Assembly: GCF_000003815.2 (NCBI RefSeq)
Contig: NC_049992.1
Coordinates: 16,009,052 to 16,073,051, forward strand
Length of the DNA stretch: 64,000 bases
Reading direction: 5' to 3'
From: Branchiostoma floridae
Taxonomy: Eukaryota > Chordata > Leptocardii > Amphioxiformes > Branchiostomatidae
Below the pieces are notes generated by a model, which saw only the letters and a list, made by a program, of their open reading frames with translations, was not told the DNA's origin and did not search any database. This document shows positions 1 through 64,000 of this stretch, one piece after another. The position numbers and the translations under genes are program-made. Numbering within the stretch: position 1 is the first letter of the stretch; each line of letters opens with the position of its first letter.

Positions 1-203
1 ACTTTGGTCCATACAACAGAGGCGATACGTTTTGTGGTGTCGAAGTCAGCTCGCATGATGGCGGAGTCTCCAACGGTGGCGTCCACGGACTTTGGAACAT
101 TCAAACCGATTGAAGACTGTGCCCAGCATTCTGAAGCATAAAGATGATCTTTGCTTTGTTACATAACAAAACATACGTATGTTAAAAATTTCTATATGAC
201 AAG

Positions 204-573
204 TAGGGATGGGTACCGGTACAGAAAATTCAGGTCCAGGTACGGTTCAGGTCCAGAGGATCAGGTCCAGGTCCGGACCTGAACCTGGACCTGATTCAGT
301 ATGTGAAAACTTGTGAATGGACGATACTCAAAACAATGGTCCAAATCTGGTATAAAGAAATCTGTTTTGTATAGCATACGACTACCACTGGCGTTTTAAA
401 AATCCTACAAGGCTAACTACCTCAGAGTCTGTACAATTGACTGTAAAGGTTGGTAAAAATGACTATAGAGTCTACTCTGCTTCGCTCTTGTTATATTTGC
501 CTAGACCGGTAACCCCGGAAACGTGTGAATGCCTGATCATATAATTAGTTCATTTTCAAATAGGTCCAACATC
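204..573 (+). mobile_element. hAT-like MITE, copy 1, right end missing
   Basis: It opens tagggatgggtaccggtac, the same terminus as the complete copy at 5256-5694. It shares the palindromic aggtccggacctgaacctg core, cgatactcaaaacaatggtcca, the ttcgctcttgtta segment and the caacatccg segment. Similarity stops near 573, before the right terminal repeat, so the 3' end is lost or replaced. Confidence 0.75.
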
Positions 574-3500
574 CGCTCCTGCCGTCAAACCTACCTACCT
601 ACCCGCCTGGGTGCTTGCTCCTCTCCGTCAGTATTCTCCAAGTTACATGGTCCACTTGTTTCTACAGACTTAGACTGACGGCAAACATCGATTTTTTTAT
701 ATGTGATAATTTTTTTTTTCTCTGGAGAGGTTTTATCTGAGATATTCTACTTATAGACCTTTCAGTTAAGTTGAGTTTCCCCACATGTACGTTCCTACGC
801 ACGTCGTTTCTCCGTGAATTCTATTCTATTTCTTTAAAGGCACTTTTGTCAAAGGTAATCAATTTTCGATATAAGGTAGCAGTATATCCCAGAAGCAGAG
901 TGAGGAAACGGATGATGCATTTTGCCTTGGCATCTTGCCCTGATGCATCTACGCAAGAACAGACCGTTAGATACTGTACTCATCAATTCCGGCCACATCA
1001 CCATAATAAACATTTGGACAACTACCAGCTTGCAGACACTGGCTGCAGTGTTGAAATCACCGGGGCTTCGTAATTCAGCCCGGAGCTATCAAAAGTCGGC
1101 TTATCAAAGTAATAACGTAAAGTAAAGTAGCATCCAAGGGCAAGCCACGCGTCATCTCCCCAGACATCAGGCGCTGTCAGTCATAGATATCATGAAATAT
1201 GACAAGCTGGATCTTCAGATGTTAGCTATAGCCTAGCCTGAGGGTAAGACGAACGCCGCACACTGATAATGATTTAGCGTCGAGTACTGGACAGTGAGAA
1301 ATAGGGAGAAAATGTAGCATACGCAGGGTCACGGCTGGGGGTGGGGGGCTTTGGGGAACTGAGGCCACCTCGTGTTAAGGTAGGGTGTCTGGTTCATATC
1401 ATTGAAGTATCATGCTTAACCAAGCTGTTCGTAAATCTACGGTACATATTGGTTTAAAAGTTGAATACACGTTTATTATGGATAAAGCTGGAGTACGTCT
1501 ACATGTAGGAATGAACCTGTAGAGTTTCTTTGTTTAATTGTGAAGTTCACAAAACTAAGTACTGTCATGAAATATTCGTGGTTTACATACTTTTCACCAA
1601 TTCACCAAAATAATATCATACATACTAATAATGCTAATGTTTAAGTACTTTATGTCATAAATCTTAACAAGCAGTAAGTATAAAGGCAATTTTTAAACCT
1701 TCTATTTTCATACAAAAACAATGCGCCAACCACCACATCCGGGGATAGTGGATCATGTATCAGCACCAGTATTGAAATTCTTATAACAACGTGCCACAGA
1801 GAGGATTTGGGGGAATCCTCAGCAAATTAGCTGCAGTTCTTCGTTCATCCAGGACTCAGTGCAATGGATTTTTGGAAATGGCTTAATATCTGGGGAAAAC
1901 AGCAGGGGATTTGATTTCGATCTTGTGCACGGCTTTAAGACGAAACCATGGGTGGTAAATGTAACGTGATTTGTGAGGGAAATTCGGTCTCCCAGCATCA
2001 AGTCATCTGACAATCTGACTATATATGAAATCCTGTCATAGAGGATATAAGAACTGTGCATAAGACTACTCCCTGACAAGCCGCAAATTAAGTAAAACCG
2101 TACAAGTTTTATTGATATCAAAGCAGTACAACACATTGTAGTGTGATTTCATTAGAGCACACAAGCTTAGCTTGGCGCCTTACAAATTTCCAAGAAGTCA
2201 CTGAGTAGCTAAATGTCTTAAAAACAAAATTGTCCATAGAAATGCTATTCTACAGGCAAAATGCAGCATAACGCCCTTAACCATTACGCCCCAACCAATT
2301 TCATCCACCACCTTTCACCATATAGAGGTGTGATGATGGGTATTATCGTCTGAAGTCGGCGAAATGGATTTCACAGTATCTAGGCATTATTGGGAATCAG
2401 AAAGAACTCTCGCCTGTTTCGTCATGGCGAGGCACAGGGAAGAGACATCGGTACCTTTTTTGGCCTTCCCATCCTAGGGCGCGCCGGTGGGATTATGTTC
2501 TTATTTCTAATCAGTTTGTTCCATTGGCAAGGGAATATTATCAATAATGGAAGGAGTGGAGTGACTTGTGAGTTATCCCTCCGCTGACAAAGCCTTGACG
2601 GCCAATCACGCATGGCATCTAACTTTGTTCCCAAACGACCTTGCCGGGTCATCTTTAACTGAGAGATTGAGGCGCGGAGATGAATGGTGATATGACCAGA
2701 CTGTTAGTGTCATCAATTATCCCCAGGGGCAGCTTGTCACGGCTGTCCACAGACGGACGTGCGGAGTTCCTGATGAGAAAGGTTATCGGACGCCGGGGGC
2801 ACGAGTCAACAGATCTCCTGAAACTGATAGCAGGTGTCTGCAGGATGAACTGATGAGATGCATTATAATACACGGGACAATGTGTGGAGTGGGTTCATTT
2901 GCTACTCAGTCAAGCACATATAGACCTTCCATGTGAAACACAATTTGCTCAGCCAATGCTATCACCTATTCACTCATCTACGCATCGGTGAGCGGCGGCA
3001 ACGGCAACGGGAGAAGACGTACAGGTTCATTAGACCACCAACATCTTTTAGGTGAAACGCAACCGCGGTTGATGGCAAAGATAACCTTGAAAATTGCATT
3101 ATACAGTACACCACACCATATCTCGATGTACGGCGCCTCTCCTGTGACTTTGATTGACGTAATGTCCTCTGCACGGTTGAGCCTCCCCATCATTCATCTG
3201 TCAGTACGGGCCCTAAGGAGGCGGAATGTAAACCTTTATATGACCTGGGAATCCGATACTGCCAATAAGGATTACTTGCATTACTCTCCTATCTGGACAA
3301 GAAACATTCAACACGTTGTAAGTTCTTGAAAAAATTGTGGACGTTTCAGACATTTTTCTGCAAGACTGTGAGCATCTGATAATTACCTCAGTGATGATGG
3401 CCGCGTCATATTTTCACTAAGCATTTTTGTGTTTGCCTGTCAACAAGATGACTCAAGAACGACTGCATGGGTTGATTTCGTGCTTAAATGGTATGGTCTT

Positions 3501-3732
3501 GACATTTAGGCAACATATATAGATTTTATACCAGGACAAAGTAAGGCAGATATGAGCCCCCTTACATTCAATTTCTGAACTGTAGGGGTATTTTTGTCAA
3601 AATGTTTCAAAGAGGATAACTTAAGTTAGGAGCGACGGATTTCCTTCATTTTAAGCATGCTGGTAGCTTAGGTAAAGATGTACGCCATGAGGGCTTAATT
3701 TGTATATACATAATAAATGTATAATTCTATAG
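574..3732. other. No gene seen
   Basis: Open frames here are all short (longest 113 codons) and lack family motifs or supported splice sites. I see no repeat copy that recurs elsewhere in the window. Confidence 0.6.
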
Positions 3733-3795
3733 TTTTCAGAACTGGACTTGTAACACTGAACTGGACTTGTAACACTGGATTTGTAACCTACAGAA
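3733..3795 (+). repeat. Short tandem repeat of a 23-bp unit
   Basis: gaactggacttgtaacact occurs twice in tandem, followed by a third, diverged partial copy (ggatttgtaacc). Confidence 0.8.
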
Positions 3796-3799
3796 GGTG

Positions 3800-5248
3800 T
3801 AACACATGTAATTCATCACAGGTGGAACATAAACAGATACTAAACATACAGATGAGGAACTGATTTGCATACTTAATAAAAGTTGGACGTCATCTAAATA
3901 AAAATATATATTGATGTTATATTTACCATTGTGCAATTAGTCTGTGTGACTTTCCGACCTAACCATCCAAGGTCTCGCCAAACTACTGCACTGTATTGAC
4001 TAAGTGGTCTGGCCTTTCACCTCACAGACTCATTACTGAAAACGACGTCTGATTGATGACATACGAGAATCGTAATTTGCCGCGTGACCGGAAGGGTAAA
4101 AGGTTGAATTTATCATCTGTGATGCACAGCTTTGGTTGAACTACCTACCTTCTCTTCGTCTTTTTCCGTAGCGTTTTCTTTTGTTTTTACTTTATATATT
4201 TCCCATGGTAGTATTTATCATTTGCATTTAAATCCGTGGTTTACGTTTGCATCTGCATGTTGTTGCTTTTTTTCATTTTATTACGTGTATTACAAATACA
4301 ATAAAAGATGATGGTGGACGATACATTGAATACCCAAATTTTGATCCTTGTACTCTTTGAACTCATAATGATGTGAAATTTGCTATACATATTATTGATA
4401 TGATATGAGAACGCGAATCGGCTTTGTACCAAAGAAGTCATCACTGATCTACTTAAGATTTTCGCTTTTCTGCTGCGGTTGCAACAGCAGAAGAAGCTAG
4501 TGGACATCCATCAACAAGTGACTCTTCATCTGGCAAGTCGGACCATATCGCTTGTTCTGAACCAGCGGGTCTTCTATTTTACATGTACAGGGTCATGATG
4601 AAAGATAAGTTACAAAGGTATTTGCCGCACATACATGATTAATCACAGGTTCCTAGTTTGGGAAGGTTAACGGCGGAGACAATATTTCAGTTCGGTTAAA
4701 TAGCGTGTAAAAAGTGTGAAATGAAGTCTACGTCTGCAAAGGAGAAGTGTGAAATTGCGTCTATATCGGCTTAACAGCCGAAACCTTTGAAGAATCAAAG
4801 CACATTGCCTTCCTGATATATGAATAATTACAGCTAGACTGCCGAACTTTATTGTCATTTCATCTGAAGGAATTCTTATGATTGAAATACTTATCGCCCA
4901 TTACATTGCAAAGATCAAGCTTCTGATGAGTAATGCATTTTAGACTCTTTAATGTGTTTGGGATTGCTACCATTGATAGCTCGCTCACAGAACTCATATC
5001 TTCACATTTTATTTTCAGCCATGCAGACTATGTCCTTTCATGGCTCTATCCCGTGCTGTTGATTATCATTCGGGACGACATCAGATCCGTCTCTCTATAC
5101 ACTTCAAAGAGACGGGGTTAACCATGGGACTTCATTTCACACTTCTTCACACGCTCTCCGGCTTGCCCTGTGCCACCCACTCTACCCTCGAATAAGACCG
5201 CCGTGGTAATATTGTACTGTTAGGCACATGCGGGAGTGAATAGGAATG
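3800..5248. other. No gene seen
   Basis: Only short, motif-free open frames. No structure I can name. Confidence 0.6.
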
Positions 5249-5255
5249 GAATATT

Positions 5256-5694
5256 ATGGGTTGGGTACCGGTGCAGAAAATGGAGGTACAGGTACGGTCC
5301 ATGTCTAGAGTACTAGGTCCAGGTTCGGACCTGAACCTGATTGTCTGTGAAGTTACTATACTCAAAACAATGGTCCATTTAGCTAAGAAAGGATTCTGTT
5401 AGGTGGAATGTTTGAAGTTCATTTGCGTTTTAAAATCCTATCTTTCATGCTAACAACACTAAATGCTTCTGCGTTAGACCAAGTTTGACAGTAGAAACGT
5501 GGTAAAATGACTTTCAACTCTCCTGTACTTCGCTCTTGTTAGTTGCTTGGATATGTAAGCCCCAAAACACATGAACGCCTCCTAACAGTATAATTTGTTC
5601 ATTTTCGTATCGGTATCAACATCCGGATTTTTTTCAGGTCCGTACGGGTCTAACAAGTAAAAACGGTTTTGTACCGTGCCGGTACCCACCCCTA
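5256..5694 (+). mobile_element. hAT-like MITE, copy 2, complete
   Basis: It is 439 bp with 14-bp imperfect terminal repeats: atgggttgggtacc on the left and, reversed, taggggtgggtacc on the right. GAATATT flanks both sides (5249-5255 and 5695-5701); counting one more base gives 7 of 8 matches, as expected for an old hAT 8-bp duplication. It has no coding capacity. Confidence 0.8.
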
Positions 5695-5701
5695 GAATAT
5701 T

Positions 5702-6458
5702 TTATGCAGGCCCATACTGTGTCAGAAAAATACAACCCTTGGCCAGGAACAACCCCATTTTATCCCGTACTGAGAAGATACACATTTCATTAACGTAAGA
5801 CAGAACGAAGATGATTCTATTCTCACATCTGCAGCGATGCATGATGCAGTTGAAGATAGTAGTCTTGGTCAGTTTTTTTTTTTCAAACTTAAAGGTGACC
5901 GATATGCTAATGATTGATAAACTCTTCGACTCGACAAATGCAACTGAAAGTGTTTATTTGATGGTATGAAGTACTGATAGATTCCAACAATTATTCCATT
6001 ATCAAGCAGTAAAAGCTTGGGTAATGGAGCAGGATCTATAAAGTCGCTAATGAAGTATGCAGGGATATCGACGTATCGATGGAGAAGTTAGCCCGCAGCG
6101 TAAACGCAATTAAGATGTGTCGTTTTATTGGGTAACAGATAAGTAAGCGTCAACCTTACAATTAAGGGATCGATAGACGAGAGGAAGACGTCTGGGGGTG
6201 AGAAATGTCTTGTGTCATAACGTAAGGCCACACTGACTTAATTTCATGGATGGCATCCGCGCGTGCATTAATTTTCGCCTGTTCTAAAACAAGAAAGCTT
6301 CTGAAGAAAGCTGGCCGGTGCGTATTTTGGAAAAAGGCTGGATGTTAAACAAAAAATCACATGAAAAAAAAGAGTTTTTAAACATCGAATTACTGAATTG
6401 GTCTGTCTTCTATTAAAAAAACCTTACATGAGATTTGTCTAACAAAGAAAAAAAAATT
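5702..6458. other. No gene seen
   Basis: No motif-bearing open frame and no recognisable repeat. Confidence 0.6.
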
Positions 6459-6547
6459 GTTACAAGTGGGGTTCGAACCCACGATCCACGGCTGCAAAAG
6501 CAAATCGCTATATCCACACAGCGCGTAGACTGCTCGGCCACGCTAAC
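6459..6547 (-). tRNA. tRNA-like sequence, probably a pseudogene or SINE head
   Basis: The 89 bases on the minus strand carry a tRNA A-box (gtggccgagcagtcta) and a perfect B-box (gggttcgaaccccac). The ends gttag...gtaac pair for only four bases. The length and the extra bases before the T arm suggest a class II (Leu/Ser-type) origin. The anticodon stem (cgctg.../...tagcg) is imperfect with an 8-nt loop, so I do not assign an anticodon. A T-run follows on the minus strand and could act as a Pol III terminator. Confidence 0.55.
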
Positions 6548-7111
6548 TCCATTGCGCAATCGTGCGTATAGAAGGGCTATAAGAAGAGTTTGGTTAAATT
6601 GACCGATCCATGCATGCATCTATGCAAACCAAACTGTTGAACGAACGGCTTCTCCCGCCTCTTGCTAGAGGATCTGCTCTGCGGGGTATAGGGGCACATG
6701 GGGCCGCAGCGCCTTTGTTCCAGCTTTTAACATAATGGCAATATAAACATAATAGAAATCATCTCTTACAGTCTTACCGGTGGTGAACATAAGACAAACC
6801 AAGCCTGGAAAAGAATGGTCTAACGTTTAGTTCTGAGGTTTAGCAGCATTCTTTTTTGCTGGATTTTTCTCTTTTTTTTGCCCGCGCGCATTAGTTTTAG
6901 GGCGTCCAGAGGATGTCATCCATAGAATTAAGTCGGTGTGGCCTAAGCGTATGATGATTTTAGACGCCAGGTACGATACAGTATGTTGTAAAATGCAGTA
7001 TCACAAAACGGGTTATCTTGACGTGTCAAGTTCGTGACGCGCTCTTGGGTAGGTGGTCTCCACGATGTCTGGAACATAGTGCCCCGGTTGGCCAATAGGG
7101 AATTTCGTAAC

Positions 7112-7580
7112 GCTTTAAATCTCAGCTCAGCTTTCAACTGCGTACTTGTGGTACAGTTTTATGGCACGGTGTTGATTTGTTGATGTCTCACAAGATCAAT
7201 ATATGCTCATCACTTTCCAGCGGTCACTACGGAGGATGTCAGTCAGGCTATCCTATACGAGTACGTAACACCCTGTAGGTTTTAACGACCGAATAAAAGC
7301 CAAATAGACATACAGTCATTACAAGACTTACATCTCATCTGCATTTACTACTGACGGTGATAAATTCAGTATCCACGACAGGTAAGCATGTCCCATCTTT
7401 TTCTTTGTGCTCGATTAGCTTTTCCAGCTTGAATGGCCACTGTATTGTCGTCATGTTGTGGAGTTTTAACACCATTACCAGAAGGCGGACCATAACACAT
7501 CAGACAATGATTGATACTCTATCTGGCAGGACTGCACATTCCTCCAAATATTGGTGGACCTCAGCCTTGATCTCTTAACC
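7112..7580 (+). repeat. Dispersed repeat E, copy 1
   Basis: It shares long blocks in the same order with 9737-10150: cgaccgaataaaagccaaat, ctttgtgctcgattagc, ccagcttgaatgg, tttaacaccattac and cataacacatcagacaatga. Terminal repeats are not evident. No coding capacity is seen. Confidence 0.8.
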
Positions 7581-8624
7581 CCGGCCCATAGCAATGTCAG
7601 TTAAACGCACCCAACGATACTAAAGCAATTTGTTACGTCTCTATACCTGGATAGAAGTCAATACATATAGATCTACAGCAAAAAGTGCGACGTCAGGAAG
7701 CGTTGTTTTTCTTTTCTTTGCGGGTTCTGGTCGTTTTAAGATTCAGCTGACAAATCGAAATATGAATAAAAAATCCTCTGAAATCGATGGACTTGCCAAG
7801 TTAGCCGTTGCATTAGCACCTGATTCGATTCAAGCGCGGAGAGGATATTGTTTATTGCTTTTTATGGTCCTTAAGATGACTACGACTGGCTGAATGTAAT
7901 TTCCTGATAATGTGATTCAGGAAGGCGGTTACAATCGCCAAGTGAGTTTATTGAGAGGTGCTGAAAATTAAATCTTAGCTTTGCTGTAGAGTGCGCGTAC
8001 TTATACTGTGCAAACACAAAGAGAAGGAGAGAGATGGTAGGAGGATTTAGGAGACAAGTCAAGTGGCTTGACAATAAGACAGAGATAAATATCTTCTAGG
8101 TCGATTTGAAGATGAAGACCTTCTCTTATTTCTTTTTTCAAATCTCCACAGGCTAATCTTAAAACGAAATAGCTTCAATCTCACGTTCTCTGACCAACCC
8201 ACCACTCTCCAGTCGCGGCGTCGCCCCGTTGTAATGATTTCCACACCACTGTGCTAACAGTGGAGACACATGGCAGGCTCCAACGAAAATCGATGCGCCC
8301 GCGGGCACAGTTAGAAACGGTCACCATGACAACACAGACAGGTAACGTTGATTCTACCTCCCAAGACGCTGCTTCCAAGTTTAATCATTACGTCACGGCG
8401 AGACGGACGAGACAAGGACCAATTGAAATTTATGGCAGATTCTAAGGAAGAACATCGGATTAAATAGTCTGAATGTCCAGAAGATTCCCTCCGTCTCCCG
8501 ATTTGTAAATGATTTCGAAATCATTACTTCTTCACAGTTTAAAGTCAAGTGGCTCCTAGACATCGGAGGTAGGTAAACAGCTGGAATAATCTGGATAATA
8601 TCTGGATAATGTTAAAAGATATTA
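7581..8624. other. No gene seen
   Basis: Several short overlapping open frames, none with a motif or supported exon structure. Confidence 0.55.
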
Positions 8625-8634
8625 AAAGATGTGA

Positions 8635-8682
8635 ACACACACACACAACACACATTCACGCACACACACACTCACACACACA
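8635..8682 (+). repeat. CA-rich microsatellite
   Basis: An imperfect (CA)n run interrupted by tt, g and t, followed by a short (GA)n. Open frames starting in it are repeat artefacts. Confidence 0.9.
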
Positions 8683-9157
8683 GCGTAGAGAGAGAGAAAG
8701 GAGGTGACAAGCCCAATTCCGCCTACGCGTTCTTCTTCCTAATATCGGTGTGTTACTTGAGGGGCTTAGCATCACTGATAAAGTTAAGCCGCCGTTGGTG
8801 TCTATCTATGAACTTCATTACACTGCAACAACCATCTGCATACCCCTGTCCTTCCCTTTATCAACACTTTTTATCAGAAGCGCACTGGCAGGCGCATCAA
8901 CGTGGCGAGGATCTAATTCACTCCGATATGCTACATTCAGTGATGCATCATTCATCAAAGGCTTCCGTAAGCCAACGAACTTTTTGGCAGTCTGTCAGCT
9001 TGTCGTCCTTGATTGCTGGAAACTTTGATACAATAAATTTCCTCTTGAAGGAATTGCTAAACCGAAAACAACGTTACGTGTATTCCTTAGGGCGTGATGC
9101 TGATAAGTGACAGTTCTTCCGATTGTGGCACCGTAGTAATACCATGCCAGTACCTCG

Positions 9158-9384
9158 CTTCCACTAGGACGGCGCTCTCGCCGCGCTCTCTCTGCGATCT
9201 AAAATTTGACATATCTCTCATGACTCAACGAATTGTTAACAAAGCCTTTTACGCTTTGTGTGTTTTGTTGTCTATTCAGTCACGCTTTTAGATTTTGCAT
9301 GATGTGTCCCTAATGAAATCGAAGGATACACAAATCTGTTTTAGGTTGCAGTGAAAGCCCAGTGAGATCGAAATCTATTGGAAC
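9158..9384 (+). mobile_element. MITE family C, copy 1
   Basis: The left end is ttccactaggacggcgctct, with ctctgcgatctaaaatttgac just inside. The right end is ttaggttgcagtg...ctattggaa, the inverted counterpart. The centre (ttgttgtctattcagtcacgc) matches the copy at 31645-31867. Confidence 0.78.
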
Positions 9385-9736
9385 GAGGGCCTAGCCCACA
9401 TAGGTTAAACAGTGGCTATATTTCTCATTGAACAAATGTCTTGAACCTGACCGGAGCCGCATGTCATGTCAACGTGTTAAAGACTCACAATAAGGTGCCA
9501 AACCGTAAAAACCTGACATACAGAGATAAAACGTATTAGTCAATGTTAACGACAGTAATCTGCGGTCAACCGCACGGTCAGTGCCAGGCGTGATCTCAGG
9601 GTAATTGGGGTGAGTGAAACTGGCGACAGTGGGAAACTTCAGGAACCCATGGCCAGCCTCAAGTTTTAATAGAGTTCGTGTGGTCCTGATGGCACCAGGC
9701 AAATGGCAAAGGAAACAATGCTATAAATAAGCTTTA

Positions 9737-10150
9737 TATCTTAGTTCAGCATTCAAATACGTATTTGTTGCAAAAGTCTCAAGGTACGCTGTTGACCAAT
9801 ATATGCTGTAACTGTGTATGGTCTGTTGGTTTCCACGACCAAATAAAAGCCAAACAGCCATATAGTCATTAAGAGTTACATCTGTATTGACTGCTGACTG
9901 ACGAATCCAGTGTCCACGATGAGTATGCATGTCCAATCTATTCTTTGTGCTCGGTTATCATTTCCAGCTTTAATGGCCCATGTATTGTCTACCTTTTGTT
10001 GAGTTTAAACACCATTACAAAAAGCGGAACATAACACATCAGACAATGATAGATACTGGATCTGGCAGGACTTCATACCCAGTATATCGGAAATACATAC
10101 GGTGGGATCTACTGGATTCCACAAGCTATTATACAGCCGTCAATAAATCA
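9737..10150 (+). repeat. Dispersed repeat E, copy 2
   Basis: It is the collinear partner of the 7.1-kb copy in the same orientation, about 2.6 kb downstream: cgaccaaataaaagccaaac, ctttgtgctcggttatc and cataacacatcagacaatga. The two are clearly diverged, so it is an old repeat or an old local duplication. Confidence 0.8.
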
Positions 10151-10273
10151 TTTTGCCATCAGCACCGGAAACAAAAGAAGGACTTCACTATCTACTGTCA
10201 TTTCCTTATGTGCATCATCAATATATGTGAGCCTAGTATTAGAGAATTAGAACTACATATAAAAATGGCTTGA

Positions 10274-12000
10274 TGTTCCTATGTCCATGACACTTAAAGC
10301 GTAGCAAATCAAGCACCTGTCTTTGAAGAACAATGGGTGATATTGACATGCTGAAACCAAAGATGGACATTATCCCATAGCAGATTTTCATTATAGAATT
10401 CTTACTTGAAATAAAGATGTACCTTATTTGTCATTAATCCACCTGTTTCTTATGGAGATTACTTGATTTAGCAGCATGCCAACACGACTGCATCTAACTA
10501 TGATGTGATCCTGACACTAAACGAAAAGGAATATACACAAAGAGTGCTTCGGTGCCCTAAAATGTACCACAAACTGTTTTCAACCCAAGTCAAGCTTGCC
10601 TTAACGTTTATTAATGTGAGAATCTACCGTGATATTCTGAAGGCAGCTGGGTAACGAAGCACGGCTAAAAGGTTATGACAACGAGACGCGGGTGTGCTTA
10701 ACAACCGACATATTGGATATGACTGATATTGACTTTTGTTAAAAGGTATCAACTGCCAAACCATCATCAATTATTCTCAAATCACCTTCCATACATAACA
10801 TCATGACAGTACAAAGCATTCATTGTACATGATATTTGTGACATGAATCTCGAGTATCTTCCAGTTCTCAATAGCTAGATTAAGTAAAAAAAAAACAACA
10901 CGTTCTTGTTAATACCAGTTTCATTTATTAACGCTTGATTTTGATTCTATTCTATTCTATTCTCTTTTGCTGGCTGTAGTTTCAAATGGATGGGGCCCAA
11001 ACTGGGTACATAGAGAGACAATGCCGACCACTCCCAGTGGAAGCGTCGCCAGCCACGTGCCACATCGCGCTGCTGTATGGCACGACATTTACCTCGTGGG
11101 AAGCCCCGCAAGACAGATCGGCAGCCTTGCACACCAAGAAAAGCTACAAGCTATTAAGGCTGACTTTCGTCCCTTACAAACAGACGTTCCACAAAACTTC
11201 TGGTAAAGTTTGACATCGTCTAACGACTCAACTATGCTGGCAACTAAATGTATTTCCTAGTACAGTGTATGCACCTTATCGTAATGGTTTAGACTCATGT
11301 GCTGCATAGGATACATTGTCCTTTTCAGCTTTACGTGCATTAATTGGATATTACGCACAAGATAAACATTGAACATGGGATTTAGGAGACGGAAGGGCTG
11401 TCAGTTTCACCACATTACCTACAGAAATGATGTTGACTACAATGGGGCTAATGGCTAGCTGACTCAAAGTAGCACGTCTAGTTTGCCACAGTATCAGCGA
11501 AAGCACCGCCTGATATTGCACACCCCGCAGTTTTGGTCTTACCTACCGCTTCATACTTCACAGTAGAGCAATAATCAAGGGTTACCATAATCCTCTCATC
11601 ATCATCATCATAATCCTCCACATAAAAGGGGAATGGAGCGCGCTGATGAAGGACACTAGGGGAATGCGATGAACGAGGTGGCGAGGTGCGAAACGACCTC
11701 ATCATGACTTCAGAAGATCAAGCCAACCGTACCGCATCTTGCCTATTCTTCGTGAAAAACGTTGATTACCGCTCAACTGAGCCTGAAACAGAATTACGCC
11801 TGCAGAAAGCGCGGCTCGGAGAGCATCCAGACGGAAGATAAAATGTCTGCATGCACATGCATAGACACCCTGGTTTTAGCTTTAAGTATCAACTAGATCA
11901 TCAGCGTTGCCTGTTAAAGCTCTAGAAAAAACAACAATCATATAAACATTTTTCTTAAATTCAATCTTTGCCACTAGACACGTTTCTGGAGTTACAAATA
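10274..12000. other. No gene seen
   Basis: Apart from the TTCTA run I see no repeat or supportable coding exon. A GC-rich block at 10970-11200 has two overlapping open frames without motifs. Confidence 0.5.
10943..10966 (-). repeat. Pentanucleotide microsatellite (TTCTA)n
   Basis: About four TTCTA units. Read on the minus strand this is a GAATA tail following a GC-rich block at 10970-11130, so it may mark the 3' end of an old retroposed fragment. Confidence 0.6.
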
Positions 12001-12345
12001 TTACCATTCGTTCCCAGATGTCTAACGTATTTTGTAAGTGTAAAACTTGAGTCCAAAAAAATATCATCATTCATTCTTGGATGCCTATTCTTCCTTATCT
12101 TCACAAACGTATTGAAGGATCTTTATCATGTTCCATTTCTTGTTACTAAAAGAGTTGACTTTTAAGTATATCATCAATCATGATATTATCATTCATTCCC
12201 AGATGTCTTACGTAGTTTGTAAGTGTAAAACTTGAGTCTCAAAAATATTATCATTCATTCTTGGATGCCTATTATTCCTAATCTTCACAAACGCATTGAA
12301 GGATTTTTATCATTCCATTTCTTGTTACTCAAAGAGTTGACTATA
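12001..12345 (+). repeat. Tandem duplication, about 185-bp unit
   Basis: The block from ttaccattcgttcccagatg to actaaaagagttgac is repeated from 12186 (ttatcattcattcccagatg to actcaaagagttgac). The two copies differ by scattered substitutions and small indels. Confidence 0.9.
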
Positions 12346-13470
12346 AAGCGTAAATCATAACAATCTAGCATTGATAAAGCTCCAGATTCTCATTTGATGG
12401 TTTCCCACCATAGATAAAAACACCGCGTGCTGAGAGACTTTATTGATGATTGTTCAGAATGTAGGTAATCGTAACTTTTCAGGATGGTTAGTTATTCATG
12501 AGACTTTTGACAGTTTTATGGACCATGGCTGATGAAAACCCCATCATCTATTGGTTACAGCAAGATGAGAGCCAGGAAAACAACTCCAAAACTGGTTAGT
12601 GAGGAACTCACAAGTCTAGACTAGACAGCACTTCACCGGTCTTGGCGCCGGCAAGGATACACCATCGACCAGAGGTAAATCCCTGCCAAGATACTTAAGA
12701 TGTCAAAAATATACCCAATACCTTCTGAGCAAAACAGATCGAAATCTCTCAGCATTAACGAAACTCTACGGATAAGAGGAGACAAATGGTAGAAGTTTGG
12801 GGGATACCCACACGAGCATCTGCTTTCCCGAGATAAAACATCGCCCATCGTTTACGTGAACCCTGGTCTCCAAAACAGGACCTTTGTGACAAACGGCAGC
12901 ACTTCGGTTATGATTATGGGGTCAGAGAAGATTGGTGAGATTGCCTCTCGGGCTCACAGGTCAGCAATCAAGCCACGTCCCCGCCCAATAATGCAGCAGG
13001 AACCGCCGTTGTTACCGCAGCAGGTCGACCTCCGCGGACCCTGCAATGATTCTAGTGGTTTGCAGCGATGGGCGGATGGGGTATGATGCAAGAAGTGCAG
13101 CTTATAGAGGCTTACGTCTCACCAGGCATACAGATTGCTCCATCTATCATCGCATTCCCTGGTTGAAGAGTTTTTTTCCAAACCGACGCAAGGGCTAAAT
13201 CCCACCCACACATTCCCCTTGATGTTGGCTCAATTGGTGGGTCTGTGCTTCAAAGGGAAGCTGTTTGAGGTCTGTATCCAATCTTGACATTCGTGATATG
13301 ACATGCTCCCTGAAACTCTAAAACTTGATTAGCAAGCTGGCTTTTAAAGTTACTTTCTGACGTCGGTTGTCAAAGTGCAAAACAAGGCCTTTTCATGTCT
13401 TCTGATCTGTTGGATTTGATACCAAACCCGCATGACTCCAGATCCAGCTGGTTCAAGCTTTATACTGCAG
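12346..13470. other. No gene seen
   Basis: Short motif-free open frames only. An open frame at 12856-13086 is not flanked by convincing splice sites. Confidence 0.5.
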
Positions 13471-13477
13471 CAACGTG

Positions 13478-13645
13478 CGTAGTACAGTGGTTGGTGAACG
13501 TACCTCTGGACAAGGAATTTTCGAAAGTGTTAAGTCGAATCCTGACTGTGTCGCTCATCAGACATGCACTTTAAGTGTTGCAGTCTTCAGATCGGGACGT
13601 TAAACCGCGTCCAATGTCCATTGTGCTTGTCCTAAAGAGCTAGGG
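13478..13645 (+). mobile_element. tRNA-derived SINE, family 1
   Basis: An A-box-like tagtacagtggttggtgaacg is followed about 45 bp later by a B-box-like aagtcgaatcctgac, then a body with cttcagatcgggacgttaaac. This is the tRNA-head-plus-body layout of invertebrate SINEs. The tail is diverged. Confidence 0.65.
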
Positions 13646-14714
13646 GAATTTCTCGTACAACGAAGATGTAAATACCTTTTCATAACGTCTGTTTTCTAGC
13701 TGTGACAAACTGTTGAAGATTAGCGCATGCTTAATTTCAGCTACGAGATCACATTTTTACAGAATGGCTGACCGATGAAACCGGTCATGCTATTGCAATC
13801 TGATTGTCAATGAGGTATAGTTTTCCTGCATGAAACTGTTCGCACTTGAAGATGTAAATCGATTGTAGGATATATCACAAGGACTTCACTGAGCAGGCGC
13901 TGGAGATGAATGGAGCATTGCAGCATTTGAGCTTGAAAGGTAAAGCAACCCTTAAAGGCTTCTCGTTATCACCAAGTTCGAAAATCATCCGGAAGGTCAA
14001 GATGCTTATGCGTTGGCGTCTTTAAAAGATCGAATTGCTGACATAATCCAACCTTAGATATTCAATATGACCTAAGCATAACTTACCATTCTATCTATCT
14101 TCCATTTCAACACATATTCGGTGTACCATGTACTACAATACTTAGAATAAAAAATTTACATCTATCCCAATAACACACATCCACCCCACATACATACGAA
14201 TTTCTGGACAAGCCCTTTATTTTCATATATATCTCAATATCATTATACTATTTTGTACTCATAAATCATTGCAATATATCTCCTTCGCCGTATATTCTGA
14301 CAGAAAGTCCAATACACAGTCTGCCCTTTGCTCCACCATGCAATCCGATCTTTGCCCGATGACGTTCTTTCCACAAATTGCATTTTCTCTTACCATCTCT
14401 CATTCCACGGTTACGCGCAGAGCTATACATGGAGCACCAAAAGTCCGGGCAACGGTTCCTCAGGCATGTTATTCCATTCCTCCCAGTGTGGCAGTACACC
14501 CAATTTCAGCTCTAAATAACCAACTTAGGTAATTTTGCTGCTTGTATGCATCTAATGACTTTGAAAAATAGCCAAATGCCACTGTGTAAGAGCTTCATTA
14601 CGAAACATGCAAGGGGATTGATCACTTTCGTTAGGCAGCATAAGGCAAACTCCACACAAGGCCATGGCATTGATTAAGGTTTGATGACTCAATACTCTGC
14701 CGGGAAATGACTGG

Positions 14715-15055
14715 ATAAAGATACACAGGATGAAGTATCACATAGACGTTAAAGAACCCGCCACATGTGCGATGGTGCGGTGTGAGCGGTTCAAAACCTA
14801 CAGTACCTTGGCCGCACCTGGGGCAATCACTGTCGTATTGAGGTCATCTGAGTGGCGCCGAATGGCAGCTCGCTCCAGACACTTGCGACAGTCGTATTGA
14901 GGTCACCTGAGTGGCGCCGAATGGCAGCTCGCTCCAGACCCTTGCGATTTATCCCCGCCTATTGTAAGCTCCTCGCAATTCAGCCCCTGGCTGCAAAGAG
15001 TGAGTAGTCGGCCCACCCAATAACAAATAACAATAACAATAGACGACAGTGTAAC
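14715..15055 (+). mobile_element. SINE or LINE 3'-end fragment with AAC-rich tail
   Basis: The body contains cgttaaagaaccc, ggccgcacctggggcaatc and ggctgcaaagagtgagtagt, then an ataacaaataacaataacaa tail. These blocks resemble a common amphioxus short retroposon as I recall it. Inside, a 62-bp segment (gtcgtattgaggtcatctga to cagacacttgcga) is duplicated in tandem at 14831-14954. Confidence 0.6.
14831..14954 (+). repeat. 62-bp tandem duplication inside the retroposon
   Basis: gtcgtattgaggtcayctga...ctcgctccagac occurs twice in direct succession with two or three differences. Confidence 0.92.
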
Positions 15056-15059
15056 ACAA

Positions 15060-18000
15060 AATCCGCAAGACTACAAGACTACCCTTGTATTTCAGTTGGG
15101 GAAAAAATGAAATTTTGAAAACAGAAAAATGAGTTGTCTACATTCAATCCACTTGACAGCCGAGGTAGTATTGTTGGCCTATGTAGAAATTGAGAATATC
15201 AGCCAAAATCATGTCTATGATTACCAACAATCCCATTTAAGTTCATGTTGCGGATGAAAACTAGATAAAGGATTACTACAAGACCATCTGGTGCTCTCAT
15301 GTAGGATGAGTCTGGTATAGATGGCACCCAGTTCCATTATCTTTGTAACTATGGGATAGAAGCAGGTGTGCTCTGGTAACTTCATATGGGGCATTGAACT
15401 TGACTGTACGCAATTACGTACCCATCAACAGACTATGTGTCTTTTTCTTAGAGCCCTGTCATCTATTGTTGATAGCTTTGTATGTAGGAAATTGTTTTCC
15501 ACCGTATTAGCATTCTCTTAGTGATATGCCATATTTTTTTCGTGCATTGACGGTTCGATGACCTAGGCTGGTATTATATAGATTTAAATAGATTGAATAG
15601 ATTTGAATAGATTTAAAGAATGATTAGAAAAAATATGAGAGGACAGACAGGATTCTGTTTTATCTGCCCAACTTGCTATCGTAAAGTACTATGGCAGGGT
15701 GGATATAGCAGTGGTTAAGTGGCCAGTGCACACAATCCACTTGAATGTCTTTCTGTCACGCTATCTCTCCGTCTATTTATCAATTCATTTATTATTCATC
15801 CAAGCTCATTATAGGTTACTCTCTACTTATCAGTCTAAGTGTCTCGCATCTAGTTGCCCAAATATGTTTATCTACTCTTCCATCTATCTTCATTATGTGT
15901 CATCAGTGTACGTACTACGTGGTCCCTCCTTTATATCATCTATCGTACTTTGTTGAGCATGAGAGGCCATAATGTCAATAACAAATATACGAGTAGTGGA
16001 CAGTGAAGATTATCACTTTGCTGGAGGGACGCGATTTGACAAGAATGAACCTTATTCGCCAAGTGTCCGAATTCGATACCATTGCAACCTCAATAGGGAA
16101 ACGGCATGCAAGAATACACATTTGTATCTGCATTATTCCAAGGGTTCAGGGACGTGAATGTAAACATTCGCCGCGAGAGGCGTTGTCTGGACTATGTACT
16201 AGTATATGAAATTCAAAGGAACTTGTTTATGATACAGAAAAGAAAGGCAGGGGCGTCACTCCCGTGTCTTTATTGATACTAGGATGCTCTTTGGCTACCC
16301 TTTGGCTATGCGGCCTTTTCTGTCACCTTTATCCATTTCTATTCTACTTGGACCTTTCTAACCTTTGACGGTTCCCTGGAGGTGTTCCTGTAAAGTTTGT
16401 GCTTCACAGAGTTCCAGAATGGTCTGTGAAGTCCTGCGCGACGAATGTACAAAGATGCACGTCAGGGAGCCACAGAAACTAATGGGTACCTGACTACTCA
16501 CATACCCATCAGCCTTACAGTGGCTGGTCTAATGGTTATTCCATTTGAACAGGGAACCGGGACGTCAGCCTAGGGACTGGTTCCAAGGACATTTCAAGTG
16601 AAATGAAAGCAAAGAGGGACAAAAAATTCTTGACTTTGGAAATGGAATTCTTTGAGAAGCCGCCAAAGTGTCGTACCTGAAGTTTCTGTAATTCTAAGCA
16701 TGTCTTGAATCACACCACCGTGTATGCGATTCTGTTTGCCTGAAACATGCCTACCTAGCTCTAGCAGCAACAAGAGGTAGTAATGTTGTTTGAGTCACTC
16801 TGGCCCTGGCCTTGTACATGCTGGGCCATTGACCTGTCGTTTAAAGATGACCTAGAAGATTCCTTGGCCATAATGTTGAATATGGACACTTAACCATAAA
16901 GAATGCAACTCGTGAAGAGTTTGCTTACCGTCCAGTGGCGTTGTCAAGTGCAAGAATCCATAAAACTCCATTCTGACGGCGGTGCGTATGTCCAAAGTAC
17001 TGTCTATAACATCAAATGGATATCATCCAGACATTCCTTTATACCCTACACTTACACACGCCGTTAATCGAAAGCTTTATGTGAAGTATTTTACGCGGAG
17101 AAGATATTAACGGCTTTCAGATCTCGTATCACATTTTTTGTATAATCGCAAATGATATCTCAGGGCGTAAAACCCTCTTCTCTCCTAGTCCTTCATTAGC
17201 TGAATTTAGCTTCGATTTTAGACATATTCAGGTCAGCAGTACTAGTGTTCCGATGCCCCCCGGTGCTTTAATGCTGTACGGTCAGATGAGATAAGTGCAG
17301 TAAGATCACCTCGAAGAATACAAATGGTCGACACTGACAGTGACCAACCATTTCCCGATACTAATCACGCCCTAAAACAGATCTTTGTACCTAATGTACG
17401 CTGGGCACGTAGGATTTCAGATATTGACTGATAGATTCCACGTAACACTCCTTGGATTAAAGCTGCTATTAGAATGTGACATGATTGTGCGAGCTAAAGT
17501 ATGCACGCAACTAATGGACAATGTGATAAAACATTAAATAATTCTACGTTCTGAGCAATACCATATCAACTGAGTCTCCTGTTTTGACAAATTTGATATG
17601 CCAAATACTGGATATTCTACTCCCTGCCTCAGTATACATTTTCTGGAAAAATGGATGGGACGCGTGGCCCCCAGCAACTAAGCAATTACTTCGCTGACAC
17701 AAATGGGAAAGTTCCGTGCGATATAATAGATGTCAGAGTTACCAGTGGGAACTTAGGCGAGACTTTGCCTTGCGGACCTCCGCATCTGTCAATGACCGGT
17801 GCGCTGCCAGCATCGCTTCGTGAGTTCTAACAATAGTTCTAAAATCTCACGTGAGGATTCTTGATCGATTTGCCGATATGGATCGACCAGCGATCATTCA
17901 CAAATTGCAGCTCGCGAATTCCAGCCATATGTGCCGTAGATCTTCGGAGCAAAGATTGAAGATTTGTGAGCGATGACGTCGATCGTTCCCTCTGGTGTGA

Positions 18001-18315
18001 TTAACAATGAGCAATGGGCATCAACCTGGTAACACAGGTCAATTAAGAAACAGACAGGGCCGTCATTAAAAGTAAGAGGAAATAGTAACATCATTAGGTC
18101 TGTGAAGTGCTCATTAGCCTATGCGGGCGTTGTTCAGGTATCGATGGCAGTAGGGACATATTCATATAAGGGGGCATACAGGATAATGCAATATAGACAT
18201 GGCGTCTGAAAACGCAGAGTTAAAAAAAGTTGCTAAAACACAAATTTATGATATGTTGCGTTTCAAGGTATCAGAACGTTTCGGCGCCTGGTCAATACTA
18301 TAGTTCGGCCACCGG
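15060..18315. other. No gene seen
   Basis: About 3.2 kb with only short open frames. A short imperfect repeat of 'atagattt' units lies at 15585-15620. I see no mobile-element ends. Confidence 0.55.
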
Positions 18316-18318
18316 TTA

Positions 18319-18550
18319 TACCCCTGTCACATTTGGCGATAATCGATCCGACGACGATTCTGCGGCAATCGCCCGATCCTCGCCTATGATAATGACTTAA
18401 TTGCACAACAATTGTACAAGGTACAAAATATGGCTTATATGTGACAAGGACGGGTTTCAGGTGAAAAATACGCGCAACCCTCTGTCGATCTTAAATATGA
18501 CCGATCTTCCACCGATACGCCCGAAGATCGTGGATAATGTGACAGGGGTA
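18319..18550 (+). mobile_element. PIF/Harbinger-like MITE
   Basis: It is 232 bp flanked by TTA on both sides (18316-18318 and 18551-18553). The terminal repeats are TACCCCTGTCACATT and its exact reverse complement. A 3-bp TTA duplication points to the PIF/Harbinger superfamily. Inside, at about 18399-18435, is a ttgcacaacaattgtacaag block also found at 52292, possibly a nested LINE 3' fragment. Confidence 0.85.
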
Positions 18551-18559
18551 TTAGGACAG

Positions 18560-20399
18560 TTCAGGCGCGGTCACATAGGTCGTGCGAACGTCCTACGATC
18601 GCTAAATTAATCTTAAACTGTTTTTAAATTTTGAAGGACAACACGTACGTCTCCTGCAAAGTTAGACGGTCTTGGTACACAAAATTATGTTTTATATTAA
18701 ATCCGTGTCGATGGCTGGTTCTGTCACAGCCTGCTTGAAAATCCTGTAGCATCAAAATCGTGCGACGATCGCACGACCTATTTGACTCCGTCCTTACGCG
18801 CGCGCGATACGTCAGACAACCGCATTTCAAAACTCGTAACTTAGTAGTCACACGACACACTCACATGCGAGAGTATCCCTACAAGAACGTACTTTTCATT
18901 CCTGCCTATTACTGATAAATGAACCTTCACTTAATCATTTAACTTCTCCCAATTCACGTCTCCTTTCTGTATTCGGTAATGGTTATAAACCCCTCCCCAG
19001 GTACAAGTCCTAATTAAACCTACCGTCTATATATAATGATGAATTGTACATGGTACCAATTGACCTGAATAGAAGGAAATTAAGTGGATATCCACATTCA
19101 AATAAATCTAGCTCTCAACATGCACAGTTTTCACTTTTTATTTATGTTCTTTTGCGAACTTTAGGGCAACTTTAAATGCTACTCGTATGGATTTTGATCA
19201 CGTCCCTCATAGGTCAAAATAATTTGTTCAGTAAAGATTAAGCAAGTTCGCGACTGTCGTGTTATGAGTATGCCATTAAGTAAAAAAGGACAGTAATTTC
19301 GCGAAAAAAAATATGGCCGAACTTGCAAGGACGTGCTATGCAATCTTGCTGACATTTAAAAACTCCATAGACCACCAGAACTGTAGAAAAGACCACAATT
19401 ACCCACATTCTTCTCACACTAAGAACGTCTATTCTTAGGTGCTAAACAAAAGCAATGCCAAGCAAAATCTGAATACAAGTCATATGTTAGCTAGCAAGAC
19501 GGAAACTCTTACAAAAGAATCGTATTTGATAGCCCCAAGCAGAATAGCCCGTGACAGTAAAACATAGCCCGATGACGTACACGTCCAATGAAATATACAT
19601 AAGGCTTTACGTTTGTAATGCTATGAGTATTTAATGGCACACTCAAACGAGGCGGTAAATGGCAGTGTTCTCAGGACGTCTAATGTTGTATTGCGGTCCA
19701 GCACGAGGCATTATATCATCCTAGCCATTCCCAAGTCGCTAAACCCTCGAGGCTTGTTTTTGAACGAGTCGTGTATTCCTCACGGTTGATCCGTTTATCC
19801 CATTTGATGTGGCCGCGTAATGAAGCCATCACCACACGTGAAGAAAAGAGTACCGTAAACTGGTAATGACTTTCCTTTCCCAGGGGCAGACTTAAATCAT
19901 GTTTTCAATTCAAACGGCGTTAAGAGGACAGTGATAAAGATTAGAAGATTTTCCACTCGGAACAAGAGATCTCTTTTGTGTCCATTAATGAGAAAATACT
20001 ATCTCTCCAGTGTTAGAATTTTAATGCCACGCTAGTGAAAAAATACCATGATTGTTTCCTTTTTTATCACAAATTGCACGAAGAAAGACAACTATATAAG
20101 CCCGTGTTAACAACATTGTTAAAGTTTACTCAAACTGATGTGACTAAACGTTACTAGGACGACTGTCCCTGTTGTTTATTGCGTAGATCGTTTCTATTAT
20201 TGTTGAGGATAGAACTTGGCTAACAGTTTATAATGCTGTAACTACAGGTCACAATACAGAGGATTGATGTGCTTGAAATTGGATAACTCTAGAAAGTAAT
20301 AAGACGTTACAGTAAACGGTTTGTGACAAGAACATTGCGTTAAAATGTAATTATAGAACTTGGCAGCCGAAGAGTCATTGGTCAAATGGCGTTTCTGTA
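18560..20399. other. No gene seen
   Basis: Short motif-free open frames. A small palindrome with gcaagttcg and cgaacttgc spans about 19245-19330, possibly a tiny MITE remnant. Confidence 0.5.
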
Positions 20400-20400
20400 C

Positions 20401-20636
20401 AGGTGGTATCTCACTGCACTTTTGGCACCGGTGCGGCACTGCATTTCTCAATGAATTTCAGAGATAAAGAACGAATTGTCTAAGGTTCTGTGTATTTTGT
20501 TATCTTCTAAGTCATGCTTTTACGTATTACGCAATGTTTAAATTATAACAAATCGGCGAAAATAACACAACGGTGCCACAGTGAACGAACCTCGCAGTGC
20601 CGCACCGGTACCCCAAGTGCAGTGAGATAACTCCTT
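20401..20636 (+). mobile_element. MITE family D, copy 1
   Basis: The terminal repeats are about 40 bp: aggtggtatctcactgcact on the left and, reversed, aaggagttatctcactgcac on the right, each followed by accggtgcggcactg. The interior has tttcagagataaagaa and cttttacgtattacgcaat, shared with the copy at 39359-39556. Confidence 0.85.
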
Positions 20637-20855
20637 GAGTGAGTTGACAGCAATGTGAAAGGTATATGATGAAGACATCTACATTCGAGGGTTGATTTTT
20701 CATCCAAACTCTACGGTCATGTCCAGAACCATGGTATTGGTTCCTGTTAGATTACAGAGTACCTACACTGTCAATCCTTCACACAGGTGGTCCTCGCACG
20801 AGAATAGGTTCCCTAGCGTTAGATGAAGCCCATTAATACATGTGGATACCCCTGG

Positions 20856-21062
20856 CGCCCGCAACAAATCCACGTTTTCTCCACTACACGTGCTCAAAAT
20901 ACAGGACGATGAGAGGCCTAAGCCTACTTGCTCCCATACTACCTTCCCGGAAGATTCCCGGAAGACCTCATGTAAAGCTGAGAAAACTAGAAACCCTCCC
21001 GCCAGAGTTATATGGTCCCAGTGGTCTTTCTAATCGGATTTCAAACATTCTTATCGTATTCC
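20856..21062 (+). repeat. Diverged repeat F, copy 1
   Basis: It aligns loosely and in the same orientation with 31290-31480: aaagctgag, ctcccgccagag, tggtcccagtggtcttt and aacattctt. The flanks do not align. Confidence 0.45.
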
Positions 21063-21521
21063 AGAGTGAAATAAGGAAGTGAAGAATTCTTTAAAAGCCA
21101 ATTCCCTGTACTTAGGACGTGCTTCTTGGCGGTATTAGTCAACAATGAAGATGCAAGAGGTACCGGCTAGAATTAGTTATAAAAAATCTGCTGTAGAAAA
21201 ACGGAGTAGGTAATACAGACTTCGTTAAGAAGTGTTGCAATTCCTTCTTTAATATTTATTCACAAATATGTAGCCTATATGTAGGCCAGAAATGCATAGC
21301 AACATTTCCTGGTAAGATACGCTGCCATGCAACACCACTTAATTAAGTCACAATAACATCCACCATCCAAAATCTAGGCGATAATATTGCGTCAATTAGA
21401 AATAAATGTAAAATAGCTCTCCGAACACATGCACCACACACTTAGCTAAGTTAAGCAATACACTGTTTATTCCAGTTAAAAGGAATGTGAAAGGGGACAA
21501 TAATGGTGAAGCAGAGCTATT

Positions 21522-21552
21522 ACGGGAGAGAGAGAGAGAGAGAGAGAGAGAA
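21522..21552 (+). repeat. (GA)n microsatellite
   Basis: About 14 GA units lie just outside the foldback element (about 90 bp from its left duplication). Confidence 0.95.
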
Positions 21553-21642
21553 GGGTTTATCATTTCACAACCAACTTGCGGCTCGAAAGCCGAATTATCA
21601 GGCTTGTTTACATCGAGTATCGCACCTTATTGCTACTCACAA

Positions 21643-21650
21643 GAACATAT
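21643..21650 (+). repeat. Left 8-bp target-site duplication of foldback element
   Basis: GAACATAT lies directly against the first base of the left terminal repeat. The identical octamer follows the right terminus at 30314-30321. Confidence 0.92.
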
Positions 21651-21669
21651 GGCAGATGTTTCGTGTAAG

Positions 21670-22110
21670 ACATCACGAAATCGCCGGCAAGCGCAGCCAG
21701 GCTTGCTGGGGTCTGTCGGGGTCAATGCCCGATCGCGCCGTCCATGTGTACGCTACATCATCACGATGTACGCGTCGATAACGTCACGAATTGTCGGCAA
21801 GCGCAGCCAGGGATACGGGGGCCTGTCGGGGCCCGTGCCCGATCGCGCCGTCCATGAGTACGCTACATCATCACGATGTACGCGTCGATAACGTCACGAA
21901 TTGTCGGCAAGCGCAGCCAGGGATACGGGGGCCTGTCGGGGCCCGTGCCCGATCGCGCCGTCCATGAGTACGCTACATCATCACGATGTACGCGTCGATA
22001 ACGTCACGACAATGTCGGCAAGCGCAGCCAGGGATGCGGGGCCTATCAAGGTACATGCCCGATCGCGCAGTACATGTGAAAGGCGCATCATCGCGTATAA
22101 AATGTTGTGC
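21670..22110 (+). repeat. Left outer tandem array, four 110-bp units
   Basis: Units begin with acatcacgaa or acgtcacgaa at 21670, 21781, 21891 and 22001, so the period is 110-111 bp. The units are GC- and CpG-rich (gcaagcgcagcc, cccgatcgcgccgtccatg), in contrast with the AT-rich flanks. The two middle units are nearly identical. The outermost and innermost are more diverged, which is the usual edge effect of unequal exchange. The last unit grades into the inner array. Confidence 0.93.
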
Positions 22111-22119
22111 ATGGCCGTT

Positions 22120-24200
22120 CCTACTGGTGTATTACACTATACATGTGATCTGAAATGCCCTGTAGTATTGTAGCAGGTCTTGCCGCTACAAGGGTATCGG
22201 GGCATGCCACTGCTCGTGTGCGGGATGACCTGGGCTTTCAGCCGTATAAGATATTGTGCATGGTTGATCGTTTCGACTGGTGTGACATTATACGGAAGGT
22301 CTAAAATGTCCTGTAGTATTGTAGTAAATCTTGCCGCTGTGAGGCTAGCGGGGTACACCGCTGCTCACGTACGGGGCGACCTGGCCTTTCATGCCGTAAA
22401 AGATATTGAGGTTGACCGTTTCTACTGATGTATTACATTATACGAATGGTCTGTAATGCACTGTAGTAGTGTAGTATTGTAGTAGGTCTTGCCGCTACGA
22501 GGGTAGCGGGGCACGCCACTACTGGTGTACGGGACGACCTGGCCGTTCATACCGTAAAAGATATTGAGGTTGACCGTTCCTACTGATGAATTACATTATA
22601 CGGATGGTCTGAAATGCCCTGTAGTAGTGTAGTATTGTAGTAAGTCTTTCCGCTACAAGGGTATTTGGGTACACCGCTGCTCACGTACGGGGCGACCTGG
22701 CCTTTCCTGCCGTAAAAGATATTGAGGTTGACCGTTTCTACTGATGTATCACATTATACGAATGGTCTGAAATGCTCTGTAGTAGTGTAGTATTGTAGTA
22801 GGTCTTGCCGCTACGAGGGTAGCGGGGTACACCGCTGCTCACGTACGGGGCGACCTGACCTTTTATGCCGTAAAAGATATTGTGCTTGACCATTTCTACT
22901 GGTGTATTACATTTTACAGATGGTCTGAAACGTCCTGTAGTATTGTAGTATTTTAGTAGGTTTTGCCACTACAAGGGTATCGGGGCATGCCACTTATTGT
23001 GTACGGGACTACCTGGCCTTTTAGCCGTAAACGATATTGTGGTTGCTGTTTCAACTGGTGTGACATTATACGGAAGGACTAAAATGCCCTGTAGTATTGT
23101 AGTATTGTAGTAAGTCTTACCGCTACAAGGGTATCGGGGTACACCGCTGCTCACGTACGGGGTGACCTGGCCTTTCATGCCGTAAAAGATATTGAGGTTG
23201 ACCGTTTCTACTGATATCACGATTACATTATACGAATGGTCAGAAATGCCCTGTAGTAGTGTAGTATTGTAGTAGGTCTTGCCGCTACGAGGGTAGCGGG
23301 GCACGCCACTACTAGTGTACGGGACGACCTGGCCTTTCATGCCGTAAAAGATATTGAGGTTGACCGTTTCTACTGAATCATGATGTATTACATTATACGT
23401 ATGGTCTGAAATGCCCTGTAGTAGTGTAGTATTGTAGTAGGTCTTGCCGCTACGAGGGCAGCGGGGCACGCCACTGCTGGTGTACGGGACGACCTGGCCT
23501 TTCATGCCGTGAAAGATATTGAGGTTGACCGTTTCTACTGATGTATTACATTATACGGATGGTCTGAAATGCCCTGTAGTAGTGTAGTATTGTAGTAGGT
23601 CTTGCCGCTACGAGGGTAGCGGGACACGCCACTGCTGGTGTACGGGACGACCTGGCCTTTCATGCCGTAAAAGATATTGAGGTTTACCGTTCCTACTGAT
23701 GTATTACATTATACGAATGGTCTGAAATGCCCTGTAGTAGTGTAGTATTGTAGTAAGTCTTACTGCTACAAGGGTATCGGGGTACACCGCTGCTCACGTA
23801 CGGGACGACCTGGCCTTTCATGCCGTAAAAGATATTGAGGTTGACCGTTTCTACTTAATTTATGATGTATTACATTATACGTATGGTCTGAAATGCCATG
23901 TAGTAGTGTAGTATTGTAGTAGGTCTTGCCGCTACGAGGGTAGCGGGGCACGCCACTGCTGGTGTACGGGACGATCTGGCCTTTCATGCCGTAAAAGATA
24001 TTGAGGTTGACCGTTCCTACTGATGTATTACATTATACGGATGGTCTGAAATGCCCTGTAGTAGTGTAGTATCGTAGTAGGTCTTGCCGCTACGAGGGTA
24101 GCGGGACACGCCACTGCTGGTGTACGGGACGACCTGGCCTTTCATGTATTGTAGTAGGTCTTGCCACAAGGGTGTCGGGGTATGCCACTCCTCGGAACTT
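22120..24200 (+). repeat. Left inner tandem array, about 14 units of about 158 bp
   Basis: The landmark ggtcttgccgct recurs near 22177, 22328, 22486, 22644, 22802, 22960, 23114, 23277, 23441, 23599, 23757, 23922, 24081 and, truncated, 24157. Spacings are 151-165 bp, most often 158. Two unit subtypes can be told apart: 'ctgatgtattacattatacg' and 'actggtgtgacattatacgg'. The left arm is dominated by the first. The final copy is cut short where the spacer begins. Confidence 0.93.
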
Positions 24201-26877
24201 GCTAAATGATGAGATGTACATTTTGCTGAACAACAACAGAATGTGTGAACTTCATTTTCATGTATCCTTATCTGCCTCGTTCACGACGTCAGCCAAGATA
24301 TGCCTCATGTAGCTCAACTCAATATTCCTATTCTACTCTAGCAATTTTTGATGATGCTACACACACAAAAATGACCATGAACCTGCCACCGAATGCAAAA
24401 TTTTACCTTGTATCATGATTCAAACCCGAAAAATATCCATAAAGTCTTCCTAACTGTGACGGCTCACATTAAGTGTTGTCAAATCATCATGTGTCTTGCT
24501 TTATAGCAAAGGTAAAACCAGCCATCAAGCTCACTGATTGGAGGTAAGGACCTTTGAAAACGACTGGAATTTAGAGAGATGAAAATTCTGTGTCCATTGC
24601 TTCTGTCAACTGCCTTCGGCACATGATGATGGGCACACACCATTTAAATTATCGTTGCTTAGTCTTCACTTTCTTAGTTATAAAAACAAACGAACCCATG
24701 CTAAAACTTTTCTTGTCATGTCTTTATCAGAAATATCATTGAACGGAGTGGGTTTATAAAATTCCTTCAGTGATTATGCAAATAGGATTATACTAAAAAT
24801 CATTACGATTCGTCAAACCCTTCCTGAGACATTCCCTTTCAATGTCTGACACACGGTTCCAGCAGCCGCTAGGGTGCCAAACCTAAACCACTTACTCCCG
24901 GTCTTTAAGAGCTCACAAAAATCACGACCATTGCACGTCCAGAAATCGAGATATCAAACCAGGAAGTTCCGCTGTAGAACCAAAACAAACCGCTAGGGGC
25001 CCAAAATCGAATCGTTTCAAGATCTAATAAAGACCGACCCACGTACCAAATATCAATACAGTCCATCCAGGCATTCTTGAGTAATGCTGGTCTTCTACAC
25101 ATACACACACTCATAAACACACATAACCTTATAGCGTGGGTAGACATAGCTTGAGGGTTTTAATTACATGGCTGTTTATAGTTTTACATACCTATCTCAC
25201 ACTCCAAGTATGAGCCGATTTGGTCGACTCCATCTTCCGATCGACCTCATTTTTTTCATGCAGTGACTTTTGATTATATACAGCCTTTCAATATTGAGCT
25301 AATATTTTCTGAGCTATATATGACATATATTTCAGATGTCATCTTCAGGGGTAATGTTACTACATGAACACTTCAAAATTGTATCTTCTATGGATGAAAG
25401 TGAATTTCATCTTCATTATCAATAAAATGCGATTGAGGTAAGCGAAAGGGTTTGAATTTTTTCTGTAGATATACATGTATAATTCCCACGAAATGCCTTG
25501 TCACAGAGCACGAAATCGATCGGCGGATGGGTCTTGGATCTCTAAATGACGTTTTGGACAGTAATACGCCCATCGACCGATGTTCGTATGTCTTCAAGCC
25601 CCGTTTAATGTGATCGGGTAGATAAAAATGAAAACATACAATGGGCCGAGAAAACGGTAAGAGGATGATCTCTAATAATAAACATTTTGAAGTAGAATAA
25701 ACTGGGGACCGTGCTATACGCGCTACTGCTGTTTGGCTGGTGACAAGTAAAGTTAACTCGTAACTAACCGACTGCTCTGCAATTTTGTGTTCTAAGGTCG
25801 ACACGTCAGTTAATTATAAGTCCGCCAAATTCGTTGCGAGATGCTTTGTCAGGGTGTTGTCTCTAGCTATTCGTCCTCTGTCTCAATAGATGATCCATAA
25901 TGAAGAACATCGAGAATCTAAACCAAACAACTTCAAATTCAAATGTTGTGAAAGAATATAGAACCTACTGCAACGGCGTGTCTAGATATCAACAACAGTG
26001 CGAAAACATATAATGTGTTTTGTATTTTTTTTCTTGTGAAAGCCCGTGGATAGAAATAAGACTGGTTTCCATAACCTACATATAAACTTGGAGCTGCGCA
26101 TGTACATGTGCATTCAGGTAACGGTTTATCCGTCAGACATGTTAAACTTTGCATATTACATGCATTCGTATCCCATCGACAATACTGAAAAGTGTTACTT
26201 TTCAATAAATAAAACAGAGGATTTCTATCTATGTATGGTACTCTACAGTGATACCAAAGTATCGAGCAAATGTTGAGAACATATGAAGGATTATTCCGAC
26301 ATGGTAAAAGGTCAGACGTATTTTAAACAGAACGTCAGTGATCCAAGTCAACTGTGAATTGTGTAAATCCAATGTTTTATTACACGCAGGATCCTTGGTC
26401 TTAGATATCATTATGGGGACTTAGGTTGCAAATAACAAGGTACTGTACCTATATTGAAACACTCATAGGATGAAAGAACTTTTAATACTCGAACGCAACA
26501 TGACATTCGAAGACTGCTTTCTGCCTTGTGATACAAATTGGAATCATTTTCTAATGATATGGGCAATCGTACGTTCTTGCCAGTTGGATGCTAATTTCAG
26601 TCTACATGCGAAGACATGGGACAATAACATTTAAAGATTTAAAGTACAACAGAAAAATATGACACTTTCCATTAACACAACGCTACACTTTTCTTGTTCC
26701 TCCTTAATACGCCATGCATAGAAATATAATTAATTATGGTGCGAATGTTCAACCCCTACGGTAGTCAATGCACAAACAAAACACTGATTTGGGATTATAT
26801 AATTGATGACTAGTCAAAGAGTCATTTCTTTTTACGGGCCCTAACGTAACAAAGTTCATGTCACTGACCTAATAGAA
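24201..26877. other. Foldback element spacer, no recognisable transposase
   Basis: This is about 2.7 kb of single-copy AT-rich DNA between the inverted arms. The longest open frame is 138 codons on the minus strand (25388-25804). It has no motif I recognise, no zinc finger and no DDE/D-type acidic context. Nothing like a P, hAT or other transposase core is visible in any frame. A CA-rich stretch near 25095-25125 ends a segment at 24840-25145 that resembles dispersed repeats and may be a nested insertion. An intron-split or decayed transposase cannot be excluded by eye. Confidence 0.7.
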
Positions 26878-29755
26878 TACGTACGTGAACGGTGTGCCCG
26901 CTACCCAAGGCCTACTACAATACTACAAGACATTTTAGTTCTTCTGTATAATGTCACACCAGTCGAAACGACTAACCACAATATCTTCTACGGCTGAAAA
27001 ACCAGGTTGCCCCGTACACGAGAAGTGGCATGCCCCGATACACTTGTAGCGGCAAGACCTACTACAATACTACAGGGCATTTTAGAACATCCGTATAATG
27101 TCGGCCGAGTAGAAACGATCAACCACAACATCTTCTACGGCTGAAAGGCCAGGTCGTCCCGTACACAAGAAGTGGCATGCCCCCATACCCTTGTAGAGGC
27201 AAGACATACTACAATACTACAGGGCATTTTAGTCCTTCCGTATAATGTCACACCAGTCGAAACAACCAACCACAATATCATCTACGGCTGAAAGCCAAGG
27301 TCGTCCCGTACACGAGAAGTGGCATGCCCCGATACCCTTGTAGCGGCAAGACCTACTACAATACTACACTACTACAGGGCAATTCAGACCATACGTATAA
27401 TGTAATACATCAGTAGAAACGGTCAACCTCAATATATTTTACGGCATGAAAGGCCAGGTCGCCCCGTACGTGAGTAGCGGTGAACCCCGATACCCTTGTA
27501 GCGGTAAGACTTACTACAATACTACAATACTACAGGGTATTTTAGACCATCCGTATAATGTCACACCAGTCGAAACAATCAACCACAATATCTTCTACGG
27601 CTGAAAGCCCAGGTCGTCCCGTACACGAGAAGTGGCATGCCCCGATACCCTTGTAGCGGCAAGACCTACTACAATACTACAATACTACAGGGCATTTTAG
27701 TCCTTCCGTATAATGTCACACCAGTCGAAACGGCCAACCACAATATCTTTTACGGCTGAAAGGCCAGGTCGTCCCGTAAACAAGCAGTGGCATGCCCCGA
27801 TACCCTTGTAGTGGCAAGACCTACTACAATACTACAATACTACAGGGCATTTTAGTCCATCTGTATAATGACACATCAGTCGAAACGGCCAACCACAATA
27901 TCTTCTACGGCTGAAAGGCCAGGTAGTCCCGTACACAAGCAGTGACATGCCCCGATACCCCGGTAGTGGCAAGACCTACTACAATACTACAATACTACAG
28001 GACGTTTCAGACCATTCGCATAATGTAATACACCAGTAGGAACGGTCAACCTCAATATCTTTTACGGCATAAAAGGTCAGGTCGCCCCGTACGTGAGCAG
28101 CGGTGTACCCCGCTAGCCTTACAGCGGCAAGACCTACTACAATACTACAATACTACAGGACATTTAAGACTATCCGTATAATGTCACACCAGTGGGAACG
28201 ACCGACCACAATATCTTCTACGGCTGAAAGGCCAGGTCGTCCCGCACGTGAGTAGCGGTGTACCCCGATACCCTTGTAGCGGTAAGACTTACTACAATAC
28301 TACAATACTACAGGGCATTTTAGACCATCCGTATAATGTCAACACCAGTAGGAACGGTCAAGCACAATATCTTCTACGGCTGAAAGCCCAGGTCGTCCCG
28401 TACATGAGAAGTGGCATGCCCCGATACCCTTGTAGCGGCAAGACCTACTACAATACTACAGGCCATTTTAGTCCTTCCGTATAATGTCACACCAGGCGAA
28501 ACGGCCAACCACAATATCTTCTACGGCTGAAAGACCAGGTAGTCCCGTACACAAGCAGTGGCATGCCCCGATACCCTTGTAGTGGCAAGAACTACTACAA
28601 TACTACAATACTACAGGACGTTTCAGACCATTCGTATAATGTAATACACCAGTAGGAACGGTCAAGCACAATATCTTTTACGGCATAAAAGGTCAGGTCG
28701 CCCCGTACGTGAGAAGCGGTGTACCCCGCTAGCCTTACAGTGGCAAGACCTACTACAATACTACAATACTACAGGACATTTAAGACCATCCGTATAATGT
28801 CACACCAGTGGGAACGACCGACAACAATATTTTCTACGGCTGAAAGGCCAGGTCGTCCCGCACACGAGAAGTGGCATACCCCGATACCCTCGTAGCGGCA
28901 AGACCTACTACACTACTACAGGGCATTTCTGACCATTCGTTTAATGTAATACATCAGTAGAAACGGTCAACCTCAATATCTTTTACGGCTGAAAGCCCAG
29001 GTCGTCCCGTACACGAGAAGTGGCATGCCCCGATACCCTTGTAGCGGCAAGACGTACTACGTATACGATACTACAATACTACAGGGCATTTTAGTCCTTC
29101 CTTATGATGTCACACCAGTCGAAACGGCCAACCACAATATCTTTTACGGCTGAAAGGCCAGATCGTCCCGTACACAAGCAGTGGCATGCCCCGATACCCT
29201 TGTAGCGGTAAGACTTACTACAATACTGCACTACTGCAGGGCATTTTAGTCCTTCCTAATGATGTCACACCAGTCGAAACGGCCAACCACAATATCTTTT
29301 ACGGCTGAAAGGCCAGATCGTCCCGTACACAAGCAGTGGCATGCTCCGATACCCTTGTAGTGTCAAGACCTACTACAATACTGCACTACTGCAGGGCATT
29401 TCAGACCATACGTATAATGTAATACATCAGGAGGAACGGTCAACCTCAATATCTTTTACGGCATGAAAGGCCAGGTCGCCCCGTACGTGAGCAGCGGTGT
29501 GCCCCGCTAGCCTCACAGCGGCAAGATTTACTACAATACTACAGAAAATTTTGGACCATCCGTATAATGTCACACCAGTCGAAACGATCAACCACAATAT
29601 CTTCTACGGCGGAAAGCCCAGGTCATCCCGGACACGAGCAGTGGCATGCCCCGATACCCTTGTAGCGGCAAGACCTGCTACAATACTACAGGGCATTTTA
29701 GACCATATGTATAGTGTAATACACCAGTAGGAACGGCCATGCATAACATCTTATA
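26878..29755 (-). repeat. Right inner tandem array, about 19 units of about 155 bp, inverted
   Basis: The reverse-complement landmark (agacctactacaatactac and variants) recurs about 19 times from 26910 to 29672, at 145-162 bp spacing. The sequence is the reverse complement of the left inner array. The outermost 500 bp are collinear with the left arm, including the tandem order of the two unit subtypes. The right arm has more copies of the 'caccagtcgaaac' subtype than the left. Confidence 0.93.
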
Positions 29756-29759
29756 CGCG

Positions 29760-30290
29760 ATGATGCGCCTGTCACATGTACTGCGCGATCGGGCATGCAC
29801 CTTGATAGGCCCCGCATACCTGGCTGCGCTTGCCGACAATTTCGTGACGTTATTGACGCGCATTTCGTGATGATGCAGCGTACACATAGACGGCGCGATC
29901 GGGCACGGGCCCCGACAGGCCCCCGTATCCCTGGCTGCGCTTGCCGACAATATCATGACGTTATCGACGCGCATTTCGTGATGATGTAGCGTACACATGG
30001 ACGGCGCGATCGGGCACGGGCCCCGACAGGCCCCCGTATCCCTGGCTGCGCTTGCCGACAATATCATGACGTTATCGACGAGCATTTAGTGATGATGTAG
30101 CGTACACATGGACGGCGCGATCGGGCACGGGCCCCGACAGGCCCCCTTATCCCTGGCTGCGCTTGCCGATAATTTCTTGACGTTATTGACGCGTACATCG
30201 TGATGATGTAGCGTACACATGGACGGCGCGATCGGGCATGGACCCCGACAGACCCCCGCAAGCCTGGCTGCGCTTGCCGGCGATTTCGTG
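29760..30290 (-). repeat. Right outer tandem array, five 110-bp units, inverted
   Basis: The landmark ctggctgcgcttgccg recurs near 29820, 29932, 30042, 30152 and 30265, with 110-113 bp spacing. These are reverse complements of the left outer units, one copy more than on the left. Confidence 0.93.
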
Positions 30291-30313
30291 ATGTCTTACA
30301 TGAAACATCTGCC

Positions 30314-30321
30314 GAACATAT
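30314..30321 (+). repeat. Right 8-bp target-site duplication of foldback element
   Basis: GAACATAT directly follows the terminal CATCTGCC of the right arm and exactly matches the left copy. Confidence 0.92.
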
Positions 30322-30724
30322 TGTACAATTATAACATAAACAATACAATAAGACGTGTAGCATAAATATCATAATGGATAAATATTGCAGATTCGAGTGC
30401 AATGTCTAAAAGACAAGTTAAAATAGGGTTAAAACTATACATATTAAAAGACTAATCATGCTAAAACTGGTTGACTTGACCTATATACAACTTTAGCTAA
30501 AAACAGATTGTCCTGACTCCTGGTGGAGTTTATGCGCAGAGTCTACAGTTCGTTCGATGATTTGATCATTGCCGGTATAGCGCTGGTTAGGTACAGATGT
30601 GTCATCAGCAGTAACACAAATTAAAGTCATCAGTAGCGCGTATGTTCAAGTGGCAATCCGCCAAAATGATCCCAAGCATGGAGTTAAATCCTATGATACA
30701 TGTGATCGCGAAAGTACCTCTTAC

Positions 30725-31283
30725 TAATGAATCAATGTGATAGAGACGTTCTATCACATTTTTTCACCAACAGACACAATTTTTTCTTACTAGTGAATTA
30801 ATGTGATAGAGGGGTGCCATCACATTTTCACTAAAAGAAACATATTTTTCCTTTAAAAAACCGTCTAAATTTGCGCCTACTAGAGGAAAAATGTGATAGC
30901 ACCCTCTATCACATTAATTCACTAGTATGTAGACAATTATTGAATTAGCAGTTCAAAGTTATCAAAACTTTTCCAACTATCGTGCACTGTCCAAAAATAC
31001 TATTCAGGGCTAGATGAATGTAATAGTCAAATCTATCGCAACTGCCGTTTTTTTTTTCACAAAATGACACAATCTTTTTCCTAAAAAAAAGACTGGTCTA
31101 AATTCGTATTTACCAGAGAAAAAATGTGATCCCAACGCTTCGATCACATTAATTCACTACTATATAGACAATTGTTGAATTAACAGTTATCACTGTGGCA
31201 ACATTTCCAACTATCACGTTTTCTGTCCTTAAATACTATTCAAATAAATGTGATACATAATCAGGTCTATCGCGACTGCCGTG
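30725..31283. repeat. Hairpin cluster with tandem duplication
   Basis: Four short hairpins share the motif aatgtgat...atcacatt: at about 30734-30763, 30802-30830, 30888-30915 and 31121-31151. The first has an 11-bp perfect stem (aatgtgataga). A segment of about 230 bp ending tctatcgcaactgccg (31034-31050) is repeated ending tctatcgcgactgccg (31266-31282). The second and third hairpins together form a larger inverted repeat, ttactagtgaattaatgtga against its reverse near 30905-30928. Confidence 0.8.
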
Positions 31284-31289
31284 CTCCAA

Positions 31290-31480
31290 ATCCGCACTTC
31301 CCTAACAGATGCGCGCACAAAGCACGAGGATGACAGCTTCATGCCTTGTGGAACCGACTTCTCTGCACACCTCGTCCCGGGAGACCTGCGCGAAAGCTGA
31401 GGAAGATTACAGAGCTTCCCGCCAGAACAATCCTTGTGGTCCCGAAAGTCTTCATAATCAAACTCTTCAACATTCTCCTT
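31290..31480 (+). repeat. Diverged repeat F, copy 2
   Basis: The counterpart blocks are aaagctgag, ttcccgccagaa, tggtcccgaaagtctt and aacattctc. Similarity is patchy, so this is only a candidate repeat pair. Confidence 0.45.
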
Positions 31481-31644
31481 CTCTCCTAAGAACGGGTAGG
31501 ATGATAAAACCGTCTTATTGAAAGAAATGCTAATCCCCTTTGCTTAGGTTGGACCACCTGGTAGCAGCACTTTACGATTAATATGTAGGAGATGTCGGCA
31601 GGATCGCGTCTGTACAGCTTCCCGTATGCAGTCATACACCCTTT

Positions 31645-31867
31645 CCACTAGGACGGTACTCTCGCCGCGCTCTCTCTGCGACCTAAAATTTGACAGATCG
31701 CTCAACGAATTCTTCACAAAAGAAACGAATCTTTTTATATTTTCTGTATTTTGTTGTTTTCTCAGTCACACTTTTACGTTTTGTATGATATACCCAGGAT
31801 GAAATCAAAGGTTACACATATCCTATTTAGGTCGTAGTGAGAGCGCAGAGCGATCGCCGTCTAGTGG
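31645..31867 (+). mobile_element. MITE family C, copy 2
   Basis: The left end is ccactaggacggtactctcg with ctctgcgacctaaaatttgac. The right end is tttaggtcgtagtgagagcg...gatcgccgtctagtgg, its inverted counterpart. The interior matches the 9.2-kb copy (ttttgttgttttctcagtcac). Confidence 0.85.
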
Positions 31868-32010
31868 AAATTGGGCTACATATATCCTATTTAGGTCGTA
31901 GTGAGAGCACAGCGCGATCGCCGTCTAGTGGAAAGTGGGTTACACATATCCTATTTAGGTCGTAGTGAGAGCACAGCGCGATCGCCGAAACACATGCCAC
32001 TAGTGGAAAG
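31814..32010 (+). repeat. Triplicated right end of MITE C
   Basis: The 62-bp right terminus (acatatcctatttaggtcgt ... gccgtctagtggaaa) is repeated three times head to tail. The third copy carries a small insertion before its final ctagtgg. Confidence 0.92.
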
Positions 32011-32299
32011 TGGCATATCATAGACGGTTAAGTCTACCAGTCATGTACTTAGAAAGTTTGTATTGCATGAAGTCATCTAACCGGTAAACCACATGATGAC
32101 CTAACACTTCGGGTTTGTATTGAAGCTGTCATGAAGGGATTCACGCAGTCAGCATGGTACATATCTGCATCTCACAGACGGTGGCCTACCAGTCATGTAC
32201 TTAGAAAGTTTGTATTGCAAAAAAAAATACCTAACCGGTAAACTACATCATGGCGTAACACAACATCTTTCTACTGAAGAGTGCAAGCTGCACATCTGG

Positions 32300-32547
32300 A
32301 CAGATAGCCTTATTTAACACCAGGACGGTCGATAGAAGTGGAGGGCCCTGAACGTGTGTGAGGTGTGGCTTTCCACAGATAAACGTCCTATTCGAGGGAT
32401 GTCCATACCTGAAGCTAGGTAGCCATTTAAACATAAGTAGAGCTAGTAAATTGGTATAAAGTGCCTTTTCCAAGTACACAATGTCAGGGATTCGACCTCA
32501 GTACCTCCAGACTTTGAGTCAGCAACCCTAATCACAAGGCCACCGTG
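32300..32547 (-). mobile_element. tRNA-derived SINE, family 2, copy 1
   Basis: On the minus strand the head reads cacggtggccttgtgattag (A-box region) and gaggtcgaatccctg (B-box). It is followed by acattgtgtacttggaaaag and a body with aaatggctacctagcttcag. The same body order occurs in the 63.1-kb copy. Confidence 0.8.
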
Positions 32548-33300
32548 TCATCGAAGAGAAGTACCAGAATAAGCAACAAGCCCCTTGGATACTTCAGAAA
32601 CATGCTGTTTCTCGTATTGTTTTCTATGAAAAGACTCGGGTATGCAGTGACTCCTCTCCCTCATGCTCTAAATGTAAGTTTAGCCATTTACGCCTTCGCT
32701 TCGAGTCAAATCGTCTCTTGGTCAGCGAAATACGACGAACGCAGCAATTGGCGACGCACCCAATTGGTCAGCTTTAAATCACAGCACACAACTTCACTCT
32801 ACTGTTCCGTCACTTTCATCTTATATAACAGAATTTATATGCTGTGAGTGAAGCAATTTATCATTAAGATCAATGAAAAAGCAAAGTATGATTCAGGCAA
32901 GGAAAACCATCTCTATTCCCCCGTTGAACCGACTCTCCATTCTTGTGCCATTCAACACCACTTAAAGTCGCAAAATCATTCGCTCGGGAAGACGAAGCGA
33001 ACGTTCATATTCCCCATAGATGTATTTCCCTGTGACCTTTGTTGATAGAAATGATTCTTAAGTATCAGGTTGCAAACTGTAAAACGTTTTTCCTGCCTTG
33101 ATGCATTAGTAACGGCCGTATCACTGACGCTGGTGCAGCTCTTAGGCCGGCCATTTAAAGGGACCCCGTACTTTTATGTGTCTCCTGGTGTGTGTGTGTG
33201 ATCCGTCACTAGCGAATGCTACATACTCTCCAACCAGAATGGGGATATCGTAGCCTTCTCAAACGTGCCTCGTTAGACTGGCGGTTGCCAGGACGGCAGC

Positions 33301-33584
33301 CATTCCACTAGACGGCGATCACTATTGCCTTCATATTGAAATAGTATGCAAAATGTTAACATATGACTGAAAAGACAACAAACCACACAAAGTGTAAAAA
33401 GAATTTCGTATTTTATCTATCAAACTCGTTGCAGTGATATGTCAAACTTAAGGTTAATATGTGCCATACTCAAACTTGCTTAAGTATGGCACCACACACC
33501 ACTGTGTATGTATGTATGTATTTCGTATTTTGTGTTAATAAAAAAAATTCATGTTGCAGTGAGGTCTCAGCTCTATTGGAATGG
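33301..33584 (+). mobile_element. MITE family C, copy 3
   Basis: The ends are cattccactagacggcgatc and, reversed, cattccaatagagctgagac. The interior has gactgaaaagacaac and cacacaaagtgtaaaaag, shared with the 40.5- and 43.2-kb sequences. A (GTAT)n microsatellite is embedded at about 33505. Confidence 0.78.
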
Positions 33585-33589
33585 GGGCG

Positions 33590-36500
33590 TAAGCGGGGCA
33601 AGTCTGGGAGATCCTAATCCAACCTATCTTCGGAGAGTGGTGAATACAGCTACAGAGGTCTACGTGCGCTAGAGGGTTCAATAACTAAAATGTTGCGAAA
33701 TTATCTAATGAAACTCATAACTTTCACTGGTCTAAGTGGATTGTTTAGCATATCTGTAACAATCTTCAGGTCTGAAAACGTAAACCCTAGATTCGATTCT
33801 AAAAGACCTTAACATTTTCTCATAAACATGTATCATGTACATAAGCACCTGCTTCATTTCCCACAGCTAGATCAAAATGCTCGTTGATCAACGTATCAAC
33901 ATTTAAGATTGACACTTCATTGGAATTGAAATGAAATCACTAAATTCACAGGGTTGGAATGTACCCCTAAATGGGTGATCAGCGTGGTCTAAGTTCCATA
34001 ACACCCCCCATATCATCCATTACAAGCACATTTCTGGCTAACGCAAACTTGATGGATTTTCTAATGTGCACAATCGAAAACGGGAAGTTCACCAAGGTCG
34101 TTGTGGAGATTTTCCGTGGGCGGAACATATCTGGTAGACAACTCAATCAGCTTGTTTGAAATCGTTTGGATTTGGATTTCAGCATGGTTTATTGTGTTGG
34201 TTTGACAGATTGGCATAAATTCCCAAAGTACAGCTATATCTACATTTATAACTCATCTCGATCGTAAAGTTCAAGAATTTTTAATAATCTATACACAACG
34301 TTAACGCTTAACGGGACAAAGACCTGACAATTTAGGACAATAGTACAAAGTAGAATTGTCCGTTACAGAATGGGGATTCTAAATTTGTTAAGATGTGTTA
34401 AAGTATCTATCCAAGGATGAAACAATATTCATTTTCATTCCTCATTTTAACGAGCAAATTGTTCTTTGTCTGCAGCAACAGTTAGATATTGCTGTCGTTA
34501 TCACTAAACATATATATACGACTGGTATAATAATTAACGGGACTGTTAATGCCATAGAATTAGGATATTTTTAAAACAAAAGGCCATCAAATGCCTTCTT
34601 AAAATGCACAAAAACACACAACATGTTGCTGGACATCATCTCTGGTGGATAGGATTTCAATAATGCAACATTTGGTCATTCTTCTGTCTTAGATCTGTTG
34701 GTCTGGCGGAACTAACCCATCTATTATGAAGAAGGAAGTATTTCCGATCTTTGGAAGCTAGCCAAACTTCGCTTGTGGTTTTATTTTTAGACACGCAATT
34801 TCCCCATACTGCTCAATAAACAACCTACATACAGAAGCATAACGAATTGCCTTAATTCCTCTCCACCGATAATTTTCTTTGAATGTCATCGTATACGTCA
34901 TGTGCATATCACCACTTGATTATCTTTTGTAGCCATTTGGCGACCCAGAAACATTAAGCGGTAATAGAACTATTCTTCTTCTCTTTCCTCTTTCTCTTCA
35001 GCACAGAACAATGGGTGTTTGGTGTCCGTGCTTAATGGAAAAAGGAAGTTGTACAAAGGAATATATTGGTGAAGGCCTTCGCACGCCTAGTTTAATCTAC
35101 TTCCCATCCTTACATTATTTTCTAATTGCTCCATTACTTAGCTCTCCAAAAGACATGTCTCTTAAAAGAAAGCAATTATCAGAATGTTGATTCTAATTCG
35201 AAGAGGATGATCAGAGTTATCAAACCGTAAACATTTGCTAATTGCTTTTCTAATTTAACCAGGACGAGTACGTGATTTTGCATTGACGATGGCTTTGTTC
35301 TTGGAAACCATTCGCTACATTTGAGTGTTGCGAGATGTCACAGACTTGTGTTAGCCTTTATCATTTATCAAGTAGAATTTTATGATTCATTTATTTTCTT
35401 TTTGACGTTGACCATAAGAAAGTTGCTCTACTTCTTGTTGCGTTATAAAGATTCTTTCTTTTGCTTCAGCATTTTGTTTATTGAGATTTTACAATGTAAT
35501 CTGAGAGGTGTGGGCAACAGGGCTAGTATATTCTTTACAAGGCCGACACCTCCAACAAAATCTTAAGAAATATGTCGTGTAAAGTTAACAGGAATAAACA
35601 TGTTGATATTGGCAATTTGCGGTTTTGACTGATCTTTGGGTCCAGGGTCCAACTACAAAACCTTCTATAGCTTAGTGGCCAAAACTTGTTAAATGTTACA
35701 CAATAATTGTATAATGGGATTTTAACTGTATTCTCTAAAAAGCATTTCTAGGTCGACAAGCCCCAAAAAAATTGAACGTTACTGGAACCTGTCTTCTCTT
35801 ATGATCTTGCTCACTCTCTCTGGCATTCAATTCCCTGGAGGTCCCTGTACTTCGCTACGACGGCAAGTTTTCAGAACACCGGGCTTGTTTCAAAACGCAA
35901 TACTTATCCTAATTGTAATCTCTCACAGAAATATGAAGCTCTTGTAACGTGAAACAGATGCTTGTCAGGTGTGAAGACAGACGAATACAATAACTGGTAG
36001 GGTTTGACGACACACCGGCTTTCTCGTGAACGGCCTGTATTGTCTCTATAACTACAATATTCAATAGAAGCAATCCTTCAAGGTTGTCAGGCGAAGAAAT
36101 GAAGTGGGCCAACAAATAGCACGGGACGAGAGGATATCGAAAATTTCGTGCCGTGTAATATGAATGGTTCCCACGACGGGTAATAAAGCAATATGTGATG
36201 GAACCTTTTCAAATTCATCTTTCCTGATCGACCTGATATTGTTCGGGCCGGTTCCTGTAGGTGCAATCGCCATAGCATTAGCCATAGCTATAGATGGCAG
36301 CCTGGCACACTAGATTTCTTTTAACGCAAACTGATCAACCTTCACCAGGCCTTCCTCCTATTAAGGGATTAAGAACGGTAAAATTCGGCAAAAATTGGGT
36401 GACTGATTAGCCAAGAGAGTCAGTCCGCTGGATGGGCAACATTTACAATGATGTCCTTTAGTGACTAAACTCCCTTGGCAAACAATTCTCCATACAGTCA

Positions 36501-37205
36501 GTGTAGTTAGTTTGGCAGACACTATAAAATGTCCAATAGAAAGTCGCTTGCAGTCCGAAGTTGATTGATTGTAGAATTATAACAAGACCTTTGTTGTGCA
36601 AGATGGTTTCCACTGTCGGAGATCAATATTTAGTGGAAATAAAGACATAGCCTGATAACGTTGACCAAAGAAAATACTCCATTTTGCCATAGCCAACGGC
36701 CATTATAACTCCACATGGACGCATTTTACCATGTGTAGAGTTGGGGCCAAGCAAAACAAGTAAAAAAAGAGAAATGATGTTCTTATCTACAGAAGGTACC
36801 TACAAAATAGATTGATGTACTAGAAGTAGGACAGTTTCTTTCAACTTGACCTACAACCCAACAAATGCTTCCAGTTGTGAGATGTAGGACTAAAATATTT
36901 TAAATTAAACCGCATTTGTCTTAACCATGTGCAAGTTATACAATAATGGCAATATAATATATAATGACTTCCCTCACTCGGTGGTTTGTTCGGTGGTTAC
37001 AGAAACCTACCATACCTTACGATCCGATACTGTATACTCCCCAGGGTAGGTCATTAACCCTATTACTATTACGTATAGCACAGATGATTATGGCAAGAGA
37101 TGTCCCATAAACAGCATTACTAATACTAGTTCAAAAGAGAACTAACCAATATTATTGACTTTGAACAACCGTCTTGCTGCCTTCGAATCAATCTATATCC
37201 GTACA
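33590..37205. other. No gene seen
   Basis: About 3.6 kb of AT-rich sequence with short motif-free open frames. No recurring repeat recognised. Confidence 0.5.
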
Positions 37206-37210
37206 AATTG

Positions 37211-37216
37211 TTTATT
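37211..37216 (-). terminator. Poly(A) signal AATAAA for the candidate secreted-protein gene
   Basis: AATAAA on the minus strand (tgactaataaacaattt) lies about 240 nt downstream of the TAA at 37454, a normal 3' UTR length. Confidence 0.4.
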
Positions 37217-37453
37217 AGTCAATACAAATAAGAGCTCTCTAAATACGACGGATGGAGTTATGAAGTATCCATGAAAACTGTTCAATACTTGGAGAAAATC
37301 TGCAGGACTACGATAAAAATAAGGTATGCTCTATAAATATAACATTTCTACTTGCCACCTTTGAGGCTAAGAGTGCGCTTTGTGTGGTTGATGTACTGAC
37401 GGTGACAGACTTGATCCTGCCCGTTGTCATTTCGTGTTTCACTCTCCCCAATA

Positions 37454-37800
37454 TTAGCGACACTTAGGCGAGAATGACGTGAACGGACGAACACTTCCCA
37501 TGATCATGATTCCACGCATTATCGCTGGTCGATCATGCATTAAACGCACATTCGAGAGAGGACAATCACGCGTGACAACATCCAATGTAACGTTGATCAG
37601 CACTGAATCATTTATTTTACACGGTTTTTGATTGTTAATCACATCTCGGGATGCTTCACTTCCACCATGTCTTATCTTCCAGTGCACGTAATCTCCAGAA
37701 GACTTACAGATGGCGACGTTTCCCTTTAATTTTTCATGTAGAATATCTAATATAGGAAGACCATCTGGAACTGAAGATGGCACTGACTTAAAGCATCTAA
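37454..37800 (-). CDS. Candidate secreted-protein exon 2
   Basis: The exon is 347 nt, with the acceptor at 37801-37802 and TAA at the end. Phase 2 entry matches the exon 1 exit. It carries the five cysteines and both sequons described for the gene. Confidence 0.4.
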
Positions 37801-38122
37801 CTGAGTATATTGGAGAGCATTGCGATAATGTACTGTATCGGTATAGTATAGTTCAGCATATGTAGAACGTGAAGCAATTTACATTCGGCCCGTTCGACAG
37901 TTGTTTCCTCAGAGACCGTTGAGTATTACGCTGATCTGACGGAATCAGCCGAGGATATGTATTGACACCTGAGGGCACCGTCATCAAGAATCGATACATG
38001 TGAGCCACCATGAGGAGATTTACTCGTCCCCAAACGAGATAACAAGACTTACCGAAGTTGTGCTGGGTGATGAAGACAGCTAGCCGTAGAAACAACACCA
38101 TGGCAGGTCGGGGTGGAGTCAT
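37454..38122 (-). CDS. Candidate two-exon gene for a small secreted protein
   Basis: Exon 1 is 38053-38122: ATG, then a hydrophobic leader (MTPPRPAMVLFLRLAVFITQ), ending in one G before a strong donor (gtaagt). Exon 2 is 37454-37800, entered after ctcag with two bases that complete the codon, and it stays open for 114 codons to TAA. Together they give 138 residues. The mature part has five cysteines (RCF, AIC, KPC, RDC, KCR) and two N-glycosylation sequons (NDS, NVT). AATAAA lies on the minus strand at 37211-37216, about 240 nt past the stop. I recognise no family. The C..W spacing near AICKSSGDYVHWKI recalls an immunoglobulin fold, but that is speculative. The exon could also be an open frame by chance. 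Confidence 0.42.
38053..38122 (-). CDS. Candidate secreted-protein exon 1 (signal peptide)
   Basis: This 70-nt coding exon has 23 codons plus one base. The leader has an arginine followed by a hydrophobic core (MVLFLRLAVFI), and the donor is gtaagtc. The DNA just 5' is GC-rich (cgcagcgcgcccactcccgcaag before ATG). Confidence 0.42.
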
Positions 38123-38828
38123 CTTGCGGGAGTGGGCGCGCTGCGAGAGGGCGACGGCGGAAATGAGAAAGTCAGACTGCTCGGTCTATGGTACACTTGG
38201 GCGTCCAGTCTTCCTCACACTAGAACTTCTTGTTTAGAGTATAGACTATAAACAGGAAGATGGATTGCACGATTGCAGAGAAGGATAGCAATATAGGGGT
38301 ACACACGTGAAGCCCGCGATGCTGTGAGAGCGGGTATTGGGCGGAACTTGGGCTGGCACGAAGCCGAGATGACGTAGTCTGGCGGCAGCTCCGAAGTGCA
38401 GAACAGGTCAACTGCAATGAAGACAAGTCAAGGCGTAAATCTTCACTGGCATAGAAACATAAGCTGATACAGCGGTCGGCAGGGCGGTCAGTTTGGTTCA
38501 CGGAAAGTCAGGACTATAGAGTGTATATTGCCCTATTACTGTCGTCGTGAAGCAAGAAGATTAATACCTGGGCTGCTTGCGCTGTGACAGGCGCAATACG
38601 TCAAAAAGACACGGGCAATTGTTCATTTATATTTGGCAACATTTCCCCATTTCCATTCCTAGCGGCTTTCAGTCCCTAAGAGAGTACTCTCTTACACACT
38701 GCTGACGCCGCTATTCATAGTAAGAAACTCCATCATCTACCTCCCTTGCTGCCCCAAACTCGGTCATCGTCCACTAGATTCCACTTACGCGGGGAGGCCC
38801 CACATCACGGCACATGGCAACCTGTCAG

Positions 38829-39028
38829 GATTGGAAAGTAATGCTTCAAGGGCAATCTCCACGACGGCACAGAAGGAAGTTATAGGCGTTATCGTCGTCT
38901 CTTTGAACAGCAGCTTTGATGTGGTAACCACCTGTCCTAGTTCGTGTGTGCGGAAAGCAGGTGGCATGTTCCCGCTGACATACAGGAGGTCCAGGTTACA
39001 GAGCCAATTTTGGCAGTCCAGCGGAGTG
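38829..39028 (-). other. Possible coding exon of unknown identity
   Basis: After a tag acceptor (cgctag at about 39029) one minus-strand frame stays open and protein-like: TPLDCQNWLCNLDLLYVSGN, then MPPAFRTHELGQVV and a run to NPDR before a weak donor (cag|gttgcc). I cannot name a domain. A second open minus-strand segment at 39590-39790 (VYLAPFVSKALITENVLSVA) lies 0.6 kb upstream, and the two could belong to one gene. The evidence is open frame and composition only. Confidence 0.2.
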
Positions 39029-39358
39029 ACGTTCTAGCGACACGGAAACCATTGCCTTGTGGGGTGGCTATGGTGAAGAATGAACGTCCATATTCGAATT
39101 GCTTTTTCATGATAATGTAAAACAAAGAAATGTCGCATCAGAAACAGCAGGAATACATGGGGGGGTCTATATTTCTACGATAAGCTGATTATGTGTCTAA
39201 GCAACGGATGTAACACAGATGACACCAGATGTTTCAGACCAAGCTACCACGTTTGCTCAGGAGAGCCATAATAAGAAATGCTATCTGTTATCGTATGCGG
39301 ATTCTAACGAAGACAGCATTACACACGTGCTCGTAACAATGATTTCCAAACACATCTT

Positions 39359-39556
39359 AAGGTGGACATCTCACTGCACTTGGGGGAAAATGTGGCACTG
39401 TGGGGTCCGAAAGATACTCAACAAATTTCAGAGATAAAGAAAGTTATCTTCTAACTCATACTTTTACGTATTACGCAATAAAATCATAAAGAAATCGGAC
39501 ACAATAACACATCAGTGCCGCACCAGTGCCCCAAGTACAGTGAGATACCACCTTCA
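39359..39556 (+). mobile_element. MITE family D, copy 2
   Basis: The ends are aaggtggacatctcactgca and, reversed, gaaggtggtatctcactgta. The shared interior includes tttcagagataaagaa and cttttacgtattacgcaata. It is shorter than copy 1 by about 40 bp. No coding capacity. Confidence 0.85.
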
Positions 39557-40548
39557 GTCTGACCACCCAATTCAGCTACTGTATAAAAGTCATGATCGAG
39601 AGTTAGAAGTTGTCTCAGTTGGCCGTTGGGGTCTCCCGCCTACGTGTACAGCTACAGAAAGGACATTTTCTGTAATCAATGCTTTGGAGACGAACGGTGC
39701 CAAGTAGACATTAAGTATTGCTATTTCCGTCTCCTTTGAAGCATCTTTGACATGAGGGACCTGATTCTTCATCAGCCTCTCTGATCACAACAGTAATTCC
39801 CGACCGGACGGTCTCTCTCCTTAACGAACAGACGTCGACATTGCCGGCTGCAATTAATCTTACTAACTTGACCTCTGTTGGGCGCCTTCCTCTAAACTAT
39901 CTCATTCGTCCAGACCCACCAGATTCTCAATCCGGGGCAATTGATCCCCTGGAAAAGTTTTAAGCCTACGTTTTTACCCAAACGCACTGGTGCATGCGCA
40001 TGTATGAAATAGGATCCGTGGCAACGCCATCTGCACAAAAATTCTGGGATTCTCACAATCTTGTCTTCTGGCGGAAATGAGAGCCGAAATGCGGCCACTC
40101 GGGGGAAAGTTAAGCCTTCCTTTCGTTCACTATCCCGAGTTTATGTCGGCGAAGATCATAATCACTCAATAAAGTGGCATGGGTATTCTACGAGATAGTC
40201 ATGAAAATCCTTGGGAAAAAAACAGCCCGTAGGGCTCTCCACCAACTGGGAGATTGATGATAATGATGTGCAAAACGCCCCATGATGAGGGCACTTATAT
40301 CAGGTTGGTCTGTGCACGGAGAATGGCAATGGCAGCTGCAGCAGAGGCGACTGGGGATTGGCTGCGTGACGGTGCCCACAGGCCAAGCAGAGTACCACTC
40401 GCTACAATCTTAAGTCGTTCTTCCATCAAACGGTTATAAGAACTGTAACAGAATAACAGCCTCTGGTTCAAGACGTGGATACTGAACATTCAACAGAAAT
40501 GACCACCCAGACCTTAAGAGCTGGCGACGTCGAGTCGTTGTATGCCTC

Positions 40549-40745
40549 CATTCCCATAGACAGCGACCGAGGGGAACCTAGCTGTGACCTGAATTGTAAC
40601 ATTTTAAACCTTTATGATAGAACAAAACACACAAAGTGTATGTCAAAGTGTGAATAGGTTCGTTTTGTATGGATGAAATTCGTTGTGAGCTTTGTCAAGT
40701 CTCTCGGTGGCAGTGTGGTCTCATCGGGGTCGCCGCCCTGGAATG
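40549..40745 (+). mobile_element. MITE family C, copy 4
   Basis: The ends are cattcccatagacagcgacc and, reversed, cattccagggcggcgacccc. The interior has acacacaaagtgtatg and gatgaaattcgttg, as in the related 43.2-kb fragment. Confidence 0.7.
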
Positions 40746-40749
40746 GGGA

Positions 40750-43165
40750 TGTAACTGTAACTGTAAGCATTACAAAGTATTCCCCTGGTGACCTGGCATT
40801 ATGGAGCTAGCATAGCCTAGCTGGGGTATACGTAGTACCATCTGAATATCATCCTTGTCTTGGCAAATGCCAGTGACACATTGATAGACCACAGAGTAAG
40901 CTTCGACACGGCGAAAGAAAATACCAGTTAGTAAGATATTCTCCAATCTCCACCATTTTCACATTGGAAAAGCAAAGTTTCTAGTGTTGTTTTGACATTA
41001 CTTTCACCTATAAAGAGGACTTAAAGATCTAGGTTCACCCAAACAATTTCCCGTTAGATTTACGACCCTTCACCTGCAGTGTTCTGAAATCGACCATAAA
41101 ATTGAGTCCAGTCTAGGCAGTCCGTGGCATGAATAAAAGTACGGAAATATGTGATGTGCCAGGCAAAGAGACCTTCAGCCTTTGTACAGACCGCATACAA
41201 ATAAGCTTAAGTGCTCGCTTATGATTTGTATCTCCATTATAGCCGCTCTGGCAGAACAAGTTGAACCCTATCCACTTTTGTCTCCATCCCCGCTGTAGGC
41301 AATAAAATATAATTTCCGGACTTCCCTTATAATAAGTTTAACGCTAGAATTACACCGCACAGCCGCCACTTCCAGCTATCAAAGGAGCAGAACCGTAAAC
41401 CACAAAGGCACAATTTGCACAAAGAAACGGTCCAGTGGCTCTTTTAATAATACGCCTCCGCTGTAAAAGAAAAGCTGATAGATGGGCCTATATCTTAAAG
41501 TGGTGCAATCGTATCCTATTACAGCGTTTATCTTCGAGCTCGTAACATTATCTTTGTCATTTCAGAATAAAAAAGACCAAAGCTATGCCTTATACTTCTA
41601 CTCATATTATAGCATTTAAGGAACTACCACTGCAATATGCCTATTGCGAGCACTACATATAGATTGCTCCACGGCAAAGTATAATTCACTCAAACCGTCC
41701 TCTGTTTCAGGAGATAACAAACGTTTTAACAGATAGCGACTCGAATACTCGAGAGGAATATTGGCCATGACAAATATACGAGACTAGTTACGCCAGCAAT
41801 TGATAAGGTTGTTTCAAGTTTCAGACTCATAGTTGTAATCTGTCTACCAGATCCCCATGTCTCCAGCGAGAGACATGGAACAATAAATCTTCTGGCCTCT
41901 TGAAAGGTCTTAAACCTGACATCTTGTCTCCACAAAATTGTTTTAACTAAATTTATGAAGGGAACTAGAACACGTCATTGGAAACTTTTACTTAGAAAGA
42001 TGGTAAGAAGTAAGAAACATCTTCTGCGATGCAAGACATTAAGCAGTCCCGAATCATGTAATCTTCGTGAACCCATTGCACTTGGAGGACAAAGTTGCCC
42101 TTGTCAGCATGTCAGAACCGTATAGAGCTAACCCAGGGCACAGTTGCCGAGGAATAAGTCATTTGTTCTGCCGTTCCCTGAACGCTACTAATGGAGGTTC
42201 AATATGCCTATTGTTCCCACTGGGAACGTAACGTGAGCTCGACTCCAGAGCTTGAAAGGCTCATGTAGACCTGTCTTCTAACAAGGAATGTTAGATAAAG
42301 CATGGAGTTGTCCTCGTCCCTTTGTCGCTGTTCAGAACGATAACGCTTCCCAATGACAAACTGCAGATTACTTTGTGAATCGGGACTGACGGCAGGGATT
42401 CACCAAAGCTCATCAAAGTCACGACAGGCAGATAAATTTTCAGACATTCCCCTTACATAATTTATTAAACGTATAATTAATTAATCACAGCGGGTGATGA
42501 ATAGAGTGCAGTGAAGTTTGAACGTGTGGGCAGGGCTTGTTTGATTGTACTGTGGTGTAAAGCTGATGTGGGGTCAGCAGAAAAACCTACGGACGTGTTA
42601 GCAATCACAATGATAGTGGCGCGACTATCAATTATAAATGAAAGCGCTGTGAAGAGCTCTCGTTCAAAATGAAAAGTCTATTCATGTTACCTCAGGCATA
42701 AAACTTGAAATGTTAAAGAGCTTTTAGTCAAGGCTTTGCCAGGATAAACTCATGTTTTCCATCACACAAAAAACACTTAGTTCACAATTAAGTCGATCTG
42801 TCAGAAAATGGGTATTTCAAAAAAATAGTTTCAGACACATGGACACGGACGTTTATTGTGCAGCTTGATGCAAATAAGCAACATTCAGAAGTATTTTAAA
42901 CAATTTGTATTAACAATTAGTATCAACAGTATTCACCTGTAGTATCTACATAGCATATGCTACAATATATTGCAACACTTTCAAATATTGCAATCGACTT
43001 TTGTAGCATACAGAATAATTCATGCCAATTTCATCTGAATGCAGGCAAAGCATCAGAGTTATCCTGACAGGGCTACTTTGCCACGAAATTACCAGCCATC
43101 ACGCTAGATTTTGAAAGCGAATTGAATTATGTAATGAAAAATAACCATTCATTTTAGGCAAGAAC
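40750..43165. other. No gene seen
   Basis: Short open frames without motifs and no clear element ends. Confidence 0.55.
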
Positions 43166-43169
43166 AGCA

Positions 43170-43325
43170 CATTCCACTCGACGGCCATCACGATGCGAGC
43201 TAGATGTGATGGTTTCATACTTGTAATCCGATGTAAAATGTAAAAGTATGACTGAAGAGACAATGAAATGAATACACAAAACGCAAAATCAGTTTCTCAT
43301 CTATGAAATTCGTTGAGTGTTCCGT
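43170..43325 (+). mobile_element. MITE family C, left-end fragment
   Basis: It begins cattccactcgacggccatc and contains gtatgactgaagagacaatg and gaaattcgttgag. I cannot find a matching right terminus. Confidence 0.6.
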
Positions 43326-43329
43326 GTCC

Positions 43330-45810
43330 AATGTTAGGTGGTATGGGGTATAAGTGGGGTATAAGTGAGGTTCATTCCATTTCAAAAGGCATGACTTTCA
43401 GAAGATATAGCTCAACTGTTCGTAGTTAAACCTTGCTCTTACACATGTGTCTTTACCGACCATTTTTCAAAGTAGAGCGTTTGTCCCGTTCTTAAACTGT
43501 CTAACGGGACTACTTTGTTGTAAACGTAGCAGCGCAAGCAGTATTTTCTTCGAACTCCTCTCTTTGCTCCAGCTTTCGTACACTTCTTACATGTTTTTAG
43601 TCCCTCAACTTGTAGATTCCCCGGGTTCTCACGTATATAAAGCCCATTTCAATTTGGCGTCTCAAAGGGAAGACGTCGACAATCTTTACGCACGTACAAA
43701 CTTTGAGGGGACAAATTTAACTTATCTGGGTAAATATTACGTATAGAATTTCTATATTTATCCTACTTCCTGACTTCCTATTCGTGACAGCTGATTTTGC
43801 ACCAGATACAAAAGAAATGCCCATAATCTTGTGGTACAATAGAGAAGTATTTGCTATCACTAGATCTCGGGACTGAAAGCAGTAGATATGTTTGTCGTTC
43901 ATTAATCTTGCTCCAAAGGCTATGTTTCTAATATATCACCACCATACATCTGTATACACTCTTCCCTTTGGTTTTTGTCCAGGCTTAAGGTTCTCTTTTA
44001 TGGCTTTGTTGCCCTTCTCTCCACAGGGTTTACAGCCATGAATAGGTTTCTATATGCATACAAGTTTTTACTTGAGTGACTTTATCGAGCCAGTTTCATG
44101 TGGATGTTGTAAATCAAATTCATGCACAGATATAATAAACATTGGTACAACATACACAAAGGTTGCGAGATATGAAACTTTAATTACATCGGCCTTAGCA
44201 GTAAACTTTATGGTGACTATGGTATCTTTATGCAGTCTGTCATCTCAACTTTTGAATCTTACTGAGTCTGCAATATTTTTTCAACCTTTATTTATCCTTG
44301 AGTACAAAAACCATTGGCCTAAGTCGTTTTTAAGGGTTCAAGGTTTCTACAATTCAATGTAAAATTGAAGAAACATTACCATTGAGACAGCAAGTACCCA
44401 CCATCATGTCAAATTTATGAATTCAATTGAAAATGGAAAGAAAATCATACCTTTCAGAAAGTCCCGGGGGAGCAAATGATTGCTTGTGAAGTACAAGGAC
44501 AATGCATGGAGTGGTTAAGTACATACAAACTGTATTTGTAATAGGCCAATTACAGCAGTCTGGTCATTGCCTCCATAACGTCATCTGCTCTCTTTGAGTA
44601 TAGACTGCTAATAGGACCTGCAGTACATGCATTTTGACGTCTAGAGAGAACCTTTCACAAAGCAGAAGTGCATGCTTGTCATAACAGATGTTGAACTAAT
44701 TGTGCAGATCCAAAATGACATCTACTAGTACACATTTTCAAGTACGCTAAGTGGATAGATAGTTCCGTGACACGTACGTATGATAATAAAGTGTACTACA
44801 TGTAACGTTACGTGCATAATTGCAGCACAAATAAGTACAAACTCCTATGATAAAATCTACTCCACCAACCCCAGATTCTATAAAATGAACACATATTTAA
44901 ACACAAGACAAGAAATGAATTTAAAAATTCCAAACAATAAAGAGATACTGAAAACAAAACTCCTTGAACATGGAACAACTTTAACAGTAAAGAAACAAAT
45001 ATGACAGCACTTTCTTACAGTTTTAATGAAATTTTTCCTTTTATGTACTTCCAACTCAGCTATCAAAACTTCTATTAAGATACATGTATGCTCCATTTCC
45101 TCAAAATCAGCGACTCTCAGCTTCAAACTAAGCAACTACACGAGTTAGATTTATGCACATTCTGTTGGAAGTAATATATAGAAATTGCATCAAAGTGGAT
45201 CCTGAAAACACAAAGTGTGCCTGACCACCGGTTTGGTCACCCAACGGCTGAAGGCCAGGATCTGTTCAAGTGTTCACCCGATGGTTATGGCTTCTTTTAA
45301 AAATGGTGGCTTATGTAGCCAGATTTGCTTAAAGCATCTCCACAGCCAGATGGCTTTTTATATTAGACACAACTCATTATTGCACAATATGCAGTATTGT
45401 ATGCATTATGTCTTATTCTGAACTATATGTATATCATCCGGTATCTAGCTTACTGCACTTTGGCACATCACACTCAGTCATATAATGCATTGTAAACCTC
45501 TGTAAAGTATGGAATGGCAAATAGATTCCAATGAAGTCTTTAAACATATATGATCACAGCCCACTATCTAAGCTTCAGCCTCAAGCTTTTATTACAAGAA
45601 ACAGGAGCAAATGACAGGACTCCAACCACGGGAAACGTAAGGCCTGGCAAGCATTAAAGGCCTTACCACTTTACTACAAATTGCTCCTGATATTTAAGAG
45701 GGGCAGGGAAAGAGAGACCTCCTTCTCTTGGCTAATGAGTGGCTGTCCAGTTCTTATCAAAGCAGTAATATCACACAGCAGGGCATCCCAGATTTATGGC
45801 CTTGCACATC
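43330..45810. other. No gene seen
   Basis: Open frames of up to 102 codons have no motifs, sensible splice sites or family resemblance. Confidence 0.55.
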
Positions 45811-45812
45811 AC

Positions 45813-46262
45813 TTCTGACAGAGACCGTAGCAGGTGGGAAGTGCACTAACTACACATATTGATTTACCAATAATTATATAGTCCCTGAGTAAAGGCTATG
45901 TCATCAGTTCAGGGAACTCATAGTTGATGCAGTGCCTGAACTATTCAGTGCTTTTATCTAACACATTGTTTAACTAGTATGATTTTATGATACTGTCCAA
46001 TTCTTTTTATCTGACAGTGTACATCGTTTCTGACAGAGACCGTAGCAGGTGGGAAGTGCACTAACTACACATATTGATTTACCAATAATTATATAGTCCC
46101 TGAGTAAAGGCTAAGTCATCAGTTCAGGGAACTCATAGTTATAGATGTTGGCCAGATGCAGTGCCTGAATTATACAGTGCTTTTATCTAACACATATGAA
46201 TCTTTCTTAACCCTTATGATCTTTATGATGATACTGTCCAATTCTTTTTTATCTGAAAGTGT
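45813..46262 (+). repeat. Tandem duplication, about 215-bp unit
   Basis: The block ttctgacagagaccgtagca ... actgtccaattctttttatc is repeated from 46028. The second copy has a small insertion (tatagatgttggcc) and further drift toward its end. It lies about 0.8 kb downstream of the ABCA5-like stop and could be in the 3' UTR or beyond it. Confidence 0.93.
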
Positions 46263-47076
46263 ACCTGCCTTAAGCTTGTTCCTTTATAAATTAACTGCCT
46301 TTTTCACCATAAGAACTTTTATAACATGCAATCTAACATTTACTTAGATATAAGCTCAACCAAGAAGACAATTTGTATCAACTACAGCTTAATTCGGCAG
46401 ACAGAACTAGTTCTGCATTATTACAGACTGTAGTCTTGAGAACTGTATGTATCACTTCTTATGTTTCTAATGTATGTTATAAGATTTGTATCATTTTATC
46501 CAATCCAAGAGTGGCTTGAAATTTTAAGAAATCCATTTGCTTTGGAAAATAAGATTATATATTATTTGTACATCTTCAAACATTATAGATATGTACAACA
46601 CATCTCTTGACTCTATAATTTTTTATAGTAATCAAAAAACTTTTGAGAAGTTAATAATAATATATACAGTTAAAATATACTTAAATGTAATGCAGCAATA
46701 CGGCAATATTACACATAATACACAACTTACATTAGTGAGGTAAGGTCATCACTCAAGATATTCCAATATTTCCTTCTAGGTAACTTAAAATACTTTCCCC
46801 TAAAATATCTGATGCATAATTTATATTTTCATACACTCATGATAAAATCTCTCAAGGACTATCAAGAATATCATTTTGATAATAAATTTTTAGCATAGTT
46901 TCAAAAGACAGATTTCGAAAGGACCTGAGTTTCTGGCAACTATGAACTATCATTTTGTTAGTTGTTAGAGCGTTAGTGCAAGGACGTCCTTGGTTAGTGT
47001 TGAATGTTTTCAATTATCTTCTTCAAGACTGCAAAATTTTAAGCAACCAATAAACAAACAAAGGTATAGGTAAGAC

Positions 47077-47208
47077 TCAGACCAGCTCAGTATTTTCATC
47101 TAGACTCCTCCCACTAAGTGATCTCTGCCGTTTGATGCTCTTCCGTCTGATACCCTGGTCCTCCTCCCCATCCTCATCCTCCTGAAGACGGGCAAACTGG
47201 AGGAACAC
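47077..47208 (-). CDS. ABCA5: ABCA5-like last coding exon with stop
   Basis: The exon is 132 nt after the acceptor tatctttag: 43 codons and TGA at 47077-47079. It begins [10 protein letters not shown], runs into an acidic stretch (EDEDGEEDQ), then a basic serine-containing stretch ([16 protein letters not shown]), and ends DENTELV. RRKS and RQRSLS look like basophilic kinase sites, which is inference. The coding tail is short and cytoplasmic in the family topology. Confidence 0.93.
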   Translation of the reverse strand: MFLQFARLQEDEDGEEDQGIRRKSIKRQRSLSGRSLDENTELV

Positions 47209-50200
47209 CTAAAGATACAGGAACAGGAGTTCAAAGACCTCATACCTCTATGAAATATTTTTGTAGATTTGCATGACACAACCATGTCTATGTCATCAAC
47301 AGCGACATTCATTTTCTGGCATTCTAAAACTGACCAGCACAAGTGGATAGAAAACTTAATATACACTTTTCATACTCCATGATACAAAAGTCAAATGCTT
47401 ACTAAAAATTCCCAGAAATAAGCAAATATCATCAGACACTTAATTGATTTCAAAGGTTATTGTTACCTGCTCCAAAGTAGACTGGCTGAAACTGTATTCT
47501 TCTATTCCAACATTTGTCTTTCCTGTAGAATAACAAAAGCTGCACATAAGGATTCCACATAGGCAAGAATAAAACTAACAGTGTACTGTAACAATATAAC
47601 TCATCTATTGCCAAAATTATGATACTTCATGCCACTCCACTGATATTTCTAGAAGAACTTAGTTCCAAACTCCTATCAACATTTTGATGCCAACAACAGG
47701 TTCGTTCAGTATCTTATGAGGAATACCGTAAGTTAGAATGATCATTTGTTGTGACATATTCTCAATAACAAAGACACAAGGGATTGGTACATTGTCAACA
47801 GAAATGCTCTGCAATGATAGATGACATTCATTAGGTACTCCTTATCACACATAGGAAATCAGTGACAGAAACATTTTCCTCACATTGCTCATTGATGACT
47901 AATTTTTGTATATGCAATAATTGATATCACAAATATATTAGATATATATCACTATAGTAAAGTTACAGAATGATATATCTAATTCTCTTGTTTGCAGGTT
48001 GGCAATTCTAAAGTTTGGCAGCCTGTATGTAACCTGTAGTGACTATTATTATCATTGGACTGAGCAGAGCACTTTGGACTAATGCTCGTAGCCTTTCGCA
48101 GCTTAAACGTAATACATAATCTGATATTTTGTCAGAAATTTCTCTGGTACTCAACCTATCATAATGACCCCCAGTGAGGGTCTTCATGCTTTGTTGAAAA
48201 TCAAACAATCTTGAGGTTTGTACCAAACATCTTGAGATTTTGTCTTAAATCTTGTGCTGTTTTGACTTGATCTTGAGATGTTTTGACTTAATCTTAAGAT
48301 ATTTTCAAATTTGCTTTGAAAAAGAATCTTCATATCATTTCAAAGTATCTTGTGACCTTCTGAATGATCTTTAAGATTGTTATGAAAAATCTCAAGATTG
48401 TTGTGAAATCTCAAGATTTGTCTCAAAAGATCTCAAGATTGTCTAAAAAAAATATTGAGATTTAACGTTACCGAAAAATCTCGAGATTTTTTAAAATTTT
48501 CAATGAGACGTTAGGACTCCTGCTGGGGGTTACATGATCCACTGTGTAACAAAAGTTTTTCCCAAAAATCTGATGTGTACCTTTAAGCTGTAAATGTCAT
48601 TAGTCCAAAGTGTTCTGCTACGTCCATCAACAATCTGCTTGCTGTTAGTCTTTTTATCAAAATGTGGACACTTGGATTCTTCTATTATCATATGATTCTG
48701 TGGAGCATTATTTAACCTACCCTCTTCTAGAGCTGTGAAGACTCTAGCTAAGGACCTGACATCTTCCTTGGGGATGTTGTATGTCACATGGTTACTGATG
48801 ACCTCTGCCTCAGCAGCATCAGGGAAAAGGTCGTGGACAAAACTGTCCAGTCGATCAAGGCTGCAAATAGTCAGACAAGTGATATATCACAATTAAAGAG
48901 GGTGTCTGATAGTGTTATGTATTTTGGATGTATTTTTGATGTATATTTGATCGATGTCTGTTCAGTACATTTGTACATCTTGTTCACGGAGTGACCTAGT
49001 CCCACAATGATGGCTGGGAGCTGCCCACTCTGTGAACAAGATGTACTGAATAGACATAAGAAATTTGGTATGTGTTTATGCCTTCGAAGTGTCACTGTTT
49101 GTAGAATAATTGCTATCAAGTAATTTAATAATAATAATAAACCAATAAACATAGATTGGCATCTAACGCTGGTTTGCCTTTATCCGAGGGTAACCTATAT
49201 TCGTTGCTTGTAAGAAAAAAAAGTATTTAGGGATATGAACGCGTAGACGGTGGTTTCAAATCAGAAAATTTTGAAAATATTGAAATTTGAAACTACAGTC
49301 CACAGACTTAATACTCCTAAATGTGTTGTTTTCAAATGCAACGAATAAAGGTCACCCCACGGATAAAGGTGAACTAGCGTTATACTGTATCACAAAAACA
49401 TACATGAAAGTAACATATACATGTAGAGAGAAAACATGTAATGTAGGGAAAAAGGGAGCAGCAGACATCTCTATGATTAGCCCACTCTACAGTAATACTA
49501 TACCAAAGAATTATGTTAGCCCTTATTGTTATGCTAACTAGGTTGCTAAGCTTTATCCTATACCTCTGTTTTGTACTTTGTGTAATAGTTGTTGCCATAC
49601 ATTGTATCATGTACAATTGTCGTACAATAAAGTTCTATCTCTATCCTAAAGCTCAATAATGTTCATGTACATCAGAAATGTGCTCCTCTTCAGCTGCAGG
49701 TATGGTAGTTTTGTCATATCATCACTAAACAGCTGTCTAAGTCTAAAGCACAGCTTTCCCCTTAATTGGTCCTTGATGACTTCTGACAAAATACCTGTGA
49801 CCTTCAAGTTAAAAGAGCAGGAAATTGTATTACTTAATACATTATGGCTATTCATGCATTACCACCAAGGATGGGAAATCCACTCGTATCTCATAGTCTC
49901 AGGCAAGCTAGTATGACATGATTGACAGGGCTCAGGTAAAGGATTGACAGCAGGGATCAAGTTCTTAAGGGACTGTGCTGGTATGGTAAATATGATGTGT
50001 TGCAAATGGCTGTAATACCTCATTACACTGTTTAGACTTCTTAGACTGTAGGGTAACTGGATGGACTTGACTTAAGCAAGCAAGACAATAGGGTTCTGCC
50101 ATAGTGGACCAAATACAAGGTGGAAATAGAAAAGCAGACTTGTGCAGTATTCCAACCAGATCTAGATCTGTCTCCAAGACCAATTCTTCTGCCAAGGGGA

Positions 50201-53200
50201 CAGACATTTACTTGTTGAGACAGACAAAAATGTCACCTCATCTGTCCCAAAATCATGACATAAAACTGATGACAGTGTATATTAATGAGCTTAAAATGAC
50301 AGATGTTAAACTGTACAAAAATCAATCATATACTATTAAGCTCCACAATAATAAGTAGGATGGAAACAAATTAAAACTGGAGACAGCCCAGATTCTTACC
50401 TTCTGCTTACTAGATTTCTCTGTACCCACCTTGCGTCAAGGTCATTATTGATGTCTTCTGACTGTTCCTTGACCTTGACTTCTAGAATGTACCCACTTCC
50501 ATACTTGTTCTTTAGATGCTGGGTAGAACCAAGACACCTGAAAGAAAACAGACCACATCCTCAAAATTTCTATTTTTATTTCCAATTTGATTTTATATGG
50601 GCTCGGCTCTGGATTTTGTGCACCAAGCATGAAATGTCATTTCTCAATACTTCAAATGGCATTACACTCAAGGGCTAATCTGTGAAGAGCCAGGGTTCAA
50701 AATCTACATTGGTTAATGTCACATCAGCTTGTCCTATAAGGAGAATATCAAATGATTTTATCAATATTGTAAGTTATATATGATATTACAAAATGTGGAA
50801 TAGAACTCATACTATCATCCATCTACAAATTGTAGGACATAATGTGCACATAATTTGCTTACTGATTTATATGTACATCCAATAAATTATACTTTTATCA
50901 AATGTCAGAATATGAAGCTTACTATGCTTCCACTTAATTTGTATAACCTCCATTAACATTTATCTGCCAGGTTACATAATTCAGCCACTCTAATTGCAGC
51001 AGCCCCGGGCATGCACAGGTTAAATTATACAGGAGTGCCCTACACTAGTATTGCACTGGACATCTCTTTGGGTGGTGGATATACAATGTGACCTAGTGGA
51101 ACTATGGTAGAAGATGTTATAGATCTTTATTAGAAACATATAACATTTAAGAGACTAAAGTAAGACACTATTTGGTTTTCAAACCTACTTGAGCTGACCA
51201 TTGACCATGATCCCAACACGGGAGCACAGAGCATCAGCCTCCTCCATGGAGTGAGTCGTGAGTATGGCTCCTCGGCTGCTATCTCTGAAGGCAGCACTGA
51301 TGGTGTTCCTATGTGCAGTAAACAAAAGGACTTATTGTTTGATAGAGGAAAGGTCAATTAGCATTAAATAAATGTTGTGTGGTCATGCCATTAATCAATC
51401 AAAGATAGTAGGATTGACTAGTAGGGCAATTGTAGAAAATTACGTTGGAGGAAGTGACCCTTGCTTGACCTACACTTGTGCGACATCCGCCGCGTGATTG
51501 ATTGTTACTTGTACAATGTTACACTAGATAGTTAACTTGATCTAGTACAGTCTACACATAGATTCTAAGGTATACAATATTGATAAATCAAGACAAGTTA
51601 CCAACTGAGCTATCTGCAACTTTATGCAAGGCCAGGCAAGTCTTCTAATTTTAAAAGTTTCTTTTAAATCAGCTTCTTTTGTTATTTTTCTTCATACAAT
51701 TATAAACAAAAATGATTACACGTCCTTTGGGTGCCTCCTTTCTTCTCATCTAGTACAACAGAATAGTGTAAAATCTATCTTATTTGAAATGATCATAGCA
51801 GAAACCATCTACTCCAGATTAAGAACTGACATCACTGCCAATGACTGTAGCTGCAAAATATATTATTTTCACCCTCCAGAAAGATACTTGTGGTGGAACT
51901 TCTAACTGCATGGAGTGCCCTCAGAGCTACTGACAGCTACATGTACATGATCAGTAAGTATATGATCTATGAGGGGTGACAAAAGTCAGGGATAAGGATG
52001 ACAAATTGTGGCAGATTATCAAAAACAACAATTAATCTCAGCATGACTTCAGCTGTCAGGGTTCCAGGGGGACTAATCTGCTATGAAAAGTTTTAAAACT
52101 CAAATACATTAATGTATCATATATATTACAGATGCACAAGTTTCTCATTCCCTTCTGTATGTGCTAGTGAGAATAACTCAACACTTTGGCAACAAGCATA
52201 ATTATTCTTTTGGGACTAAATTTCTACCTAAGAAGTTATTCCGCATTTAAGGCAGGTACATTCATACTGTGATACATACTTAGATAGTTTTATTGCACAA
52301 CAATTGTACGGGGTACAAAGTATGGCATCTACATAACTACAGTTCTATAACTTAACGCTTATCTAACTAATACAGAAGTTGCAGTATGGGATAAGTTTCT
52401 TACAGTTATTAGAGGCTTTTTCAATCATTGGAGGAATTTCTAATGTCTAAACCTTCTTTGACATATAATAACACCCCAGGTATTTGGGGGGAGGTAAACA
52501 TATTCTTTAACTTCCTCTTAATCCAGCCATAGTTTGCAGAACATGGATCCGTCTATGAATAAGTCTAAAATTTGTGACAAGATGAACGATTACATTGTGG
52601 CTTGTTACTTTCAAGATCTTTCTATAATTTCGAGTTCACAAGGGGAAACAATGCACACAGTTGGAAATAATGTGATTTATGATGAGGATCATCTCAAAGC
52701 ACATGATATTCCTAACCATCAATATCAATATCTTAAACCCCTGATTCATCATTTCTTAAGACAGAATAACGGGTACTTGACAAATGAGCTGGCAGTCCCA
52801 TGCAACAGAACATTTATCTTGAAGACAAATGGATAGAAATGTGTATCCAACCATTGTATAGATGTGTAGTCACCTAAGCTTCACTAAGTCTTCTTGATAT
52901 TGTTTATTGTTAATTAGAAACTACATGTAGGCTTTAGTTGTTATTGGGATAAAATATTAAAGAGTGGGATTTATCATCACCTAGCACAGTAGGGGCGGAG
53001 TAGTTTTAAAGAACATTTGTACGAGGGGCGTGCAATTAGTAATGGTCCTGACCCATTTCCCATAGCAGGAGATTAATGAAACTTGGCACAGTTATTAGTC
53101 TTTCTCTTCATAGGAGTCACCCAGAGTTATGCATTTCTCCCATCGTTTGATGCAGCTCTGGACACCGATTTTGTAGGACACCCCAGGTTGGTCCTCCAAC

Positions 53201-56200
53201 TGATGCCTCATCAATGGCACAAGAGGGACGACCAGGTCTGGGAGCTGTTTCCACAGACTTCCAGCCACGTTTGAATTCAGGATGCCAGCGTTTTACAAGG
53301 TCATATGATGGGGCATCATCACCATAAGTTTCATTTATTTCATCAAAAGTCTTCTTTGGTGTGCGTCCTTTCAAATACAAAAACCGGATCACTGCGCGAC
53401 ACTCAACTGGTTCCATTTCACACCTGGTCCATTTCGCACCTGACTAAGTTCAAACACCAGTAAATCAGAAACCACAATTAGTTCAGAGCTGTCTTTTGCA
53501 ACATAACCCATAGAGATATGAATTATTACACATACAAAATTTCATCTAGATCAGACAACTGGAAGTGGGTCAGGACCATTACTTATTGCACGCCCCTCGT
53601 AGCTATAGACGTGCAAAAGTTAGGTCTGTGTCATAGAACCAGTCACTGCCACGCCGCACGTCTGCAAAACTGGTGCATTTTGCTGAAGCGCAGTTATGAC
53701 AACTATATAGACACAGACACAGGTACTAGCAAGAAATGATTCTAGCTGCAGTGCATGATAGAACCAGTTTTGCCCTGAGGAATGTCACAGATGGTCACCT
53801 AAACATTGGTCTTGAATAAAACACTTTGTTGTGTGGAAAGAAAATTCAATTTGTTATTCATCTCTTGATACATCACTGGGTTCTTTGACCCCTTATTCAG
53901 TTTTATTACTTTGGTAAGTCACAAGACCAAGGAATGTATTTCAATGTAGTGTGAAATAAATCTACAAATTTGAAGAAAGTTATTATTATTATTTCTTTAT
54001 TTCAGGCTCTCACTGGCCCATATGACAGAGGGACATACATGAAAAACAAAAAATATATACAACATTTCAAGACAAACTGACAATACTATGGCTATGTGTA
54101 GAGGCGGCGCCAGAGATTGGTGAAAAATGAGTTCTTGTAAAAAGAGTCGGACCTAAGTACGGACTGTATAATGGTATTAGTAGAATTGAAAAGCCTATGT
54201 ACAAAGGAGTGGCACTGTTTACGCCATCTGGCGTCAAAGGTATCGGTATGATTGCACACGAACATTTCACTTGCGCTGCAAGATCTAGGGAAACTCATAA
54301 TGATACGAAAACAATTATTGTAGGCAATTCGACATTTCGACAGAACACATGAGCGAAAAGAATTCCACAACTGCCCACCAAATAGTTGAGAACAATGGGA
54401 TGTGAACAGTTGTTTCTTAATAGCAGGTGAACAAAGACAAAATTTTCGAATTATAGTATTAGCACGACAGTACAGACCCCTTAGCTGGGCAAGAATACAG
54501 TCATCATCACTCAGTCTGTCATTAATAGCAATTCCAAGATATATAAATGATGTCACAAATCTCAAACACTCTCCATACAATTTGATCGACGGGAGCGGAT
54601 GTAGAAGTGGCAAACTAGCGCTCGGGAAGTACATGCAGCAATGTCTTGTTTACATTGAATAACAAATCATTTTCTAAACCAAAGTCCTCACAAGTACTTA
54701 CAAGTTTTTGCAGAGACTTAAGGCTAGGACATAACAAACACATGTCGTCAGCATAAAAAAGATGGTTCACAAGAAAACCTCCTATATAGCAACCTACTTT
54801 AGTACTACTGAGTCTCGAACTTAAATCATCTATATATGCATTGAATAGTAGCGGGGATAGCAGACTCCCTTGCCTTACACCATTTGATACATAAAAGCAG
54901 GGAGACAAAACATTGTTCCATCTAATACACATTGTTTGGTTCTGGTACCAGTAAACCAGAAACCTCACCAAATACACCGGGACCTTTCTGTCAAGTAGTT
55001 TTTTAAATAGGGTCCAATGGTTTACCCTATCAAAAGCCTTGGAGGCGTCCAAAAAACAAGCAAAAACTGGAGAGCCGAGACCCCGGTAGTACTCAATTGT
55101 CTGTTTTAAAGTAAATACACACATGTCAAGACCATGTCCTCGTTTGAAACCGAACTGATGAGCAGTGGTTTGAAGATATGGCTCTAGCCTGTTCAATAAA
55201 ACAGCCTCCAGAACTTTGGATAATGCTGATGCAATTGCTATTGGTCTATAGTTATCACTATCAGAAATATTACCAGTTTTGTTTTTAACAACCGGAATGA
55301 TGGTAGTATCTAACATACTTTTCGGAATGAAGTTATGGACAAGCCCGGCTGAAAACAATAGTGATATGCATATGCTAAGCTTAGGCCCCGCATATTTAAG
55401 GTGTTCATTACTGATTCCGTCAGACCCTACCGCTTTTCCATTGGGTAAGTTTCGAATGATATCATATACTTCCACAGGAGAGATTTGCATCCCCGAATCA
55501 AATTCAAAAGGACAACCTGTCGACAAATCAGACATAACAGCAGGTCTATGTACCTCACTATTGACAGAGTTCAGCAGTTTTTCAAAATGACTCCTCCACA
55601 TGTCTGCGATCTGCTCAGTCCCAGAGCAACCATCTATAGTATTAGGTATTACAGAATGAGAGGATTTAGTACTACGGACCTTTGTCCAGAATTCTCTAGT
55701 ATGGCCGGCATTGAAACTTCTTGCAGTCGAGTCAGCTCTTGCCCTGTTTTCCTCCTGTCTACACTGTCTTAGGGCATACTTAAACTTTGCCCTGGCTTGA
55801 TTCATTAAGGAAAAAATTGGACCAGATCGAGGGCGGCCACTTTCCCTCCAAAGAATGTAGGCCTCACGTGCAGCCGTATGCAAATCCTTAACAACCTCAT
55901 TCCATCCGGGGACAGGTGTGAAGGAATTGCAACACGTTCTTTGAGTTATAGTGGAATTCGCAGAATCTTTTAGAATGGCAATTAATTGGCAGGTAAACAG
56001 GTTGAGGGCATTAGTATGCGCTTGATCCTGACAATTCGGATCCTTACAAATCATTGCGTCTAGTGGAATTTCCACGTTTGACAGAAAACTGTCCACAGAT
56101 AAACGATACATGTCGACTTGGCCTGGCATCGCCCTGGCCCAGTCAGTGATTTTGCGAGGAATCTCGGAGTATGCAGCCTTAGCTATGGCTGGGAAATTTG

Positions 56201-59200
56201 CATCTAAAGAGATACAGAGTGGAAAGTGATCAGAGGAGACATAATCATGCAACACCTGAATATTGTTGATGTTTTGGTGAGCCGTGTCACTTGCCAGACA
56301 GTGATCGATCCATGATGTGGAAGCATGGACATCACTGAGGTAAGTGTAAGAATCGGCCGGAAGAAGTTCCCTGTCTGAGCAGTGTAATCCAGTTTCCTCG
56401 CAAAACGTCTGTAACAATACACCAAATCTACTTGTAGGTGAGGCATTAAAATCGCCCAAGATTACCGTAGCATACGAATTATAATCCTCCAAGAGTGCCT
56501 CAAGTTTACCCAGCTTCTCAAGAAATGAGTCAGTATTTGCTGGCATATCACAAGGCATATATACACATACACAGAGTAATTGACATCCATTCAAATCTAT
56601 TCTAACAGCAATGAGACTATCATCATCAATGTCAACAGGAGATATGACAGAAGATAGGGTCTTTCTCCACATGATCCCCACTCCCCCATACGGGCGTCCT
56701 TGTAGCACCCCTGCTTCAAGATTTACTGGGGATTTCCCGGAGGCCATAAACTCAGGACTAATACTGCTTAGAAAAGGGATATCATCAGGCAGAAGCCAGT
56801 GTTCTTGCAACATAATAATGTCATTTGATTCACATAGACTTTTGATTGTTCCAACTGAGTTCTTGACAGAACGGCAGTTATATGATGCAATCCGCAGTTT
56901 CTGTTTCAAGTCCATGGTTAAGAAGTGGAAGAGCGTCGCCTACTGTGAAAGCGGCGCACTAGGATCCCACATGGCCAGAAAGATGGGGACAGGACTTCCG
57001 ACACAGCATTGCAGTCAACAGAGACGCGGAACGAAGAATACCCATCGTATTTTGTGGTCAGTTTAGAACAGGACACTGTGAATTTCTGCGACAAGTTATC
57101 AGTCAAGTACCTTTCAACATCCTGAGTCAGTGTGTCCGGTTCAAGGCGCGTCACAAAGATCTCCGCTGGTCTTGACTTAACCGCAGACAGACTGGACGAC
57201 ACCGCCGTACCCACCACTGCCCTAGACCTCTGCTTCTTTCTCTGCACCAGGCGGAAGCCCTCAGAGTCAAGGTCACTGTGGCCACCAGCTGAGGTGGACT
57301 GCGGTCGGGGAACAGCCCTAGAGCCACTCGAGTAGCCACGACGTCGGGATGCCTGCGATGACTTTGTGGCAAGCGCCCTCTCCACCTGCCGACCAGGGTC
57401 GCCCGCGTGCAGGGACTTAGGGATAGTCTCCGACGGGCAGGTGTCAGACACGGCATTGGCGTAGGATTCCTTCGGCCTGGCGAGAGTCGACGTTGCCGGC
57501 GGAGCAGAACTCGACGCTGCCGGCGGAGCAGAACACGACGCTGCCGGCGGAGCAGAACACGACGCTGCCGGCGGAGCACAGCTCAGCCTGTTTTTCAATT
57601 CCCAGATCTCTTTCCTGAGGGCCACAAGCTCAGTCTGGACTCTAACCGAATCTATGGAGCAGTCCCTAATCAGTTTCATCTCCTGCCTCACGATCTGAAG
57701 CTCTTGCATGCAAACCGAGATGTCTACATGTTCCAGATTCACAGCGGGGAGGTGGAGAGTTGCGGACACGAAAGTAGGTAACGACGGAGGAGCAGTAGAA
57801 TGCAAAACTCGCTGAATATCCTCCATATTGGCGGTAGACTTGTCTGCTCCCTTTCGCTTTATGTAGCGTTCGTCTGGCTTACATGTATCAAATACAAGTC
57901 TCTTAGCCGTCTCTATTTCCTCTTCCATGTACGTCTCGGTACACAACTTCGTAATGATGTCGAACGGAAGAGTGTCCATCTTGTTAACAGTAAAACATAA
58001 CAGATCGTTGATGATAACATCTTTACATACCGCTTCGGATCCAGACCCACTAGGGGGGAAACGCTTGTCTGAACAGCACTGGCAGAGAACAAGATCCCCC
58101 TGACAGTAAAGTAAATTATGAAAAAATGAAAGAATAAAAAAATAATGATTAAACTCTAAAAAAAATTTTAATTCATCTTAGAATCGTACATTTGAATTTT
58201 TAAAACCTTTTTTGACCATTGTGTTGTAAAAAACCTCACCACAGAAAGCGCTTGGCTCCAGGGTCCATACCAGTGGATGGCTCGTCCATCAGAACAACTT
58301 GAGTGTTTCCCAGCATGCTCATCGCAAAACTCAGCTAGAAGAAAAAACACTAATATTCAGAAAAGTGTTACAGAAAACTTCTCTGGCATTCTACAACTAA
58401 AATGGTAAGTTCTTGCAGATAATATAATGGCACTGTCTGAAGGAAGAAGAAACACACTTTTTAACTTTCTCTGCTGGGTACCATTTTGCAAACAACTTTG
58501 TATTGGTGAGAAGCTAAAACCGCAGAGAAAAGAATTATTATAATATAGTACATTGTACATGTACATCAAGCAACTTAAAATATAGGAATAGCAACAAAAG
58601 GTTTTCCTTACACACTAAGTTAAAATTGCATATGAGATAAACGTCTTTTACAATGATACAATATGAATTGAGTCAAATATGGGAAAGTAGAAAAGTTTAA
58701 CTACTAAAGCCTACCTTTCTTTTGGTGCCACCAGACAAAGCTGAACTTCTCTTCTGTGCATGTTCCTCTATCTCCATAGACTCAATAAAGCTGTTTTGGG
58801 GATAAACAACACCTTAGTATACTACAAAGCTCTCAAATTGCATTGTGTGCAATCAAAGACATTCATAATTCTTTATTCTGTATATACTGACAGTCTGCAC
58901 TCTTTGTTCTCACATTATCACGACATGTTTCACCAAACACATTCAATGCTGTAAACAATTTATATCACATGGAAGAGTACATTCTGGGGCCCACTATGCA
59001 TACATCCAATATACGATACACTTGGATGGTAACCATTGTGTTGTGAAGAATGAAAATAGCCAAAATTTACCATCGAACATAAAGTTTATAGTCTGTTCAT
59101 CATTCCTGTTTCATGTGAAAGCTTTTCTTCCCTGCATATACCTCGTATCTTCTACTTTTATTAGCTCTTCTGAAGTCAGGTTACGACACTCCATATGCAA

Positions 59201-60141
59201 TATATCAAGCCCTGCCTATACAAACATACGTGAGGTAGGATTTTGACCTTTTGTCGACCGAGGCCTATATTGATTTAGGTGTAAAAAGCAAAACACTATT
59301 GTGTTGATATGATGAGTCAAAAGACTGGCACAGGTAGACAAACAAAGGGGTATTGGCTTTGTGTGAGAAATATATTATATACATTGTGGAATACGACAAA
59401 GGGCATTCCGTATGGCCCAACCGCAGATAGGTTCGCCGAACGGTAGAAGGTTGAAGGTATATGTGGAGAAGGAGACCTCAAGCCAACCGTTCACACTTAA
59501 GCCACATCTTCAGAAAAGAAGCTGGAGCCGCATGTTCCCCGTTTAGGAACTTTATTCGAACCGACACACAACAATGTTTCGCCGTGTGGCTTCCTCAGTG
59601 TTATGGGCTCGAATGTAGAAGGGCTACCCAACACACGGGGGGGCTGGGACGGAGGGCAATACGGAATACCCCCTGTTGCATCTTATTTATAGCATGCCAA
59701 CCCTAGGAAACTCAAGATTATAAAAAAAAAAGAGCAAAAGACATGATGTCAATGCACATCACGTCAACAACTTTATTTCTTGATTCAAAAAAAGAACTGA
59801 TGCTGTGCCAGCTAGCTTCAGGGTTAAAAAACAGTTGTTTGGATTTTTGACAGCAGCACACACAATAATATTGAGGTTTTAAAAAAGTTGTTGGAATTGA
59901 ACTATATGGAACCCCAGGCCACTATAAAATACACATTTTTCAGGATAACAAATTCTGTTTTTCCTTACTGGTCACAGATGACCTTGATGTCCTTGTCCTT
60001 CATGCCTCGCATGGCTGCGTAGATCTCCAGGTGTTCGCGCAGCGTGACCAGCTCCCACAATGCATCTGTCTGCGGACAGTATCCCATGGCTTGGAAAGCC
60101 TCGGACAGACTGGACAAGATATCATGCCCCGCTACACACAC
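47077..60141 (-). CDS. ABCA5: ABCA5-like ABC transporter, last eight exons (C-terminal nucleotide-binding domain)
   Basis: This is the C-terminal ATPase half of an ABCA-subfamily lipid-type transporter, a membrane protein with two ATP-binding domains. Exons on the minus strand are 59969-60141, 58715-58790, 58240-58334, 51189-51308, 50430-50537, 48721-48860, 47467-47522 and 47077-47208. They sum to 900 nt, giving 299 residues plus a stop, and all seven junctions keep phase with GT-AG sites. In order the protein shows the Q-loop (GYCPQ), the ABC signature (LSGGTKRK), Walker B with D-loop ([11 protein letters not shown]), the H-loop ([10 protein letters not shown]) and the ABCA regulatory tail ([14 protein letters not shown]). 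From memory the tail and Q-loop region resemble vertebrate ABCA5 more than ABCA1/4/12; that ranking is recalled, not computed. The Walker A exon and all transmembrane exons lie upstream, beyond position 64000. I found no AATAAA within about 1 kb downstream of the stop. Confidence is very high for ABCA and good for the ABCA5 subgroup. Confidence 0.93.
47467..47522 (-). CDS. ABCA5: ABCA5-like exon: regulatory domain, short exon
   Basis: The exon is 56 nt. GA completes the Gly codon of the previous exon, followed by exactly 18 codons, [18 protein letters not shown], before the donor gtaaca. SFSQSTLEQ joins in frame to VF of the last exon to make the diagnostic TLEQVF motif. The acceptor is ttctacag. 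Confidence 0.95.
48164..48532. mobile_element. Palindromic MITE in ABCA5-like intron
   Basis: The ends are atgacccccagtgagggtct and, reversed, gtaacccccagcaggagtcc. The left half is rich in atcttgagat and the right half in atctcaagat, so the element folds on itself along most of its 369 bp. Confidence 0.7.
48721..48860 (-). CDS. ABCA5: ABCA5-like exon: regulatory domain, first part
   Basis: The exon is 140 nt, from the acceptor atttgcag to the donor gtaggt. Its first C completes AG|C (Ser) and it ends with a single G. It encodes [20 protein letters not shown], then [20 protein letters not shown] and EEG. The [14 protein letters not shown] pattern is the C-terminal regulatory fold seen after NBD2 in ABCA proteins. 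Confidence 0.95.
49165..49381. mobile_element. MITE family B, copy 1
   Basis: The terminal repeats are about 48 bp: aacgctggtttgcctttatc plus cgagggtaacctatattcgt on the left; reversed on the right, aacgctagttcacctttatc plus cgtggggtgacctttattcg. It sits in the intron between the exons at 50430 and 48860. Confidence 0.82.
49540..49645 (+). mobile_element. Possible LINE 3' end
   Basis: gtacaattgtcgtacaataa followed by agttctatctctatcct looks like a retroposon 3' terminus with a poly(A) signal and a short tail. No coding part precedes it. Confidence 0.35.
50430..50537 (-). CDS. ABCA5: ABCA5-like exon: end of NBD2
   Basis: The exon is 108 nt, from the acceptor ttctttcag to the donor gtgggt. 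The first G completes a Lys codon. It encodes [20 protein letters not shown] then a charged [15 protein letters not shown] segment. [14 protein letters not shown] is the standard ABCA segment that closes the nucleotide-binding domain. Confidence 0.95.
51189..51308 (-). CDS. ABCA5: ABCA5-like exon: H-loop
   Basis: The exon is 120 nt. Its first G completes TG|G (Trp) from the previous exon across a 6.9-kb intron, and it ends AA before gtaggt. It encodes [20 protein letters not shown] then [19 protein letters not shown]. The histidine of [10 protein letters not shown] is the H-loop switch residue. A competing minus-strand frame with no family motifs also runs through here and is a shadow. Confidence 0.95.
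52285..52425 (-). mobile_element. Possible LINE 3' end
   Basis: On the minus strand it ends gtacaattgttgtgcaataa. The block recurs inside the MITE at 18399-18435. I read it as the 3' terminus of an old non-LTR element. Confidence 0.35.
53022..53599 (-). mobile_element. Mariner-like element with internal deletion
   Basis: The element is 578 bp between TA dinucleotides (53020-53021 and 53600-53601). Its terminal inverted repeats are about 34 bp (CGAGGGGCGTGCAAT...) with a single mismatch between the ends. TA duplication and repeat length fit the Tc1/mariner superfamily. The interior keeps only the start and the very end of a mariner transposase gene. It lies 0.4 kb from the LINE 3' end, in the same ABCA5-like intron. 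Confidence 0.9.
53090..53416 (-). pseudogene. Mariner transposase remnant (N-terminal HTH joined to C-terminal tip)
   Basis: It starts [20 protein letters not shown] and continues through [16 protein letters not shown] and APRPGRPS. This is the paired helix-turn-helix N-terminus of mariner transposases, about 70 residues. Then the sequence jumps: in another frame it reads [20 protein letters not shown] and stops, which matches the extreme C-terminus of the family. The whole catalytic DD(D/E) core is missing and the junction is out of frame, so no active enzyme is made. Confidence 0.88.
54092..54634 (-). pseudogene. LINE ORF2 C-terminal part, displaced by frameshift
   Basis: The open frame has 180 codons and continues the RT thumb and C-terminal domain: [34 protein letters not shown] and ASEMFVCNH. 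It follows directly on the main ORF2 frame at about 54640, where a one- or two-base indel has shifted the frame. The methionine at 54634 is internal and not a real start. It ends with a stop at 54092, just before the 3' UTR. Confidence 0.85.
54615..56915 (-). CDS. LINE ORF2: AP endonuclease and reverse transcriptase (main frame)
   Basis: The frame has 766 codons from [16 protein letters not shown]. Residues 1-240 form the APE-type endonuclease that nicks target DNA: SYNCRS, the LQEHW glutamate, ILGDFNASP, and the SDHFPL histidine near the end. Residues about 480-750 form the reverse transcriptase: [22 protein letters not shown] (first catalytic Asp), [15 protein letters not shown], and the YADD box near residues 721-724. 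The frame runs off into a few foreign residues (TLLHVLPER) at a frameshift near 54640. The rest of the protein continues in the frame of 54092-54634. All visible catalytic motifs are intact. Confidence 0.93.
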   Translation of the reverse strand: MDLKQKLRIASYNCRSVKNSVGTIKSLCESNDIIMLQEHWLLPDDIPFLSSISPEFMASGKSPVNLEAGVLQGRPYGGVGIMWRKTLSSVISPVDIDDDSLIAVRIDLNGCQLLCVCVYMPCDMPANTDSFLEKLGKLEALLEDYNSYATVILGDFNASPTSRFGVLLQTFCEETGLHCSDRELLPADSYTYLSDVHASTSWIDHCLASDTAHQNINNIQVLHDYVSSDHFPLCISLDANFPAIAKAAYSEIPRKITDWARAMPGQVDMYRLSVDSFLSNVEIPLDAMICKDPNCQDQAHTNALNLFTCQLIAILKDSANSTITQRTCCNSFTPVPGWNEVVKDLHTAAREAYILWRESGRPRSGPIFSLMNQARAKFKYALRQCRQEENRARADSTARSFNAGHTREFWTKVRSTKSSHSVIPNTIDGCSGTEQIADMWRSHFEKLLNSVNSEVHRPAVMSDLSTGCPFEFDSGMQISPVEVYDIIRNLPNGKAVGSDGISNEHLKYAGPKLSICISLLFSAGLVHNFIPKSMLDTTIIPVVKNKTGNISDSDNYRPIAIASALSKVLEAVLLNRLEPYLQTTAHQFGFKRGHGLDMCVFTLKQTIEYYRGLGSPVFACFLDASKAFDRVNHWTLFKKLLDRKVPVYLVRFLVYWYQNQTMCIRWNNVLSPCFYVSNGVRQGSLLSPLLFNAYIDDLSSRLSSTKVGCYIGGFLVNHLFYADDMCLLCPSLKSLQKLVSTCEDFGLENDLLFNVNKTLLHVLPER
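56918..57979 (-). CDS. LINE ORF1 (gag-like, nucleic-acid binding)
   Basis: The product is 353 residues, starting at [12 protein letters not shown]. Residues 1-80 resemble the N-terminal domain common to ORF1 proteins of aquatic-animal CR1/L2 elements ([12 protein letters not shown], a basic KRKGADK stretch, [10 protein letters not shown]). Residues about 85-135 look like a coiled coil suited to trimer or multimer formation. About 136-170 is an alanine/proline/serine run made by a 24-bp minisatellite (AAPPAASCS-type units, about four copies). The C-terminal 90 residues ([19 protein letters not shown], then YSSFRVSV and [10 protein letters not shown]) form the RRM-like or gag-like domain that binds RNA in related elements. 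Its stop lies 2 nt before the ORF2 start, which suggests coupled termination and reinitiation. Confidence 0.85.
   Translation of the reverse strand: MDTLPFDIITKLCTETYMEEEIETAKRLVFDTCKPDERYIKRKGADKSTANMEDIQRVLHSTAPPSLPTFVSATLHLPAVNLEHVDISVCMQELQIVRQEMKLIRDCSIDSVRVQTELVALRKEIWELKNRLSCAPPAASCSAPPAASCSAPPAASSSAPPATSTLARPKESYANAVSDTCPSETIPKSLHAGDPGRQVERALATKSSQASRRRGYSSGSRAVPRPQSTSAGGHSDLDSEGFRLVQRKKQRSRAVVGTAVSSSLSAVKSRPAEIFVTRLEPDTLTQDVERYLTDNLSQKFTVSCSKLTTKYDGYSSFRVSVDCNAVSEVLSPSFWPCGILVRRFHSRRRSSTS
57483..57585 (-). repeat. 24-bp coding minisatellite inside LINE ORF1
   Basis: About four tandem 24-bp units (gctgccggcggagcagaaca and near variants on the plus strand) encode an eight-residue alanine/proline/serine unit in frame. 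The period is a multiple of three, so copy changes keep ORF1 open. Confidence 0.9.
58240..58334 (-). CDS. ABCA5: ABCA5-like exon: Walker B and D-loop
   Basis: The exon is 95 nt, phase 0 in and phase 2 out, between the acceptor ttcttctag and the donor gtgagg. It encodes [20 protein letters not shown] then [16 protein letters not shown] is Walker B with the catalytic glutamate, and STGMDP is the D-loop. The 6.9-kb intron that follows carries the LINE and the mariner remnant. Confidence 0.96.
58715..58790 (-). CDS. ABCA5: ABCA5-like exon: ABC signature motif
   Basis: The exon is 76 nt. Its first base completes the split codon CA|C (His) and it ends in phase 0 before gtaggc. It encodes [20 protein letters not shown] followed by [13 protein letters not shown] is the ABC signature, with the basic run after it that is usual in ABCA proteins. 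The acceptor is ccaaaacag. Confidence 0.95.
59401..59671. mobile_element. MITE with GGGTATTCCGTATTGCCC ends
   Basis: The left end is gggcattccgtatggccc. The right end, reversed, is ggggtattccgtattgccct. It is about 270 bp between the first two ABCA5-like exons in view. No clear target duplication. Confidence 0.65.
59969..60141 (-). CDS. ABCA5: ABCA5-like exon: Q-loop region of NBD2
   Basis: The exon is 173 nt, starts in phase 0 after the acceptor gtgcag and ends CA before the donor gtaagg (phase 2). It encodes the segment between Walker A and the signature: VAGHDI, then [20 protein letters not shown] and an EIYAAMRGM helix. The glutamine of GYCPQ is the Q-loop residue that contacts the transmembrane part. 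No Walker A coding sequence is visible on the minus strand between here and 64000, so the upstream intron exceeds 3.8 kb. Confidence 0.95.
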
Positions 60142-60310
60142 CTGCACGGGTGATTGAGGGATAAATGGATTAGAACTGAAAGGTCAACTAACTTCTACAT
60201 GAAAACGTAACCTTTTCCTACTCTTATGTCTAGACATCACGGCTGGCAGGATGTCACGGGTGACAAGTCCGTAACTCTTGAAGGTCTGGAAAGGGGGGGT
60301 TGGGACATAT

Positions 60311-60536
60311 AACGTTAGTTCACCTTTATTTGCAGGGTAACCTTTATTCGTTGTAACCTTTATTCGTTCAGGGTAGATCGGGATATCAAGTTGACGGAGG
60401 AGGTCTCAAACTGCATTATAATGAAGAAAAAAATGCAATTTGAAATCACTCAGTCCATCGACGTGGTACCCCTAAATATCCTATTTTTAGGTACAACGGA
60501 TATAGGCTACCCCGCGAATAAAGGTGAACGATCGTT
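60311..60536. mobile_element. MITE family B, copy 2
   Basis: The ends are aacgttagttcacctttatt and, reversed, aacgatcgttcacctttatt. Both continue into a g-rich break and tattcgttgta-type sequence. It is the same family as 49165-49381, 170 bp upstream of the first ABCA5-like exon in view. Confidence 0.85.
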
Positions 60537-60539
60537 ACA

Positions 60540-61900
60540 GATTACTGGTTTTATCATGTGAGATTTTGTTGATAATAAATACCTGCATGCTATGAATAGT
60601 TTTATCTGGTTGGTGAATCGCTGGTAAATATATCTAACATATTGGTTGTTTACAAAGAACTTTGATTTCAAATTCTTTGTGAACAACCAGACTACATAAT
60701 CATCTATAATATTCATCAGGGCAATACTGACTGAATGTCAGCAGGTGATTATATAACATGCACTGGCATAATACTGGCCGTAAGACTTATACCGGCCGAT
60801 CAAAAATAATGGAATTGAAAGAGATCTAAACATGCAACAATAGTTATTTCTGAGGTGTGCACACTTCAGACATCTAGGTGTCCAATACATCATTTACAAA
60901 GCATCGATAACAATGCATTCGAAGACAACAAGGCCAAAAGTTTTCAGTATCTTTTTCGGGGTAGGCAGCTCGTCGTGGGACGAACACACTGTCACATTCA
61001 TTGCCATATTTGTACATTGTAGATCATAATTACACATGCTCACAGCACAAGACGAACATGATTCAACAACAATCTTGAATTTCTGTTGGTGACCTACAAC
61101 TCATGTAAAAGTGTGAAGAACCGTTGCATAATAGCCCGGATCTACGACTGAATGTGCAAAATTGAACGTACGCAGCCATTTTCCCGCCATTTTTATATCT
61201 ACGCTAGCAGTGAAGTGTTACGTCATAGCGGTTGTGATGGAGAAGTTAAATGAAAATTCTTGACAGTATATGTCCGTTTTCTCATGACATTTTGTGTATG
61301 CTCATGCAGGTTTATGTTTTATGCATTTACTAACAGAAAAGGAAGGAACATCAGAGGATGTATAAAGGTACATAGCGACAGTTAATTGTGCCGTGTTTCT
61401 TCCGGCCGGTATTTTTACCCCCTCCAGCCACGCGCCCGTTCGCCATGTAATTCCGCGGCGTCTTACAATTACAATATTGTGCTTTTAGCGGGACAGGAGT
61501 GGCAGAAAAGTTACACAGAAGAAGTGGCATGGGTAACCTATAACAGCAACATGTAACTGGAGAAAATGATGCGTTGACAATTTGTCAAATCAGTATGGCT
61601 AGAGAAATCGTCGTAAACGTACCGGTATTATGATAATAGATGTTACTGCTTGTGTGCAAATAAATGTAAGTCAAAGTTCTCTGTAAACAACCAATATATC
61701 AAATATATCTACTAGTGATTCACCAACTATTCAAGGCTTGCGGGCAACAACATCTCACATGTACATGTATTATTGTTGCTGGATGTCCATCGCACTGCGA
61801 TGATGACGTCAATGGCACACCTGCTCGTATGTATTATCAACAACATCTTAACAACAAGAAGGAAACAGTAACATGTATATGTTGACCAGTAATGCCTGGC
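60540..61900. mobile_element. 1.4-kb inverted-repeat element in ABCA5-like intron
   Basis: The left arm (about 60540-60800) carries attactggttttatcatgtg, gttggtgaatcgctgg, aacatattggttgtttacaa and gcataatactggccg. The same blocks occur reverse-complemented in the right arm (about 61610-61900). The 0.8-kb centre is GC-richer and contains promoter-type motifs. No open frame of note. Confidence 0.65.
61160..61460 (+). promoter_or_regulatory. Cluster of promoter-like motifs
   Basis: Within 300 bp I see gccattttcccgccat (YY1-like plus E2F-like), gttacgtcatagc (CRE-like), tcttccggccgg (ETS-like) and CpG-rich cacgcgcccgttcgccatg. Each match is short and could be chance; the clustering is the only evidence. 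Confidence 0.25.
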
Positions 61901-62350
61901 AGTGAACAGGATGTTATGGCTGACAAAATGTTCATGATTGTATAACAGTCTGAAAAATGTTTTAAAGCATTTATCATAGTTTAGTGTAGTTTTGTTTGAT
62001 TAATCTATTGATGATGCACAGAGAAAAGAGGGATCTCCTAACAAGAATTGCTTTTAGCTTTTAGATGATTAATGAAAACAGGAGAATCTGTGCCTCACAA
62101 AATGGATGGTTTGGACAACATAACAAACTTTCAGCAGCTTCAAGAAGCCCCATCAACCAGCAACTACCTCTGATCCAATTAGAAATTAGATCTAATTCAT
62201 GTACCACTTTGTTGCACTTTGCTTTATCTAATTTGAGCACTGGCATCTTGGGAGTTGCTTGAGTTAATGTTCACATTCCTCAATAGCTGTAGTCATTCTT
62301 TAAAATATCATGTTACTGTATAATGCTGTGACACACTGTTAGATACGGAA

Positions 62351-62680
62351 CCATTGCCAGTGTTCTAGCCAGCCTGATTTTTTTTCCGTCCCCTGGGTTT
62401 AACTTTTGAATGGAGAATCCTGTCGAAGGCGCAAAGATCCTTGGGGGGGTTTGACGTCATGCTCCCCCCAGAAAATTGTGAAATATAGACCCTCTGAAAC
62501 GCTTTCCTTTATTTTGAGGGGCACATTTTGCTGGCAAACTCAACTTGGTTCAAGGTTCAGTTAATATCTTTATATGCTGATTTTTGTCCATCACAGGCAG
62601 AATGGGCAAAATTTTTGTCCATCCCCGCAGCAGCAAGAATCCGTCAAAAACGGAAGGATGAACCCTGGTTAGAAACCTGA
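62351..62680. mobile_element. hAT-like MITE
   Basis: The left end is cagtgttctagccagcctga. The right end, reversed, is caggtttctaaccagggttc. Inside are gacgtcatgctcccccc and gtcaaaaacggaagg. The CAG start and imperfect repeat fit hAT-derived elements, but no duplication is clear. Confidence 0.5.
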
Positions 62681-63139
62681 ACCAACCTTAAAGAAAATGT
62701 ATAGCCTCTTATTTACAAAATTGCAGGAACTTGAACCCACAGGCAACTAACCAGAGAGTTCATAAAACATAGAGAGGCAAGTGATCCATAAAATGGGCAA
62801 AGGCTTTCCTGAGGAAATAACAGGATACAAGATTATACTGTTTAAAGGCCATGGCTGAATATCATGCTGATCCCTAGGATTAAATACATTTTGAAAAGGG
62901 CAGAACGGATTTTACAGATATGGATGTCCTACTGCAGAGCTTAAGTCATCATGTGAAAATGCTGCTTTGGAAGCCTTTATCAGATTAATACTTTTTCATC
63001 ATAACTGTGTGCTTAATCTAATTGTTATGTATCATATTTTGTGAAATGTTTTCCATTCCCAACTTTTTCCATAGAATGGCTCTTCATTTATAATTATAGA
63101 AGGTCAAGGGTAAGAAATATAATAAAGGTAGTTCCATAG

Positions 63140-63385
63140 GCCTTTTGAGGCTGTAGGGGCAGTGGGTTGTTATCCAATGTGTCTGAGGGCACAATATTGG
63201 AAGGTTGAGCCCATCCATCTCTCTTGACTGCCTCTTAACTCCCCAGGTGAAGCTAAGTGCTCATTTTTACATCTGAGTGAAGATCCAGAGGTTTTCCCAA
63301 GGACACAATGTCTAGCCAGAAGGCAAACCCATGACCTTGATTTCCTGTCTACTAGCCTACCCACTCAGCCATTTCACCAACCTGG
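63140..63385 (-). mobile_element. tRNA-derived SINE, family 2, copy 2
   Basis: On the minus strand: tggtgaaatggctgagtggg head, a degenerate B-box (gtcatgggtttgcc), then tagacattgtgtccttggga, aaaacctctggatc, aaaaatgagcacttagctt and cacctgggg. It lies in the large intron upstream of the first ABCA5-like exon in view. Confidence 0.8.
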
Positions 63386-63907
63386 CAAAAATCACTTTCA
63401 ATGTTGGCGGTTGAATGACTAAGAAAGAGAATGCTCTCCACAGCAATTATTTCGACCTAGTTTTTAAGCCATCTATCAAATTTGATTTAATGGCGGAGGG
63501 TTGCTTTTCATTCTTGCCCTTTTCAATCTTCCCCTGGTAGTTTTCTAATCTGTAAATCCTACAACACCTGCGCAGCCTGTAAAACAATGGCCTTACTTAT
63601 AGAGCCCTGACACTCCCATTTATCAAACATTGTTCAAGCCTGACATGATGCTGGTATTAATCAATATCTGTCTACTTTACTGACTAACTGACTGCTCCAC
63701 TTATTCATGTCTACCTCTGGTGGAATTTCTCTGCTTTCTGATGAGGCCTTGTCTGTACGTTACTTTGAAGAACATCACACACATTGAATATGATCGGTCT
63801 CTTTTTTTACCATCCTTGTTGTCTTTGTTCAAAGTAACTATTACATTCTTTCTTGCCTTATCCAAGAAGAGAAAGATTCATCTTCAGCATTCATTTTTGT
63901 TCTCCTT

Positions 63908-63993
63908 TTGTTGTCCACTCACTCACTCACTCTCACTCACTGATCAATCACTCACTCACTCACTCACTCACTTACTCACTCATGCACTCCTTG
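63908..63993 (+). repeat. (CACT)n microsatellite
   Basis: Tetranucleotide cact repeats with interruptions (tgatcaat) run almost to the window edge. Confidence 0.95.
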
Positions 63994-64000
63994 ATTCATT

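Follow-up and report, generated by a model that had tools for sequence, protein, structure and literature searches.

A foldback transposon family in Branchiostoma floridae, its probable 50-kb parent and an unclassified candidate transposase

The window considered here, a stretch of 64,000 nucleotides of Branchiostoma floridae DNA (C14:16009052-16073051 of a 513.4-Mb, 431-contig assembly), contains a foldback element of 8,663 bp at positions 21651-30313. It lies between two identical octamers, GAACATAT, that form the target-site duplication (TSD) on the plus strand (left copy at 21643-21650, recognised by octamer identity and paralogous empty sites; right copy at 30314-30321, recognised by octamer identity). 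Following a left terminus (GGCAGATGTTTCGTGTAAGACA, 21651-21672, plus strand) delimited by terminus alignment and a genome-wide end search, the left arm comprises an outer array of 3.7 units of 110 bp (21673-22076) and an inner array of 12.5 units of 158 bp (22161-24146), both on the plus strand. The spacer (24147-26912, plus strand) is succeeded on the minus strand by the right inner array (18.0 units of 155 bp, 26913-29690), the right outer array (4.7 units of 111 bp, 29773-30291) and the right terminus (30292-30313), the latter again from terminus alignment. The sequence-only reading of this stretch had proposed an 8.66-kb element with a perfect 8-bp target duplication and two-tier arms (outer 110-bp, inner 158-bp array), and both proposals are borne out by the octamers and by the units detected with TRF (110/111 bp outer, 155/158 bp inner). 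The arms are inverted copies of each other, with 91% identity over the outer 448 bp and unequal TRF repeat numbers on the left and right. That reading had also counted two mismatches between the termini and concluded that the element moved recently; the terminal 75 bp in fact differ at three positions (13, 57 and 74), and recent movement, while conceivable, sits uneasily with the unequal arms and with spacers in other copies that are ~4-13% divergent. The window copy is free of Ns, and the two longest ORFs of its spacer (open between stops for 141 and 127 aa) had no match in a Pfam search. Elsewhere in the window, at 54092-58177 on the minus strand, a non-LTR retrotransposon encodes a 774-aa endonuclease/reverse-transcriptase ORF (Pfam RVT_1 and Exo_endo_phos) and an upstream 419-aa ORF with a 24-bp repeat and no Pfam match.

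The insertion site was examined by joining the two flanks with a single octamer and searching the assembly with the result. On the plus strand, the element is bordered by the two portions of one dispersed repeat, at 21528-21650 (query positions 128-250) and 30314-30593 (query 243-522). Among the best 40 of 67 candidates, which were scored and in which the top match reached 98%, the joined query matched C17 without interruption (395 query to 395 genome bases, 98%) and likewise C3 (393/393 bases, 98%). Since the joined flanks correspond to unbroken copies elsewhere, the window element was inserted into a dispersed repeat, and paralogous empty sites are thereby available for it.

Genome-wide, a 31-bp end pattern allowing up to three mismatches identified 87 termini in 513 Mb (reversed-pattern control, 0). 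Of these, 50 could be paired; the others are single (34) or inner (3) termini. The 25 paired elements range from 300 bp, a copy at C1:24724856 that is nearly all palindrome, to 50,661 bp. A second terminus search gave 104 places versus 12 in its control; among the matches listed, only C3:5466319 entered the counts, and with the 34 single termini it makes up the 35 used in the transposase-linkage test described below. Each DNA search of the genome scored 40 candidates, so that copy numbers are lower bounds. The octamers flanking the 25 pairs are identical in 13 cases and differ by one mismatch in six, by two in two and by three to seven in four; 19/25 elements thus have octamers with at most one mismatch, compared with mis-paired left and right flanks that were identical in 0/600 and one mismatch apart in 2/600 cases. 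Excluded from the 25 were the inner pairings C13:13562812/13576724 and C5:1649644/1656509, with 7 mismatches each. A scan of 16 sequences located the first 19 bases of the terminus (up to four substitutions) at ends only, one of these being an extra inner end in the copy at C5:1649644. The element in the window is a real foldback transposon belonging to a family of a few dozen in this genome, as expected from the earlier proposal of multiple copies with matching flanks. It has the structural traits of foldbacks, namely long inverted tandem-repeat arms whose length varies between arms and copies, a fixed-length 8-bp TSD, and several copies with a variable middle.

Two observations on individual copies may be added. 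In a 22-kb foldback copy at C13:13558314-13580265 the two outer octamers agree (TCGTTTCT), and this octamer also stands before an additional left end in the interior, as would be expected had a portion of the element been duplicated together with its flank. The octamer to the right of the foldback ends at C6:26479252 and C234:109260 is also identical (TTATTCTG), and on this basis C234 may correspond to the C6 region on another haplotype.

Subfamilies have their ends in common and differ in their inner arrays. Copies ending in TTTC have inner arrays of 155/158 bp, with the exception of C173:65901 (93 bp). Those ending in TTCC have 104-bp arrays (C1:34098535, C3:20432196, C12:2527830 and C12:17569750) or a 152-bp array (C5:25598110). 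The 104- and 152-bp units are clearly alike; the 158-bp unit resembles them over ~30 bp only, in a short TGTAG-rich box (p ~0.003 and 0.01 from 300 shuffles, uncorrected), and the remaining pairs of inner units between subfamilies mostly show no likeness. The ~30 bases that follow the terminal 19 recur two to seven times per arm in 155/158-type copies with both arms read. This recurring outer-unit motif, as written for the 158-type (up to six substitutions), was found once per arm in L029 and was absent from L030. All that the outer units of the three types (158-type, L029 and L030) visibly share is a shorter piece, CACGAAAT, and this weakens the idea that the outer units hold binding sites. 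In L053 (2.8 kb of N) and L054, both ~10 kb long and from another subfamily, no ORF exceeded 163 aa in the sequence read, which was most of each copy.

The 2.7-kb spacer of the window element recurs in at least 13 other copies at 87-96% identity and resembles the right internal part of the largest copy. One portion of it (window 24790-25125) matches at least 23 further genome places at ~75-77%, so the spacer contains a separate, older dispersed repeat. The largest copy, of 50,661 bp (C12:17473452-17524112), fits the 31-bp pattern perfectly at both ends and has a TSD matching at 7/8 positions (CAGAGGTT/CAGAGGTG). At 17516855-17519085 it holds spacer positions 1-941 and 1142-2217, and it also holds core pieces of other family copies: its left core is found over 2.2 kb in the element on C15 (E_C15) at 97% and over 0.75 kb in the element on C235 (E_C235) at 98.7%. 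We read the C12 copy directly except for ~16.0 kb (17475052-17477999, 17488000-17489999 and 17512851-17523899) that is partly covered by search matches; two short stretches read as N.

Comparison with these two elements points to a history of internal loss. E_C235 matches the C12 copy up to 17481165 (98.7%) and resumes at 17512729 (99-100%) across a clean junction containing a single additional base, and the jump shows that 31,563 bp including a long ORF are missing from it; beyond 17512729, ~2.75 kb match at 99-100%, broken only by an inserted 508-bp repeat. E_C15 follows the C12 copy as far as C12:17482626 (97%), where it switches to spacer position 448; by calculation, this places its right joint at about C12:17517302, ~34.7 kb further on. 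We read both elements as internal deletions (~31.6 and ~34.7 kb) of a C12-type copy. A larger ancestor is needed since E_C15 keeps 1.46 kb that is missing from E_C235 and E_C235 keeps right-hand core that is missing from E_C15, and the different breakpoints and complementary leftovers indicate repeated losses of the middle of this ancestor. The 508-bp repeat in the C235 element (L009 5808-6315) lies within the foldback core, is flanked by a 12-bp duplication with a matching empty site in the C12 copy, and has at least 37 close copies at 95-99%. A 1,211-aa ORF in the C15 copy, which by eye resembles the protein of a nested non-LTR retrotransposon, was set aside.

Between the two deletion points, the C12 copy contains an intact ORF of 952 codons on the minus strand (C12:17494464-17497319), free of internal stops, with DD(E)-, OTU- and Cys-rich-like features. 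A relative on C17 has 62% identity and is open over 811 codons. Across 798 aligned codons, differences at the first, second and third positions amount to 0.28, 0.19 and 0.56, and this conservation, strongest at second and weakest at third positions, is the pattern of a selected coding sequence as judged from the alignment (dN 0.28, dS probably saturated). Both proteins keep D277, D349, H374 and the E of RNEALH, and have in common IDHTF, LDQCC, DLFH, RNEALH, ADGSC, MHFDS and a Cys-rich tail. The conserved ADGSCLF and MHFDS may represent an OTU signature with the catalytic C and H. Pfam placed OTU at E 0.022, weaker than the cut-off, and two unrelated families weaker still (E 0.12 and 0.23), and no transposase model matched the ORF. 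In an hhalign comparison of two-sequence profiles with two MULEs of the same genome, both D and the FH positions expected for a D-D-E core of MULE-like spacing were aligned, but at a probability of 0.7%. Searches of PDB sequences with the ORF gave no match or three weak, unrelated ones (E 0.09-0.29), and among viral contigs searched for relatives of its first 440 aa, five pattern matches were obtained and none was confirmed. From these motifs we infer a D-D-E-type transposase with an OTU-like part. Literature searches returned no match for OTU combined with long-TIR transposons and, among the matches listed for OTU/CXC transposons, only Ginger transposons and unrelated topics.

Sequences similar to this ORF occupy 24 places in the genome (39 matches merged by hand), of which the C12 place alone sits in a pair when all 25 pairs are checked. 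A tblastn search for relics of it in 14 elements (the window element and 13 others, nine of them with N gaps) found none. The C17 relative showed neither foldback arms nor matching ends within the 6.3 kb readable, and an N gap starts directly beside the gene. On C6, the region of ~14.9-28.1 Mb may be rich in transposons, as 15/24 ORF-like places lie on this contig together with 11/33 of the hAT places listed.

We consider it probable that the window copy is a non-autonomous derivative of a giant foldback transposon, whose 952-aa ORF is a candidate for an unclassified transposase. The window copy would have arisen when a large parent lost its left and middle portions. It would be moved in trans by a transposase of the parent, for which the ORF at C12:17494464-17497319 is the candidate. 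The protein would recognise the conserved terminus (the GGCAGATGTTTC end), perhaps aided by the stretch with CACGAAAT found repeatedly in the outer units, cut at the ends and join them to an 8-bp staggered target. Unequal exchange may expand, contract and replace the inner arrays while the termini remain conserved, and would thereby account for arms of unequal length and for inner sequences that are unlike between subfamilies. The claim that an active source transposase should exist elsewhere is supported in part by an intact candidate ORF in one copy, the 50.66-kb element of C12; its activity and its connection to the family ends are putative.

The principal alternative is that a conventional transposase (MULE, P or hAT) moves the family from a source element that is not represented in the assembly, falls into one of its gaps or has ends that have diverged, and that the C12 copy carries the 952-aa ORF along as an unrelated gene or as a transposon nested in it. 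The ORF was found in one copy only and could be a passenger, but no inverted termini enclosing it were found in the surrounding 14 kb. MULE-domain transposases are present at 27 places among the matches listed, none of them in the 25 pairs; excerpts of PMC6446971 state that its authors detected no MULE transposases in Branchiostoma floridae. The P-type transposase model (PF21787, one domain model) gave three genome places, none linked to family ends, and none of the hAT dimerisation (33 places among the matches listed), Merlin (3 places) or KDZ (12 places) domains lies within a pair. Taken together, 0/78 listed matches to MULE, P, Merlin, KDZ and hAT fall inside the 25 pairs, and the 60 kb reaching inward from each of the 35 single termini contain none either. 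Reading of the MULE loci L055-L057, the Merlin locus L058 and the P-type loci L031 and L032 revealed no family-like end pair with matching flanks. At L056, inward-facing 10-mers one mismatch from GGCAGATGTT flank the MULE ORF on each side (positions 47 and 5761; C11:20225546 and 20231260), but beyond the first seven bases they disagree with each other, and the octamers next to them are mismatched; the pair is probably due to chance. L057 (853-4823; C9:6718852-6722822) has a 590-aa MULE-type ORF inside inverted repeats of ~320-350 bp (84%) whose aligned part starts GGACGACTCGGACC; it is a MULE with ends in the species for which PMC6446971 reports none, and it lends the alternative some plausibility. 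The family TSD of 8 bp agrees with hAT and disagrees with the ~9 bp of Mutator/MULE elements, including Phantom and Rehavkus. On balance we regard a conventional transposase as the less likely explanation.

It is far less probable still that the C12 object consists of two nearby foldbacks, or of stray arms around host DNA, with the 8.7-kb form being ancestral. Copies with an extra internal end do occur (C13:13558314-13580265 and C5:1649644-1657873), but the TSD at the far end of the C12 copy matches at 7/8 positions, and in E_C235 and E_C15, on other contigs, pieces from the left of the C12 interior are fused to pieces from its right, at points that differ between the two elements, which argues that these pieces travelled as one unit. 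Virtually no credence is due to an assembly artefact or simple palindromic satellite, a doubt that the sequence-only reading had itself raised: palindromes and arrays are hard to assemble and N gaps occur in 9/13 other elements fetched, but the recurrence of the ends in other copies, the octamers with at most one mismatch in 19/25 elements, the empty sites and the N-free window copy exclude an artefact as the origin of the structure.

Foldbacks are often regarded as the orphan arms of an unknown enzyme, with Tetris as an example in excerpts of PMC4079207. New here are a probable parent of 50 kb and the unclassified transposase candidate that it encodes, and having a likely parent and its deletion derivatives in one genome allows a direct test of whether foldbacks originate when an element loses its middle. 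Should the 952-aa protein prove to be the enzyme, it would represent a transposase type that no Pfam model covers, one that incorporates a protease-like part and acts on ends 50 kb apart. Going beyond our preferred derivation of the window copy, we can only tentatively suggest, and with more doubt than confidence, a giant (~50 kb) foldback lineage with an undescribed transposase superfamily (D-D-E-like part, OTU-type protease and Cys-rich tail), which seeds deletion derivatives whose inner arrays are swapped for new minisatellites. Arrays that vary while the termini stay fixed suggest a possible route from transposon to minisatellite.

A literature search found no publication describing foldback transposons in amphioxus, judging by titles and abstract openings. 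By description, the present family resembles FB/NOF of Drosophila, which has tandem-repeat arms and rare composite copies with a coding middle, but differs in its TSD, which is 9 bp in FB/NOF and 8 bp here. Galileo, a foldback of the P superfamily, similarly has tandem repeats within its TIRs, said in excerpts of PMC4079207 to hold additional transposase-binding sites, whereas no P-type match lies between the ends of our family. Rehavkus, a MULE, shares inverted ends with a minisatellite, and differs in its 9-bp TSD, its PHD finger and its listed hosts, arthropods and annelids, in excerpts of PMC6446971; the candidate ORF described here has no Pfam MULE match. The giant DNA transposons Teratorn and Polintons have inverted ends tens of kilobases apart, as in the C12 copy, and many genes, some of viral type (PMC6431247, in excerpt), whereas the C12 copy has one long ORF in the parts read. 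Tm1, a Mutator/foldback element of Meloidogyne, likewise has composite foldback TIRs and mostly non-autonomous copies with a single putatively autonomous one, Tm1-A; the latter is 2.5 kb long with a MULE/FLYWCH protein and a 9-bp TSD in excerpts of PMC3169594, compared with 50.66 kb, no MULE match and an 8-bp TSD here. Tetris of Drosophila virilis, compared by description, has long TIRs in which a flanking domain is combined with tandem TIR-220 repeats, a variable non-coding middle and TSDs of 8-10 bp (excerpts of PMC4079207). Multi-domain arms were therefore already known, which qualifies the earlier suggestion that no described element combines this end sequence with two different arrays per arm. 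The authors of Tetris found no autonomous copy according to the same excerpts, whereas the present family has a 50-kb candidate parent and an 8-bp TSD.
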